This document shows positions 1 to 35,884 of a stretch of DNA of 35,884 nucleotides, piece by piece. A program made the translations under genes and the position numbers. The DNA is from Candidatus Bathyarchaeota archaeon (GTDB lineage: Archaea; Thermoproteota; Bathyarchaeia; TCS64; PIYN01): positions 1 to 35,884 of the forward strand of contig PIYN01000023.1 in the NCBI GenBank assembly GCA_003601775.1, given 5' to 3'. The notes beneath the pieces were generated by a model. The model ran no database searches and was not told the origin of the DNA. It worked only from the letters and a program-made list of their open reading frames with translations. Positions within the stretch are counted from its first letter, which is position 1, and each line of letters begins with the position of its first letter.

Positions 1-560
1 TCATCCTGACGAAGGGGGCGGGGCTCGAGGGGACGGCGGTCCTGGCCTCCGACCTGGAGGAGGTGCTCCGAGGGAAGGTCGGAGAAGAGGTTCTCAGGAG
101 GGCGCGGGGCTTCATCGAATCCATCAGCGTCGTGGAAGAAGCCATGAGGGCCATGGAGGTGGGAGGGGTCCACTCCATGCACGACCCAACGGAGGGGGGC
201 GTCCTGAACGGCGTCTGGGAGATGGCAGAGGCCTCAGAGAGGGGAGTCACGATATATGAGGAGAGGATCAAGGTCGCACCCGAGACCAGGGTGATCTGCG
301 AAGCCCTTGAGATAGACCCCCTGAAGATCCTGGGGTCAGGGGCCCTCCTCATAGCGGCAGATCGGGGGAGAGCCGAGGAGATCGCTTCAGCCATCGGAGA
401 GATGGGGGTCGAGGCCTCCATAATCGGGGAGATCACGGCGCCTGAAGAGGGGAGGTGGATAGTCCATGGAGATGGAAGGAGGGAGGAGCTAATACCCCCA
501 GATCAGGATCACGTATACAAGGTCCTCGACAGGTATGGGCTGGGAGGGGCTCCGATCTAA
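1..560 (+). CDS. HypE/PurM-like (AIR synthase-related) protein, 3' part only
   Basis: The reading frame is open from base 3 at the left edge to the stop at 558-560, so the true start lies outside the window. About 185 residues are visible. The sequence MHDPTEGGVLNGVWEMAEA and the later KILGSGALLIAA are typical of the PurM-like C-terminal domain of AIR synthase-related proteins, the superfamily of HypE, SelD and PurM. HypE proteins mature the cyanide ligand of NiFe hydrogenases, but many archaeal genomes carry AIR-synthase-like paralogues of unknown role, and no hydrogenase gene is visible here. The ATP-binding N-terminal half is missing from the window, so the exact subfamily cannot be decided. 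Confidence 0.75.
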   Translation, partial: ILTKGAGLEGTAVLASDLEEVLRGKVGEEVLRRARGFIESISVVEEAMRAMEVGGVHSMHDPTEGGVLNGVWEMAEASERGVTIYEERIKVAPETRVICEALEIDPLKILGSGALLIAADRGRAEEIASAIGEMGVEASIIGEITAPEEGRWIVHGDGRREELIPPDQDHVYKVLDRYGLGGAPI

Positions 561-600
561 AGAATAACAGGAATCTCCCTTTTCCATCAACTTCTCCCTG

Positions 601-1275
601 TCATAGCAGTATGAACCATCGGCCGAGGAGGTATAGGGCGAGGTAGACGAGGACCGCTATGATCAGACCCCTCGTCGCCCTCTTCGAGTCGATGATGAAG
701 GCTGAGAGGCCCCCGAAGGCGAAACCCCCGAGGTGGGCGAAGTGGGCGATGGTGGGGTCAGAGTAGAAGACGGCTGAGGAGACCTCGACGAGGCCGAGGA
801 CGATGCCGACGATGACGGCGGGGAGGGGGAAGAAGAGGAGGAAGGTGATCTTGAAGGGCATGAGGAGGCAGAGGACGGCGATGACCCCGAAGATTGCCCC
901 CGAGGCCCCCACCACGGGGGTGGTGGAGCGGGGATAGGCGAGGGAGTGGACGAGGCCCGCCGCCATGCCTGAGAGGAAGAAGAGGAGGACGAACCTCCCC
1001 GACCCAATATCCCTCTCTACCACGACCCCCGACGTCAGGAGGGCGAAGGCGTTCAGAAGGAAGTGCATCATGCCACTGTGAAGGAATATATAGGTGATAA
1101 GGGTGTGGAGTTCCCTCCCTTGGAGGACAACCCTTGGGATGAGGGAGAAGGAACGGAAGATCTCAACCACATAGGGCTCCCCTACCATATATAGGAGGGC
1201 TTGGATCAAGGTCATCGAGAGGAGCAGAAGATAGGTGACGATGGGCCGCCTCGCCCTTTCCTCAGCCCTGAACAT
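601..1275 (-). CDS. Rhomboid family intramembrane serine protease
   Basis: A 224-residue, strongly hydrophobic protein with about six membrane segments, the usual size of a minimal prokaryotic rhomboid. The catalytic serine motif GASGAIFG is clear, the catalytic histidine is in HFAHLGGFAFGG, and the early HSGMMHFLLNAFAL matches the family loop with conserved His and Asn. Rhomboids cleave single-pass membrane proteins inside the lipid bilayer; the substrate cannot be guessed. The gene faces away from lysS, with about 100 bases between the two starts. The stop lies about 40 bases beyond the convergent HypE-like gene. Confidence 0.9.
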   Translation of the reverse strand: MFRAEERARRPIVTYLLLLSMTLIQALLYMVGEPYVVEIFRSFSLIPRVVLQGRELHTLITYIFLHSGMMHFLLNAFALLTSGVVVERDIGSGRFVLLFFLSGMAAGLVHSLAYPRSTTPVVGASGAIFGVIAVLCLLMPFKITFLLFFPLPAVIVGIVLGLVEVSSAVFYSDPTIAHFAHLGGFAFGGLSAFIIDSKRATRGLIIAVLVYLALYLLGRWFILL

Positions 1276-1328
1276 CCCCCTTAGAGTCTCTGAGAGAGTC
1301 TTAAAATCCTTGCGTCTCCCCCTGAAAC

Positions 1329-1342
1329 CCTTTTATTTTTCC
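1329..1342 (+). promoter_or_regulatory. Probable promoter of the lysS operon
   Basis: A T-rich TATA-like box (CCCTTTTATTTTTC) lies about 35-45 bases before the lysS ATG in an otherwise GC-rich gap. A purine-rich GAGGAAGAGGG directly precedes the ATG and is the likely ribosome binding site. Seen by eye only. Confidence 0.5.
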
Positions 1343-1374
1343 GATGCCTTCTACTCTAAGGTCGAGGAAGAGGG

Positions 1375-3009
1375 ATGGTTGAGATCATCGGCCACGGCAC
1401 CTGGTACGACAAGGCCGCTCGAGAGCTCATAGAGAGGGAGAGGCGTCTTGGGAGGAGCCTCGACCTCATCCGGAGCGAGAGCGGCCTCGGGGCCTCGGGC
1501 TTCCCCCACATCGGGAGCCTCGGGGACGCCCTCAGATCCTGCGCGATAGCCCTCGCCGTCGAGGCCCAGGGCTACAGGTCCGAGTCCATAGCCTTCTCAG
1601 ACGACATGGACGGCCTGAGGAAGGTCCCCGCCGGCCTCCCGAGGTCCCTGGAGAAGTGGCTGGGCGTCCCCGTCACCTCGATACCGGACCCCTTCAAGTG
1701 TCATGAGAGCTACGGGGAGCATATGAGCAGCCTCCTCCTCGATGCCCTGGACCGCTGTGGGGCGGAGTACACCTACATGTCGGCCCGGGACGTCTACCGC
1801 CGGGGCGTCCTGAACGAGCAGATCCATAGGATCTTGGAGGAGGCTGAGAGGGCGGGGAGGATCATAGAGGAGGAGATAGGGCAGGAGAAGTATAAGAAGA
1901 GCCTCCCCTACTTCCCAATCTGCGCCCAGTGCGGCAGGATCTACACGACGAGGGCCTACAAGTACCTCCCGAAGGAGGGGAAGGTCCTCTACGTCTGCGA
2001 GGGGATGGAGGTGAAGGGGCACTTCCTCGAGGGGTGTGGCTACAGGGGCGAGGCAGACGTCTTCGCGGGGGAGGGGAAGCTGAGCTGGAAGGTGGAGTTC
2101 GCGGCGCGGTGGGCCGCCCTCGATATCAGGTTCGAGGCCTATGGGAAGGACATCGCCGACTCCGTCAGGGTGAACGATAGGATATGCCGGGAGATCCTGG
2201 GGTACGAGCCCCCCATGCACGTCAGGTACGAGATGTTCCTCGATAAGAGCGGGAGGAAGATCTCCAAGTCTGCTGGGAACGTCTTCACCCCCCAGGTCTG
2301 GTTCAGGTACGGCTCGCCCCAGTCCCTCATCCTCCTCATCCTGAAGAGGTTCGTCGGGACGAGGGCGATCTCTGTGATGGATATCCCGCGGTACATGGAC
2401 GAGTTCGACGAGTTGGAGGACATCTACTTCGGGAGGAGGCAGGTGGCAGATGAGAGGGAGCGGGCCAAGCTGACCGGCCTCTACAAGTACTGCTGGATGC
2501 TGAGACCTCCCGAGGAGCCGGGGCTCCACGCCCCCTACAACCTCATGACCTACCTCGCGAGGATCGCCCCAAAGGGGAGGGAGGAGTCATTCATCAGGGA
2601 GATGCTGAGGAAGTACGGCTACCTGAAGGGGCCCAGCCCCAGGGACCTCGAGGAGAGGATCCGCTACGCCCTGAACTGGGTCAGGGACTTCGAGGAGATC
2701 GGGGAGAGGGAGGTCTCCCTCGAGCCCCCTGAGGTCTCGGCCATCAGAGGACTCATCGAATTCCTCCGGGGAGAGGTGAGCGGGGAGGAGATCCAGGGCG
2801 CTATCTTCAGGATAGCCAGGGAGAACGGATTACAGCCGAGGAAGCTCTTTAAGAGGCTCTACCAGATCCTCCTGGGCATCGACAGGGGGCCACGGCTCGG
2901 CCCCTACATCCTCGCCATGGGGAAGGAGAACGTCATAGAAGCCCTGGAGAGGGCACTTCAGAGGACCGGGAACCCCGCCCGAGGGATGACACCGCTCCGC
3001 CTTTTTTAA
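1375..3009 (+). CDS. lysS: Lysyl-tRNA synthetase, class I
   Basis: Charges tRNA-Lys with lysine in the cytoplasm. The 544-residue product has the class I nucleotide-binding signatures: the HIGH-like HIGSLGD near residue 46 and KISKSAGNVF (KMSKS loop) near residue 296. A cysteine set (CAQCG, then C and C in the next 45 residues) suggests the zinc-binding insertion of class I LysRS, and a helical anticodon-binding region follows. Class I LysRS is the usual archaeal form; most bacteria and eukaryotes use an unrelated class II enzyme. It heads a tight operon: the next gene starts 8 bases after the stop. A tRNA-Lys gene lies at 26493. Start chosen at the ATG right after GAGGAAGAGGG. Confidence 0.95.
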   Translation: MVEIIGHGTWYDKAARELIERERRLGRSLDLIRSESGLGASGFPHIGSLGDALRSCAIALAVEAQGYRSESIAFSDDMDGLRKVPAGLPRSLEKWLGVPVTSIPDPFKCHESYGEHMSSLLLDALDRCGAEYTYMSARDVYRRGVLNEQIHRILEEAERAGRIIEEEIGQEKYKKSLPYFPICAQCGRIYTTRAYKYLPKEGKVLYVCEGMEVKGHFLEGCGYRGEADVFAGEGKLSWKVEFAARWAALDIRFEAYGKDIADSVRVNDRICREILGYEPPMHVRYEMFLDKSGRKISKSAGNVFTPQVWFRYGSPQSLILLILKRFVGTRAISVMDIPRYMDEFDELEDIYFGRRQVADERERAKLTGLYKYCWMLRPPEEPGLHAPYNLMTYLARIAPKGREESFIREMLRKYGYLKGPSPRDLEERIRYALNWVRDFEEIGEREVSLEPPEVSAIRGLIEFLRGEVSGEEIQGAIFRIARENGLQPRKLFKRLYQILLGIDRGPRLGPYILAMGKENVIEALERALQRTGNPARGMTPLRLF

Positions 3010-3017
3010 GTAGGACC

Positions 3018-3527
3018 ATGGGACTATTACTCGTGGTCAGGGACATGAAGATGCGGAGCCGCCTCTCCATCGCCTCCGCCGAGATCTCCGTCTTCTCCTA
3101 CTCGACGGAGGACGAGGAGAAGGTCCGGAGGGCCGTGCTGAACATCCTCCCCCAGGGACTTGGGGAAAGCCTGAGGTTCTCCTCCAGCAGCCTCAGAGGG
3201 CACTACAACGACCGGATCCTCATACTGATGGCAGAGGTGAAGGAGGGGACCATAGGCCTCGCCCACCACCTCCTGAGACATCTATCCCAAGGGGATCAGC
3301 GGAGACTCCTCGACGAGGTGGAGAGAAGGATGGATGGATCGGGGAACCTGTACATCCGCCTGAACAAGCAGGAGGCCCTCCTGGGGCGCCTTGAACTCGG
3401 CGACGCCGACCCGATATGGGTTAAGCTGAAGTTCAGGAGCCGTGGGAGGAGGGTCTCGGCGCGGTCCGTTAAGGAGGCTCTATCAGCGCTCCTCGGAGAG
3501 TCTGGAGGCATAGGGGAGCAGAGTTGA
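3018..3527 (+). CDS. RNA-binding protein of the PF01877/COG1325 family
   Basis: A 169-residue protein with the pattern of the archaeal RNA_binding family (PF01877, COG1325), proposed from gene neighbourhood to work with the exosome or RNase P. Visible family features are ISVFSYSTEDEEKV near residue 23 and the central SSLRGHYNDRILIL, followed by a helical part ending in KEALSALLGE. It lies between lysS and rnp3 and overlaps the rnp3 start by 4 bases (TTGA), so the two are probably translationally coupled. The true start could be a later ATG at about 3045 or 3051, since the first ten residues are not typical. The family identity is a recognition call; the molecular role is not known. Confidence 0.75.
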   Translation: MGLLLVVRDMKMRSRLSIASAEISVFSYSTEDEEKVRRAVLNILPQGLGESLRFSSSSLRGHYNDRILILMAEVKEGTIGLAHHLLRHLSQGDQRRLLDEVERRMDGSGNLYIRLNKQEALLGRLELGDADPIWVKLKFRSRGRRVSARSVKEALSALLGESGGIGEQS

Positions 3528-4258
3528 GGCGCTTCGCCGATCTCCACCTCAGGTTCCCCAAGGGAGGTCTCAAGGAACTTGAGGATATGCTGAGGCTCGC
3601 CTCCGACCTCGGATACTCCCTCGTGGCCGTCTCCTTCTCCCCCTCGAGGATGGAGGAGATGAAGCAGGCGAAGGCTCTCTGCTCGGACCTTGGGCTGGAC
3701 CTGGCGACGAGGGTGGACCTGGAGCCGAAGAACCCAGGCGGCCTCCTCAGAAACCTCAGGAGGCTGAGGCGCAGGTTTGAGGTCATAGCGGTCAGGTGCC
3801 TGAGGAAGGATGTAGCCCGACAGGCGGCTAAGGACCGGCGGGTCGACCTACTGAACTTCCCCACAGATCCCGTGAGAAGGGAGCGCCTCCGCTTCGATCA
3901 CCCGGAGGCAGTCCTCGCCTCAGGAGCCCTCTCCGCCCTGGAGTTGAACGCCTCCACGATCCTGAGGGCAAGGGGATCTCAGAGGGCGAGACTCCTCGCG
4001 ACAATGAGGGGGGAGGTGGAGGAGGCCAGGAGGATGGAGGTGCCTCTCATCTTCTCCAGCGGCGCGGAGAGCCCCTACGGCCTGAGGGCGCCGAGGGACC
4101 TCGCCTCGCTCCTCACCCTCCTCGACGTAGAGTGGGAGAAGGCCCTGGATACGGTCTCAGAGAGACCTCTCAGCATCGTGGAGAGGAACAGGGAGAGGCT
4201 CAGAGAGGGCTTCATCTCCCCGGGGGTCAGGGTGATAAGAAGGGAGGGAGAGGAGTGA
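3524..4258 (+). CDS. rnp3: RNase P protein component 3 (Rpp30)
   Basis: Protein subunit of archaeal RNase P, which removes 5' leaders from pre-tRNAs. Rpp30 is a TIM-barrel protein that works as a pair with Pop5. The 244 residues begin RRFADLHLRFPKGG, the typical PHP/Rpp30 start, and carry RVDLLNFPTD and the later IFSSGAESPYGLRAPRDL, both characteristic. The start codon is TTG at 3524, overlapping the upstream stop by 4 bases; the downstream rnp2 overlaps this stop in the same way (GTGA at 4255). The order rnp3-rnp2 is common in archaea and supports both calls. Confidence 0.9.
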   Translation: MRRFADLHLRFPKGGLKELEDMLRLASDLGYSLVAVSFSPSRMEEMKQAKALCSDLGLDLATRVDLEPKNPGGLLRNLRRLRRRFEVIAVRCLRKDVARQAAKDRRVDLLNFPTDPVRRERLRFDHPEAVLASGALSALELNASTILRARGSQRARLLATMRGEVEEARRMEVPLIFSSGAESPYGLRAPRDLASLLTLLDVEWEKALDTVSERPLSIVERNRERLREGFISPGVRVIRREGEE

Positions 4259-4611
4259 AGGCCAAGAGGAGATACAGATATGTGGGCTTCAAGGTCCTCT
4301 CCCCCACCCCACTAGGGGAGGAGGAGATCCGTGGGGGGGTCTGGAGGAGCATCACCGACCTCTTCGGCGCCTACGGACTCTCGAAGATAGGGCCCAAGAT
4401 GATAGAGTACGACGAGGAGAGCTCCATAGGCATAATCAGGTGCAGTCACCTCCACCTCCCCATGCTCCGGGCCTCCCTCGCCTCCATCACCTCCCTCAGG
4501 GGCAACCCAACGGCCCTCTTCGTCCTAAGGGTCTCCGGAACGCTGAAGGCCCTAAGGACAGCACTAAATGGGTTAAAGAACTCTTTAAGAACCCCCTCTC
4601 AGGGCCTTTAG
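4255..4611 (+). CDS. rnp2: RNase P protein component 2 (Pop5)
   Basis: A 118-residue protein of normal Pop5 length. It begins (V)KAKRRYRYVGFKVLS with a GTG start at 4255 inside the rnp3 stop (GTGA overlap), so it depends on coupling to rnp3. The family pattern RRYRYVGFKV, the middle SSIGIIRCSH and the strand TALFVLRVSGTLKAL are visible. In archaeal RNase P, Pop5 and Rpp30 form a heterotetramer that enhances catalysis by the RNA. A longer in-frame reading from 4132 is only an extension inside rnp3. The last 27 bases overlap the 3' end of the convergent membrane protein gene. Confidence 0.88.
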   Translation: MKAKRRYRYVGFKVLSPTPLGEEEIRGGVWRSITDLFGAYGLSKIGPKMIEYDEESSIGIIRCSHLHLPMLRASLASITSLRGNPTALFVLRVSGTLKALRTALNGLKNSLRTPSQGL

Positions 4612-5625
4612 GCCCACCCAGTAGGCCATGACGCCGCCCAGCGCCATCTCGAACCAGAGGTTCATGCTGCGCATGATGAGGGTTGCCGCGGCACCTATCG
4701 CTGGGGATATCCCTGCCATGGAGTATACCGTGATCATGGAGATCTCGACGGGGCCGGTCATGCCAGGGAGGCCCACTGGGATCGTCTGGACGGCTATCGC
4801 GATGGTGTAGGCCGTGAGGATCACACTGAAGGGGACATCGAGACCTAAGGCTCTGAAGATGAGTTTGATGGCGATTATATCCGCGGAGTAGGAGAGGGCG
4901 GAGCAGAGGAGGGCGAGGGGTATGGTCGAGGGCCTGACGGTCAGGCGCTCTATCCCCTCATGGAAGAGCCTCAGCTGCTTGGCGGCCATCTCCTTCCACT
5001 TGGCCAGCTTCTCGGGCCTTTTATAGACCCGGGCGACGAGGCGGAAGAGGGCGTTCAGAATCCCTTCGGTCCTCTGGGGCCTGAGGACTAAGTAGAGGAC
5101 TAGGGAGATGGTAAGGATGACGAGGAAGATAAGGGAGGAGACTATGTAGATCGTGTAGCCGAGGAATTGATGGTTCATGTACATGAAGAGTAAGGCGACG
5201 CAGGATCCCCCGAGGAAGGGGATCATATCGAGGGTTCTATGGCTGATGATGGAGGCGACGACGCTCCCGGGGTTGCTGTAGGAGTTCTTCACCGTCAGGT
5301 AGGTTCTCGTCGTCTCCCCCGTTAAGGTCCCGGCTGGAAGGATGATGCTCAAGAAGATGCTCGTACACACATACTGGAAGGCCCTCCAGATGCCCAGGGG
5401 CTCCGAGACCGCTCGGAGTATAACCTCCCACGTCAGGGCGTAAAAGAAGACGCCGGATAGGACAGATATGAGGGCTAATGTGCAGAGCAGGGGATCTGCT
5501 GATGAGATCGCCTTAATGGTTTTATGGATATCGACGAAGAGGTAGAGAAAGATGAGAATGACGAGTAGACCGAGAACCAGTAGCGCCAAGACCCTCTTAT
5601 CGATCCCGATCCTCATAGACCCCAT
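4585..5625 (-). CDS. Flippase-like integral membrane protein (UPF0104/LPG_synthase_TM family)
   Basis: A 346-residue protein with about eight membrane helices. The C-terminal GLPGMTGPVEISMI and the helical pattern match the lysylphosphatidylglycerol-synthase transmembrane family (UPF0104, AglD-like). In archaea these proteins are often linked to lipid or polyprenyl-glycan steps at the membrane, but substrates are mostly unknown and no glycosyltransferase is adjacent. GGGGG precedes the ATG at 5625 by a few bases. Its 3' end overlaps rnp2 by 27 bases in convergent orientation. Confidence 0.8.
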   Translation of the reverse strand: MGSMRIGIDKRVLALLVLGLLVILIFLYLFVDIHKTIKAISSADPLLCTLALISVLSGVFFYALTWEVILRAVSEPLGIWRAFQYVCTSIFLSIILPAGTLTGETTRTYLTVKNSYSNPGSVVASIISHRTLDMIPFLGGSCVALLFMYMNHQFLGYTIYIVSSLIFLVILTISLVLYLVLRPQRTEGILNALFRLVARVYKRPEKLAKWKEMAAKQLRLFHEGIERLTVRPSTIPLALLCSALSYSADIIAIKLIFRALGLDVPFSVILTAYTIAIAVQTIPVGLPGMTGPVEISMITVYSMAGISPAIGAAATLIMRSMNLWFEMALGGVMAYWVGLKALRGGS

Positions 5626-5803
5626 GGAATCCCCCTTGAAGACCCCCCTTTTTCTCCTGACCTATCCTTTAGTACATGGGTAAGCAGGTGATGTAAAAAG
5701 ATTATTGGAGAAAGCCCTTATTGACCCCTCCAAGCGCCTTTCTACTTCTCTACAAAGTTAAGATTTAAGAGAGGAGCTTGAGCATTTTTATGGAGAATGA
5801 CAG

Positions 5804-6466
5804 ATGGATGAGAAGTGGCGGGCTTTAAGAATTCTCAGACTCCTCAGGGAGGCGTATCCTGAAGTGAGAGGGACGGCTCTTCGCTTCAGGACGCCTCTTG
5901 AGCTTCTCATCGCGACGATCCTCTCGGCTCAGTGCACCGATGAGAGGGTTAATGAGGTGACGGAAGAACTCTTTAGGAGGTATCGGACGGCCGAGGACTT
6001 CGCGGGGGCTGATCTGGGGGAGTTAGAGGAGGCGGTCAGGCCGACTGGGTTCTATAGGAGTAAGGCCCGCAGGATCAAGGAGGTTTGTCGGGTGCTGGTT
6101 GAGGAGTATGGCTCCGAGGTCCCGAGGAGTATGGAGGAGCTGGTCAAGCTGCCTGGTGTCGCGAGGAAGACGGCGAATATCGTCCTCGCCAACGCCTATG
6201 GGATCGTGGAGGGGATCGCCGTTGATACTCATGTGATGCGCCTCTCCCACCGCCTGGGGCTGTCGAAGGAGAAGAATAGGGATAAGATCGAGCGGGACCT
6301 CATGGGGTTGATCCCTCGGGAGGACTGGTTCGATTTCAACTACCTCCTCATAGAGCATGGGAGGAGGGTCTGTAAGGCGAGGAGGCCCCTCTGCGAGGAC
6401 TGTATCCTCAGGGACCTCTGCCCCTCAGCCCAAGAATTCCTGCAGAGGTTTAAGGCGAAGCCTTAG
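5804..6466 (+). CDS. nth: Endonuclease III, DNA glycosylase/AP lyase
   Basis: Removes oxidised pyrimidines and nicks abasic sites in base-excision repair. The 220-residue protein has LSAQCTDERVNEVT near residue 40, the helix-hairpin-helix LPGVARKTANIVL with catalytic lysine near residue 118, the catalytic aspartate in AVDTHVMRLSHRLGL, and the C-terminal 4Fe-4S loop CKARRPLCEDCILRDLC (C-X6-C-X2-C-X5-C). Length is normal for the family. A TATA-like AAGATTTAAGAG lies about 35-45 bases before the ATG, so the transcript is probably nearly leaderless. The stop overlaps that of the convergent dehydrogenase by 3-4 bases. Confidence 0.95.
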   Translation: MDEKWRALRILRLLREAYPEVRGTALRFRTPLELLIATILSAQCTDERVNEVTEELFRRYRTAEDFAGADLGELEEAVRPTGFYRSKARRIKEVCRVLVEEYGSEVPRSMEELVKLPGVARKTANIVLANAYGIVEGIAVDTHVMRLSHRLGLSKEKNRDKIERDLMGLIPREDWFDFNYLLIEHGRRVCKARRPLCEDCILRDLCPSAQEFLQRFKAKP

Positions 6467-7419
6467 GGTTTCACGACGTTGGGAGGTATCCCTCCTCTGA
6501 GGGCCGTTAGGACCCCTTCGGCGGACTGGATGGCCATCCTCCTCATGGCCTCTCGGGTGCTCGCCCCTATGTGGGGCGTCAGGATGACGTTCTCGAGGCT
6601 CAGGAGGGGGTTATCCCTCCTCGGAGGTTCCTCCTCGAAGACGTCGAGGGCTGCCCCGGCCAGCTTCCCGGAGCGGAGGGCCTCTGTCAGGGCCTCCTCG
6701 TCTATAACCCTCCCCCTCGCCAGGTTCACCAGGTAGGCCCCCTCCTTCATCAGGTCGAACTCCCGGCTGGAGATCATGTGGTGGGTCTCGGGTGTGAGGG
6801 GGACGTGGAGGGTTATGATGTCGCTGGTGGAGAGGAGCTCCTCGAGGCCCACCCGCCTGATCCCGAGTTCCTCCTCCACCTCCCTCCTCTCGACCTTGTC
6901 GTAGTAGAGTAGGTTCACGTCGAAGCCCTTTAGGCGGCGGGCGACGGCGGAGCCTATGCGCCCAAGTCCCAGGATGCCCACGGTCTTCCCCATCAGCTCG
7001 ACGCCGACGAGGTCCGAGTACTTCCTCTCCCACTCCCCTCGTCTCACGGCTCCGTCGGCGGCCACAACCCTCCTGAGAAGAGAAAGGATAAGGGCCACAG
7101 TCATCTCCGCGACGCTCTCCGTCAGGGCCGTCGGGGTGTTGAAGACGAGGACCTCGTGCTCAGCAGCCGCCTCCAGGTCCACATGATCCGTCCCGACGCC
7201 GTGGACCGCCACGACCTTCAATCGGTGGGCCGCCTCCAGGAACTCCCTCGTGACCCTGATCCATCCCCGGGTGATGAGGGCGTCGGCCTCCAACCCCTGG
7301 GACAGGAGGTCCCCCTCATCGGCCCCTGGGGGTAACTCGACGACCTCGCACTCCCTCCTCAACAGGTCTATACCATCCGGGTGGATGGGCTCTGTCACTA
7401 TGACCCTGTATCTCCTCAT
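6463..7419 (-). CDS. D-isomer 2-hydroxyacid dehydrogenase, SerA-like
   Basis: NAD-dependent dehydrogenase of 318 residues. The Rossmann motif GLGRIGSAVARRL is central; NLARGRVIDEEAL gives the substrate-binding arginine, FEEEPP the catalytic glutamate region and TPHIGASTREAM the catalytic histidine. It has catalytic and cofactor domains only, with no ACT regulatory domain. Short archaeal enzymes of this kind include phosphoglycerate dehydrogenase (serine synthesis) and glyoxylate or other 2-ketoacid reductases; the sequence alone does not decide. AAGGAGATATCG before the ATG is a good ribosome binding site. No other serine gene is adjacent. Confidence 0.85.
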   Translation of the reverse strand: MRRYRVIVTEPIHPDGIDLLRRECEVVELPPGADEGDLLSQGLEADALITRGWIRVTREFLEAAHRLKVVAVHGVGTDHVDLEAAAEHEVLVFNTPTALTESVAEMTVALILSLLRRVVAADGAVRRGEWERKYSDLVGVELMGKTVGILGLGRIGSAVARRLKGFDVNLLYYDKVERREVEEELGIRRVGLEELLSTSDIITLHVPLTPETHHMISSREFDLMKEGAYLVNLARGRVIDEEALTEALRSGKLAGAALDVFEEEPPRRDNPLLSLENVILTPHIGASTREAMRRMAIQSAEGVLTALRGGIPPNVVKP

Positions 7420-7488
7420 CGATATCTCCTTAAACTACTCTCCAGGGGTAGATGAAATTTCCGGGTTCCGTCGAAGAATCTCTTACAC

Positions 7489-8150
7489 TCATCTCCTTAA
7501 TTTCTGGAGGAGCAAGCTTAGGTCGGAGAGGGAGAGCCTTTCAACCCTCCTCTCCAGCAACGATCTACTCAATCCCATCGACTGAGCCCTCTCCCTGGCT
7601 CTGCGCTTCGTTAGGGATTCCTCGAGGAGGTGAGAGGAGGCGATGAAGGCCTCCCTCAGGGCGTTCTTCAGCTTCTTATCGCCCTGCAGGAGGACTTGTT
7701 GGAGGACCGAGAGCTCAGGGGTCTCTGCTGTCCTCGGCTTCAGCCTCAGGAGGCTCGTCGACGTGGCCGGGGGAGGATAGTAGGCGTCTGGGCCGATCTC
7801 CCTGAGCACCTCGATGGTGAAGAAGGCGTCGGCGATGAGGGAGAGCCTGCTATAATAGGGATTCTCCTCGCCGGCCGTGACGGTCTCGGCGAAGGAGGTT
7901 GGGGTGATGACTGTGGCCAGCTTGAAGGATCAGCCGTTGTATGAGGGCTTCACAGATGCTGAAGGGGAGGTTTGAGACGAGCTTGTCGAAGGGAGGGATC
8001 TTCATCCTCAGGACGTCGCCGAGGATGAGCTCCACGTTCCCGTAGGGGGCAGTCCTCTCCCTCAGGAGGGGGAGGAACTTCCGGTTCTTCTCGACGGCGA
8101 GGACCCTCCCGGCGACCTCGGCCAGGACCAGGGAGCGCCTCAGGGAGGTA
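7489..8150 (-). pseudogene. ksgA: Degraded 16S rRNA dimethyladenosine transferase (KsgA/Dim1)
   Basis: Three readable pieces on the minus strand give one KsgA-like protein. From about 8150 to 7930 the frame reads RSLVLAEVAGRVLAVEKNRKF, then ELILGDVLRMKI and the hallmark VSNLPFSICEALIQRLI. Near 7925-7932 the frame shifts by one base. The second frame continues FKLATVITPTSFAETVTAGEENPYYSRLSLIAD and then YYPPPATSTSLLRLKPR and KKLKNALREAF to a stop at 7489. The N-terminal substrate helices and the first SAM-binding glycine loop are missing beyond about 8150. KsgA methylates two adenines near the 3' end of 16S rRNA and is nearly universal, so an intact copy probably exists elsewhere. An assembly error is an alternative for the frameshift but not for the missing front. 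Confidence 0.8.
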
Positions 8151-8171
8151 GGCCACGACTACCCCTATTCG

Positions 8172-8555
8172 ATGTACGGGAGGTGGCGAGCCTTCTGTGC
8201 CACGGCCAACGCCCTCGGTGCCAAGATAAAGGCGGGGTCCTACCAGTCCTTCAGGACCTATCTGCACCTCCTCCACAGGCTCGGCCTCGTGGAGAGGGAG
8301 CTCAGGCCCATAGGACGTCTCACCTGCCCCTACTGCGGGAGGGAGATCCCCATCTACCCCCAGATGATAAGGAGAAAAAGGGGGAGGATCGAGCCCGTCC
8401 ACTACTCCCTCATACATGCCAGAGAAGAAGACCCCGCACGGCTGAGATCCTATCAGGCGCTCTTCCCGAGCACCGACTGGAGAAGGAAGACTCCGGAGGA
8501 GAAGAGGAGGCTGAGGAAGAGATATGGGAGTAGGAGGACCATCTCCGCGAGATGA
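8172..8555 (+). CDS. Hypothetical protein with one CxxC knuckle, possibly a fragment
   Basis: A 127-residue frame that I do not recognise. The first half (FRTYLHLLHRLGLVERE) looks like a winged-helix segment. CPYCGREIP near residue 55 is a single CxxC pair, and the C-terminus is very basic. The ATG has no convincing ribosome binding site and the frame stays open upstream into the ksgA remnant on the other strand, so this may be the C-terminal part of a longer gene cut at the same breakpoint near 8150. It ends just before the left inverted repeat at 8558. Confidence 0.4.
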   Translation: MYGRWRAFCATANALGAKIKAGSYQSFRTYLHLLHRLGLVERELRPIGRLTCPYCGREIPIYPQMIRRKRGRIEPVHYSLIHAREEDPARLRSYQALFPSTDWRRKTPEEKRRLRKRYGSRRTISAR

Positions 8556-8557
8556 GA

Positions 8558-8571
8558 ATCTCCCCACTTAA
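8558..8571 (+). repeat. Left copy of 14-base inverted repeat around tauE
   Basis: ATCTCCCCACTTAA here is the exact reverse complement of 9531-9544. The pair brackets the AT-rich TauE gene and its flanks. The left copy also sits in a small hairpin (CCCC...GGGG at 8562-8577), so a terminator or promoter role is possible. Confidence 0.5.
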
Positions 8572-8627
8572 ATGGGGAAAGTGTTAACATCCTCAACGAT
8601 CTTAAAGTAAGGTGCCCATAGGGGGTC

Positions 8628-9380
8628 TTATAATAGAGCTTGATGTATGGTTCTTATGCTTAAAACTATGATCAATATTCCAACAATTATCATCAATGTT
8701 TTGGACGGTAGCCTCTTGCAGACGTACGCTGCGAGGGGAGCCGCTAGGACTCCTCCGATGACTAAGCCGAGGATTATCTGCCATTGTACTAATCCGATTG
8801 TTGTGAGGAAGGTTGCGACTTCAGTTATGGATACGAAGAACTCTGCGAGGTTAACCGAGCCTATCGCGAATCTGGGGTTGCTTCCTCTTGCCACTAAGGT
8901 GGATGTTACTATTGGACCCCAACCGCCTCCTCCTATTGCGTCAAAGAACCCGCCAAGCAGGCCCAACGGGAAGAGTATGGTTTTCACGTTCTTTTTTTCG
9001 GTTTTTTTGAGTGCTTTTCGAAGTATCATTATTCCCATTATGAGTAAGTAGAAGGCGACGAAGGGTTTTATCATTTTTGCTGGTATGGTTGTGAGGATGT
9101 ACGCCCCTACAGCGCCACCTATCACTCCCGGGATGAGGAGCTTGATGAACAGTTTTTTGTCGACGTTTCCAAGTTTTAGGTGTGATAGGCCAGATATGCC
9201 GCTTATGAATATTTCTGCTGTGTGGACGCTTGCGCTTGCCATAGCTGGTGGTATGCCCATGCTGAGTAGAAAGGTTGTTGAGCTTACTCCATAGGCCATT
9301 CCGAGGGCCCCATCAATTATTTGAGCGATGAACCCTACAATTATAAAGAGGATGATCACTTCATACATTATCTTAAACAC
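8628..9380 (-). CDS. TauE/SafE (TSUP) family membrane permease
   Basis: A 250-residue membrane protein with about seven to eight helices. The N-terminal FIAQIIDGALGMAYG and the internal LGLLGGFFDAIGGGGWGP are the two halves of the TSUP repeat. Known relatives export or import sulfite, sulfoacetate or other small sulfur/carbon anions; the substrate here is unknown. A lysine-rich loop (KKTEKKNVK) lies between the halves. Base composition is visibly more AT-rich than the neighbours, with many T-ending codons, and a 14-base inverted repeat brackets the gene, both pointing to acquisition. The start could also be the ATG five codons further in. Confidence 0.9.
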   Translation of the reverse strand: MFKIMYEVIILFIIVGFIAQIIDGALGMAYGVSSTTFLLSMGIPPAMASASVHTAEIFISGISGLSHLKLGNVDKKLFIKLLIPGVIGGAVGAYILTTIPAKMIKPFVAFYLLIMGIMILRKALKKTEKKNVKTILFPLGLLGGFFDAIGGGGWGPIVTSTLVARGSNPRFAIGSVNLAEFFVSITEVATFLTTIGLVQWQIILGLVIGGVLAAPLAAYVCKRLPSKTLMIIVGILIIVLSIRTIHQALL

Positions 9381-9530
9381 TCTCTCGCTTGTTTAATAGG
9401 CTTGTTTCCTCAATTTTTTCCTTCAACCTTACGAGAAGAACCGCTAGAACCCACTTCTCCCACTCCTCAGCCACTCCGACCACCCTTCAATCTAAGCATA
9501 GCTTCATATATGATCCAGAAAGCTCCTTAC

Positions 9531-9544
9531 TTAAGTGGGGAGAT
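9531..9544 (-). repeat. Right copy of 14-base inverted repeat around tauE
   Basis: TTAAGTGGGGAGAT, the exact reverse complement of 8558-8571. It ends at the base before the stop of the aspartyl-protease gene at 9546. I see no clear target-site duplication outside the pair. Confidence 0.5.
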
Positions 9545-9545
9545 G

Positions 9546-9908
9546 TCAAAGGAGCAGTATTCTCGCTTCCTTAAGTTCTCCCGTCGTCGGGTCCACCTTG
9601 AGGCCGAGCGCCTCGAGTGTGAGGACGCCTATCAGCATGTCCTTCAGGTCCTTGGATACAAGTATGGGGGTTAAGCCCCGCTTTCCCTGGATCTCCACTA
9701 CGGCGAAGCTCTCATCGAGCCTCGTCGACCCCTTCGCCGTCTCAACGTCCTTGAAGCCCACCACCCTGAGCCCCAGCTTCTCATAGAGGCCCTGAGGTAT
9801 CACCGTGAAGGTCGAGCCCGTGTCGACGAGGGCCTCCCTATCCACCTCGGCTCCGGTGAGCGGGTTTATCACCCTTACCTTGACCCATATATGCCCCATC
9901 CCTCTCAC
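9546..9908 (-). CDS. Retropepsin-like (clan AA) aspartic protease
   Basis: A 120-residue protein, the size of one retropepsin half. ALVDTGSTFTVIP contains the catalytic DTGS/T triad near residue 27, and LIGVLTLEALGLKVDPTTG near the end is the second conserved strand-helix of the family. Such single-domain proteins act as homodimers; archaeal substrates are unknown. The GTG at 9908 overlaps the stop of the upstream ATPase remnant (GTGA); the ATG at 9899 is an alternative start. The tight coupling suggests the two were once one operon. Confidence 0.8.
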   Translation of the reverse strand: MRGMGHIWVKVRVINPLTGAEVDREALVDTGSTFTVIPQGLYEKLGLRVVGFKDVETAKGSTRLDESFAVVEIQGKRGLTPILVSKDLKDMLIGVLTLEALGLKVDPTTGELKEARILLL

Positions 9909-10560
9909 CCTGTGAGGGGTTGTCCACGCCCCTTAAAGCCTTTACGTGGCTTGTATCTCCTCAGGGTCTCCACGACCTCCTCCACCTCCTCCCTGTCGTC
10001 GGTGAGCCTCGCTATCCTGATGGCCTCCCTCACGTCCCTGGAGTCGAGCCTGTCACAGACGGCCTTGGCTATGCGCCAGGCCCTCTCCTCCTCCACGCCC
10101 TCACGCCTCTGGAGGACGCCGACGCAGACCCCTATGAACTCCTCCCTCGTGTACTCGGGGAACTCCAGGACCTCGAACCTGCTGAGGACCTCCGGGGGGA
10201 TATCCCTCCTCCTGTTCGCCGCGGCGAAGACGATGGTCTTGAGCATCGCCTCCCTCCTCCTCCCGTAGAGGACCTCGACGACGCGCCCCGTCTCGCAGAG
10301 GGAGAGGAGGACGGCGTAGTCCCTCAGGGAGAGCTTGTCCAGCTCATCGATGAGGTAGTCGGCGAGCACAGGCCAGGGTGATATTCCCACAGCCCGCCCC
10401 CACCTCTAAGGCTACGTCCCCCTTAGTTACCTCGGCGGCGGAGAAGATGTCGCAAGACCTCGGCGTCTACCAGCTGCTACTCGTCGAGGTCGGTCTTCAA
10501 TCTAATGCTGAAGCGCTCCAGCAGGCCCAGGGTCCCGTCCTTAAGCAAGATGATCGATCT
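9905..10560 (-). pseudogene. Broken archaeal AAA+ ATPase
   Basis: The readable 3' part (about 161 codons, 10390-9905) carries the second half of an AAA+ module: YLIDELDKLSLRDYAVLL (Walker B region), VFAAANRRRDIPPEVLSRF (sensor 1 and arginine-finger region), then a helical lid ending in DSRDVREAIRIARLT. Upstream, 10490-10560 reads LKDGTLGLLERFSIRLKTD in another frame, followed by an in-frame TAG and further stops, and no Walker A P-loop is found. The family is a group of small archaeal ATPases resembling helicase loaders. Without the P-loop it cannot hydrolyse ATP in the usual way. The 3' part could still be expressed with the aspartyl-protease gene it overlaps. Confidence 0.7.
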
Positions 10561-10586
10561 CCGAAGATGATCGGCTGAGGGGGGGC

Positions 10587-11819
10587 TTAGGGCCTACTTA
10601 TCTTCCTCTGGGTGGGGCGTTTCCTCGGCTCCTCCTTCACCTTCCTCAGCGAGCGGTCCAGGTCGTTGCAGAGCTCGTCGAGGGCTGTTAGGAGGTCCCA
10701 CCCCTTGGCCTCCGCGTGGAACTGTCGGAGGGGTCCATGGATGAGGGCCTTGATCTCGTACCTGGTCCGATTTCCGCCTATGTCCCTCCTCTTCAATTTC
10801 ACGGTCACCTCCTCTATCTGGGGGTAGAAGCGTATATTCCTCTCGATCAGCCTCCTGATCTTCTCCTCGGCGACAGAGGCCTCGAAGAACCCGTCTTCGT
10901 CCGTCAGCCCCACTATGGAGATCGGGACCCGCTCCTCCCCCTCCCTGAGCCTCAAGAGGAGGGAGACGATCTCCCTGGGGGTGAGGATCCCAAGGAGTTC
11001 TCCCCCGACCCCTTCAACGATACAGGCGCTCTTCTCCTCCTCAACAAACCCTCGGGCGACCTCGGAGCAGGGGGTCTGGGGGCCAACAGTGAAGGGGTGA
11101 AGATCCATGATGCCCTCCACCGGCCCGTCCAATCTACCTATCGCCTCCCCGACGCGCTCACCCGGCTCGGTCCCGCTTACGGGGGCGACGAAGTGATAGA
11201 CGATGTTCATCGCTGTGACGATGCCAAGGAGGCGCTCTCCATCTAAGACGGGCAGATGGCTTATCCTATGGTCGAGCATCAATCTCCTGGCGGAGGAGAT
11301 CTTGCTCTGCTTCTCTATCGTGATGACGGGGTGCTTCATCACCTTGCTCACGGGGATCTCCCTTAGATCCCGTGTGGTCGAGAGTGCTTTAGTGACCTCG
11401 ACCTGGGAGAGGATGCCGACGACGTCGCCCCACTCCACGATGGGGATCGCCCTGGCGTCGTTTCGGGACATGAGCTCCGCCGCCTCGTAGACCCGCCTAT
11501 CAGGTGTGAGGGTCCCCACGAATCTCCAGATGCGTCTCAGCCTCGTCCGGTCTGGGTGGACGACCTTCAGGAGGCCCCTGAGGGTGGCGAGGCCGACCTT
11601 ATCCTCACCGACGACCGGGGCCTCGTAGAGGCCCGTCTCTTGGAAGTAGCCGAGGAGCTTGGAGGCGGTATCTGAGGGGCTGAAGACCTCGGGGGCCTCC
11701 CTCATGAGCTGGGAGGCCTCGAGTAGGGCTATGTCTCTGACTTCCGGAGAAGACAACTCCACAAACCTCACTGAAGGTATGTCGACGACCCTATATATAC
11801 CCATCTGAGGAAGCCCCAT
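10587..11819 (-). CDS. Four-CBS-domain protein fused to a C-terminal ribosome-hibernation (HPF/RaiA-like) domain
   Basis: A 410-residue protein. Four CBS repeats cover roughly residues 25-90, 100-150, 157-210 and 233-290; good examples are ARAIPIVEWGDVVGILSQ and ISHLPVLDGERLLGIVT. From about 295 to 395 the sequence changes to an S30AE/HPF-like alpha-beta domain: VTVKLKRRDIGG, a second strand, then HAEAKGWDLLTALDELC and DLDRSLRKVKEE, matching the RaiA/HPF end. CBS pairs bind adenine nucleotides and HPF domains sit in the ribosomal mRNA/tRNA channel, so a nucleotide-sensing ribosome-silencing factor is the natural inference. The short basic tail (RKRPTQRK) may touch rRNA. The start may be the ATG at 11804. 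It is divergent from the trpS leader. Confidence 0.8.
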   Translation of the reverse strand: MGLPQMGIYRVVDIPSVRFVELSSPEVRDIALLEASQLMREAPEVFSPSDTASKLLGYFQETGLYEAPVVGEDKVGLATLRGLLKVVHPDRTRLRRIWRFVGTLTPDRRVYEAAELMSRNDARAIPIVEWGDVVGILSQVEVTKALSTTRDLREIPVSKVMKHPVITIEKQSKISSARRLMLDHRISHLPVLDGERLLGIVTAMNIVYHFVAPVSGTEPGERVGEAIGRLDGPVEGIMDLHPFTVGPQTPCSEVARGFVEEEKSACIVEGVGGELLGILTPREIVSLLLRLREGEERVPISIVGLTDEDGFFEASVAEEKIRRLIERNIRFYPQIEEVTVKLKRRDIGGNRTRYEIKALIHGPLRQFHAEAKGWDLLTALDELCNDLDRSLRKVKEEPRKRPTQRKISRP

Positions 11820-11886
11820 AGGAGGCGGGACGGTGATGCTTCCCCATCAGCCTTCCGCTGCCACTACCCAGGGTGTGTTCGGAAAA

Positions 11887-11894
11887 TTTTTAAG
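11887..11894 (+). promoter_or_regulatory. TATA box of the trpS leader transcript
   Basis: TTTTTAAG, about 50 bases before the leader-peptide GTG, predicts transcription starting near 11915. The wider AAAATTTTTAAG is nearly palindromic and could also serve the divergent CBS-HPF gene. The trpB2 leader has its TATA box at almost the same distance from its leader peptide. Confidence 0.5.
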
Positions 11895-11926
11895 ACGTGG
11901 GAAGGGAAGTAATGATTGCGTGATCT

Positions 11927-12016
11927 GTGGAGGGTAGGAGCGTGTATCACTCGGACTGGGCAGGAGATCCCTCCTGACGGAGGGGCGTGAAGTCAGAAGC
12001 AGTCGCTACCTTCCAC
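11927..12016 (+). promoter_or_regulatory. Structured leader RNA of trpS
   Basis: An outer stem pairs 11927-11937 with 12006-12016 (11 base pairs, one G-U), and its 5' arm contains GGAGG, the binding site for the leader peptide. Inside, CCCTCC (11969-11974) pairs with GGAGGG (11979-11984) around a TGAC loop holding the leader stop codon TGA (11975-11977). GACTG (11954-11958) can also pair with CAGTC (12000-12004). The segment 11929-11959 is nearly identical to 24980-25012 before trpB2. Stems were found by eye; regulation is inferred. Confidence 0.6.
11942..11977 (+). CDS. Tryptophan-containing leader peptide upstream of trpS
   Basis: A GTG-started frame of 11 codons plus TGA, (M)YHSDWAGDPS. 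GGAGG at 11929-11933 is a good ribosome binding site 8 bases before the GTG. The peptide has one Trp codon at position 6, preceded by Asp, and its stop lies in the loop of a six- to seven-base-pair hairpin. A second peptide of exactly the same length at 24995-25030 before trpB2 shares residues 1, 5, 6 and 11. By analogy with bacterial trp and tna leader peptides, the ribosome on this frame may report tryptophan or charged tRNA-Trp; that is inference. Confidence 0.6.
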   Translation: MYHSDWAGDPS

Positions 12017-12114
12017 CTGATCTTCTAAGGTTCTTCCAACTCTGGGACGTGAGTTGTCTCCAAGGGTTGGACTCGATGGATTTTGGAGGTTCAGGGTTGG
12101 GTATGTGAGGTGAT

Positions 12115-13242
12115 ATGGAGATGGTGAAGAAGGAGGAGATGGTCGTCACCCCCTGGAAGGTCTCAGGGAGAATAGACTATGAGAAACTGATAAAGCAGTT
12201 CGGGACGCAGCCCATCGACGAGGAACTCCTCGAGAGGATAAGGGGGCATACGGGCCGCCTCCATCTCCAGCTGCGTAGGGGCCTCTTCTTCTCCCACAGG
12301 GACCTCGACTGGATCCTGGACAAGTATGAAGCCGGGGAGAAGTTCGTCCTATATACCGGGAGGGGTCCCTCTGGACCCGTCCACTTGGGGCACCTCGTCC
12401 CTTGGATCTTCACGAAGCACCTCCAGGACGCCTTCGACGCGAAGCTCTACTTCCAGATGACCGACGATGAGAAGTTCCTCGTGAACCCGGAGCTGACGTT
12501 GGAGGACACGGCGAGGTTCACCTATGAGAACGCCCTCGACCTCATCGCCTGTGGCTTCGAGCCGGGGAAGATGGTGATCATCAGGGATGTTAAGGACATC
12601 GGGCACCTCTACAGGATCGCCCTGAGGGTCGCGAAGCACGTGAACTACTCCACAGTCAAGGCGATCTTCGGCTTCGAGGACTCCTCGAACATTGGGATCA
12701 TCTTCTTCCCAGCCATCCAGGCGGTCCCCTGCTTCATCGCCTCGGAGGAGGAGGGACACAACGTCCCGGTCCTCATCCCAGCCGCCATCGACCAAGACCC
12801 CTACTGGAGGATGACCCGGGACATCGCCTCGAAGCTGGGCTACTACAAGCCCGCGCAGATGCACTGTAAGTTCCTTCCGGGCCTGGGGAAGGGGGGGAAG
12901 ATGTCGGCCTCGATGCCCGAGACCTGCATCTTCACCACGGATACCCCCGAGGAGGTGGAGCAGAAGGTCTGGAACGCCTTCACGGGGGGGAGGCCGACGG
13001 TGAAGGAGCAGAGGGAGCTCGGCGGGGACCCGAGCATCTGCACCGTCTATGCCTACTTCTACTACCTCTTCGAGGAGGACGACGAGGAGATCGCGGAGCT
13101 GGAGAGGAGGTGCCGCACGGGCGGCGTCCTCTGTGGTGACTGCAAGAAGAGGCTCACGGAGAGGATCAACAGATTCCTGAAGGTGCACCAGAGGAGGAGG
13201 GAGGAGGCGAAGGACATCTTGGACAAGTTCCTAATGGAGTAG
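12115..13242 (+). CDS. trpS: Tryptophanyl-tRNA synthetase
   Basis: Charges tRNA-Trp. The 375-residue product is of the archaeal/eukaryotic type: N-terminal VVTPWKVSGRIDYEKLI, then GRGPSGPVHLGH with the HIGH motif as HLGH near residue 88, and the KMSKS loop as GGKMSASMP near residue 262. The C-terminal helical anticodon region ends RRREEAKDILDKFLME. GTGAGGTGAT just before the ATG is a strong ribosome binding site; the ATG at 12139 is an alternative. It has an unusually long leader (about 200 bases from the predicted transcript start) containing the Trp leader peptide and stem-loops. The creatininase gene follows after 51 bases. Confidence 0.95.
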   Translation: MEMVKKEEMVVTPWKVSGRIDYEKLIKQFGTQPIDEELLERIRGHTGRLHLQLRRGLFFSHRDLDWILDKYEAGEKFVLYTGRGPSGPVHLGHLVPWIFTKHLQDAFDAKLYFQMTDDEKFLVNPELTLEDTARFTYENALDLIACGFEPGKMVIIRDVKDIGHLYRIALRVAKHVNYSTVKAIFGFEDSSNIGIIFFPAIQAVPCFIASEEEGHNVPVLIPAAIDQDPYWRMTRDIASKLGYYKPAQMHCKFLPGLGKGGKMSASMPETCIFTTDTPEEVEQKVWNAFTGGRPTVKEQRELGGDPSICTVYAYFYYLFEEDDEEIAELERRCRTGGVLCGDCKKRLTERINRFLKVHQRRREEAKDILDKFLME

Positions 13243-13293
13243 CCCCCGAACCCGTTATATGGGACATGGGACTATATCCCCTCGGTGGAGTGA

Positions 13294-14139
13294 TTGTCCG
13301 AGAAGGGTAAGCTGAAGAGGTTCTGGCTCCAGGAGCTCACCCGCCCGGCCTTCGAGGAGTGGCTCGAGAACGAGCCAGCCCCCGTCGTCATCATCGGCAC
13401 AGGCTCGGTGGAGCAGCATGGGCCCCACCTCCCCCTCGGGACCGACTCCCTCGCCGTCAGGGCCCTCATAGAGGACGTGGCGAGGAGGACGAACTCCGTC
13501 TGCTTCCACCCCTGCTGGCCCGGCTACTCGCCCCATCACATGGGGTTCCCCGGGACGGTGACCTTCAGCGAGAGCACCCTGATGGGCGTCCTCATGGATA
13601 CCATAGACAGCCTCGCCGTCCACGGCGTCAAGCGCTTCCTCCTGGTGAACGCCCACGGAGGGAACAGGAACATCATGGCCCTCGTCGTCCAGCTGGCAAA
13701 GCGGTACAGCGGCGTCATGGTCGCCGCCCCCACTGGGCCCAGCGGGACGGAGCTCGCGAAGAAGATCAGGTACAGGATGGGGAAGTACTGGGACGTCCAC
13801 TCGGGCCCGACGGAGACGGCCTACGCCCTCCTCCACTTCCCCGAGCTCGTCGAGATGGAGAGGCTGGAGGGTTGGGAGCCGACCCTGGAGATCGATGAGA
13901 AGCTGAGGGAGTTCCTGAACCCCGATAGGCCCGACTATGAACTCGTCAGACAGGTCTACGCCGCCTGCACCCAGCCCAACACCGACGACTTCACCTCCTC
14001 GGGCGTCTACGGCCTCAACGACCCGAGGGAGGCTGACGTGGAGGAGGCGAGGAAGAGACACGAGGAGAGGGTCCAGTTCCTCGTCGACTTCATCAACCTC
14101 TGGAAGAAGATACCCCTACCACCCGCCTTCAAGGACTGA
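13294..14139 (+). CDS. Creatininase family amidohydrolase
   Basis: A 281-residue metal-dependent hydrolase of the creatininase superfamily. Metal and active-site signatures are GSVEQHGPHLPLGTD near residue 32, the GFPGTVTFS strand, VNAHGGNRN near residue 118 and the late GPTETA glutamate. Members hydrolyse small cyclic or formyl amides: creatinine in some bacteria, and a formamide in archaeal flavin/F420 synthesis (ArfB). Which reaction applies here is not visible. The start is TTG at 13294 behind GGTGGAGTGAT. A new TATA-like ACCCGTTATATGGGAC around 13249 suggests its own promoter as well as possible read-through from trpS. Confidence 0.85.
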   Translation: MSEKGKLKRFWLQELTRPAFEEWLENEPAPVVIIGTGSVEQHGPHLPLGTDSLAVRALIEDVARRTNSVCFHPCWPGYSPHHMGFPGTVTFSESTLMGVLMDTIDSLAVHGVKRFLLVNAHGGNRNIMALVVQLAKRYSGVMVAAPTGPSGTELAKKIRYRMGKYWDVHSGPTETAYALLHFPELVEMERLEGWEPTLEIDEKLREFLNPDRPDYELVRQVYAACTQPNTDDFTSSGVYGLNDPREADVEEARKRHEERVQFLVDFINLWKKIPLPPAFKD

Positions 14140-14271
14140 GAGCCCCACTTTTATTTAACCTCAAACTGGGGCATCCTCTGACGCCCCTCGATCCCAGAAC
14201 TGTATCAGGGCTACATAAAGTCCTTAACTATCAAGGGTCCTGAAACCTTATAGGCACGTCGTGATGGGGAG

Positions 14272-14454
14272 ATGGGGCTCTCCTTATGCCATGACCTGAG
14301 GGAGTTCAGGGTCTCAGACTGGGAGGGGCCCTCAGACCTGATCCTCGTCCTCTGCCTCGACGAGGGGAGGGTCCTCGAGATCAGGGAGGTCCCCATCGCC
14401 CCGGAGATCCTGGAGAGGGGGACGAAGGCCCAGGCCGTCGCAACATGGGGGTGA
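14272..14454 (+). CDS. Small hypothetical protein (60 residues)
   Basis: Unrecognised. The frame has plausible protein character, with a beta-rich middle (DLILVLCLDEGRVLEIREV) and a helix (APEILERGTKAQAVA). A TATA-like CCTTATAGG lies about 25 bases before the ATG, as expected for a leaderless archaeal transcript. Competing minus-strand frames exist, so it is only moderately supported. Confidence 0.45.
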   Translation: MGLSLCHDLREFRVSDWEGPSDLILVLCLDEGRVLEIREVPIAPEILERGTKAQAVATWG

Positions 14455-14519
14455 CGCGCCATCGCTCTGGGGTGGAGAGATAACCTTTAATCTGCCTACC
14501 TCCTCTGTAGAAGGCATAG

Positions 14520-14825
14520 GTGTACCCCTTGATCCGGTGCAGGGCGTGTGGCGCGGAGAACAGCGACGAGGCAAGGTATTGTACTCGATGCGGCGCCCCG
14601 TTGAGGTCGGGGAGCGTCCTATACCTTGGGCATCATCCCAGGTATCGCCGCGAAGGTCGTATATGGCTCCTGCTCTTCGGGTCCGTGATGGTGGTCTATG
14701 GTCTCCTCAAGCTCCTCGAGACCTATTGCCGAATCGTCGTAGATCTCTGGCCGGTCTTGGTGATCCTCTTCGGAGCGGCGCTGCTGTACGGCTCCCTACG
14801 GAGTGGCGGTTCCGGGCGTACTTGA
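14520..14825 (+). CDS. Zinc-ribbon membrane protein
   Basis: A 101-residue protein. An N-terminal zinc ribbon (CRACGAENSDEARYCTRCG, residues 7-25, two CxxC pairs) is followed by two hydrophobic segments, about 49-66 and 74-91. This zinc_ribbon_2 plus two-helix arrangement is common in archaeal genomes, and its function is unknown. The start is GTG at 14520; a TTG at 14529 is also possible. It lies between two unrelated genes, so context gives no role. Confidence 0.7.
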   Translation: MYPLIRCRACGAENSDEARYCTRCGAPLRSGSVLYLGHHPRYRREGRIWLLLFGSVMVVYGLLKLLETYCRIVVDLWPVLVILFGAALLYGSLRSGGSGRT

Positions 14826-14873
14826 GGAAAGGGTCTTAAACTCTATGCGGATAATTTTTCCTTGGGATTGTGG

Positions 14874-16637
14874 ATGACGGAGGAGTTTGACATTCTGATT
14901 AGGGATGTCACCATCGTCGACGGGACGGGTGGGGCGCCCTTCAAGGGTTCGATCGGCGTGACAGGGGACAGGATATCCGCCGTCGGGGATCTCCGGGGGG
15001 TCAGCGGGGAGAGGGTCATCGAGGCGAAGGGGTTGACGGCGACACCGGGCTTCATCGATGTCCACAACCATGGGGACCTGACCATTCTCTACTACCCCAG
15101 GGCCGAGGGCTTCGTCCACCAGGGGATAACGACCTTCGTAGGCGGGAACTGTGGGACCTCCCCGGCTCCGCTGGGTGACCTTATCTCCCCCGGCTACTTC
15201 CTCATAGACCTCAGGTTCGAGGTCGCCCCCTACAAGTACTACCCACCCCTCCTCCTCCCCCGAGAACTCGTGAACGAGAAGCACAGGGAACTCTACGGCT
15301 GGGAGATCGACTGGCATACGATGGGGGAGTTCTTCCAGCGCGTGGAGGAGAGGGGCATCTCCCCCAACTATGTCCCCCTTGTGGGTCACGGGGAGATCCG
15401 CTCCCTCGTCATGGGGGAGGACTACGCGAGGAGGGCTGAGAAGGAGGAGGTCGAGGAGATGAAGGAGCAGGTCCACAAGGCGATGGAGGAGGGCTGTAGG
15501 GGGATGAGCGTCGGGAGGGACTACGAGCCTGGCTACTACGCAGACCTCGAGGAGCTCGTCGCCCTCGCGGAGGTCGTCGCTGAGTACGGCGGGATCTACG
15601 CGAGCCACTCCCTGAGGACAGGCCCGAGGAAGCCGGGGACCCGCCCGCCGGTGAAGGTCAACGGGGTCCTCGAGGCGATAGAGGTGGGGAGACGGACCGG
15701 GGTCTCCGTCCAGATCTCCCACCTGGGACCCCTCTACGATGTCACCCCCGCCGGGCAGCCGGCTCTGACGAGGGCCGCCGTGGAGGCGACCTTCAAGCTC
15801 ATCGACGACGCCCGCAAAGAGGGGATCGACGTGAACTTCGATGTCATACCCCATCACATGACCGGGGGGATCTACTCAACACCCTACCTCGCCGCCCTCC
15901 TCGCTCCCTGGATCCGAGAGACAGGCTCGGTCGAGCAGTTCGCCAGGGCGCTCAGGATGGCTGAGTTCAGGGAGGAGGTGAAGGAGACCATCTACAGCGG
16001 GAAGTGGTATGGGCTGAACCCCTACCTCAGACCTGAGTGGGCGAAGGGCGTCTTGGTCGCCGAGTGCGCCGAGAAGAGGTTTGAGGGGAAGAGCATCGCG
16101 GAGATCGCGGGGGAGCTCGACGTCGATCCGGTGGACGCCCTCATGGAGGTGCTGGCGGCGGACCCGCTGACGAAGACAGGGAGGAGGGAGCGATCCGACG
16201 AGGCGAAGATGCTCTTCTACACCCACCCCGAGGGGATGGTGGGCGTAGACACCTTCGCCATAGACGACAAGTGGGAGTCCAAGACCCCTCCCTGGTACCG
16301 CCCAAACGAGAACTCCTACGGGGGCTTCCCCAGGTACTTCCGCACCGCCGTCAGGGAACGAAAGGTCCTCCCCCTGGAGGAGGCCGTGAGGAAGGTGACC
16401 TCCCTCCCCGCGAGGAAGTTCAAGCTGAGGGACCGGGGGATCATCAAACCAGGAGCCTACGCGGACATCGTCCTCATGGACCCAGAGATCGTCACCGACA
16501 TGGGCGACCACCTCGAGCCGAGGAGGTACCCGAAGGGCATCGAATACGTCTTGGTGAACGGGGTCCTCGTCGTGGAGAAGGGGAGACATACAGGCGCGAG
16601 ACCCGGGAGGATCCTGAAGAGGGGAGAGGAATCCTAA
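14874..16637 (+). CDS. N-acyl-D-amino-acid deacylase / D-aminoacylase family amidohydrolase
   Basis: A metallo-dependent hydrolase of 587 residues, the normal length for D-aminoacylases and related dihydroorotase-like enzymes. FDILIRDVTIVDGTGG opens the small beta-sandwich, PGFIDVHNHGD gives the metal-binding HxH near residue 60, GGNCGTSPAPL contains the cysteine typical of D-aminoacylases, and the end has KPGAYADIVLMDPE. The usual reaction frees a D-amino acid from its N-acyl form. I chose the ATG at 14874: ATAATTTTTCC at 14850-14860 is spaced for a leaderless transcript beginning at that ATG, so the in-frame TTG at 14862 is unlikely. Confidence 0.85.
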   Translation: MTEEFDILIRDVTIVDGTGGAPFKGSIGVTGDRISAVGDLRGVSGERVIEAKGLTATPGFIDVHNHGDLTILYYPRAEGFVHQGITTFVGGNCGTSPAPLGDLISPGYFLIDLRFEVAPYKYYPPLLLPRELVNEKHRELYGWEIDWHTMGEFFQRVEERGISPNYVPLVGHGEIRSLVMGEDYARRAEKEEVEEMKEQVHKAMEEGCRGMSVGRDYEPGYYADLEELVALAEVVAEYGGIYASHSLRTGPRKPGTRPPVKVNGVLEAIEVGRRTGVSVQISHLGPLYDVTPAGQPALTRAAVEATFKLIDDARKEGIDVNFDVIPHHMTGGIYSTPYLAALLAPWIRETGSVEQFARALRMAEFREEVKETIYSGKWYGLNPYLRPEWAKGVLVAECAEKRFEGKSIAEIAGELDVDPVDALMEVLAADPLTKTGRRERSDEAKMLFYTHPEGMVGVDTFAIDDKWESKTPPWYRPNENSYGGFPRYFRTAVRERKVLPLEEAVRKVTSLPARKFKLRDRGIIKPGAYADIVLMDPEIVTDMGDHLEPRRYPKGIEYVLVNGVLVVEKGRHTGARPGRILKRGEES

Positions 16638-16690
16638 TTTTTAACCTTTTTGGACAGGTATCAGCCAACCAGGAGATTAATTTCAGTTCA

Positions 16691-17398
16691 CTATGAAACA
16701 TCAGAAGGTTGTATATGCCTTCTCAGGTGTTTGGTTCTGTATCGTATGAGGATTATGAGGGCTGGGAGGGTTGGGTGGAGTAGTAAGTTGCAGAATTCAT
16801 AGAGCCCTTTAAGGTGTTCTATGATTAGGGGTGGCTCTAGGTAGATTGTGAGCATTAAGAGCGGGCTCATAAGGAGTGGCAGGGTTAAGGCTAAGGGGAG
16901 AACCCCGATAGATACTGGATAAGCGAGCATTAGAGAGAGGCCCAGAAGGGTCATAGAGAAGCCCAAACCAGGAACCCAGGGCTGCGCTTCTGGTATACTA
17001 CCCCTTTCTCCCCAAATAAAAACTCTCTCAAAGAAGAAGAGGAAGGACCCTAAGAGCCCAAGGGTTGTTCCCCAATAACTGAGGGCTGCGACGGCCCTCC
17101 CTCTACGCCTTATGGATGCGATTAGGGAGAGGATCCCCGCAGGGCAGGCGAGGAGGAGGGTGTAGACCACGGGATGGGGCTGAAACACCATCGGGGGATA
17201 TTTGATAGGTTCTCTTCCAAAGTAGATGAAGGTGATGAAGGCCAACCCCTCGTTGAAGCTCGTCATCAACCCGAAGACCAGGCAGAGGATTCCCCCCAGT
17301 GCCATGAGGACGCGTACGTATAACGGTGGCCTCAGCCTCTCCTCCGGGATAAGCTTCCTCTCGAAGAAGGAGAAGAAACGATCCAACTCCCCAGACAT
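16691..17398 (-). CDS. Polytopic membrane protein, paralogue of the next gene
   Basis: An unrecognised membrane protein with about six helices. Its N-terminal KLIPEERLRPPLYVRVLMAL and the following GGILCLVFGLMTSF are almost repeated in the adjacent upstream gene, and helix order and loops agree along both proteins. GAGGTGGT lies before the ATG at 17398, as in the paralogue; a GTG at 17410 is the longer alternative. It follows its paralogue and a secreted subtilase on the same strand, so the three probably form one transcript. No channel, transporter or enzyme motif is evident. Confidence 0.65.
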   Translation of the reverse strand: MSGELDRFFSFFERKLIPEERLRPPLYVRVLMALGGILCLVFGLMTSFNEGLAFITFIYFGREPIKYPPMVFQPHPVVYTLLLACPAGILSLIASIRRRGRAVAALSYWGTTLGLLGSFLFFFERVFIWGERGSIPEAQPWVPGLGFSMTLLGLSLMLAYPVSIGVLPLALTLPLLMSPLLMLTIYLEPPLIIEHLKGLYEFCNLLLHPTLPALIILIRYRTKHLRRHIQPSDVS

Positions 17399-17402
17399 CC
17401 CA

Positions 17403-18161
17403 TCAACCACCTCTCACTTTGTTGATAGTTTCCTTTTCAGTCCGGAGTTCTAGTGGTTTCATGAATCTAAAGGCCTTTACCATCGCTATGTTGACGGGTA
17501 TGAGCACAACGAGGACTGGGAGGACTATGAAGAGAATGTAGGTGTATGCCAGTTGGACCCTTAATATGAGGGTGGGGAGTTGGGGGTAGGCCAGGAGGTT
17601 GAGGAAGGCGGGTATGACCAGGGGTATGGAGAGGGCGGGGTGGACAACTCCGATGGAGATGGGGTAGGAGAGCACTAACAGGATGCCTAGAAAGATTATG
17701 GAATAACCTGATCCGAGGATATATCCTCCGCCACTCCAACCAATGAGAGGGATCAGCCTCTCACATTTCATCGTGAACTCCCATAGGGAGAGCGATGATC
17801 CTATGAGCCCTAAGATAACTCCCCAGAGGCCTAGGAGGGCGACGCTCCTCCCACTGCACCTGAAGGATGCGATTACACATAGGGCTCCTCCAAGGGCTGT
17901 TAAGAGGAGACTATAGGTGTGTGGATAATGTTGAAGCTCCAATGGATAAAAATCGAAGCTAACCCTAGACCAATCATGCCACCATAGGAGCCAATGGAAG
18001 GCCAACCCCTTGCTGAAGCTAGTCAGCACCCCGAAGACCAAGCAGAGGGCTCCCCCTAACGCCATGAGAACTCGTACATATAGGGAAGGCCTCAGCCTCT
18101 CCTCTGGGAGGAATCGTAGCTCGAAGAAGCCCACGAAACTCTTCAACCCCTCTAACATCAT
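17403..18161 (-). CDS. Polytopic membrane protein, paralogue of the preceding gene
   Basis: An unrecognised membrane protein with about seven hydrophobic segments. FLPEERLRPSLYVRVLMALG and GALCLVFGVLTSFSKGLAF match the downstream neighbour closely, showing a tandem duplication followed by divergence, with internal loops and the C-terminus differing most. I place the start at the ATG at 18161 behind GAGGTGGTTT, because the longer reading from 18209 would overlap the subtilase stop and has no counterpart in the paralogue. The C-terminal tail (KPLELRTEKETINKVRGG) is charged and probably cytoplasmic. Confidence 0.65.
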   Translation of the reverse strand: MMLEGLKSFVGFFELRFLPEERLRPSLYVRVLMALGGALCLVFGVLTSFSKGLAFHWLLWWHDWSRVSFDFYPLELQHYPHTYSLLLTALGGALCVIASFRCSGRSVALLGLWGVILGLIGSSLSLWEFTMKCERLIPLIGWSGGGYILGSGYSIIFLGILLVLSYPISIGVVHPALSIPLVIPAFLNLLAYPQLPTLILRVQLAYTYILFIVLPVLVVLIPVNIAMVKAFRFMKPLELRTEKETINKVRGG

Positions 18162-18190
18162 AAACCACCTCTTCATAAAAAATAGATAGG

Positions 18191-19699
18191 TTAGCCGAAG
18201 GCGTCCCATAGTATGAGGCAGTTCATGACATCTCCGTTCTGGCTTGAGGCATCCGGTTTAACGGGATATGTGTGGCAGGAGTGGACTGCACTACGCAGAT
18301 TCGAGTACCCTGGAACCCAGCCTTGGTCTCTACCAGGATCTGCCCCTGAACTGTAGACCCCCAAGGCTATGCACGCGGCAGCCAACGGTGTTGCCAAACT
18401 CGTACCCTCGCCTACCCCAGTAATTGCTCCCGCATCATATATGTTAGGTTTGAATTCATTCATATGATTATAATTCCAACAGTACTCGCAATATACGTAG
18501 AGTCCTTGCGGTTTCCATTCTGCATAGATAACTGTCCCATAATTGCTATCGGACCAACGATAAGCTTTTCCTCCAGAGAGATCCTCATACGCACCTACGC
18601 TAATCACCCAATAGCATTGAGAGGGGTATCTAACTTTGTCCTCCTTCCCATCATTACCTGTGGCCGCAACCCATGTGATGCCCGATTCTACACCAGACTT
18701 AAACAGATCGCACCACCAACTCTGGCATATCGTCTTACTCTTCCACCAATCCCACCCACCGAAGCTCATGCTCACAACTTCAGGGTCGTTGTCGAGGCAC
18801 CACTCTATAGCCTCCCTTGTTGCCCCTCTAACATAGTCAGTTTTTAACACGTAGTAGATCTCTTCGTCCTCATACATAGGGTCTGGAGTCTCCGGGTCGC
18901 TATCTGTATCGCCGAAGGCCCTTGCTAGGAGGTCTAGGCATGTTGTACCATGTTCATTATTTCCATCAGATACACCCGAATCATCAAAATGGAAGTCCCA
19001 GTGATAAGCAATATTATCCGAGGCTTCCCCATTAAGAAGACTATCTGTCTTATCGTATCCATTATCGATGATGGCGATCTGCATTTTGTCAACAGTTGAG
19101 TCTTTGTTCTGTAGAACATACTTGATTTTATTATATGTCCTTGCCTGCTCTATGGTTACGGATCCGCTCGTGACGATAGACTCATTAAGCGTTTCAACGA
19201 AAAACTCCGTTGGTCCTACCCTGATGCAGTAGACGAAGGGGAGCTCGGCTATCGCTTCTAGATACTTCGCCTCCACCTCCATGCAGACGCACGGCTGGAA
19301 CCTGCTCCTGTAGAATCGGTCATGTGGGATCTCCAGGAACTTCTCGACATATTCCTTGGTTACCTGATACACCAGATAGATCGCCACGGTCTCGTTGGTG
19401 GAGAGGTCTACGGAATACTCCGTGGCCTCCCTGGGATTTAACACGTAGACTTCAACATAGACGACGGTCTCCGCCGTCACGTTCTCCAGGTACTCCAGGT
19501 CTGAGGGGTGTACCTTCAGCCTCCAATCATGGGTTCCCTCATAAGCCTCAAGACGAGCCCCCATCACATCGTAAAAGGTCAGCCTACGACAATCGATCAC
19601 CTTGGGCCCCTTCGCCACACTACTGAAAACCATAAGACCGCTGAGAAGTATCATGAAAATGCAGATGATGCTTGAAATTATCTTCCTATTTATGTCCAT
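18191..19699 (-). CDS. Secreted subtilisin-like (S8) serine protease
   Basis: A protein of about 502 residues with an N-terminal signal segment (basic MDINRKI, then a hydrophobic stretch to about residue 30). The catalytic triad is visible: Asp in AIIDNGYDKTDS, His in NEHGTTCLDLLARAF, Ser in GEGTSLATPLAAA; WVAATGNDGKED holds the oxyanion asparagine. About 175 residues between signal and catalytic Asp probably form a propeptide. Several cysteines in the domain (CQSWWCD, CEYCW) suggest disulfides outside the cell. The ATG at 19699 follows GGAG by 6 bases, while the longer TTG start at 19711 lacks such a site. Composition is more AT-rich than the surroundings. The two membrane paralogues lie immediately downstream. 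Confidence 0.9.
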   Translation of the reverse strand: MDINRKIISSIICIFMILLSGLMVFSSVAKGPKVIDCRRLTFYDVMGARLEAYEGTHDWRLKVHPSDLEYLENVTAETVVYVEVYVLNPREATEYSVDLSTNETVAIYLVYQVTKEYVEKFLEIPHDRFYRSRFQPCVCMEVEAKYLEAIAELPFVYCIRVGPTEFFVETLNESIVTSGSVTIEQARTYNKIKYVLQNKDSTVDKMQIAIIDNGYDKTDSLLNGEASDNIAYHWDFHFDDSGVSDGNNEHGTTCLDLLARAFGDTDSDPETPDPMYEDEEIYYVLKTDYVRGATREAIEWCLDNDPEVVSMSFGGWDWWKSKTICQSWWCDLFKSGVESGITWVAATGNDGKEDKVRYPSQCYWVISVGAYEDLSGGKAYRWSDSNYGTVIYAEWKPQGLYVYCEYCWNYNHMNEFKPNIYDAGAITGVGEGTSLATPLAAACIALGVYSSGADPGRDQGWVPGYSNLRSAVHSCHTYPVKPDASSQNGDVMNCLILWDAFG

Positions 19700-20001
19700 C
19701 TTTATCTCCAAGCATTTTATAGCTAAAATAAAATATAAATATAACTATTATTAATTCTTCATCTAAAGTAAAAGTGAGTTGATATTCTTGTCCAAATGTC
19801 CTTTAAACCTGAGCTGGATTATTCACTCAAAGCTCATGCGAGACCCGGGAGGGTCATAAAGAGGGAGTGATGGGGCCTCAGATCACAAACCCCCTATCGC
19901 TGCACATTTATTCCCTTATACTCAGCGGGAGAAAATCCTGGGTTTGCGGAAAGCCATCCTAAAAAAATATAACTCTACCTATCTATTATCCTAAGGGAAC
20001 C
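19700..20001 (+). other. Intergenic region with protease and tRNA-Thr promoters
   Basis: The left part is very AT-rich (TATAAATATAAC around 19733-19745) and probably holds the subtilase promoter on the minus strand. AAAAAAATATAACTC near 19963-19975 is a TATA box spaced for tRNA-Thr. Between them lies a short frame (19796-19870) described separately. I see nothing else. Confidence 0.5.
19796..19870 (+). pseudogene. Possible 3' remnant of a D-aminoacylase-like gene
   Basis: The frame ends ARPGRVIKRE and stop, resembling the end of the deacylase at 16637 (ARPGRILKRGEES). Fifteen bases, GCGAGACCCGGGAGG, are identical (16596-16610 and 19838-19852). Upstream of this the frame shows no clear similarity, so it may be a very short relic or chance. 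Confidence 0.25.
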
Positions 20002-20073
20002 GCCCCGGTAGCTCAGTGGCAGAGCGGCAGCCTTGTAAGCTGTTGATCGCGGGTTCGAATCCCGCCCGGGGCT
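20002..20073 (+). tRNA. tRNA-Thr (anticodon TGT)
   Basis: A full cloverleaf: acceptor GCCCCGG pairs with CCGGGGC, the D arm contains GCTC...GAGC, the anticodon loop is CTTGTAA with TGT, and the T arm is CGGGTTCGAATCCCG. There is no intron and no encoded CCA. A TATA box lies about 30-38 bases upstream. Confidence 0.95.
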
Positions 20074-20095
20074 TTATACCCTCCCTATAGGTGTG

Positions 20096-20461
20096 TCATT
20101 CTTCCTCGAGTTTCTCTATGATATAGAGGAGGGCCTTGGCCAGGACGGCCATCTCCCAGTCCTCCATCCCCGTTAATTCCCTCAGGCTCTCCTTCAGGCC
20201 CTCGAGGCCTGTCTTCGGGGGGGCGAGGGGGTCGACGATGATGTAGTTCTTGGCCACATAGGCCACCTTCGCCTCTACGATCTCCCCCGGCTCTATGAGA
20301 TCCAGATAGGGGCTCTCCTTGTTGAAAAGTATGATCCGACCATCCGGGAGGCGTCCGACGACATTCCCCTCCCTCCCCATGAAGGTTCTGACCCTCATGA
20401 CCTCGCCGATGCTAACCTCCTCCAAAATCCTGGGGGGGAACTCCCTCTCCCCACGTCGCAT
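20096..20461 (-). CDS. Hypothetical protein with an OB/TRAM-like segment
   Basis: A protein of about 121 residues. Residues 15-75 (SIGEVMRVRTFMGREGNVVG, then a strand, then LIEPGEIVEAKVAYVAKNYIIVDP) have the five-strand pattern of a small OB-fold such as TRAM, a domain that often binds tRNA or other RNA. The C-terminal 45 residues are helical and acidic. I do not recognise a named family. The ATG at 20461 follows GTGAGG and is preferred to the TTG one codon earlier. It converges on tRNA-Thr, 22 bases from its end. Confidence 0.65.
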   Translation of the reverse strand: MRRGEREFPPRILEEVSIGEVMRVRTFMGREGNVVGRLPDGRIILFNKESPYLDLIEPGEIVEAKVAYVAKNYIIVDPLAPPKTGLEGLKESLRELTGMEDWEMAVLAKALLYIIEKLEEE

Positions 20462-20590
20462 CAAACCTCACTCACCAATAGTTTATTTCAATCTTCACCT
20501 TTAAAAACTGATAGATGCCCTCAGAGGGAGATCACCTCTCCCGACCCTCCTAAAAAACCTTATCCATCTCCCACGATTCTTCTCTATCGT

Positions 20591-20863
20591 ATGCGGGTAA
20601 GAGTCGTCGCCTTCGGGGAGCTCGCCCAGATACTGGGTAAGGAGCTACTACTTAACCTGCCCGAGGGCTTCGATCTCTCAGCCCTCCTCTCCCTCCTGGC
20701 GGAGAGGAGCGGGAGCGAGAGGGGGTATCTTGGGAGGTATCGAGTCACTGAGGAGGTCGCCATCCTCCTCAACGGCAGGAGCATCCATCTCCTTGAGGGT
20801 ATGAGGACGAGGATCAGGGATGGGGACATCGTCTACCTGCTCCTTCCCTTCGCTGGTGGATGA
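20591..20863 (+). CDS. MoaD/ThiS-like sulfur-carrier protein
   Basis: A 90-residue ubiquitin-fold protein ending LLLPFAGG, with the C-terminal di-glycine needed for thiocarboxylate formation. FGELAQILGKEL near the start and ILLNGRSIHLLEG in the middle fit MoaD, which supplies sulfur for the dithiolene of molybdopterin or tungstopterin. The gene sits 57 bases before the tungsten-type aldehyde oxidoreductase, a common archaeal pairing, so it probably serves that enzyme's cofactor. A TATA-like ACCTTATCC lies about 30 bases before the ATG. Confidence 0.85.
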   Translation: MRVRVVAFGELAQILGKELLLNLPEGFDLSALLSLLAERSGSERGYLGRYRVTEEVAILLNGRSIHLLEGMRTRIRDGDIVYLLLPFAGG

Positions 20864-20920
20864 AAAAGTGGAAAATCTTTTCTTCCGACAAGGAGTATCC
20901 TCCTTAGATAGGTGTAAGCT

Positions 20921-22756
20921 ATGTTGGGCTGGAATGGACATCTACTAAGGGTCGACCTGACGAAGGGGAAGACGAAGGTCGAGGAGTACTCCGCAGAGAT
21001 GGCGGAGAAGTTCATCGGGGGAAGGGGCTTCGCCATCAAGATCCTCTGGGACGAGCTGGAGCCCGGCCTGGACCCCCTCTCCCCGGAGAACCTCCTCGTC
21101 GTGGCCGTAGGGCCTCTCACCGGGTTTCCCCTCCCCAGCAGCGGGAAGATGGTCGTCGCCTCTAAGAGCCCGCTCACAGGAGGCTATGGGGATGGGAACA
21201 TCGGGTCGCGGGCTGCAGTGAACCTGAGGAAGGCGGGGTACGACGCGGTCGTGGTGAAGGGAAAGGCCGAGAAGCCGAGCTACCTCCTGGTGGAGGACGA
21301 CAAGGCTGAGATAGTGGAGGCGGGGGACCTCTGGGGCCTCGACTCCTTCAAGGCCGAGAAGCGGCTATTGGAGAGGTATGGCCGCGAGGCTGGGGTCCTC
21401 CTCATAGGACCTTCAGGCGAGAACATGGTCCGCTTCGCCACTATAGTCTGCCAGGAGGGGAGGGCCGGTGGGAGGCCTGGGATGGGGGCCGTGATGGGCT
21501 CGAAGAACCTGAAGGCGATGGTCTTCCTCGGGACGAAGGAGGTGAAGGTCGCCGACGCGGAGGAGTTGAGGAGGCTCGGGGCTGAGGCCTACAAGGACAT
21601 CTTGGGGAAGGAGAACTACGACTTCTGGAAGCGCCAGGGGACGATGGCGACGATCGAGTGGTGCCAGGAGAACAGCACCCTCCCCACCTACAACTTCCGT
21701 GAGGGCGTCTTCGAGGAGGCCGATGCCATCAGCGGGACGACGATGGAGAAGATGAAGACGAAGATCAGGGGCTGCCCCCACTGCAACATGACCTGTGGGA
21801 ACGTCATAGAGGACGCCGAGGGAAGGGAGTCGGAGCTGGATTATGAGAACGTCGCGATGCTCGGCTCCGACATCGGCCTCGGCGACCTGAGGAAGGTGGC
21901 GGTCCTCAACAGGATGGCGGACGAACTCGGCCTCGACACCATCTCGCTGGGGAGCACCATCGCCTTCGCCATGGAGTGCTCGGAGAAGGGCCTCCTGGAC
22001 ATAGACCTGGGGTGGGGGGACTTCGAGGGGGCGAAGGCGCTGACCGAGGATATAGCCTACCGACGAGGCATCGGGAACCTGCTCTCGGGGGGCGTGAAGA
22101 GAGCCGCGGATGAGATCGGGAAGGGCTCAATAAAATGGGCGATGCAGATAAAGGGCCTCGAGTGCTCGGCCTATGACTGCCACCTCTGCCCAGGGATGGC
22201 CCTCTCCTTCGCCACCTCCCCCATAGGGGCCCACCACAAGGACGCTTGGGTCATCTCCTGGGAGATCTCCTCGGGGATGAGGAGGGAGTACAACGAGGCG
22301 AAGGCCGATAAGGTGATCGAGTTCCAGAGGATCAGGGGAGGGATGTTCGAGAGCCTCGTCACTTGCAGGCTCCCCTGGATAGAGCTCGGCTTCGACCTCG
22401 AGTGGTACCCAAGGTTCCTCCACGCCGCCACCGGCGTCAAGTTCAGCCTCGAGGAACTCCTCACGGTGGGGGACCGCCTCTACGCCCTGATGAGGGCCTT
22501 CTGGGTGAGGGAGTATAAGGGCGAGTGGGGGAGGGTGATGGACTTCCCACCGCCACGCTGGTTCGACGAGCCGACGACGAAGGGCCCCCTTAAGGGCTCG
22601 GTCCTTGACAGGGAGAAATACGATGCCCTCCTCCAGATGTACTATGACAAGCGCGGCTGGGACAAGCGCGGCATCCCGAAGAAGTCGACAATGAGGCGAC
22701 TGGGGCTGGAGAAGGAAGCAGATGAGCTGGAGAAGTTCATAAAACTGGTAGATTAG
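20921..22756 (+). CDS. aor: Tungsten-containing aldehyde:ferredoxin oxidoreductase
   Basis: A 611-residue enzyme, standard length for the AOR family, oxidising aldehydes to acids with ferredoxin as acceptor. The N-terminal part (MLGWNGHLLRVDLTKGKTKV, GGRGFAIKILWDEL) binds the bis-pterin tungsten cofactor. The 4Fe-4S ligands CPHCNMTC near residue 287 are present, with a later cysteine in SLVTCRLPW. An extra cysteine pair, CHLCPGMALSF, near residue 423 lies beside the pterin-binding region and distinguishes it from the classic Pyrococcus AOR; the substrate is not known. It is probably co-transcribed with the MoaD-like gene upstream. Confidence 0.92.
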   Translation: MLGWNGHLLRVDLTKGKTKVEEYSAEMAEKFIGGRGFAIKILWDELEPGLDPLSPENLLVVAVGPLTGFPLPSSGKMVVASKSPLTGGYGDGNIGSRAAVNLRKAGYDAVVVKGKAEKPSYLLVEDDKAEIVEAGDLWGLDSFKAEKRLLERYGREAGVLLIGPSGENMVRFATIVCQEGRAGGRPGMGAVMGSKNLKAMVFLGTKEVKVADAEELRRLGAEAYKDILGKENYDFWKRQGTMATIEWCQENSTLPTYNFREGVFEEADAISGTTMEKMKTKIRGCPHCNMTCGNVIEDAEGRESELDYENVAMLGSDIGLGDLRKVAVLNRMADELGLDTISLGSTIAFAMECSEKGLLDIDLGWGDFEGAKALTEDIAYRRGIGNLLSGGVKRAADEIGKGSIKWAMQIKGLECSAYDCHLCPGMALSFATSPIGAHHKDAWVISWEISSGMRREYNEAKADKVIEFQRIRGGMFESLVTCRLPWIELGFDLEWYPRFLHAATGVKFSLEELLTVGDRLYALMRAFWVREYKGEWGRVMDFPPPRWFDEPTTKGPLKGSVLDREKYDALLQMYYDKRGWDKRGIPKKSTMRRLGLEKEADELEKFIKLVD

Positions 22757-22901
22757 ATCCCGGGTAAAAATCTCAGAGGGTTGTCCTCCCACCCCTAATT
22801 TTTTGGATCTACCCTCTAAGACCTCATAGACCCCCTTCCAATACCCTACTTCAGGCCTATGCCAGCCCTCGACGGATTGATCCTCACTTCCGCAAGATCT
22901 C

Positions 22902-23864
22902 TCAACCCCTGAGATCCCTTAGGTCCGAGGGGTAGAAGTACAACGTGAATAGGGGATAGTAGAGCCTCTCGGAGGACCACTCCTGAACTTGGAAGGCATC
23001 GATGAGGGTCACATACATGGGGTGTACCCTCTGAGAAAAGCGGTTCCCCCTCTCCTGGGCCTTCCTCATAAAGGGGTCCAACTTATCCTTGATTATGTAG
23101 AGGATGCCCCCTCGGTGAGGATCGATGACGATCGGTTCATCCAAGGGATACTCATGATATAGATATGAATGGACGTATCTGTCGGGTTCTAAAGTTCCAA
23201 ATCTCCTCATCGCTGAAAGAGGGACAAGGAAGGGTCGATGAACCAGTTCCAAGCGTATGTGCGTGACTGCTATAGGCTCGCCCCTGTTATTTGTCACCAG
23301 TATAGGAAGGCCCTTTTCTAACTCCTTCTTAGAAGGCTGATAGTAATAGTCATCCTTTATTCTCAATTTAAAGGAGGTCATTATCTTAGCCTTACTCGGA
23401 ACATGGACATGGACCCTGGAAGATCTGAAGCTCAATAATCTACCAGATGCCTGTGCCAAGAAAGGGATAACGATCAGCGTGGTGGGAGGCATCAAGAAGG
23501 AGGATGATGGAAGAAGAGACAGGATATCTTGGGAGAAGATTAGGAGGATGAGGGAGGTTAGGAGGAAGGCTGAGGAGAGATATGGAGGGGTGACTCCCAA
23601 CCTCTTGTGTATTCCTCTCGAAACCGCAGAATGTTGAAGGACCGCCGGAAGTATTATGAGCATCAACGATCCCACGAGGAGCAAGCCCCTCTTAGGTCCA
23701 ACGGGAGGAAGAAGGATCCCCGGGGGAGGCACGACGGCATAGAGGTAAAGGAGGATGAAGGAGGAGAGGAGGACGGCCAAGGGCCCTCTCCAAAACTGAA
23801 AGAAGGCCCTCACAGACTCCCTAAAGTACCCTGACGATAAGCTCTCCCTGTCCCGACCACCCAC
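22902..23864 (-). CDS. Hypothetical membrane protein with a C-terminal soluble domain
   Basis: Unrecognised. After a short charged start come four hydrophobic segments (examples LAVLLSSFILLYLYAVV and SSAFLLTSLILLIFSQDIL), then about 180 mostly polar residues predicted to be beta-rich. LPILVTNNRGEPIAVTHIRLEL and HPMYVTLIDAFQVQEW suggest an immunoglobulin-like or similar fold outside or inside the membrane. I prefer the GTG at 23864, behind a G-rich stretch, because the longer TTG start at 23927 would begin only five bases from the tRNA-Ala gene. No neighbour suggests a role. Confidence 0.6.
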   Translation of the reverse strand: MGGRDRESLSSGYFRESVRAFFQFWRGPLAVLLSSFILLYLYAVVPPPGILLPPVGPKRGLLLVGSLMLIILPAVLQHSAVSRGIHKRLGVTPPYLSSAFLLTSLILLIFSQDILSLLPSSSFLMPPTTLIVIPFLAQASGRLLSFRSSRVHVHVPSKAKIMTSFKLRIKDDYYYQPSKKELEKGLPILVTNNRGEPIAVTHIRLELVHRPFLVPLSAMRRFGTLEPDRYVHSYLYHEYPLDEPIVIDPHRGGILYIIKDKLDPFMRKAQERGNRFSQRVHPMYVTLIDAFQVQEWSSERLYYPLFTLYFYPSDLRDLRG

Positions 23865-23934
23865 TTCAATTAACCCCCCGGAGGCGCAAAGCTTAGATCC
23901 ATAAAGTTGTGAGAGAGGCCAACCCAATAGATGG

Positions 23935-24009
23935 TGGACCGGCGGGGATTTGAACCCCGGACTTCTGCCCTGCCAAGGCAGCGATCATACCAGACTGATC
24001 TACCGGCCC
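23935..24009 (-). tRNA. tRNA-Ala (anticodon GGC), CCA encoded next to it
   Basis: The reverse strand gives acceptor GGGCCGG with CCGGTCC, including the G3-U70 pair that marks alanine tRNAs. D stem GATC/GATC, anticodon stem CTGCC/GGCAG with loop TTGGCAG (GGC), and T arm GGGGTTCAAATCCCC are present. CCA is encoded directly after the discriminator (23932-23934). No intron. Confidence 0.92.
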
Positions 24010-24082
24010 CCTTGAAAGAGAGGGATCCGTGAAACGTAAAAATCTTCTGCTCCCAACAGATAATTCTGAAGGGGGATAATGC

Positions 24083-24529
24083 TTGAGGGTCGTGGAACAC
24101 CTAGTAGCCTGGGGACACCCGAATGTGAGGGCTACCCACCGGACTACCCTGGAGTTCACCAAGGAGGCACACCTGACGCCGAGGGGGGATTGCATCGTCG
24201 CCGTGAGGGCTGAGAGGGGGCCGCTGGAGCTGAAGCCCGAGTTCAGGGAGGCCGTGAGAGCTGATGGGTCGAGGGTGGAGCTGGTGCTGGAGGTAGGGGA
24301 GTTCAGGGAGGTGATCTCAGGCTTCGGCTCATCCCGCCTAAGCCTAAGCCACCCCACGGACTTCGTCGTGAGGAAGAGCAGGTACACCTGCCCCAGGACA
24401 CTCATGATTAGAGCGGACAAGGCCGCCTGCGACCTCTCGCGCTCCCTCATCAGGCTCCTACAAAGCCCAGATACGCAGTGTAAGATAACCCTCACCGTGC
24501 AAGTCCAAAGCAACAGGAGGAGGGTTTAA
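24083..24529 (+). CDS. DUF371 family protein
   Basis: A 148-residue protein matching the archaeal DUF371 (COG2090) family: the opening WGHPNVRATHRTTLEFTKE and GDCIVAVRAERG are the hallmark, followed by a beta-rich core and ADKAACDLSRSLIRLL. Function is unknown; the family is nearly restricted to archaea. The start is TTG at 24083, consistent with the short N-terminus of relatives. It is divergent from tRNA-Ala. Confidence 0.8.
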   Translation: MRVVEHLVAWGHPNVRATHRTTLEFTKEAHLTPRGDCIVAVRAERGPLELKPEFREAVRADGSRVELVLEVGEFREVISGFGSSRLSLSHPTDFVVRKSRYTCPRTLMIRADKAACDLSRSLIRLLQSPDTQCKITLTVQVQSNRRRV

Positions 24530-24570
24530 ATAACCTCGAGGGTATTAGACCCCTGCGTGGGTTATGATAA

Positions 24571-24807
24571 ATGGAAGGAAATTTTAACAAAAAGCTAAGT
24601 GAGTTAGGTGTCCTCATAGAGGAACAACTACAGGCCTTCAAAGATTTCAACAAGCATTTGAAGAGGGCTAAAAAAGTTAAGCCAAGGTCAATAATCGATG
24701 ACCTGACCAACTCCTTTTACGGTCTCATCGTAGAACCATCAGAAGATGTAAGGAAGATGATCGAACAGATCAAAGAGGAGTTGTACGAAGATTGCAAAGA
24801 ATTCTGA
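24571..24807 (+). CDS. Small hypothetical protein (78 residues)
   Basis: Unrecognised. The sequence is helical and charged, with a coiled-coil-like front (SELGVLIEEQLQAFKDF) and a C-terminal segment VEPSEDVRKMIEQIKEELYE that recalls some antitoxins, although no toxin gene is adjacent. A TTTAAATA box lies about 40 bases before the ATG. Composition is AT-rich compared with DUF371 upstream. It lies before the trpB2 leader on the same strand, but trpB2 has its own TATA box. Confidence 0.55.
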   Translation: MEGNFNKKLSELGVLIEEQLQAFKDFNKHLKRAKKVKPRSIIDDLTNSFYGLIVEPSEDVRKMIEQIKEELYEDCKEF

Positions 24808-24934
24808 GGGCCTGAGGCAATAGCCTCCTAACCCCAAATTTTTCGTTTAACTAAAGACCCCTCCACTTCCCTCTAAACTTATTCTATTTTCTCAGTACCA
24901 GTCCCTCAATCCTAAGCTGGGGAAGGGAAAGGCT

Positions 24935-24942
24935 TTTATAAA
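24935..24942 (+). promoter_or_regulatory. TATA box of the trpB2 leader transcript
   Basis: TTTATAAA within CTTTTATAAAATAA, about 55 bases before the leader-peptide GTG; predicts a transcript start near 24965. The spacing to the leader peptide is close to that at trpS. Confidence 0.6.
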
Positions 24943-24979
24943 ATAAGGACCTCTACACGAGTCCAGCCAATCCGTTGTT

Positions 24980-25069
24980 GGAGGTGTAGGAAGCGTGCAT
25001 CAGCTGGACTGGCTAGAAAGGTCGTCCTAGAGGAAGGACGACTGCCCAGGAACTGGTATTGTATCCTCC
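24980..25069 (+). promoter_or_regulatory. Structured leader RNA of trpB2
   Basis: GGAGG (24980-24984), the leader ribosome binding site, can pair with CCTCC at 25065-25069, extended by a few weaker pairs. An inner hairpin pairs GTCGTCCT (25021-25028) with AGGACGAC (25035-25042), and the leader stop TAG (25028-25030) lies at the top of it. From GGAGG to GGACTGG the sequence is nearly identical to the trpS leader. AGTCCAGC (24959-24966) could alternatively pair with GCTGGACT (25003-25010). Unlike at trpS, the 3' half also encodes the conserved TrpB2 N-terminus in another frame. Confidence 0.6.
24995..25030 (+). CDS. Tryptophan-containing leader peptide upstream of trpB2
   Basis: A GTG-started frame of 11 codons plus TAG, (M)[10 protein letters not shown], with GGAGG 10 bases before the GTG. 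It has the same length as the trpS leader peptide (M)YHSDWAGDPS, with Met1, Asp5, Trp6 and Ser11 identical, and the stop again at a hairpin apex. The frame overlaps the upstream extension of trpB2 in a different register. Regulation by tryptophan supply is inferred from the two downstream genes. Confidence 0.6.
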
Positions 25070-25122
25070 CAGACCTCCCCGAACCGCTTCCACCGATCCT
25101 CGATCCCACTTCTAGGGAACCG

Positions 25123-26388
25123 GTGAAGCCAGAGCAGTTGGAGGTGCTCTTCCCAAAGGAGCTGATAAGGCAGGAGGTAAGCGGAAGAAGGTGGGTGCCG
25201 ATTCCGGGGGAGGTTAGGGAGGTGTACCGCCTATGGCGTCCGACGCCCCTCTACAGGGCGACTGGACTGGAGAGGGCGTTGAAGACGCCGGCGCATATCT
25301 ACTACAAGTATGAGGGAGTGAGCCCTCCGGGGAGCCATAAGCCGAATACCGCGGTGGCACAGGCCTACTATAACCGGGAGGAGGGGACGGAGCGGCTGAC
25401 GACGGAGACAGGCGCCGGGCAGTGGGGGTCTGCCCTCGCCTTCGCAGATATGTTCTTCGACCTCGAGACCATCGTCTACATGGTACGTGTAAGCTATGAG
25501 CAGAAGCCCTATCGACGGGTCTTAATGCAACTCTACGGGGCGAAGGTGTACCCGAGTCCAAGTGACAGAACCGAGGTGGGTAGGAAGATCCTCGAAGAAG
25601 ACCCTGACAATCCAGGGAGTCTGGGGATCGCGATAAGCGAGGCGGTGGAGGAGTGCATCAGGGGTGAGAGGACGAAGTACTCCCTTGGGAGCGTCCTCAA
25701 CCACGTCCTCATGCATCAGACGGTCATAGGGTTGGAAGCACTGGAGCAGCTAAGGGAACTCGAGGAGTATCCGGATAAGGTCATAGGGTGCGTCGGCGGG
25801 GGGAGCAGCTTCTCAGGCCTCTTCTGGCCCTTCTATTATGAGAAGAAGACGGGAAGGTCGCCGAAGCCTGTGGAGTTCATAGCCGTCGAGTCCACGGCCT
25901 GCCCTAGCCTTAGCCTGGGCGAGTACCTCTACGACCATGGGGACAGCGGGCGCATCATTCCCCTCGTGAAGATGTACACCCTCGGCCATGAGTTCATACC
26001 TGATCCCATTCACGCAGGGGGCCTCAGGTATCATGGGATGGCACCCACTCTCTCCCTCCTCGTGAGGAGGGGTGAGGTGGAGGTGAGGGTCTACGACCAA
26101 GTCGAAGTCTTCAACGCGGCCTCCCGCTTCATTAGGGCGGAGGGCTTCATACCGGCACCGGAGCCCGCTCACGCCATCAAGGCGGTGATCGACGAGGCCC
26201 TCAGATGTAAGGAGACGGGAAAAGAGGAGACCCTCCTATTCCTGCTCTGCGGACATGGCCACTTCGACATGAAGGCATACGACGACTTCCTCCAAGGAAG
26301 ACTCCCACCCTACAGATACCCCAGGGAGAAGATAGAGGAGTCCTTAGATCGGCTCAAAAAGCTCTATCCCTGGATAACCAAACGTTAA
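25123..26388 (+). CDS. trpB: Tryptophan synthase beta subunit, TrpB2 type (N-terminus probably extends upstream)
   Basis: A PLP enzyme condensing indole with serine to tryptophan. [15 protein letters not shown] contains the PLP lysine, [15 protein letters not shown] the substrate loop and [11 protein letters not shown] the phosphate-binding glycines. The [12 protein letters not shown] region and overall length are of the TrpB2 class, which often works without TrpA; no trpA is adjacent. The GTG at 25123 is the first ordinary start codon, but the same frame upstream reads [14 protein letters not shown] then [12 protein letters not shown], the conserved TrpB2 N-terminus, with no ATG, GTG or TTG back to a stop at 24913. 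Real synthesis may begin at a CTG (25009 or 25042) or by frameshift from the leader peptide. Confidence 0.9.
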
Positions 26389-26492
26389 ACCTCCAATCGA
26401 CCCATTTTCTCCCCTTTTTCTACTCAGATCGATGGCCCCGTCCCAGCTGAAAGATTTAAATTTCTCCCGTCATAATAGAGTTCTTGGCTCGA

Positions 26493-26566
26493 GGGTCCGT
26501 AGCTCAGCAAGGTAGAGCGTCAGGCTCTTAACCTGAGGGTCGTGGGTTCGAATCCCACCGGACCCG
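26493..26566 (+). tRNA. tRNA-Lys (anticodon CTT)
   Basis: Acceptor GGGTCCG pairs with CGGACCC, D stem GCTC/GAGC, anticodon stem TCAGG/CCTGA with loop CTCTTAA (CTT), T arm GTGGGTTCGAATCCCAC, discriminator G. A TTTAAAT box lies about 40 bases upstream. No intron, no encoded CCA. Confidence 0.95.
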
Positions 26567-26777
26567 CTATTAATGGGAGATTTTTCTTCCATAAATTCCT
26601 TTTAGACTCCTCTAAAGAAGTTGGAAGTTTGATTCCACTCGCCTTAGGACGCCTCTTGGTGAATTGGAGTTTTATTCTTTATTGAGGCTTTTTATCCAGT
26701 CGGTTTTTATCCCGAGGGGGAAAATTCTTTAAATCATAAGGGGAGAATCTGAGTGGGAACATCTGGAGGAAAAGAGG
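26567..26777 (+). promoter_or_regulatory. Upstream region of the peptide ABC transporter operon
   Basis: AT-rich spacer after tRNA-Lys. TCTTTAAATC near 26727-26736 is a likely TATA box, and GGAGG at 26765-26769 is the ribosome binding site for the TTG start at 26778. No other structure recognised. Confidence 0.45.
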
Positions 26778-28439
26778 TTGATCTCGAGTAGGAGGGCTAT
26801 TTCAACTCTCCAGGCGGTTGTCATCATCGTCATCGTCGTGGCGGCGGCAGTAGGTGGTTACTGGTGGTATACCTCAACAAGAAAGCCAGCAGCACCTGAG
26901 GAAATTGTCTTGACCGTCCCAAGAGGAGGAGTCGTTATGACCTTGGACCCGGCCGAGTCCTACTCTGTCCCAACACACGAGGTTATTGTCCCAGTCTATG
27001 AGACACTTCTCCGATACGATCCCGAGAACACAAGCCGTCTCATTCCCTGGCTGGCTGAGTCCTGGGAGGTCTCGGAGAACGGCATGAGTTACATCTTCCA
27101 TCTAAGACAGAATGTTACTTTCCATGATGGAACGCCGTTCAATGCCTCTTGTGTCCTATATTCATTTAACAGGACGTATTCATTGGGGTTAGGGCCCTCA
27201 TGGATGATGTCTCCAATAAACTTCAGCGCATGTTCCATTATTGACACATACACTGTGAATATTACGTTGAAGTATCCATATGCACCCTTCATATATTCCA
27301 TGGCTGCTCAGTGGGGACCTTTAATTGTCAGTCCTACATTCTGCAAAGTTCATGCAACTCCAGAAGATCCATGGGCTCACGAATATCTGAAGGAACATAT
27401 GTGCGGTACGGGTCCATATATGCTCGAGGAATGGGTTCCAGAGGATCATGTCACATTAGTTAAAAATCCGAACTACTGGAGGGGTTGGTCAGGCAAACAC
27501 GTAGACAAGATCTATATGCCTCTTATTGCTGAGTCCTCCACAAGGCGGATGAGACTCGAAGAGGGTACTATCGATATAGGAGGACTAAATCTTGAGGATG
27601 CCATAGCTGTTAATGGAACGGAGGGAGTGATCGTTGAAGTCGTTCCAAGCCTAAACAACCTAATGATCTTCATGAATACCCAGAAACCACCGCTGAATAA
27701 TAAGCTTGTCAGACAGGCTATCTCCTACATGTTCAACTATACTGGTGCCTTAGAAACGATAAGACATGGTTTTGGCTCACAGGCCCGTGGTCCCTTACCC
27801 GCGTCCCTTTGGGGCTGGGATCCGGATTGTCCGCAGTACTCGATGAATCTCACAAAGGCTCAGGAACTTATCGAGCAAGCAGGCTATGCCCCGGAGAACA
27901 TTACTCTGGAGGTTTGGTATGTAAGTACATCCGATGAAGAAAGAAGATGTGCCGAGTTGCTACAGGCTGCTGCACAACAGATCGGTGTGACAATAACTCC
28001 AAAGGGCGTGACCTGGTCGGCCCTTGATAGTGCGATGCATCCAGGCTCAGGAAATGCAACAGATGCCCCTGATATGGCCATGCTGTACTGGTATCCAGAT
28101 TATGCAGATCCTGATGATTATCTGGGGCAACTGTACTACTGCTATAACGACACCGTCCCCACCGATACCTCCGCATATCCGTGGTTCAATTATGGATACT
28201 ATACAAATGCGACTCTCAACAAGATCTTGGAGGAGGCTGCTCAGACTAATAATCTTACTAAGAGGATCGAACTCTACAGAAAGGCTCAGCGAATAATAGT
28301 CGAGGATGCGCCGGCGATCTTTGTCTTCGATGAACCAGCTGTATTGACCTATAGGAGCTGGGTAAAGGGATATTACTTCAATCCCTGCTATGTAGGCACT
28401 ATAGACTTCTACTCCATCCACATAGAGGGAAGACCTTAG
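26778..28439 (+). CDS. Peptide/nickel-type ABC transporter substrate-binding protein (SBP_bac_5)
   Basis: A 553-residue extracytoplasmic solute-binding protein of the DppA/OppA family. The N-terminus SSRRAISTLQAVVIIVIVVA is a class III, pilin-like signal: basic residues, then A-I-S and a hydrophobic stretch. This type is used by many archaeal binding proteins and processed by a PibD/FlaK-type peptidase. FHLRQNVTFHDGTPF near residue 110 is a family signature. Several N-X-S/T sites suggest glycosylation. It starts at TTG 26778 behind GGAGG and heads a five-gene operon. Composition is more AT-rich than dppD and dppF. The ligand could be oligopeptides, nickel complexes or sugars, since archaeal members vary. 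Confidence 0.92.
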   Translation: MISSRRAISTLQAVVIIVIVVAAAVGGYWWYTSTRKPAAPEEIVLTVPRGGVVMTLDPAESYSVPTHEVIVPVYETLLRYDPENTSRLIPWLAESWEVSENGMSYIFHLRQNVTFHDGTPFNASCVLYSFNRTYSLGLGPSWMMSPINFSACSIIDTYTVNITLKYPYAPFIYSMAAQWGPLIVSPTFCKVHATPEDPWAHEYLKEHMCGTGPYMLEEWVPEDHVTLVKNPNYWRGWSGKHVDKIYMPLIAESSTRRMRLEEGTIDIGGLNLEDAIAVNGTEGVIVEVVPSLNNLMIFMNTQKPPLNNKLVRQAISYMFNYTGALETIRHGFGSQARGPLPASLWGWDPDCPQYSMNLTKAQELIEQAGYAPENITLEVWYVSTSDEERRCAELLQAAAQQIGVTITPKGVTWSALDSAMHPGSGNATDAPDMAMLYWYPDYADPDDYLGQLYYCYNDTVPTDTSAYPWFNYGYYTNATLNKILEEAAQTNNLTKRIELYRKAQRIIVEDAPAIFVFDEPAVLTYRSWVKGYYFNPCYVGTIDFYSIHIEGRP

Positions 28440-28521
28440 TGCAAGCTATTCTCCCCCTCTTTTTCTTCATAAAAGGGAAGGTATATTTATCTGCGATTTT
28501 TAAGTTGTGGGGGGTTAGAAA

Positions 28522-29529
28522 TTGAAGCTGTGGCAGTATCTTATAAGACGTGTCATGTTAATAGTACCATTACTTATAGGCGTTTCCCTCATAACTTTCA
28601 CAGTCTCCCATCTCGTCCCAGGCGATCCTGCCCGCTTGGCAGCGGGATTACATGCCTCTCCAGAGACTGTAGAGGCTATGAGGCATAGACTTGGACTTGA
28701 TAAACCCTTACCCGTTCAGTATTATCTCTACATGATGAGACTTCTCCATGGAGATCTAGGAACTTCCATTATGACCAGAAGACCCGTAATCAAAGATATA
28801 ATGATCAGATGGCCAGGTACTATTGAACTAACTACCGCTGCTATGTCAATCATCATCATCCTTGGCATTCCCTTGGGAGTCATCTCTGCTACACACAGGG
28901 ATAAGTTGATAGATCATGCCTCAAGGATCTTCTCATTGTTAGGGGTCTCCATGCCTTCCTTCTGGCTTGCTCTCATTCTCCAGCTCATCTTCTGCAAATA
29001 TCTGAAAATCTTTCCTGTGGGTTATAGGATCGATCCAGCAATAGGACTCCGGAGGATCACAGGATTCAATGTTTTAGATAGCCTATTAACACTTAATTTT
29101 CCTGCCCTTGTCAATAGTATATGGCACATGATACTCCCAGCCTTTACTCTGGGATTTCAAGGAATTGCAACCGTCCAGAGGCTTCTCAGGTCAAACATGC
29201 TTGACTCGTTGACTCAGGATTATGTGAAGTTAGCAAAGGCAAAGGGAATGCCAGAGAGAATAGTCATCTATAAACATGTGTTGAGAAACTCAATGATACC
29301 CGTTGTAACAGTCTTGGCCCTTATGTTTGGGGGTATGTTAGGGGGCACCTTTATCATCGAAACCATCTTCAGTTGGCAAGGGTTAGGTCGGTATGGTGCA
29401 AGTGCAATCATAAACTTAGATTTTCCAGCGATTATGGGGGTGACACTTATATATGCGGTCATCTTCGCGGTAGCGAATTTGGTCGTGGATATACTTTATG
29501 CCTATCTTGATCCGAGGATAAGATATTAA
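28522..29529 (+). CDS. dppB: ABC transporter permease, DppB type
   Basis: A 335-residue inner permease with six membrane segments. The N-terminal LIRRVMLIVPLLIGVSLITF and PGDPARL are classic for DppB/OppB, and the EAA coupling motif is in AKAKGMPERIVIYKHVLRNS. Partner of the DppC-type permease 20 bases downstream. The start is TTG at 28522. TATATTTAT and ATTTTTAAG between the binding protein and this gene (about 28481-28505) could be an internal promoter. AT-rich like the binding protein. Confidence 0.92.
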   Translation: MKLWQYLIRRVMLIVPLLIGVSLITFTVSHLVPGDPARLAAGLHASPETVEAMRHRLGLDKPLPVQYYLYMMRLLHGDLGTSIMTRRPVIKDIMIRWPGTIELTTAAMSIIIILGIPLGVISATHRDKLIDHASRIFSLLGVSMPSFWLALILQLIFCKYLKIFPVGYRIDPAIGLRRITGFNVLDSLLTLNFPALVNSIWHMILPAFTLGFQGIATVQRLLRSNMLDSLTQDYVKLAKAKGMPERIVIYKHVLRNSMIPVVTVLALMFGGMLGGTFIIETIFSWQGLGRYGASAIINLDFPAIMGVTLIYAVIFAVANLVVDILYAYLDPRIRY

Positions 29530-29548
29530 AAAGGAGGAGAAAGAGAAG

Positions 29549-30448
29549 ATGAATTCCGAATTAGTTAATAAGCATGGAGGTTTAAGGGAGGACCTCTCTC
29601 CGTTTATTAAAGAGTTTAAGCATGCTCTATATATTATAAAGAGGAGCCCTCTAACGCTCTTAGGATTTATCCTATTCTTAATCTTTATCACCATAGCCAT
29701 AGTAGCGCCGATCATCGCTCCATACGATCCCTTTGAAATGCGTTTAAGTGAAGCCTTTCAGCCTCCGAGTTGGAAGCATCCCTTCGGAACTGATGAGATG
29801 GGGAGAGATATCCTAAGTAGGGTACTTTGGGGCTCAAGGATCTCCCTTCGAGTAGGCGTTACAGTGGTTTTGACTGCCCTCTGCATAGGCACGATATTAG
29901 GAGGTATAGCGGGTTATGTCGGTGGTGTCGTCGATGAGGTCATAATGAGAATCACCGATCTCGTCTTGGCATTTCCCTCCATGATCCTTGCCCTGGCGCT
30001 TGCGGCAGCCCTGGGTCCTGGGCTGAATAACGCTATGATTGCGATCAGTGTGACCTGGTGGCCTTGGTACGCTCGTCTGGTCAGAGGACAAGTCCTCTCA
30101 ATTCGTGAGGCTGGGTTTGTTGAGGCTTCGAGGTGTGTTGGGGCGAGTGGATTCAGGATACTCTTCAGGCATATACTTCCCAACGCCTTTGGGCCTGTCA
30201 TTGTCAATGCCTCCATGGATTTCGGCTGGACGATCCTAACTGCAGCGGCTCTAGGGTTCCTCGGCATTGGCGCTCAACCCCCTCAGCCTGAGTGGGGGCT
30301 TATGATTAGCGTGGGGAGGATATACTTCATGGACAAGCCCTGGATAGCCACGTTTCCGGGTCTCGCAATATTCCTTGTGGTTCTAGCCTCGAATCTAATA
30401 GGTGACGGACTAGGGGAGATCCTGAATCCGAGGTTGAGGAGGCGGTGA
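29549..30448 (+). CDS. dppC: ABC transporter permease, DppC type
   Basis: A 299-residue permease. A long cytoplasmic N-terminus leads into LTLLGFILFLIFITIAIVAP, then HPFGTDEMGRDILSRVLWG, diagnostic for DppC/OppC. The EAA loop is ASRCVGASGFRILFRHILPN, and the late GAQPPQPEWGLMI is also a family marker. GGAGGAGAAAGAG before the ATG is the ribosome binding site. The gene changes from AT-rich at its 5' end to GC-rich at its 3' end. The ATPase gene begins 3 bases after its stop. Confidence 0.92.
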   Translation: MNSELVNKHGGLREDLSPFIKEFKHALYIIKRSPLTLLGFILFLIFITIAIVAPIIAPYDPFEMRLSEAFQPPSWKHPFGTDEMGRDILSRVLWGSRISLRVGVTVVLTALCIGTILGGIAGYVGGVVDEVIMRITDLVLAFPSMILALALAAALGPGLNNAMIAISVTWWPWYARLVRGQVLSIREAGFVEASRCVGASGFRILFRHILPNAFGPVIVNASMDFGWTILTAAALGFLGIGAQPPQPEWGLMISVGRIYFMDKPWIATFPGLAIFLVVLASNLIGDGLGEILNPRLRRR

Positions 30449-30451
30449 TCG

Positions 30452-31489
30452 ATGCCTGAGGTTCTACTCAGGGTTAAGAATCTGAGGGTGAACTTCTATA
30501 CCTACGCCGGGGTGGTTAAGGCCTTGGATGGCGTCAGCTTCGAGATCTATAAGGGTGAGGCTTTCGGCCTCGTGGGGGAGACGGGGTGCGGTAAGTCCGT
30601 GACGGCTGCCTCCATCCTCCGATTGGTGGATAAGCCCGGGAGGATCGTCGATGGTGAGATTATCTTCGAGGGGGAGGACCTTCTGAAGAAGTCTGAGAGG
30701 GAGATGAGGGAGATCAGGGGGAGCAAGATCGCCATCGTCTTCCAGGACCCCATGACCTACCTCAACCCCGTCTTGACGATAGGGGATCAGATAGCTGAGA
30801 CGATCAGGGAACATCAGGACCTAACGGTCGAGGCGCTGGAGATAGAGAGGAACGAGTATCACAATACTTCAGCGGAGAAGCCCTCTAAGAAGGCGTTAAG
30901 GGAAGCGGTGCTGAGGAGGGTGGAGGAGGCGTTGAAGATGGTGAGGATGCCGGATCCGAGGGTTGTCATCGACCAGTACCCACACGAGCTCAGCGGGGGG
31001 ATGCGGCAGAGGGCGATGATCGCGATGGCGATAAGCTGTAACCCGAAGTTCCTGATCCTCGACGAGGCGACGACCTTCCTCGACGTCACCATACAGAGGC
31101 AGATCCTCGAGCTGGTGAAGGACCTGAAGGACCGCCTCGGCTGCACCCTCATGATAATCACCCACGACATGGGGATAATCGCCGAGACCTGTGACAGGGT
31201 GGCGGTCATGTACGCCGGGACCATAGCGGAGTGTGCTGAGACGAAGAGGATCTTCAGTAAGCCCCTACACCCCTACACGAGGGGCCTTCTCGATGCCATT
31301 CCACTGCCCACCGAGGACGTCAAGGTCCTCAAGCCGATACCGGGCTTCGTCCCCAACCTCATTAATCCTCCTCCTGGTTGTAGGTTTCATCCGAGGTGCC
31401 CCGAGGCGATGGAGGTCTGTAGCAGGGTGAAGCCGGAGCTCAGGGAGGTGGAGCCAGGACACCAAGTAGCATGCCACCTATACGGATGA
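30452..31489 (+). CDS. dppD: ABC transporter ATP-binding protein, DppD type
   Basis: A 345-residue ATPase energising the transporter. Walker A is GETGCGKSVT near residue 42, the signature is LSGGMRQRAMIAMA, Walker B is FLILDEATTFLD and the switch histidine is in MIITHDMGIIAE. An insertion of about 30 residues (EIERNEYHNTSAEKPSKKAL) lies between the Q-loop and the signature. The C-terminal oligopeptide-transport extension has the four-cysteine pattern typical of DppD/F ([17 protein letters not shown]). Its last 126 coding bases are almost identical to those of dppF. Confidence 0.95.
   Translation: MPEVLLRVKNLRVNFYTYAGVVKALDGVSFEIYKGEAFGLVGETGCGKSVTAASILRLVDKPGRIVDGEIIFEGEDLLKKSEREMREIRGSKIAIVFQDPMTYLNPVLTIGDQIAETIREHQDLTVEALEIERNEYHNTSAEKPSKKALREAVLRRVEEALKMVRMPDPRVVIDQYPHELSGGMRQRAMIAMAISCNPKFLILDEATTFLDVTIQRQILELVKDLKDRLGCTLMIITHDMGIIAETCDRVAVMYAGTIAECAETKRIFSKPLHPYTRGLLDAIPLPTEDVKVLKPIPGFVPNLINPPPGCRFHPRCPEAMEVCSRVKPELREVEPGHQVACHLYG
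31361..31486 (+). repeat. Near-identical 126-base tract at the 3' end of dppD
   Basis: Matches 32352-32477 at the end of dppF with only 3 differences. Homology at the DNA level stops abruptly at the left edge, where only protein-level similarity remains. It encodes the cysteine-rich C-terminal extension. Confidence 0.9.
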
Positions 31490-31502
31490 GGAGAGGAGGG
31501 AT

Positions 31503-32480
31503 TTGAAGAGCGGGGAGGACGTGATCCTGAGGGTCGTGAACCTCAAGAAGTACTTCCCCTTAGGGGGCTGGTTCTTCAAGAGGCGCTCGGGCTACGTGAA
31601 GGCCGTAGACGGGGTGGACCTCGAGATCTATCGTGGGGAGACGGCGGCCCTCGTGGGGGAGTCTGGCTGCGGGAAGACGACCCTAGGCAGGACGATCCTC
31701 AGGCTGATAGAGCCCACGAGCGGGGAGATCTACTTCGAGGGGGTGAACCTGCTGAAGCTGAGCAAGGGGGAGATGAGGAAGATGCGGATGAACATGCAAC
31801 TCGTCCAGCAGGACCCCCAATCGGCGCTGGACCCCAGGATGACCGTCAAGGCGAGCGTTGGAGAGCCTCTGGTGGTCCACGGCATCGCCAGGGGGAGGGA
31901 GTTGAGGAGGAGGGTCCTCCACCTCCTACGCAGGGTCGGTCTGGGGGAGGAGCACATGAACAGGTTCCCCCAGGAGTTCAGCGGAGGGCAGAGACAGCGC
32001 ATCTGCATCGCCAGGGCCCTCGCCCTGAACCCGAAGTTCATCGTCCTCGATGAGCCAACCTCCTCCCTCGACGTCTCCGTGCAGGCCCAGATACTGAACC
32101 TGCTCAAGGACCTGCAGAGAGACCTCGGGCTGACATACCTCTTCATCTCCCACAACCTCAGCGTCGTGCGTTATATCAGCGATCATGTGTATGTCATGTA
32201 TCTCGGGAACATAGTGGAGAAGGCGGAGACGAGGGAGATCTTCAAGAACCCGCTCCACCCCTATACGAGGACCCTCTTCTCGGCGGTCCCCATCCCTGAC
32301 CCGAACCTGAAGAGGAAGAGGCTCAGCATAAAGGGGGAGGTCCCAAGCGCCATTGATCCTCCTCCTGGTTGTAGGTTTCATCCGAGGTGCCCTGAGGCGA
32401 TGGAGGTCTGTAGCAGGGTGAAGCCGGAGCTCAGGGAGGTGGAGCCAGGACACCAAGTAGCATGCCACCTATACAGATAG
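31503..32480 (+). CDS. dppF: ABC transporter ATP-binding protein, DppF type
   Basis: A 325-residue second ATPase of the heterodimeric pair. Walker A is [15 protein letters not shown], the signature is [15 protein letters not shown], Walker B is [16 protein letters not shown] and the switch is [13 protein letters not shown]. The N-terminal [15 protein letters not shown] is the DppF/OppF hallmark. The start is TTG at 31503 behind GAGGAGAGG, 13 bases after dppD. The C-terminal extension is the copied tract shared with dppD. Confidence 0.95.
32352..32477 (+). repeat. Near-identical 126-base tract at the 3' end of dppF
   Basis: Partner of 31361-31486. The three differences are at 32355, in the codon at about 32390-32393, and near the final codon. 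Synonymous positions are otherwise identical, unlike the rest of the two genes. Confidence 0.9.
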
Positions 32481-32501
32481 AACGGACAGAGGGGGGAAGT
32501 T

Positions 32502-32804
32502 GTGATGTCGAGAGGTAGCAATACTCTCCGTCCACTATTATACCTCATCCTGATAGCCGTTTTGGCGTCCCTCGGATACAGCGTATTTCTGGGAAGGACG
32601 CTGCTGAAGGTGCTCCCTTACTTTCTCATCCTCGAAGGGGGCATCCTCTTCATCCTCTTCGGCCTCTCCAAGTCCCGGAGCCTACATGCTCAGCAGAGGG
32701 GGGTGGAGGAGACGGAGAAAGGGGTAAGGACACTGGAGGGACTCCCGCTACTAAGAATAATATTGGTCCTCCTCATCCTCGGATTTCTCATAGACCTCCT
32801 GTAG
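32502..32804 (+). CDS. Small membrane protein (two or three helices)
   Basis: A 100-residue hydrophobic protein. LLYLILIAVLASLGYSVFL and VLPYFLILEGGILFILFGL form a helical hairpin, a polar charged loop (KSRSLHAQQRGVEETEKG) follows, and LLRIILVLLILGFLIDLL ends it. Unrecognised. It begins 22 bases after dppF with a purine-rich GAGGGGGGAAG site, so it is probably the last gene of the transporter transcript and may be an accessory subunit, though nothing in its sequence proves this. The start is GTG at 32502 or the adjacent ATG at 32505. Confidence 0.65.
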   Translation: MMSRGSNTLRPLLYLILIAVLASLGYSVFLGRTLLKVLPYFLILEGGILFILFGLSKSRSLHAQQRGVEETEKGVRTLEGLPLLRIILVLLILGFLIDLL

Positions 32805-32873
32805 AGGTGAGTCCTCCCAAAGGGATGGAGGAATAAGATTTATTAAAACTCCCTTAGATGACTCTTCTGGGAT

Positions 32874-32945
32874 GGCCGCTGTGGGGCAACGGTAGCTCAT
32901 CGGCCTGTGGAGCCGAGGAACCGGGTTCAATTCCCGGCAGCGGCC
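32874..32945 (+). tRNA. tRNA-His (anticodon GTG), G-1 encoded
   Basis: Acceptor GCCGCTG (32875-32881) pairs with CAGCGGC (32938-32944). The extra G at 32874 faces C73 at 32945, the identity pair of histidine tRNAs. The anticodon loop CTGTGGA contains GTG. The T arm is CCGGGTTCAATTCCCGG. A TTTATTAAAAC box lies about 35 bases upstream. Confidence 0.95.
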
Positions 32946-33077
32946 TCCAATAGAGGAAAATAATTTGTTACATTCTTTCTCCCCCTTGGACACGGCAGAG
33001 TGGCTGTGGGGATTAGGTCGATCTTTTAATGAAGCCCGTCAAAAAATAAGGAGTTTTTAGTTACTGGATAGGAGGGG

Positions 33078-34538
33078 TTACTCGCTCCCTATCTCCTCCA
33101 CGACGGCCCTCACGACCTTCCAGAGGACCCCTACGCTGTCAATGTAGACGAATTCCTGGGGGCTGTGGGGGTACTTGACGGTCGGACCGATGGAGACGAT
33201 CTTCAACTCAGGGTCGAACCTGCTGAGGAAGCCACACTCCAGCCCTGCGTGGATGGCGGTGATCTTCGGCTTCTTGCCCATAACCTTCTCGTAGTTCCTC
33301 GCCACCAGCTTCAGGAAGGGGGATTTCACGTCGGCCTTCCAGCCAGGGTAGGCGGGGGACTGATCGACCTTCGCGCCGTACTTCTCACCGATCGCCTTCA
33401 ACTTTGCCCGGAACTCAGCCAGCTCCTTCATATCGGAGCTCCTGGAGCTCGCTGAGATCACGACCTTGTCCTCCTCGGTCCTCACGATGCCGAGGTTGTT
33501 GGAGGTCTCGACGAGCCCCTCTATCTCCTTACTCCAGGAGACCGGGCCCTGGTGCACCTCCGTTATGATCCCTATGATGGAGGCAGTCTTCTCCTCTGAG
33601 ATAGCCTTTCCCGCGGGTATCTCGGAGAATTCGATCTTCATCCCCCTCTCAACGGACCTATGCTTCTCTTCTACCTCCGCTCTCCACTTCTCTAAGATCT
33701 CCATCGCCTTTCCAGCTTTCTCCTCTGGGATAAGGAAGTCGCAGTAGGCGGAGCGGGCTATGGCATTCCCCCTCGTCCCCCCCTCGATGTGCATGATGCG
33801 GAGGGGGACCTCCTCCTTGACGGCCTTCAGGCCTTCCCCCAGGAGCTTGTTGGCGTTGAGCCTTGGGAGGTGGATATCTACCCCCGAGTGTCCACCGAGG
33901 AGCCCACTTATCTCCAACTTCACGCCCTTCCAGCCCTCAACCTCCTCGAACTCCACTGGGATAGTATACCTTGTGCCCCCACCACCAGCGGAGCCCACGA
34001 TGATGACGCCCAACTCCTCGCTGTCCAGGTTTATCATCCTCTTGCCCGTGAAGAACCCCTTCTTCATCTTGATGGCCCCGACGAGGCCCGTCTCCTCCGA
34101 TACCGTCAGCAGGACCTCGAGTTTCCCATGCCTCTTCAAGGTGGGGTCGATGAGCGTGGCTAGGGCTATGGCTATGCCGATCCCATCGTCGGCGCCGAGG
34201 GTCGTGCCATCAGCAGTGACTCTGTCTCCTTCGATCTTCACGGGTATGGGGTCCGTCTCGAAGTTGTGGGGGCTCTCCAGCGTCTTCTCGCAGACCATGT
34301 CCTGATGGGCCTGCAGCACAAGGGTCGGGTAGTCCTCGCATCCGGGTGCAGCCTCCTTTGTGAGGAGTATATTTCCCACCTCATCCTGCTTGAAGGCTAT
34401 GCCGTTCTCCTCAGCCCACTTCCTAATCCACTCCTGCAGCTTCTGCTCCTTCCCAGAACACCGCGGTATCTTCGTGATCTCCTCGAAGATACTCCAGACG
34501 ATCCTTGGCTCCAGCTCGCTTAAAACACCACTCACCAT
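33078..34538 (-). CDS. pepD: Aminoacyl-histidine dipeptidase (PepD-like M20 peptidase)
   Basis: A zinc peptidase of about 486 residues that splits dipeptides such as carnosine-type Xaa-His. Metal and catalytic residues are visible: QAHQDMVCEK (His and Asp), GTTLGADDGIGIA (bridging Asp), TVSEETGLVGA (catalytic and metal Glu pair), then GLLGGHSGVDI in the dimerisation domain and HAGLECGFLSRF near the end. Length is that of PepD. I prefer the ATG at 34538, preceded by GAGGGTTAAGA, over the longer start at 34553. Intracellular peptide breakdown fits with the peptide-type transporter upstream, but they are separate transcripts. Confidence 0.92.
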   Translation of the reverse strand: MVSGVLSELEPRIVWSIFEEITKIPRCSGKEQKLQEWIRKWAEENGIAFKQDEVGNILLTKEAAPGCEDYPTLVLQAHQDMVCEKTLESPHNFETDPIPVKIEGDRVTADGTTLGADDGIGIAIALATLIDPTLKRHGKLEVLLTVSEETGLVGAIKMKKGFFTGKRMINLDSEELGVIIVGSAGGGGTRYTIPVEFEEVEGWKGVKLEISGLLGGHSGVDIHLPRLNANKLLGEGLKAVKEEVPLRIMHIEGGTRGNAIARSAYCDFLIPEEKAGKAMEILEKWRAEVEEKHRSVERGMKIEFSEIPAGKAISEEKTASIIGIITEVHQGPVSWSKEIEGLVETSNNLGIVRTEEDKVVISASSRSSDMKELAEFRAKLKAIGEKYGAKVDQSPAYPGWKADVKSPFLKLVARNYEKVMGKKPKITAIHAGLECGFLSRFDPELKIVSIGPTVKYPHSPQEFVYIDSVGVLWKVVRAVVEEIGSE

Positions 34539-34806
34539 TCTTAACCCTCTCAACGATCATTCCCCCAACTTCATTTATAGATTTCGAGGAGATGAGGAGT
34601 CCCTCATCACTCAGCCACTCAGAGACCTTGAAGAACTGGAGATTTTAGAAAAAAGTGGCGAAAAGATTCTAAATAGAGGGATCTCCGCAAGGAAGTTACC
34701 TCTTCAGGTAATAGAACAGGAAATTCAACCCCCCTCCTCCAGCCCAAGTCTGCATAGTCCGGATGGATAAAGTTTAAAATGGGGAAAGTGGAGTTCATAA
34801 TACTTG
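34539..34806 (+). other. Spacer between the pepD start and tRNA-Leu
   Basis: Contains the minus-strand pepD promoter region and, at 34770-34782, a TTTAAAAT box suited to tRNA-Leu. Open frames crossing it have no start signal or family resemblance. I see no other feature. Confidence 0.4.
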
Positions 34807-34891
34807 GCGGAGGTTGCCAAGCCAGGTCAAAGGCGCAGCCCTGAGGCGGCTGTTCCGAAGGGATTCGTGGGTTCAAATCCCACCCTCCGCA
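34807..34891 (+). tRNA. tRNA-Leu (anticodon GAG), long variable arm
   Basis: Acceptor GCGGAGG pairs with CCTCCGC, discriminator A at 34891. Anticodon stem CAGCC/GGCTG with loop CTGAGGC (GAG). The long variable arm and the T arm GTGGGTTCAAATCCCAC fit a class II leucine tRNA. No intron, no encoded CCA. Confidence 0.93.
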
Positions 34892-35009
34892 CTAGAAAAT
34901 TCCTAATAGAAATAGAATCGATCTCTAGCTTTGTAGTGACCATAAGATTTAAATGGAAGTAGTATGTCAAGTATGCTTAGTATGTTCTAATATGTTAAGG
35001 ATGATTTGA

Positions 35010-35279
35010 ATGACTGAGGTAGAAGAGGGCAAGTATATATACGGGATTGTAACTGTGGGAAGAAGAGGTCAGATAGTAATACCTAAAGAAGCGAGAGACC
35101 AATTTAACATTAAACCAGGGGACAAGCTTGTTGTCGCGGGCGATATAAAAAAGGGTATTGCCATCGTGAAAGCGGACGTTATGGAAGAGCTTGCATTAAA
35201 AATCTTAGGAGCTGTCAGTGAAGAAGATAGAGAAACCGCAAAGAAGGAACTCAAGAGAAAGATTCATTCCGACGAATAA
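35010..35279 (+). CDS. AbrB/SpoVT-type DNA-binding regulator
   Basis: An 89-residue protein whose N-terminal half is a swapped-hairpin AbrB domain: YGIVTVGRRGQIVIPKEARD then FNIKPGDKLVVAGD. The C-terminal half is helical and lysine-rich. Such proteins bind promoter DNA as dimers, as repressors or as antitoxins. The next gene, a methyltransferase, starts 10 bases after its stop, so the likely regulated partner is in the same operon. TATA-like and AT-rich sequence precedes it (34945-35000). Both genes are more AT-rich than the window average. Confidence 0.85.
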   Translation: MTEVEEGKYIYGIVTVGRRGQIVIPKEARDQFNIKPGDKLVVAGDIKKGIAIVKADVMEELALKILGAVSEEDRETAKKELKRKIHSDE

Positions 35280-35289
35280 GGCGGAGAAA

Positions 35290-35820
35290 ATGTCCATATA
35301 TGATAGAGTACATTTCAGAATTATATCCTTCGTTCATGATACTCTCTATAGTCTATTTGTAAACCCCTACGAGCTTTTGAATGCAGCAGGACTCAAGTCC
35401 GGGCAGAAAGCGCTGGAGGTTGGCTGTGGTCCCGGCTTTTTTACAATCCCGGCAGCAAAAATAGTAGGAGAGAAAGGAAAAGTATATGCGCTAGATGTTA
35501 ATCCAGTTGCAGTTGAGACCGTACGACGTAAAATCGAGGAGAAGAATCTAGAGAACATTGAGGTTATACTCGCCGATGCTAGCGAAACAGGCTTACCAGA
35601 CGAGAGCATTGATACAGCCTTTCTCTTTGGTGTCGTCCACGCGTTGGATGACGTGGATGCGGTTATGTGGGAGATGCATCGTGTTCTAAAGGCAAAAGGA
35701 GTTTTATCTATTCAGAAGTCATGGTGGTCAGAAAAGAAACTGTTGGACGCTGTGACCAAAAACGGCTTGTTTTCCTTCAGAGAGAAAACCAAGAGAGTGT
35801 TTAAATTTGAAAAGAGTTAG
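35290..35820 (+). CDS. Class I SAM-dependent methyltransferase
   Basis: A 176-residue protein with motif I ALEVGCGPGFFTIPAA near residue 42, the acidic ribose-binding strand VYALDVNP, ILADASETGLPDESID (motif II region) and the helix HRVLKAKGVLSIQKSWW. This is the Methyltransf_11/ubiE-like fold; the substrate is unknown. I chose the ATG at 35290 behind GGCGGAGA, because a longer frame from 35218 would overlap the AbrB gene. AbrB-methyltransferase pairs recur in archaeal genomes. Confidence 0.85.
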   Translation: MSIYDRVHFRIISFVHDTLYSLFVNPYELLNAAGLKSGQKALEVGCGPGFFTIPAAKIVGEKGKVYALDVNPVAVETVRRKIEEKNLENIEVILADASETGLPDESIDTAFLFGVVHALDDVDAVMWEMHRVLKAKGVLSIQKSWWSEKKLLDAVTKNGLFSFREKTKRVFKFEKS

Positions 35821-35884
35821 AAAACATCGGCGTAGTAATTTCCAAAAATATATTCTGACGGCTTTACTGAAAGAGGGCTCATTG

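Follow-up and report, generated by a model that had tools for sequence, protein, structure and literature searches.

The DNA analysed here, referred to below as the window, is the stretch from position 1 to 35,884 of contig PIYN01000023.1 of a Candidatus Bathyarchaeota archaeon (assembly GCA_003601775.1). It carries trpS, encoding a tryptophan--tRNA ligase, and trpB2, whose product is a TrpB2-type enzyme (PRK12391/TIGR01415). An earlier note, made from the letters of this DNA, had described a short leader frame ahead of each gene. Both frames are indeed found 5' of the tryptophan--tRNA ligase gene and the TrpB2-type gene, each with GGAGG 8–10 nt before a GTG start and a TATA-like box farther upstream. 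The features of the two regions, all on the + strand, are as follows.

11887–11893, + strand: TATA-like box of the trpS leader (TTTTTAA), named for its sequence, with a putative role assigned by position
11929–11933, + strand: Shine-Dalgarno GGAGG, 8 nt 5' of the GTG of the trpS leader
11942–11977, + strand: frame-0 mini-ORF of the trpS leader, MYHSDWAGDPS followed by TGA
11942–11959, + strand: conserved 18-nt block of the trpS leader, GTGTATCACTCGGACTGG
11953–11959, + strand: candidate shift site G_GAC_TGG of the trpS leader, proposed from conservation
11956–12108, + strand: -1 frame ORF of the trpS leader, from CTG to TGA, its end 6 nt 5' of the trpS ATG
11968–11985, + strand: hairpin TCCCTCC-tgac-GGAGGGG of the trpS leader, 8 nt 3' of TGG, with the frame-0 stop in its loop
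12115–13242, + strand: trpS, tryptophan--tRNA ligase (NF008927, 1e-158)
24934–24944, + strand: TATA-like box of the trpB2 leader (TTTTATAAAAT), likewise named for its sequence and given a putative role by position
24980–24984, + strand: Shine-Dalgarno GGAGG, 10 nt 5' of the GTG of the trpB2 leader
24995–25030, + strand: frame-0 mini-ORF at trpB2, 11 residues followed by TAG
25006–25012, + strand: candidate shift site G_GAC_TGG at trpB2, proposed from conservation, with the -1 codon CTG at 25009–25011
25009–26388, + strand: trpB2 in the -1 frame from the candidate shift site, placed by the profile match of its N-terminus
25020–25043, + strand: hairpin GGTCGTCCT-agagga-AGGACGACT at trpB2, overlapping the frame-0 stop

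The trpS mini-ORF reads GTG TAT CAC TCG GAC TGG GCA GGA GAT CCC TCC TGA and its counterpart at trpB2 reads GTG CAT CAG CTG GAC TGG CTA GAA AGG TCG TCC TAG. Each window leader holds one Trp codon, and tandem or repeated Trp codons are not present in either.

The block recurs as GTGYATCANYYGGRCTGG in 41 exact copies, distributed over 29 of the 32 genomes of this Bathyarchaeia order, while a reversed-pattern control has no match in the same 32 genomes; the likeness of the two leaders is thus far above chance. No match to GTGYATCANYYGGRCTGG was obtained in the other 225 genomes of the class, and the named archaeal records that carry the block are all Candidatus Bathyarchaeota. Bacterial matches in a 257 Gb contig collection were set aside as not meaningful, as about 100 are expected by chance on our own estimate, and three matches in viral contigs also look like chance. 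Relaxed searches (three mismatches allowed, the 5' part alone, or the architecture of the locus) gained only a variant in one genome (G003); a single extra match of the 5' block with another codon (G030:C132) lies inside another gene and was taken as chance. The 40 copies with enough flanking sequence divide into 25 at trpS, 10 at trpB2, three at a TIGR04076 gene (one of these behind a trpB2 remnant) and two in a trpE region. Every assignable copy adjoins a Trp-linked gene, one of the 41 lying at a contig end. Asp-Trp and an early in-frame stop are kept across the order, as the earlier note had hoped to find in relatives, and part of its interpretation is supported: trpS and trpB2 share a Trp-linked leader element, very probably translated, with the single Trp codon as its key.

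TrpE (PF04715) was found in only two of the 32 genomes of the order (G005 and G020), in both cases behind the element. Most members, including the organism of the window, may be incapable of synthesising tryptophan from chorismate and dependent on indole via TrpB2 or on uptake. The TIGR04076 gene, which is small and of unknown function, follows trpB2 or replaces it behind the element (L091, G031:C59; L094, G014:C48; L097, G029:C60; directly 3' of trpB2 in L034), a placement that suggests a role in tryptophan or indole metabolism. Several genomes (G018, G010, G029 and G030) have two tandem trpS copies, apparently behind one element, the second copy being about 55% identical to the query.

What is fixed in the block is the nucleotide sequence. 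Within the block, TAT is never exchanged for TAC, nor GAC for GAT; CAN allows His or Gln, and YYG allows Ser, Leu or Pro. Information content is maximal or nearly so over the 18 nt except at three positions (N, Y and Y), with the invariant positions partly set by the search pattern, and conservation drops directly after UGG. This bears on the mechanism that the earlier note had preferred, in which arrest or stalling at the Trp codon of a leader peptide alters RNA structure or transcription termination with no change of frame. A conserved mini-ORF with a Trp codon ahead of Trp genes is what such control would predict, yet an arrest peptide of the TnaC kind should have fixed residues and free synonymous sites, and here TAT and GAC are never replaced by synonyms while H/Q and S/L/P interchange. 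The short frames are real and conserved but are not classical leader peptides; the conservation acts on the nucleotides and not on the peptide only. A search for a terminator/antiterminator pair found no sense-strand terminator-like site in the window, by a scan that covers archaeal termination incompletely, and Rfam covariance models gave no match to the whole window (gathering threshold) or to the trpS leader (E up to 1).

Counted from the GTG, frame 0 runs into a stop at +24 to +39 in 40 of 40 loci, one to seven codons past UGG in all of them and with TGA, TAG and TAA all in use. In frame +1 the first stop falls at +22 to +64 in trpS leaders, and at the other loci the length is not consistent. 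Within trpB2, the frame-0 stop hinges on the choice of a Leu codon, and is present in 10 of 10 motif loci vs 5 of 18 others. Well-formed loci have a Shine-Dalgarno sequence 7–10 nt 5' of the GTG, and in many relatives ATG, TTG or GTG is also found two codons upstream of it. A perfect stem of 5–9 bp that starts 5–9 nt after UGG, and whose loop holds or borders the frame-0 stop, is seen in about 30 of the 40 loci, the base pairs differing from locus to locus. This hairpin is present at 10 of 10 trpB2 loci and is stronger at motif loci than in non-motif TrpB2 (p 9e-6), while about ten trpS leaders are without a clear one, which we count against a frameshift. A second pairing, of GGACTGG with a downstream CYAGTCC in trpS leaders, was visible by eye in some loci and was rejected as inconsistent.

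The -1 frame through the block (xGT GTA TCA NYY GGA CTG G) is open, and at trpB2 it is the TrpB2 frame itself. The earlier note had placed the trpB2 leader before its gene; the mini-ORF is there, but it overlaps the trpB2 coding frame, and the -1 frame had been overlooked. This frame encodes the family-typical TrpB2 N-terminus (ILLxEDxIPKxWY). For the window TrpB2, the PRK12391 alignment starts at profile position 4 when read from 24997 vs position 41 when read from the GTG at 25123, and by sequence comparison the true N-terminus is placed upstream of that GTG. Of the 10 motif loci, 9 have no ATG, GTG or TTG in the TrpB2 frame ahead of the conserved segment, whereas in 18 of 18 motif-less TrpB2 relatives an ordinary start codon stands a few codons 5' of it (Fisher p 1.4e-6). 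In three of the motif loci the TrpB2 frame contains a TAG at a distance of two codons 5' of the block. Three loci carry a -1-frame GTG immediately ahead of the block, and this counts against a frameshift. Gene calls that depend on a start codon shorten trpB2 by about 40 residues in the window (25009–25122) and at most motif loci, and the starts of TrpB2 genes in these genomes are corrected accordingly here.

In 25 of 25 trpS leaders, the -1 frame runs for 30–70 codons and its end falls within -6 to +22 nt of the trpS start; the stop and start are commonly joined as ATGA, TTGA, TAGATG or TAGGTG. When leaders were shuffled, single-locus probabilities of 0.04–0.45 were obtained, giving a joint p of about 1e-20 for the 25 trpS loci, which are not fully independent although the leaders are highly diverged between genera. 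Substitutions in the -1 ORF between neighbours show no codon-position bias, so only openness is kept and not a peptide; on this evidence the -1 ORF appears to keep an unbroken path for ribosomes. A protein function for it was rejected on the same ground, the window copy also having no family match. We also rejected the idea that the leader buries the trpS ribosome-binding site, as native leaders leave this site slightly more open than shuffled ones do; since the site is not unusually buried, termination-reinitiation coupling or protection of the nascent transcript is likelier than unfolding. An exposed site also counts against a frameshift, as it offers no way for a blocked leader to lower trpS expression. 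In the trpE region of G005 (L093, G005:C2) a gap of 128 nt separates the end of the -1 ORF from the annotated trpE start, which we count against a frameshift; a chain of tiny ORFs with ATGA and TGATG overlaps lies between the two and possibly passes ribosomes toward trpE. In L095 (G020:C149) the -1 ORF has 113 codons and extends over the start of a gene with weak resemblance to chorismate mutase (23 bits, below the cut-off), which is followed by trpE.

These frames weigh further on leader-peptide control. Although the hairpin after the mini-ORF would suit it, it leaves unexplained both the open -1 frame in 25 of 25 trpS leaders and a TrpB2 coding frame that lacks a start codon of its own, and it is opposed by the missing sense terminator, the lack of an Rfam match and the fixed nucleotides at codons 3 and 4, whose amino acids are free; we consider it highly unlikely. 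It is scarcely credible, in our judgement, that the frames are accidental and that the block serves as a DNA operator or as the RNA target of a Trp-sensing protein. Fixation at the nucleotide level and occurrence only at Trp genes would agree with such a site, but the block is not palindromic, and a binding site does not predict frame-0 stops at all loci, openness of the -1 frame or loss of the trpB2 start.

Natural variants of the element were also informative. An architecture scan, which required a start codon, a TGG, a stop in frame 0 within 45 nt and a -1 frame ending at the trpS start, recovered the motif loci together with G003 trpS, and outside the order it gave one weak match among some 14 loci. 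The G003 trpS block, GTGTTAGAGCTGGACTGG, is diverged and without GUGUA, and it keeps CTGGACTGG and the open -1 frame. In G005, UGG and CUG have both been lost from the trpB2 copy, where an in-frame GTG provides the start; at the trpS copy of the same genome, UAG replaces UGG and the -1 frame is closed.

Taken as a whole, these results make it probable, in our view, that the element acts as a switch based on -1 programmed ribosomal frameshifting under tryptophan control, a reading drawn from comparative sequence analysis. Translation would start at the GTG, or at the ATG, TTG or GTG two codons upstream, and proceed for about five codons to UGG. With plentiful Trp-tRNA, UGG would be decoded and frame 0 kept, the ribosome meeting the stop one to seven codons on and leaving the downstream gene unreached; the short frame-0 peptide would then be a by-product of not switching, a Trp-replete decoy. 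With Trp-tRNA scarce, the A site would stand empty at UGG, and the tRNA in the P site (the one for Asp at GAC, the one for Gly at GGC) could slip back one base on G_GRC to GGR, aided by the downstream hairpin. CUG would replace UGG in decoding and translation would proceed in the -1 frame; in the trpS leader of the window, the slip would be to GGA, with CTG (11956–11958) read instead of TGG. At trpB2 the -1 frame would be TrpB2 itself. At trpS, the -1 ORF would deliver the ribosome to the trpS start by translational coupling, or would keep the transcript covered. All targets fit induction by Trp shortage, a dependence to which the identity of trpS, trpB2 and trpE points.

The shift site has some of the expected properties of such a switch and lacks others. 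The G before GRC is invariant, as it would have to be for the P-site tRNA to slip back by one base, and UGG is invariant in motif loci at Trp genes. As in hungry-codon frameshifting, the A-site codon is cognate to the amino acid taken to be limiting and the P-site tRNA would be able to slip; after the slip, the A-site codon would be CUG. A frame-0 ORF overlaps a -1 ORF that would run on into the expressed product. Of the stem-loop or pseudoknot 5–9 nt downstream that is looked for in -1 programmed frameshifting, the stem-loop is seen in about 30 of the 40 loci and is absent or weak in some trpS leaders. The site is G_GRC_UGG and not a slippery heptamer X_XXY_YYZ for two-tRNA slippage, so only the P-site tRNA could re-pair. 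For GAC moving to GGA the re-pairing is imperfect, with the first pair kept, G-U at the second and A-G at the third, and is counted against a slip; for GGC moving to GGG, seen in one genus, the first two pairs are kept. The same P-site step is known from the shift site of pea enation mosaic virus, G_GAU_UUU (PMC5009743), and the 'hungry' mode of -1 frameshifting consists in slippage of a single tRNA in the P site while the A site is vacant (PMC8211752).

The -1 frame could instead be entered without any slip, by direct initiation at a CUG overlapping the UGG codon (GGA CUG G), with the GTG mini-ORF acting as a competing or regulating overlapping upstream ORF. The CUG is invariant and lies within about a codon of the starts used by relatives, and CUG starts do occur in nature. 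The Shine-Dalgarno sequence, however, is more than 20 nt before the CUG and nothing purine-rich serves it, and this explanation predicts neither the invariant G_GRC nor that conservation ends exactly at UGG; we regard it as unlikely. Other routes of frame change at the block (a +2 slip, a 5-nt hop, a slip of the start codon from GUG to GUA, or removal of bases from the RNA) are, taken together, rather less credible still. They gain from the fact that -1 and +2 yield the same frame, and we favour the -1 direction provisionally; in addition, a GAY that could serve as landing codon lies 5 nt past GAC at some trpB2 loci. A hop of peptidyl-tRNA-Asp to this codon was nonetheless rejected, as the landing codon is absent from many loci, and a start-codon slip does not need UGG and is at odds with the G003 variant, which is without GUGUA.

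Returning to the frameshift switch, the slip leaves the 5' half of the block, GTGTATCA, unexplained, which counts against this reading; GTGTATCA may act through the nascent peptide, through a contact with rRNA or as part of the start. As a separate observation, the two Y bases of codon 4 are concordant between copies within 7 of the 10 genomes that have two or more copies, and they match between trpS and trpB2 copies more commonly than expected in spite of differing flanks; this concordance could reflect gene conversion or a partner that acts in trans. On balance we favour the wider proposal that one 18-nt cassette has spread to trpS, trpB2, trpE and TIGR04076 genes, senses the charging of Trp-tRNA via one hungry UGG and thereby moves ribosomes into the reading frame of the gene.

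Regulatory frameshifting and amino-acid attenuation are each known already. If the proposal is true, amino-acid starvation shifts ribosomes into the frame of the gene that relieves that starvation, and to our knowledge hungry-codon frameshifting would here have its first natural use, and a frameshift cassette would for the first time form the basis of a regulon. A literature search, from which subscription journals were mostly absent, found no such starvation-to-frame cassette described. The cassette is short and has moved between genes, and is therefore directly testable in a reporter.

Several known systems share part of this design. Bacterial trp attenuation, TnaC and T-box leaders use RNA structure to control transcription termination or initiation. 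Like them, the element would sense a Trp codon or charged tRNA-Trp ahead of trp genes or trpS; unlike them, it has no terminator, tandem Trp codons or Rfam match, and the gene's own frame would depend on the event at UGG. The bacterial prfB gene, for release factor 2, is autoregulated by a +1 frameshift at a slow UGA stop codon. There too a slow A-site codon among the first codons senses the gene's product and drives ribosomes into the productive frame, whereas the element described here would use a sense codon, sense a charged tRNA, shift by -1 (or +2) and serve several genes, where prfB uses a UGA stop, shifts by +1 and serves prfB alone. The prfB frameshift is treated also in PMC5009743.

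The hungry-codon frameshifting studied by Gallant and others offers the same proposed step, an A site left empty at the codon of an uncharged tRNA and a P-site tRNA that slips, but it is known as an error or a laboratory effect (PMC5009743, PMC8211752); a 2016 review of recoding knew of no starvation-specific trans-frame product from a hungry codon and of no natural use (PMC5009743). In ketolide-induced frameshifting in the ermC leader, a shift within a short leader ORF likewise passes the stop and permits downstream expression. That shift, in contrast, is induced by an antibiotic, is largely independent of sequence and unfolds the mRNA, with no conserved shift site and no amino-acid sensing (PMC5009743). 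For archaea, the only cellular -1 frameshift that one review reports is that of fucA1 in Saccharolobus solfataricus, which resembles the proposed switch in being a -1 programmed frameshift in an archaeal cellular gene with a putative downstream stem-loop, and differs from it in having an A-rich heptamer, in being confined to a single gene and a few strains, and in having no known regulation (PMC8211752). The element is best described as working like regulatory -1 frameshifting, though without the classical X_XXY_YYZ heptamer, and because that heptamer is absent we file it as a variant, and not a plain member, of this class.

Follow-up and report, generated by a model that had tools for sequence, protein, structure and literature searches.

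Two Trp genes, trpS and trpB2, lie within the window analysed here (one stretch of 35,884 nucleotides from a Candidatus Bathyarchaeota archaeon), and each is associated with a short reading frame that contains a single Trp codon. The question raised by this arrangement is how translation of so short a leader could influence the gene it accompanies. A preliminary description of the window answered in terms of RNA structure, different stems being left intact depending on whether a ribosome pauses on the Trp codon or on the leader stop. The underlying idea of a translated leader common to both genes, with the Trp codon as the probable sensor, is supported by the comparisons described below. These comparisons also suggest a different mode of action: the two leaders are probably part of a Trp-responsive regulon in which the reading frame is switched by a -1 slip of the ribosome under Trp-tRNA shortage.

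The two leaders and their relatives

All features of the two loci are on the forward strand except where noted. The trpS gene (tryptophan--tRNA ligase, 12115-13242; NF008927, 528 bits, exceeding the cut-off) follows a leader ORF at 11942-11977, whose frame, termed frame 0, reads GTG TAT CAC TCG GAC TGG GCA GGA GAT CCC TCC TGA and encodes V/M-Y-H-S-D-W-A-G-D-P-S. Its Shine-Dalgarno sequence, GGAGG (11929-11933, read from the sequence), is located 8 nt 5' of the GTG at 11942, and the ORF carries the motif GTGTATCANYYGGRCTGG. Overlooked at first was that the -1 frame of this leader is open up to trpS, forming an ORF of 50 codons plus stop (11956-12108) that ends 6 nt 5' of the trpS ATG. The divergent neighbour of trpS (10587-11819, reverse strand) encodes CBS domains and a C-terminal S30AE/ribosome-hibernation-like domain. 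Five tRNAs are the only Rfam 15 matches at gathering score in the window, with no riboswitch or leader family at either leader.

The leader at trpB2 (24995-25030; GTG CAT CAG CTG GAC TGG CTA GAA AGG TCG TCC TAG), like its Shine-Dalgarno sequence GGAGG (24980-24984), was read from the sequence. It had been taken for an upstream element, an overlap having been missed. TrpB2, a TrpB-like PLP enzyme, reads in the -1 frame of the leader, and the leader thus overlaps the gene rather than preceding it. Homology to the family (NF009057, 688 bits) runs from 25033 on, and the N terminus extends further 5' in the leader -1 frame, across a hairpin, to a CTG that overlaps the leader UGG, giving a gene at 25009-26388. 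There is no ATG, GTG or TTG in this frame within 25 codons before 25033, nor back to the previous stop. The region 3' of trpB2 (26778-32480) is occupied by a peptide/nickel-type ABC transporter operon comprising a binding protein, two permeases and two ATPases.

Both window leaders have the form GTG-(T/C)AT-CAN-YYG-GAC-TGG with an early frame-0 stop. The exact pattern GTGTATCANYYGGRCTGG is present in 29 of the 32 genomes of one Bathyarchaeia order and in none of 224 other genomes of the class. Two of the three order genomes without it are 58 and 68 percent complete; in the third, G022, the trpS match starts at residue 40, close to a contig end. A search of 84,980 species genomes for exact matches to GTGTATCACYYGGACTGG retrieved 29 stretches, 24 of them titled Bathyarchaeota, one from a 'Thermotogae' bin and four from other bacteria. 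The 'Thermotogae' MAG contig (L138, QNAP01000249.1) bears a Bathyarchaeia-like leader followed by a trpS start, and since both closely resemble those of G002 and G006, the contig is likely misbinned. Three further matches, on viral contigs, were discarded as chance because their -1 frames reach no Trp gene seen.

Allowing one mismatch at the fixed positions of the motif gave 45 places, of which 40 leaders, from 29 of the 32 order genomes, were analysed. Those dropped were G023:C74, where a contig end cuts the leader; G022:C102 and G024:C99, which lack such a leader architecture upstream of a Trp gene; and G031:C14 and G001:C26, which differ at fixed positions. The decayed trpS and trpB2 leaders of G005 (see below) are not among the 40. 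Since the genomes are related, leader counts are not independent, and since the leaders were gathered by the motif, part of its invariance is selection. That said, a survey of 61 genomes for trpS and trpB2, made independently of the motif, showed the leader at 25 of the 27 order trpS 5' regions so collected (main trpS, with the 5' region on the contig), the exceptions being G003, with no leader seen, and G005, with a decayed one. It also accompanies 11 of 12 close-type trpB2 genes, G005 again being the exception; the G031 gene is a truncated remnant.

The genes behind the 40 leaders are trpS (25), trpB2 (11), TIGR04076 (2) and trpE (2). Among the 32 order genomes, trpE was found in two, each time with the leader in front of it; in G020, a 75-codon ORF with a weak, below-cut-off match to chorismate mutase (23 bits) intervenes. 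A family search placed a TIGR04076 gene behind the leader in two genomes, and TIGR04076-like sequence occurs 3' of trpB2 in G018 and G031 (together, loci L099, L100, L101 and L075). This company suggests a Trp- or indole-related role for the uncharacterised family. Six genomes (G010, G018, G020, G027, G029 and G030) have a second, more divergent trpS copy immediately 3' of the first; in G020 and G027 a contig end removes part of it.

Searches for similar leaders elsewhere were largely negative. The motif minus its last four bases (CTGG) occurs at 49 places in the 32 genomes, against 40 with CTGG; the nine extra places, set beside 20 matches for a reversed control, give no sign of sister leaders for the codons of other amino acids. 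Motif-less leaders of the same architecture turned up at one of 37 loci in class and order relatives (null 0.45; positive control 19/23), and one of those 37 loci, L036 (G023 trpS), does carry the motif, its leader having been listed under another locus.

Proposed slip site and the -1 frame

The consensus over the 40 leaders is GTG-YAT-CAN-YYG-GRC-TGG, with GTG, CA and TGG in all 40, TAT in 39, and GAC in 37 or GGC in three. The third position of codon 3 can be any base, while codon 4 begins with two pyrimidines and ends in G. A strict-list Shine-Dalgarno sequence precedes the GTG in 25 leaders, and frame 0 stops one to six codons after UGG in every one. When each codon in turn was treated as the P site of a -1 slip, with anticodons deduced from the codons, the first two anticodon positions could re-pair in 40/40 leaders only at the codon that precedes UGG, where GRC gives way to GGR, and in at most 8/40 at any other. 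That codon 5 alone re-pairs explains why codon 4 ends in a fixed G while its first two bases vary, something that peptide conservation does not account for. In the window, the proposed slip sites, G_GAC_UGG, are at 11953-11959 (trpS) and 25006-25012 (trpB2), where the P-site GAC would re-pair on GGA and CUG would replace the hungry codon UGG. The site allows a single-tRNA slip rather than conforming to an X_XXY_YYZ heptamer, leaves the third anticodon position mismatched after the slip, and in all 40 leaders puts UGG in the empty A site. A one-tRNA mechanism of this kind has been termed hungry frameshifting (PMC8211752).

The frame that such a slip would enter is kept open. Over 28 of the 29 leaders not at trpB2 (the G005 trpE leader lacks an anchor and was treated separately), 4 of 1202 codons in the -1 frame are stops, as compared to 85 in frame 0, 78 in the +1 frame and a shuffle expectation of 55, and all four are the frame's end beside the gene. 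With one trpS leader taken from each of nine genera, the counts are 3/420 in -1 versus 23/420 in +1 (Fisher p 3e-5). Openness and closing at the gene together give a combined p of 7e-5 if the nine genera are treated as independent, which is not fully the case, and openness alone gives p 0.009 with the least favourable leader of each genus. In all but one of the 29 leaders, the distance from the end of the -1 stop to the first base of the next start codon, taken as the nearest in-frame candidate from usually two to four, is between -13 and +6 nt, and the junctions often read ATGA, TTGA, TAGATG, TAGGTG or TGAATG. A stop that overlaps or abuts the next start in this way is the arrangement expected where translation of one frame is coupled to the next. 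The exception is the G005 trpE leader, where the -1 frame meets a stop 128 nt before trpE and beyond it stays open as far as a stop that overlaps the GTG of trpE. Substitutions in ten close pairs of trpS leaders fall evenly over the -1 codon positions (64/290, 55/299 and 53/294). There is no codon-position bias and no protein-coding constraint was found on these ORFs; conservation thus concerns the absence of stops, and so translation, rather than the peptide.

At trpB2 the -1 frame is the gene itself. TrpB2 reads in this frame in all 11 trpB2 leaders (the G031 gene being truncated), and nine of them have no in-frame ATG, GTG or TTG between the last upstream -1 stop and the CTG. The other two (G003 and G031) have a GTG six codons before the CTG, as does the G005 trpE leader, and none of the 11 has such a codon in the first 16 after the CTG. 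By comparison, all 16 class-level TrpB2 orthologs from outside the order whose 5' end is present have a canonical in-frame start, which in 14 cases precedes the aligned start by 3-16 codons. A product in the -1 frame that lacks a start of its own, behind a site that can re-pair in every leader, is the pattern that -1 frameshifting would be expected to produce. Other ways of changing frame fare poorly. A shift at the frame-0 stop codon was set aside, since the last codons vary and seldom re-pair in -1, and is further disfavoured by the g3 leaders, which stop one codon past UGG. Archaeal mRNA splicing was considered an unlikely frame changer because only about 24 nt separate the GTG from conserved TrpB2 residues.

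A natural variant bears on the matter. G005, the only g5 genome with a trp operon (loci L113 near 744, L035 and L050), has a leader before trpE, and its trpS and trpB2 leaders have decayed. The trpS leader has UAG where UGG stands elsewhere. Compared with the trpE leader of the same genome, the trpB2 leader has lost a net 2 nt; as a result the GTG behind the Shine-Dalgarno sequence reads in phase into TrpB2, and UGG and CTG have both disappeared. A net loss of 2 nt in place of a shift is as expected if ribosomes normally start at the GTG and then slip back one base.

The strongest competing account dispenses with the slip: TrpB2 and the other -1 ORFs would start at the CUG overlapping the leader UGG, with the frame-0 leader competing and a ribosome paused on that UGG modulating the outcome. 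The CUG is present in 40/40 leaders and sits where the Met of leaderless class-level orthologs sits (M-x-x-K-I-L versus L-D-R-K-I-L). However, a Shine-Dalgarno sequence lies 4-15 nt before the CUG in only 3/40 leaders, as opposed to the 25/40 that have one before the GTG, and initiation at CUG needs neither a frame-0 start, nor a full UGG, nor a G before GRC. The G005 variant, in which the GTG became the TrpB2 start and the CTG was lost, also speaks against this account, which we consider unlikely.

In all likelihood, then, the -1 frame is translated and linked to the downstream gene, and it is quite likely entered by slippage rather than by initiation at CUG. Given slippage, Trp-tRNA shortage is very likely the trigger, though it should be said that we infer all of the regulation. 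With sufficient Trp-tRNA, UGG would be read, the ribosome would end at the frame-0 stop, and expression of the downstream gene would be low. With Trp-tRNA scarce, the A site would stand empty at UGG and the ribosome would wait, allowing the tRNA in the P site, which is that for Asp or, in three genomes, that for Gly, to slip from GRC to GGR; tRNA-Leu would then read CUG and translation would proceed in the -1 frame. At trpB2, the slipped ribosome would make TrpB2 fused to N-terminal residues encoded by the leader. In front of trpS, TIGR04076 and trpE, it would instead cross the -1 ORF, which has no internal stop, and terminate on or beside the next start, coupling translation into the gene.

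Hairpins and outer stem

The two inner hairpins of the preliminary description are present as claimed. At trpS, CCCTCC-TGAC-GGAGGG (11969-11984) lies about 9 nt 3' of UGG and holds the leader stop TGA (11975-11977) in its loop. At trpB2, GGTCGTCCT (25020-25028) pairs with AGGACGACT (25035-25043) around a 6-nt loop (p 0.007 versus shuffles), with the T of TAG paired and the AG in the loop. Because leader and gene share this stretch in different frames, the second hairpin lies within the TrpB2 coding sequence and must also encode protein.

The covariation check proposed for homologous leaders was carried out on an alignment of 37 of the 40, leaving out the near-duplicates G028 trpS, G006 trpS and G018 trpB2. 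Of the cells at the six hairpin pairs, 74.8 percent are paired, against a shuffled mean of 65.5, and the covariation score is 0.273 versus 0.167; none of 500 shuffles is as high. The hairpin also exceeds all 500 shuffles in the number of pair types and of cells changed on both sides. Slid versions of the hairpin are likewise exceeded in cells paired and in covariation score, but 64 of the 500 shuffles reach its number of pairs changed on both sides. A stop-apex hairpin beats shuffles at p<0.05 in 27 of the 40 leaders and lies 5-9 nt after UGG in 26 of these, the other being a weak g2 match 11 nt away. The remaining 13 comprise every trpS leader of g3, g7 and g10, two of the three from g2 and one from g5. 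Compensatory change thus does keep the hairpin in most relatives, as had been suggested, but whole genera keep the leader without it. We therefore regard the hairpin as a helper, an optional element 5-9 nt past UGG that may pause the ribosome or stimulate the slip. Hungry slippage is described as independent of a stimulator (PMC8211752).

A larger role for the hairpin is assumed if frameshifting is programmed at a set ratio, hairpin and slip site fixing the share of TrpB2 and of coupled TrpS regardless of Trp. The 5-9 nt spacer found in most of the 27 hairpin leaders does match the spacing of -1 stimulators as described in PMC8211752. A fixed ratio gives no reason why the A-site codon should be Trp in 40/40 leaders or why the genes served, besides TIGR04076, should be Trp genes, and genera without the hairpin retain the rest of the leader, making this account distinctly unlikely.

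The ribosome binding site was further said to be held in an outer stem in both leaders, which proved true of one. At trpS, the 5' arm GTGGAGGGTAG (11927-11937) pairs with the 3' arm CTACCTTCCAC (12006-12016, within the -1 ORF) over 11 pairs, one of them G-U, and covers the Shine-Dalgarno GGAGG; the duplex has an energy of -25.3 kcal/mol versus a shuffled mean of -16.3 (p 0.005). At trpB2, the claimed pairing of GGAGG (24980-24984) with CCTCC (25065-25069) amounts to 5 bp over about 80 nt, does not appear in the minimum-free-energy fold, and the best outer duplex is no better than shuffles (p 0.38). Over all 40 leaders, an outer stem reaches p<0.05 in five, none of them among the 11 at trpB2. 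Where it occurs at trpS, it may re-close the leader Shine-Dalgarno sequence unless a -1 ribosome opens it. A hairpin within the motif, GAGUG-UGUAU-CACUC, appears in many folds; it is broken in g2 and g7 by eye and was not taken as a conserved feature.

These results do not support the choice between stems by a ribosome paused at the Trp codon or stop, since few leaders have an outer stem and some genera that keep the leader lack the inner hairpin altogether. Classical attenuation or translational masking, with a stalled ribosome picking between stems and the -1 frame incidental, could draw on the covarying inner stems and on the strong outer stem at the window trpS. It leaves unexplained, however, the near absence of stops from the -1 frame, the missing TrpB2 start codon and the leaders without stems. 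The conserved alternative stems that mark a leader-peptide attenuator were not found over the 40 leaders; unlike the stems, the frame-0/-1 geometry around G_GRC_UGG is kept in 40/40, and so is access to the downstream gene through the -1 frame. A classical attenuator is thus unsupported and, in our estimate, very improbable. Equally improbable is that the conserved 18 nt serve primarily as a protein or ligand binding site, whether operator or RNA element, the ORFs being of secondary importance. Conservation is greater at the level of nucleotides than of the peptide (GUG and CA fixed, UAU in 39/40 and never UAC), and the slip-site model gives no reason for the near-invariance of GUGUAUCA (11942-11949 and 24995-25002), which forms the 5' half of the motif, but a binding site would account neither for a frame-0 stop always within one to six codons of UGG nor for an open -1 frame with a coupled end.

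Relation to known systems

The prfB gene, encoding release factor 2, is controlled by an autoregulatory +1 frameshift with a slow A-site codon as sensor, and there, as proposed here, scarcity of the A-site decoder triggers a frameshift whose product relieves the scarcity. The archaeal leaders would thus be a variant of regulatory frameshifting, one that uses a -1 shift at a sense codon and serves four kinds of gene, whereas prfB uses a +1 shift at a stop codon in a single gene. In bacterial trpL-type attenuation, Trp codons in a short leader ORF likewise sense Trp-tRNA; the archaeal leaders differ in having one Trp codon and no conserved alternative stems, and in a proposed read-out that is the reading frame and not the choice of stem.

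Starvation-induced -1 frameshifting at hungry codons was reportedly described in E. coli by Gallant and co-workers. The proposed event is the same, a vacant A site at a codon short of its aminoacyl-tRNA and a -1 slip of the P-site tRNA. What differs is the setting, an effect of starvation in E. coli versus a site conserved across genera at archaeal Trp genes. The phenomenon has been studied mainly as an E. coli error, and a 2016 review states that no examples were known of starvation-specific trans-frame proteins made by hungry frameshifting (PMC5009743). If the mechanism proposed here is correct, these leaders would provide a natural example of such a product, archaea would gain a leader-based amino-acid sensor, and the G005 variant, together with the many sequence variants, could show which features of a hungry site matter. 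On balance, it is probable that ten archaeal genera share a natural regulatory system that senses amino-acid shortage through a ribosomal slip at a starved sense codon and responds by changing the reading frame, so that an aminoacyl-tRNA synthetase is kept in step with the synthesis of its amino acid.

Two further cases resemble parts of this scheme. Telithromycin induces frameshifting in the ermC leader, and the frame-shifted ribosomes enter the spacer and permit expression of the next gene, as described in PMC5009743; there the trigger is a drug and the hosts are bacteria, while here it would be a shortage of Trp-tRNA, with a stop-free -1 ORF that ends at the gene start. The fucA1 gene of Saccharolobus solfataricus, the sole archaeal cellular case reported in a 2021 review, also involves a -1 shift in an archaeon and a putative downstream stem-loop, but it differs in its A-rich heptamer and is not known to have a regulatory role (PMC8211752). 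As for the leader system itself, no report was found in the open-access (PMC) literature. There is a practical consequence for annotation: the ORF finder starts the window TrpB2 at the GTG at 25123, well inside the family homology, so annotation of these genomes can truncate TrpB2, with loss of N-terminal residues that match the family.
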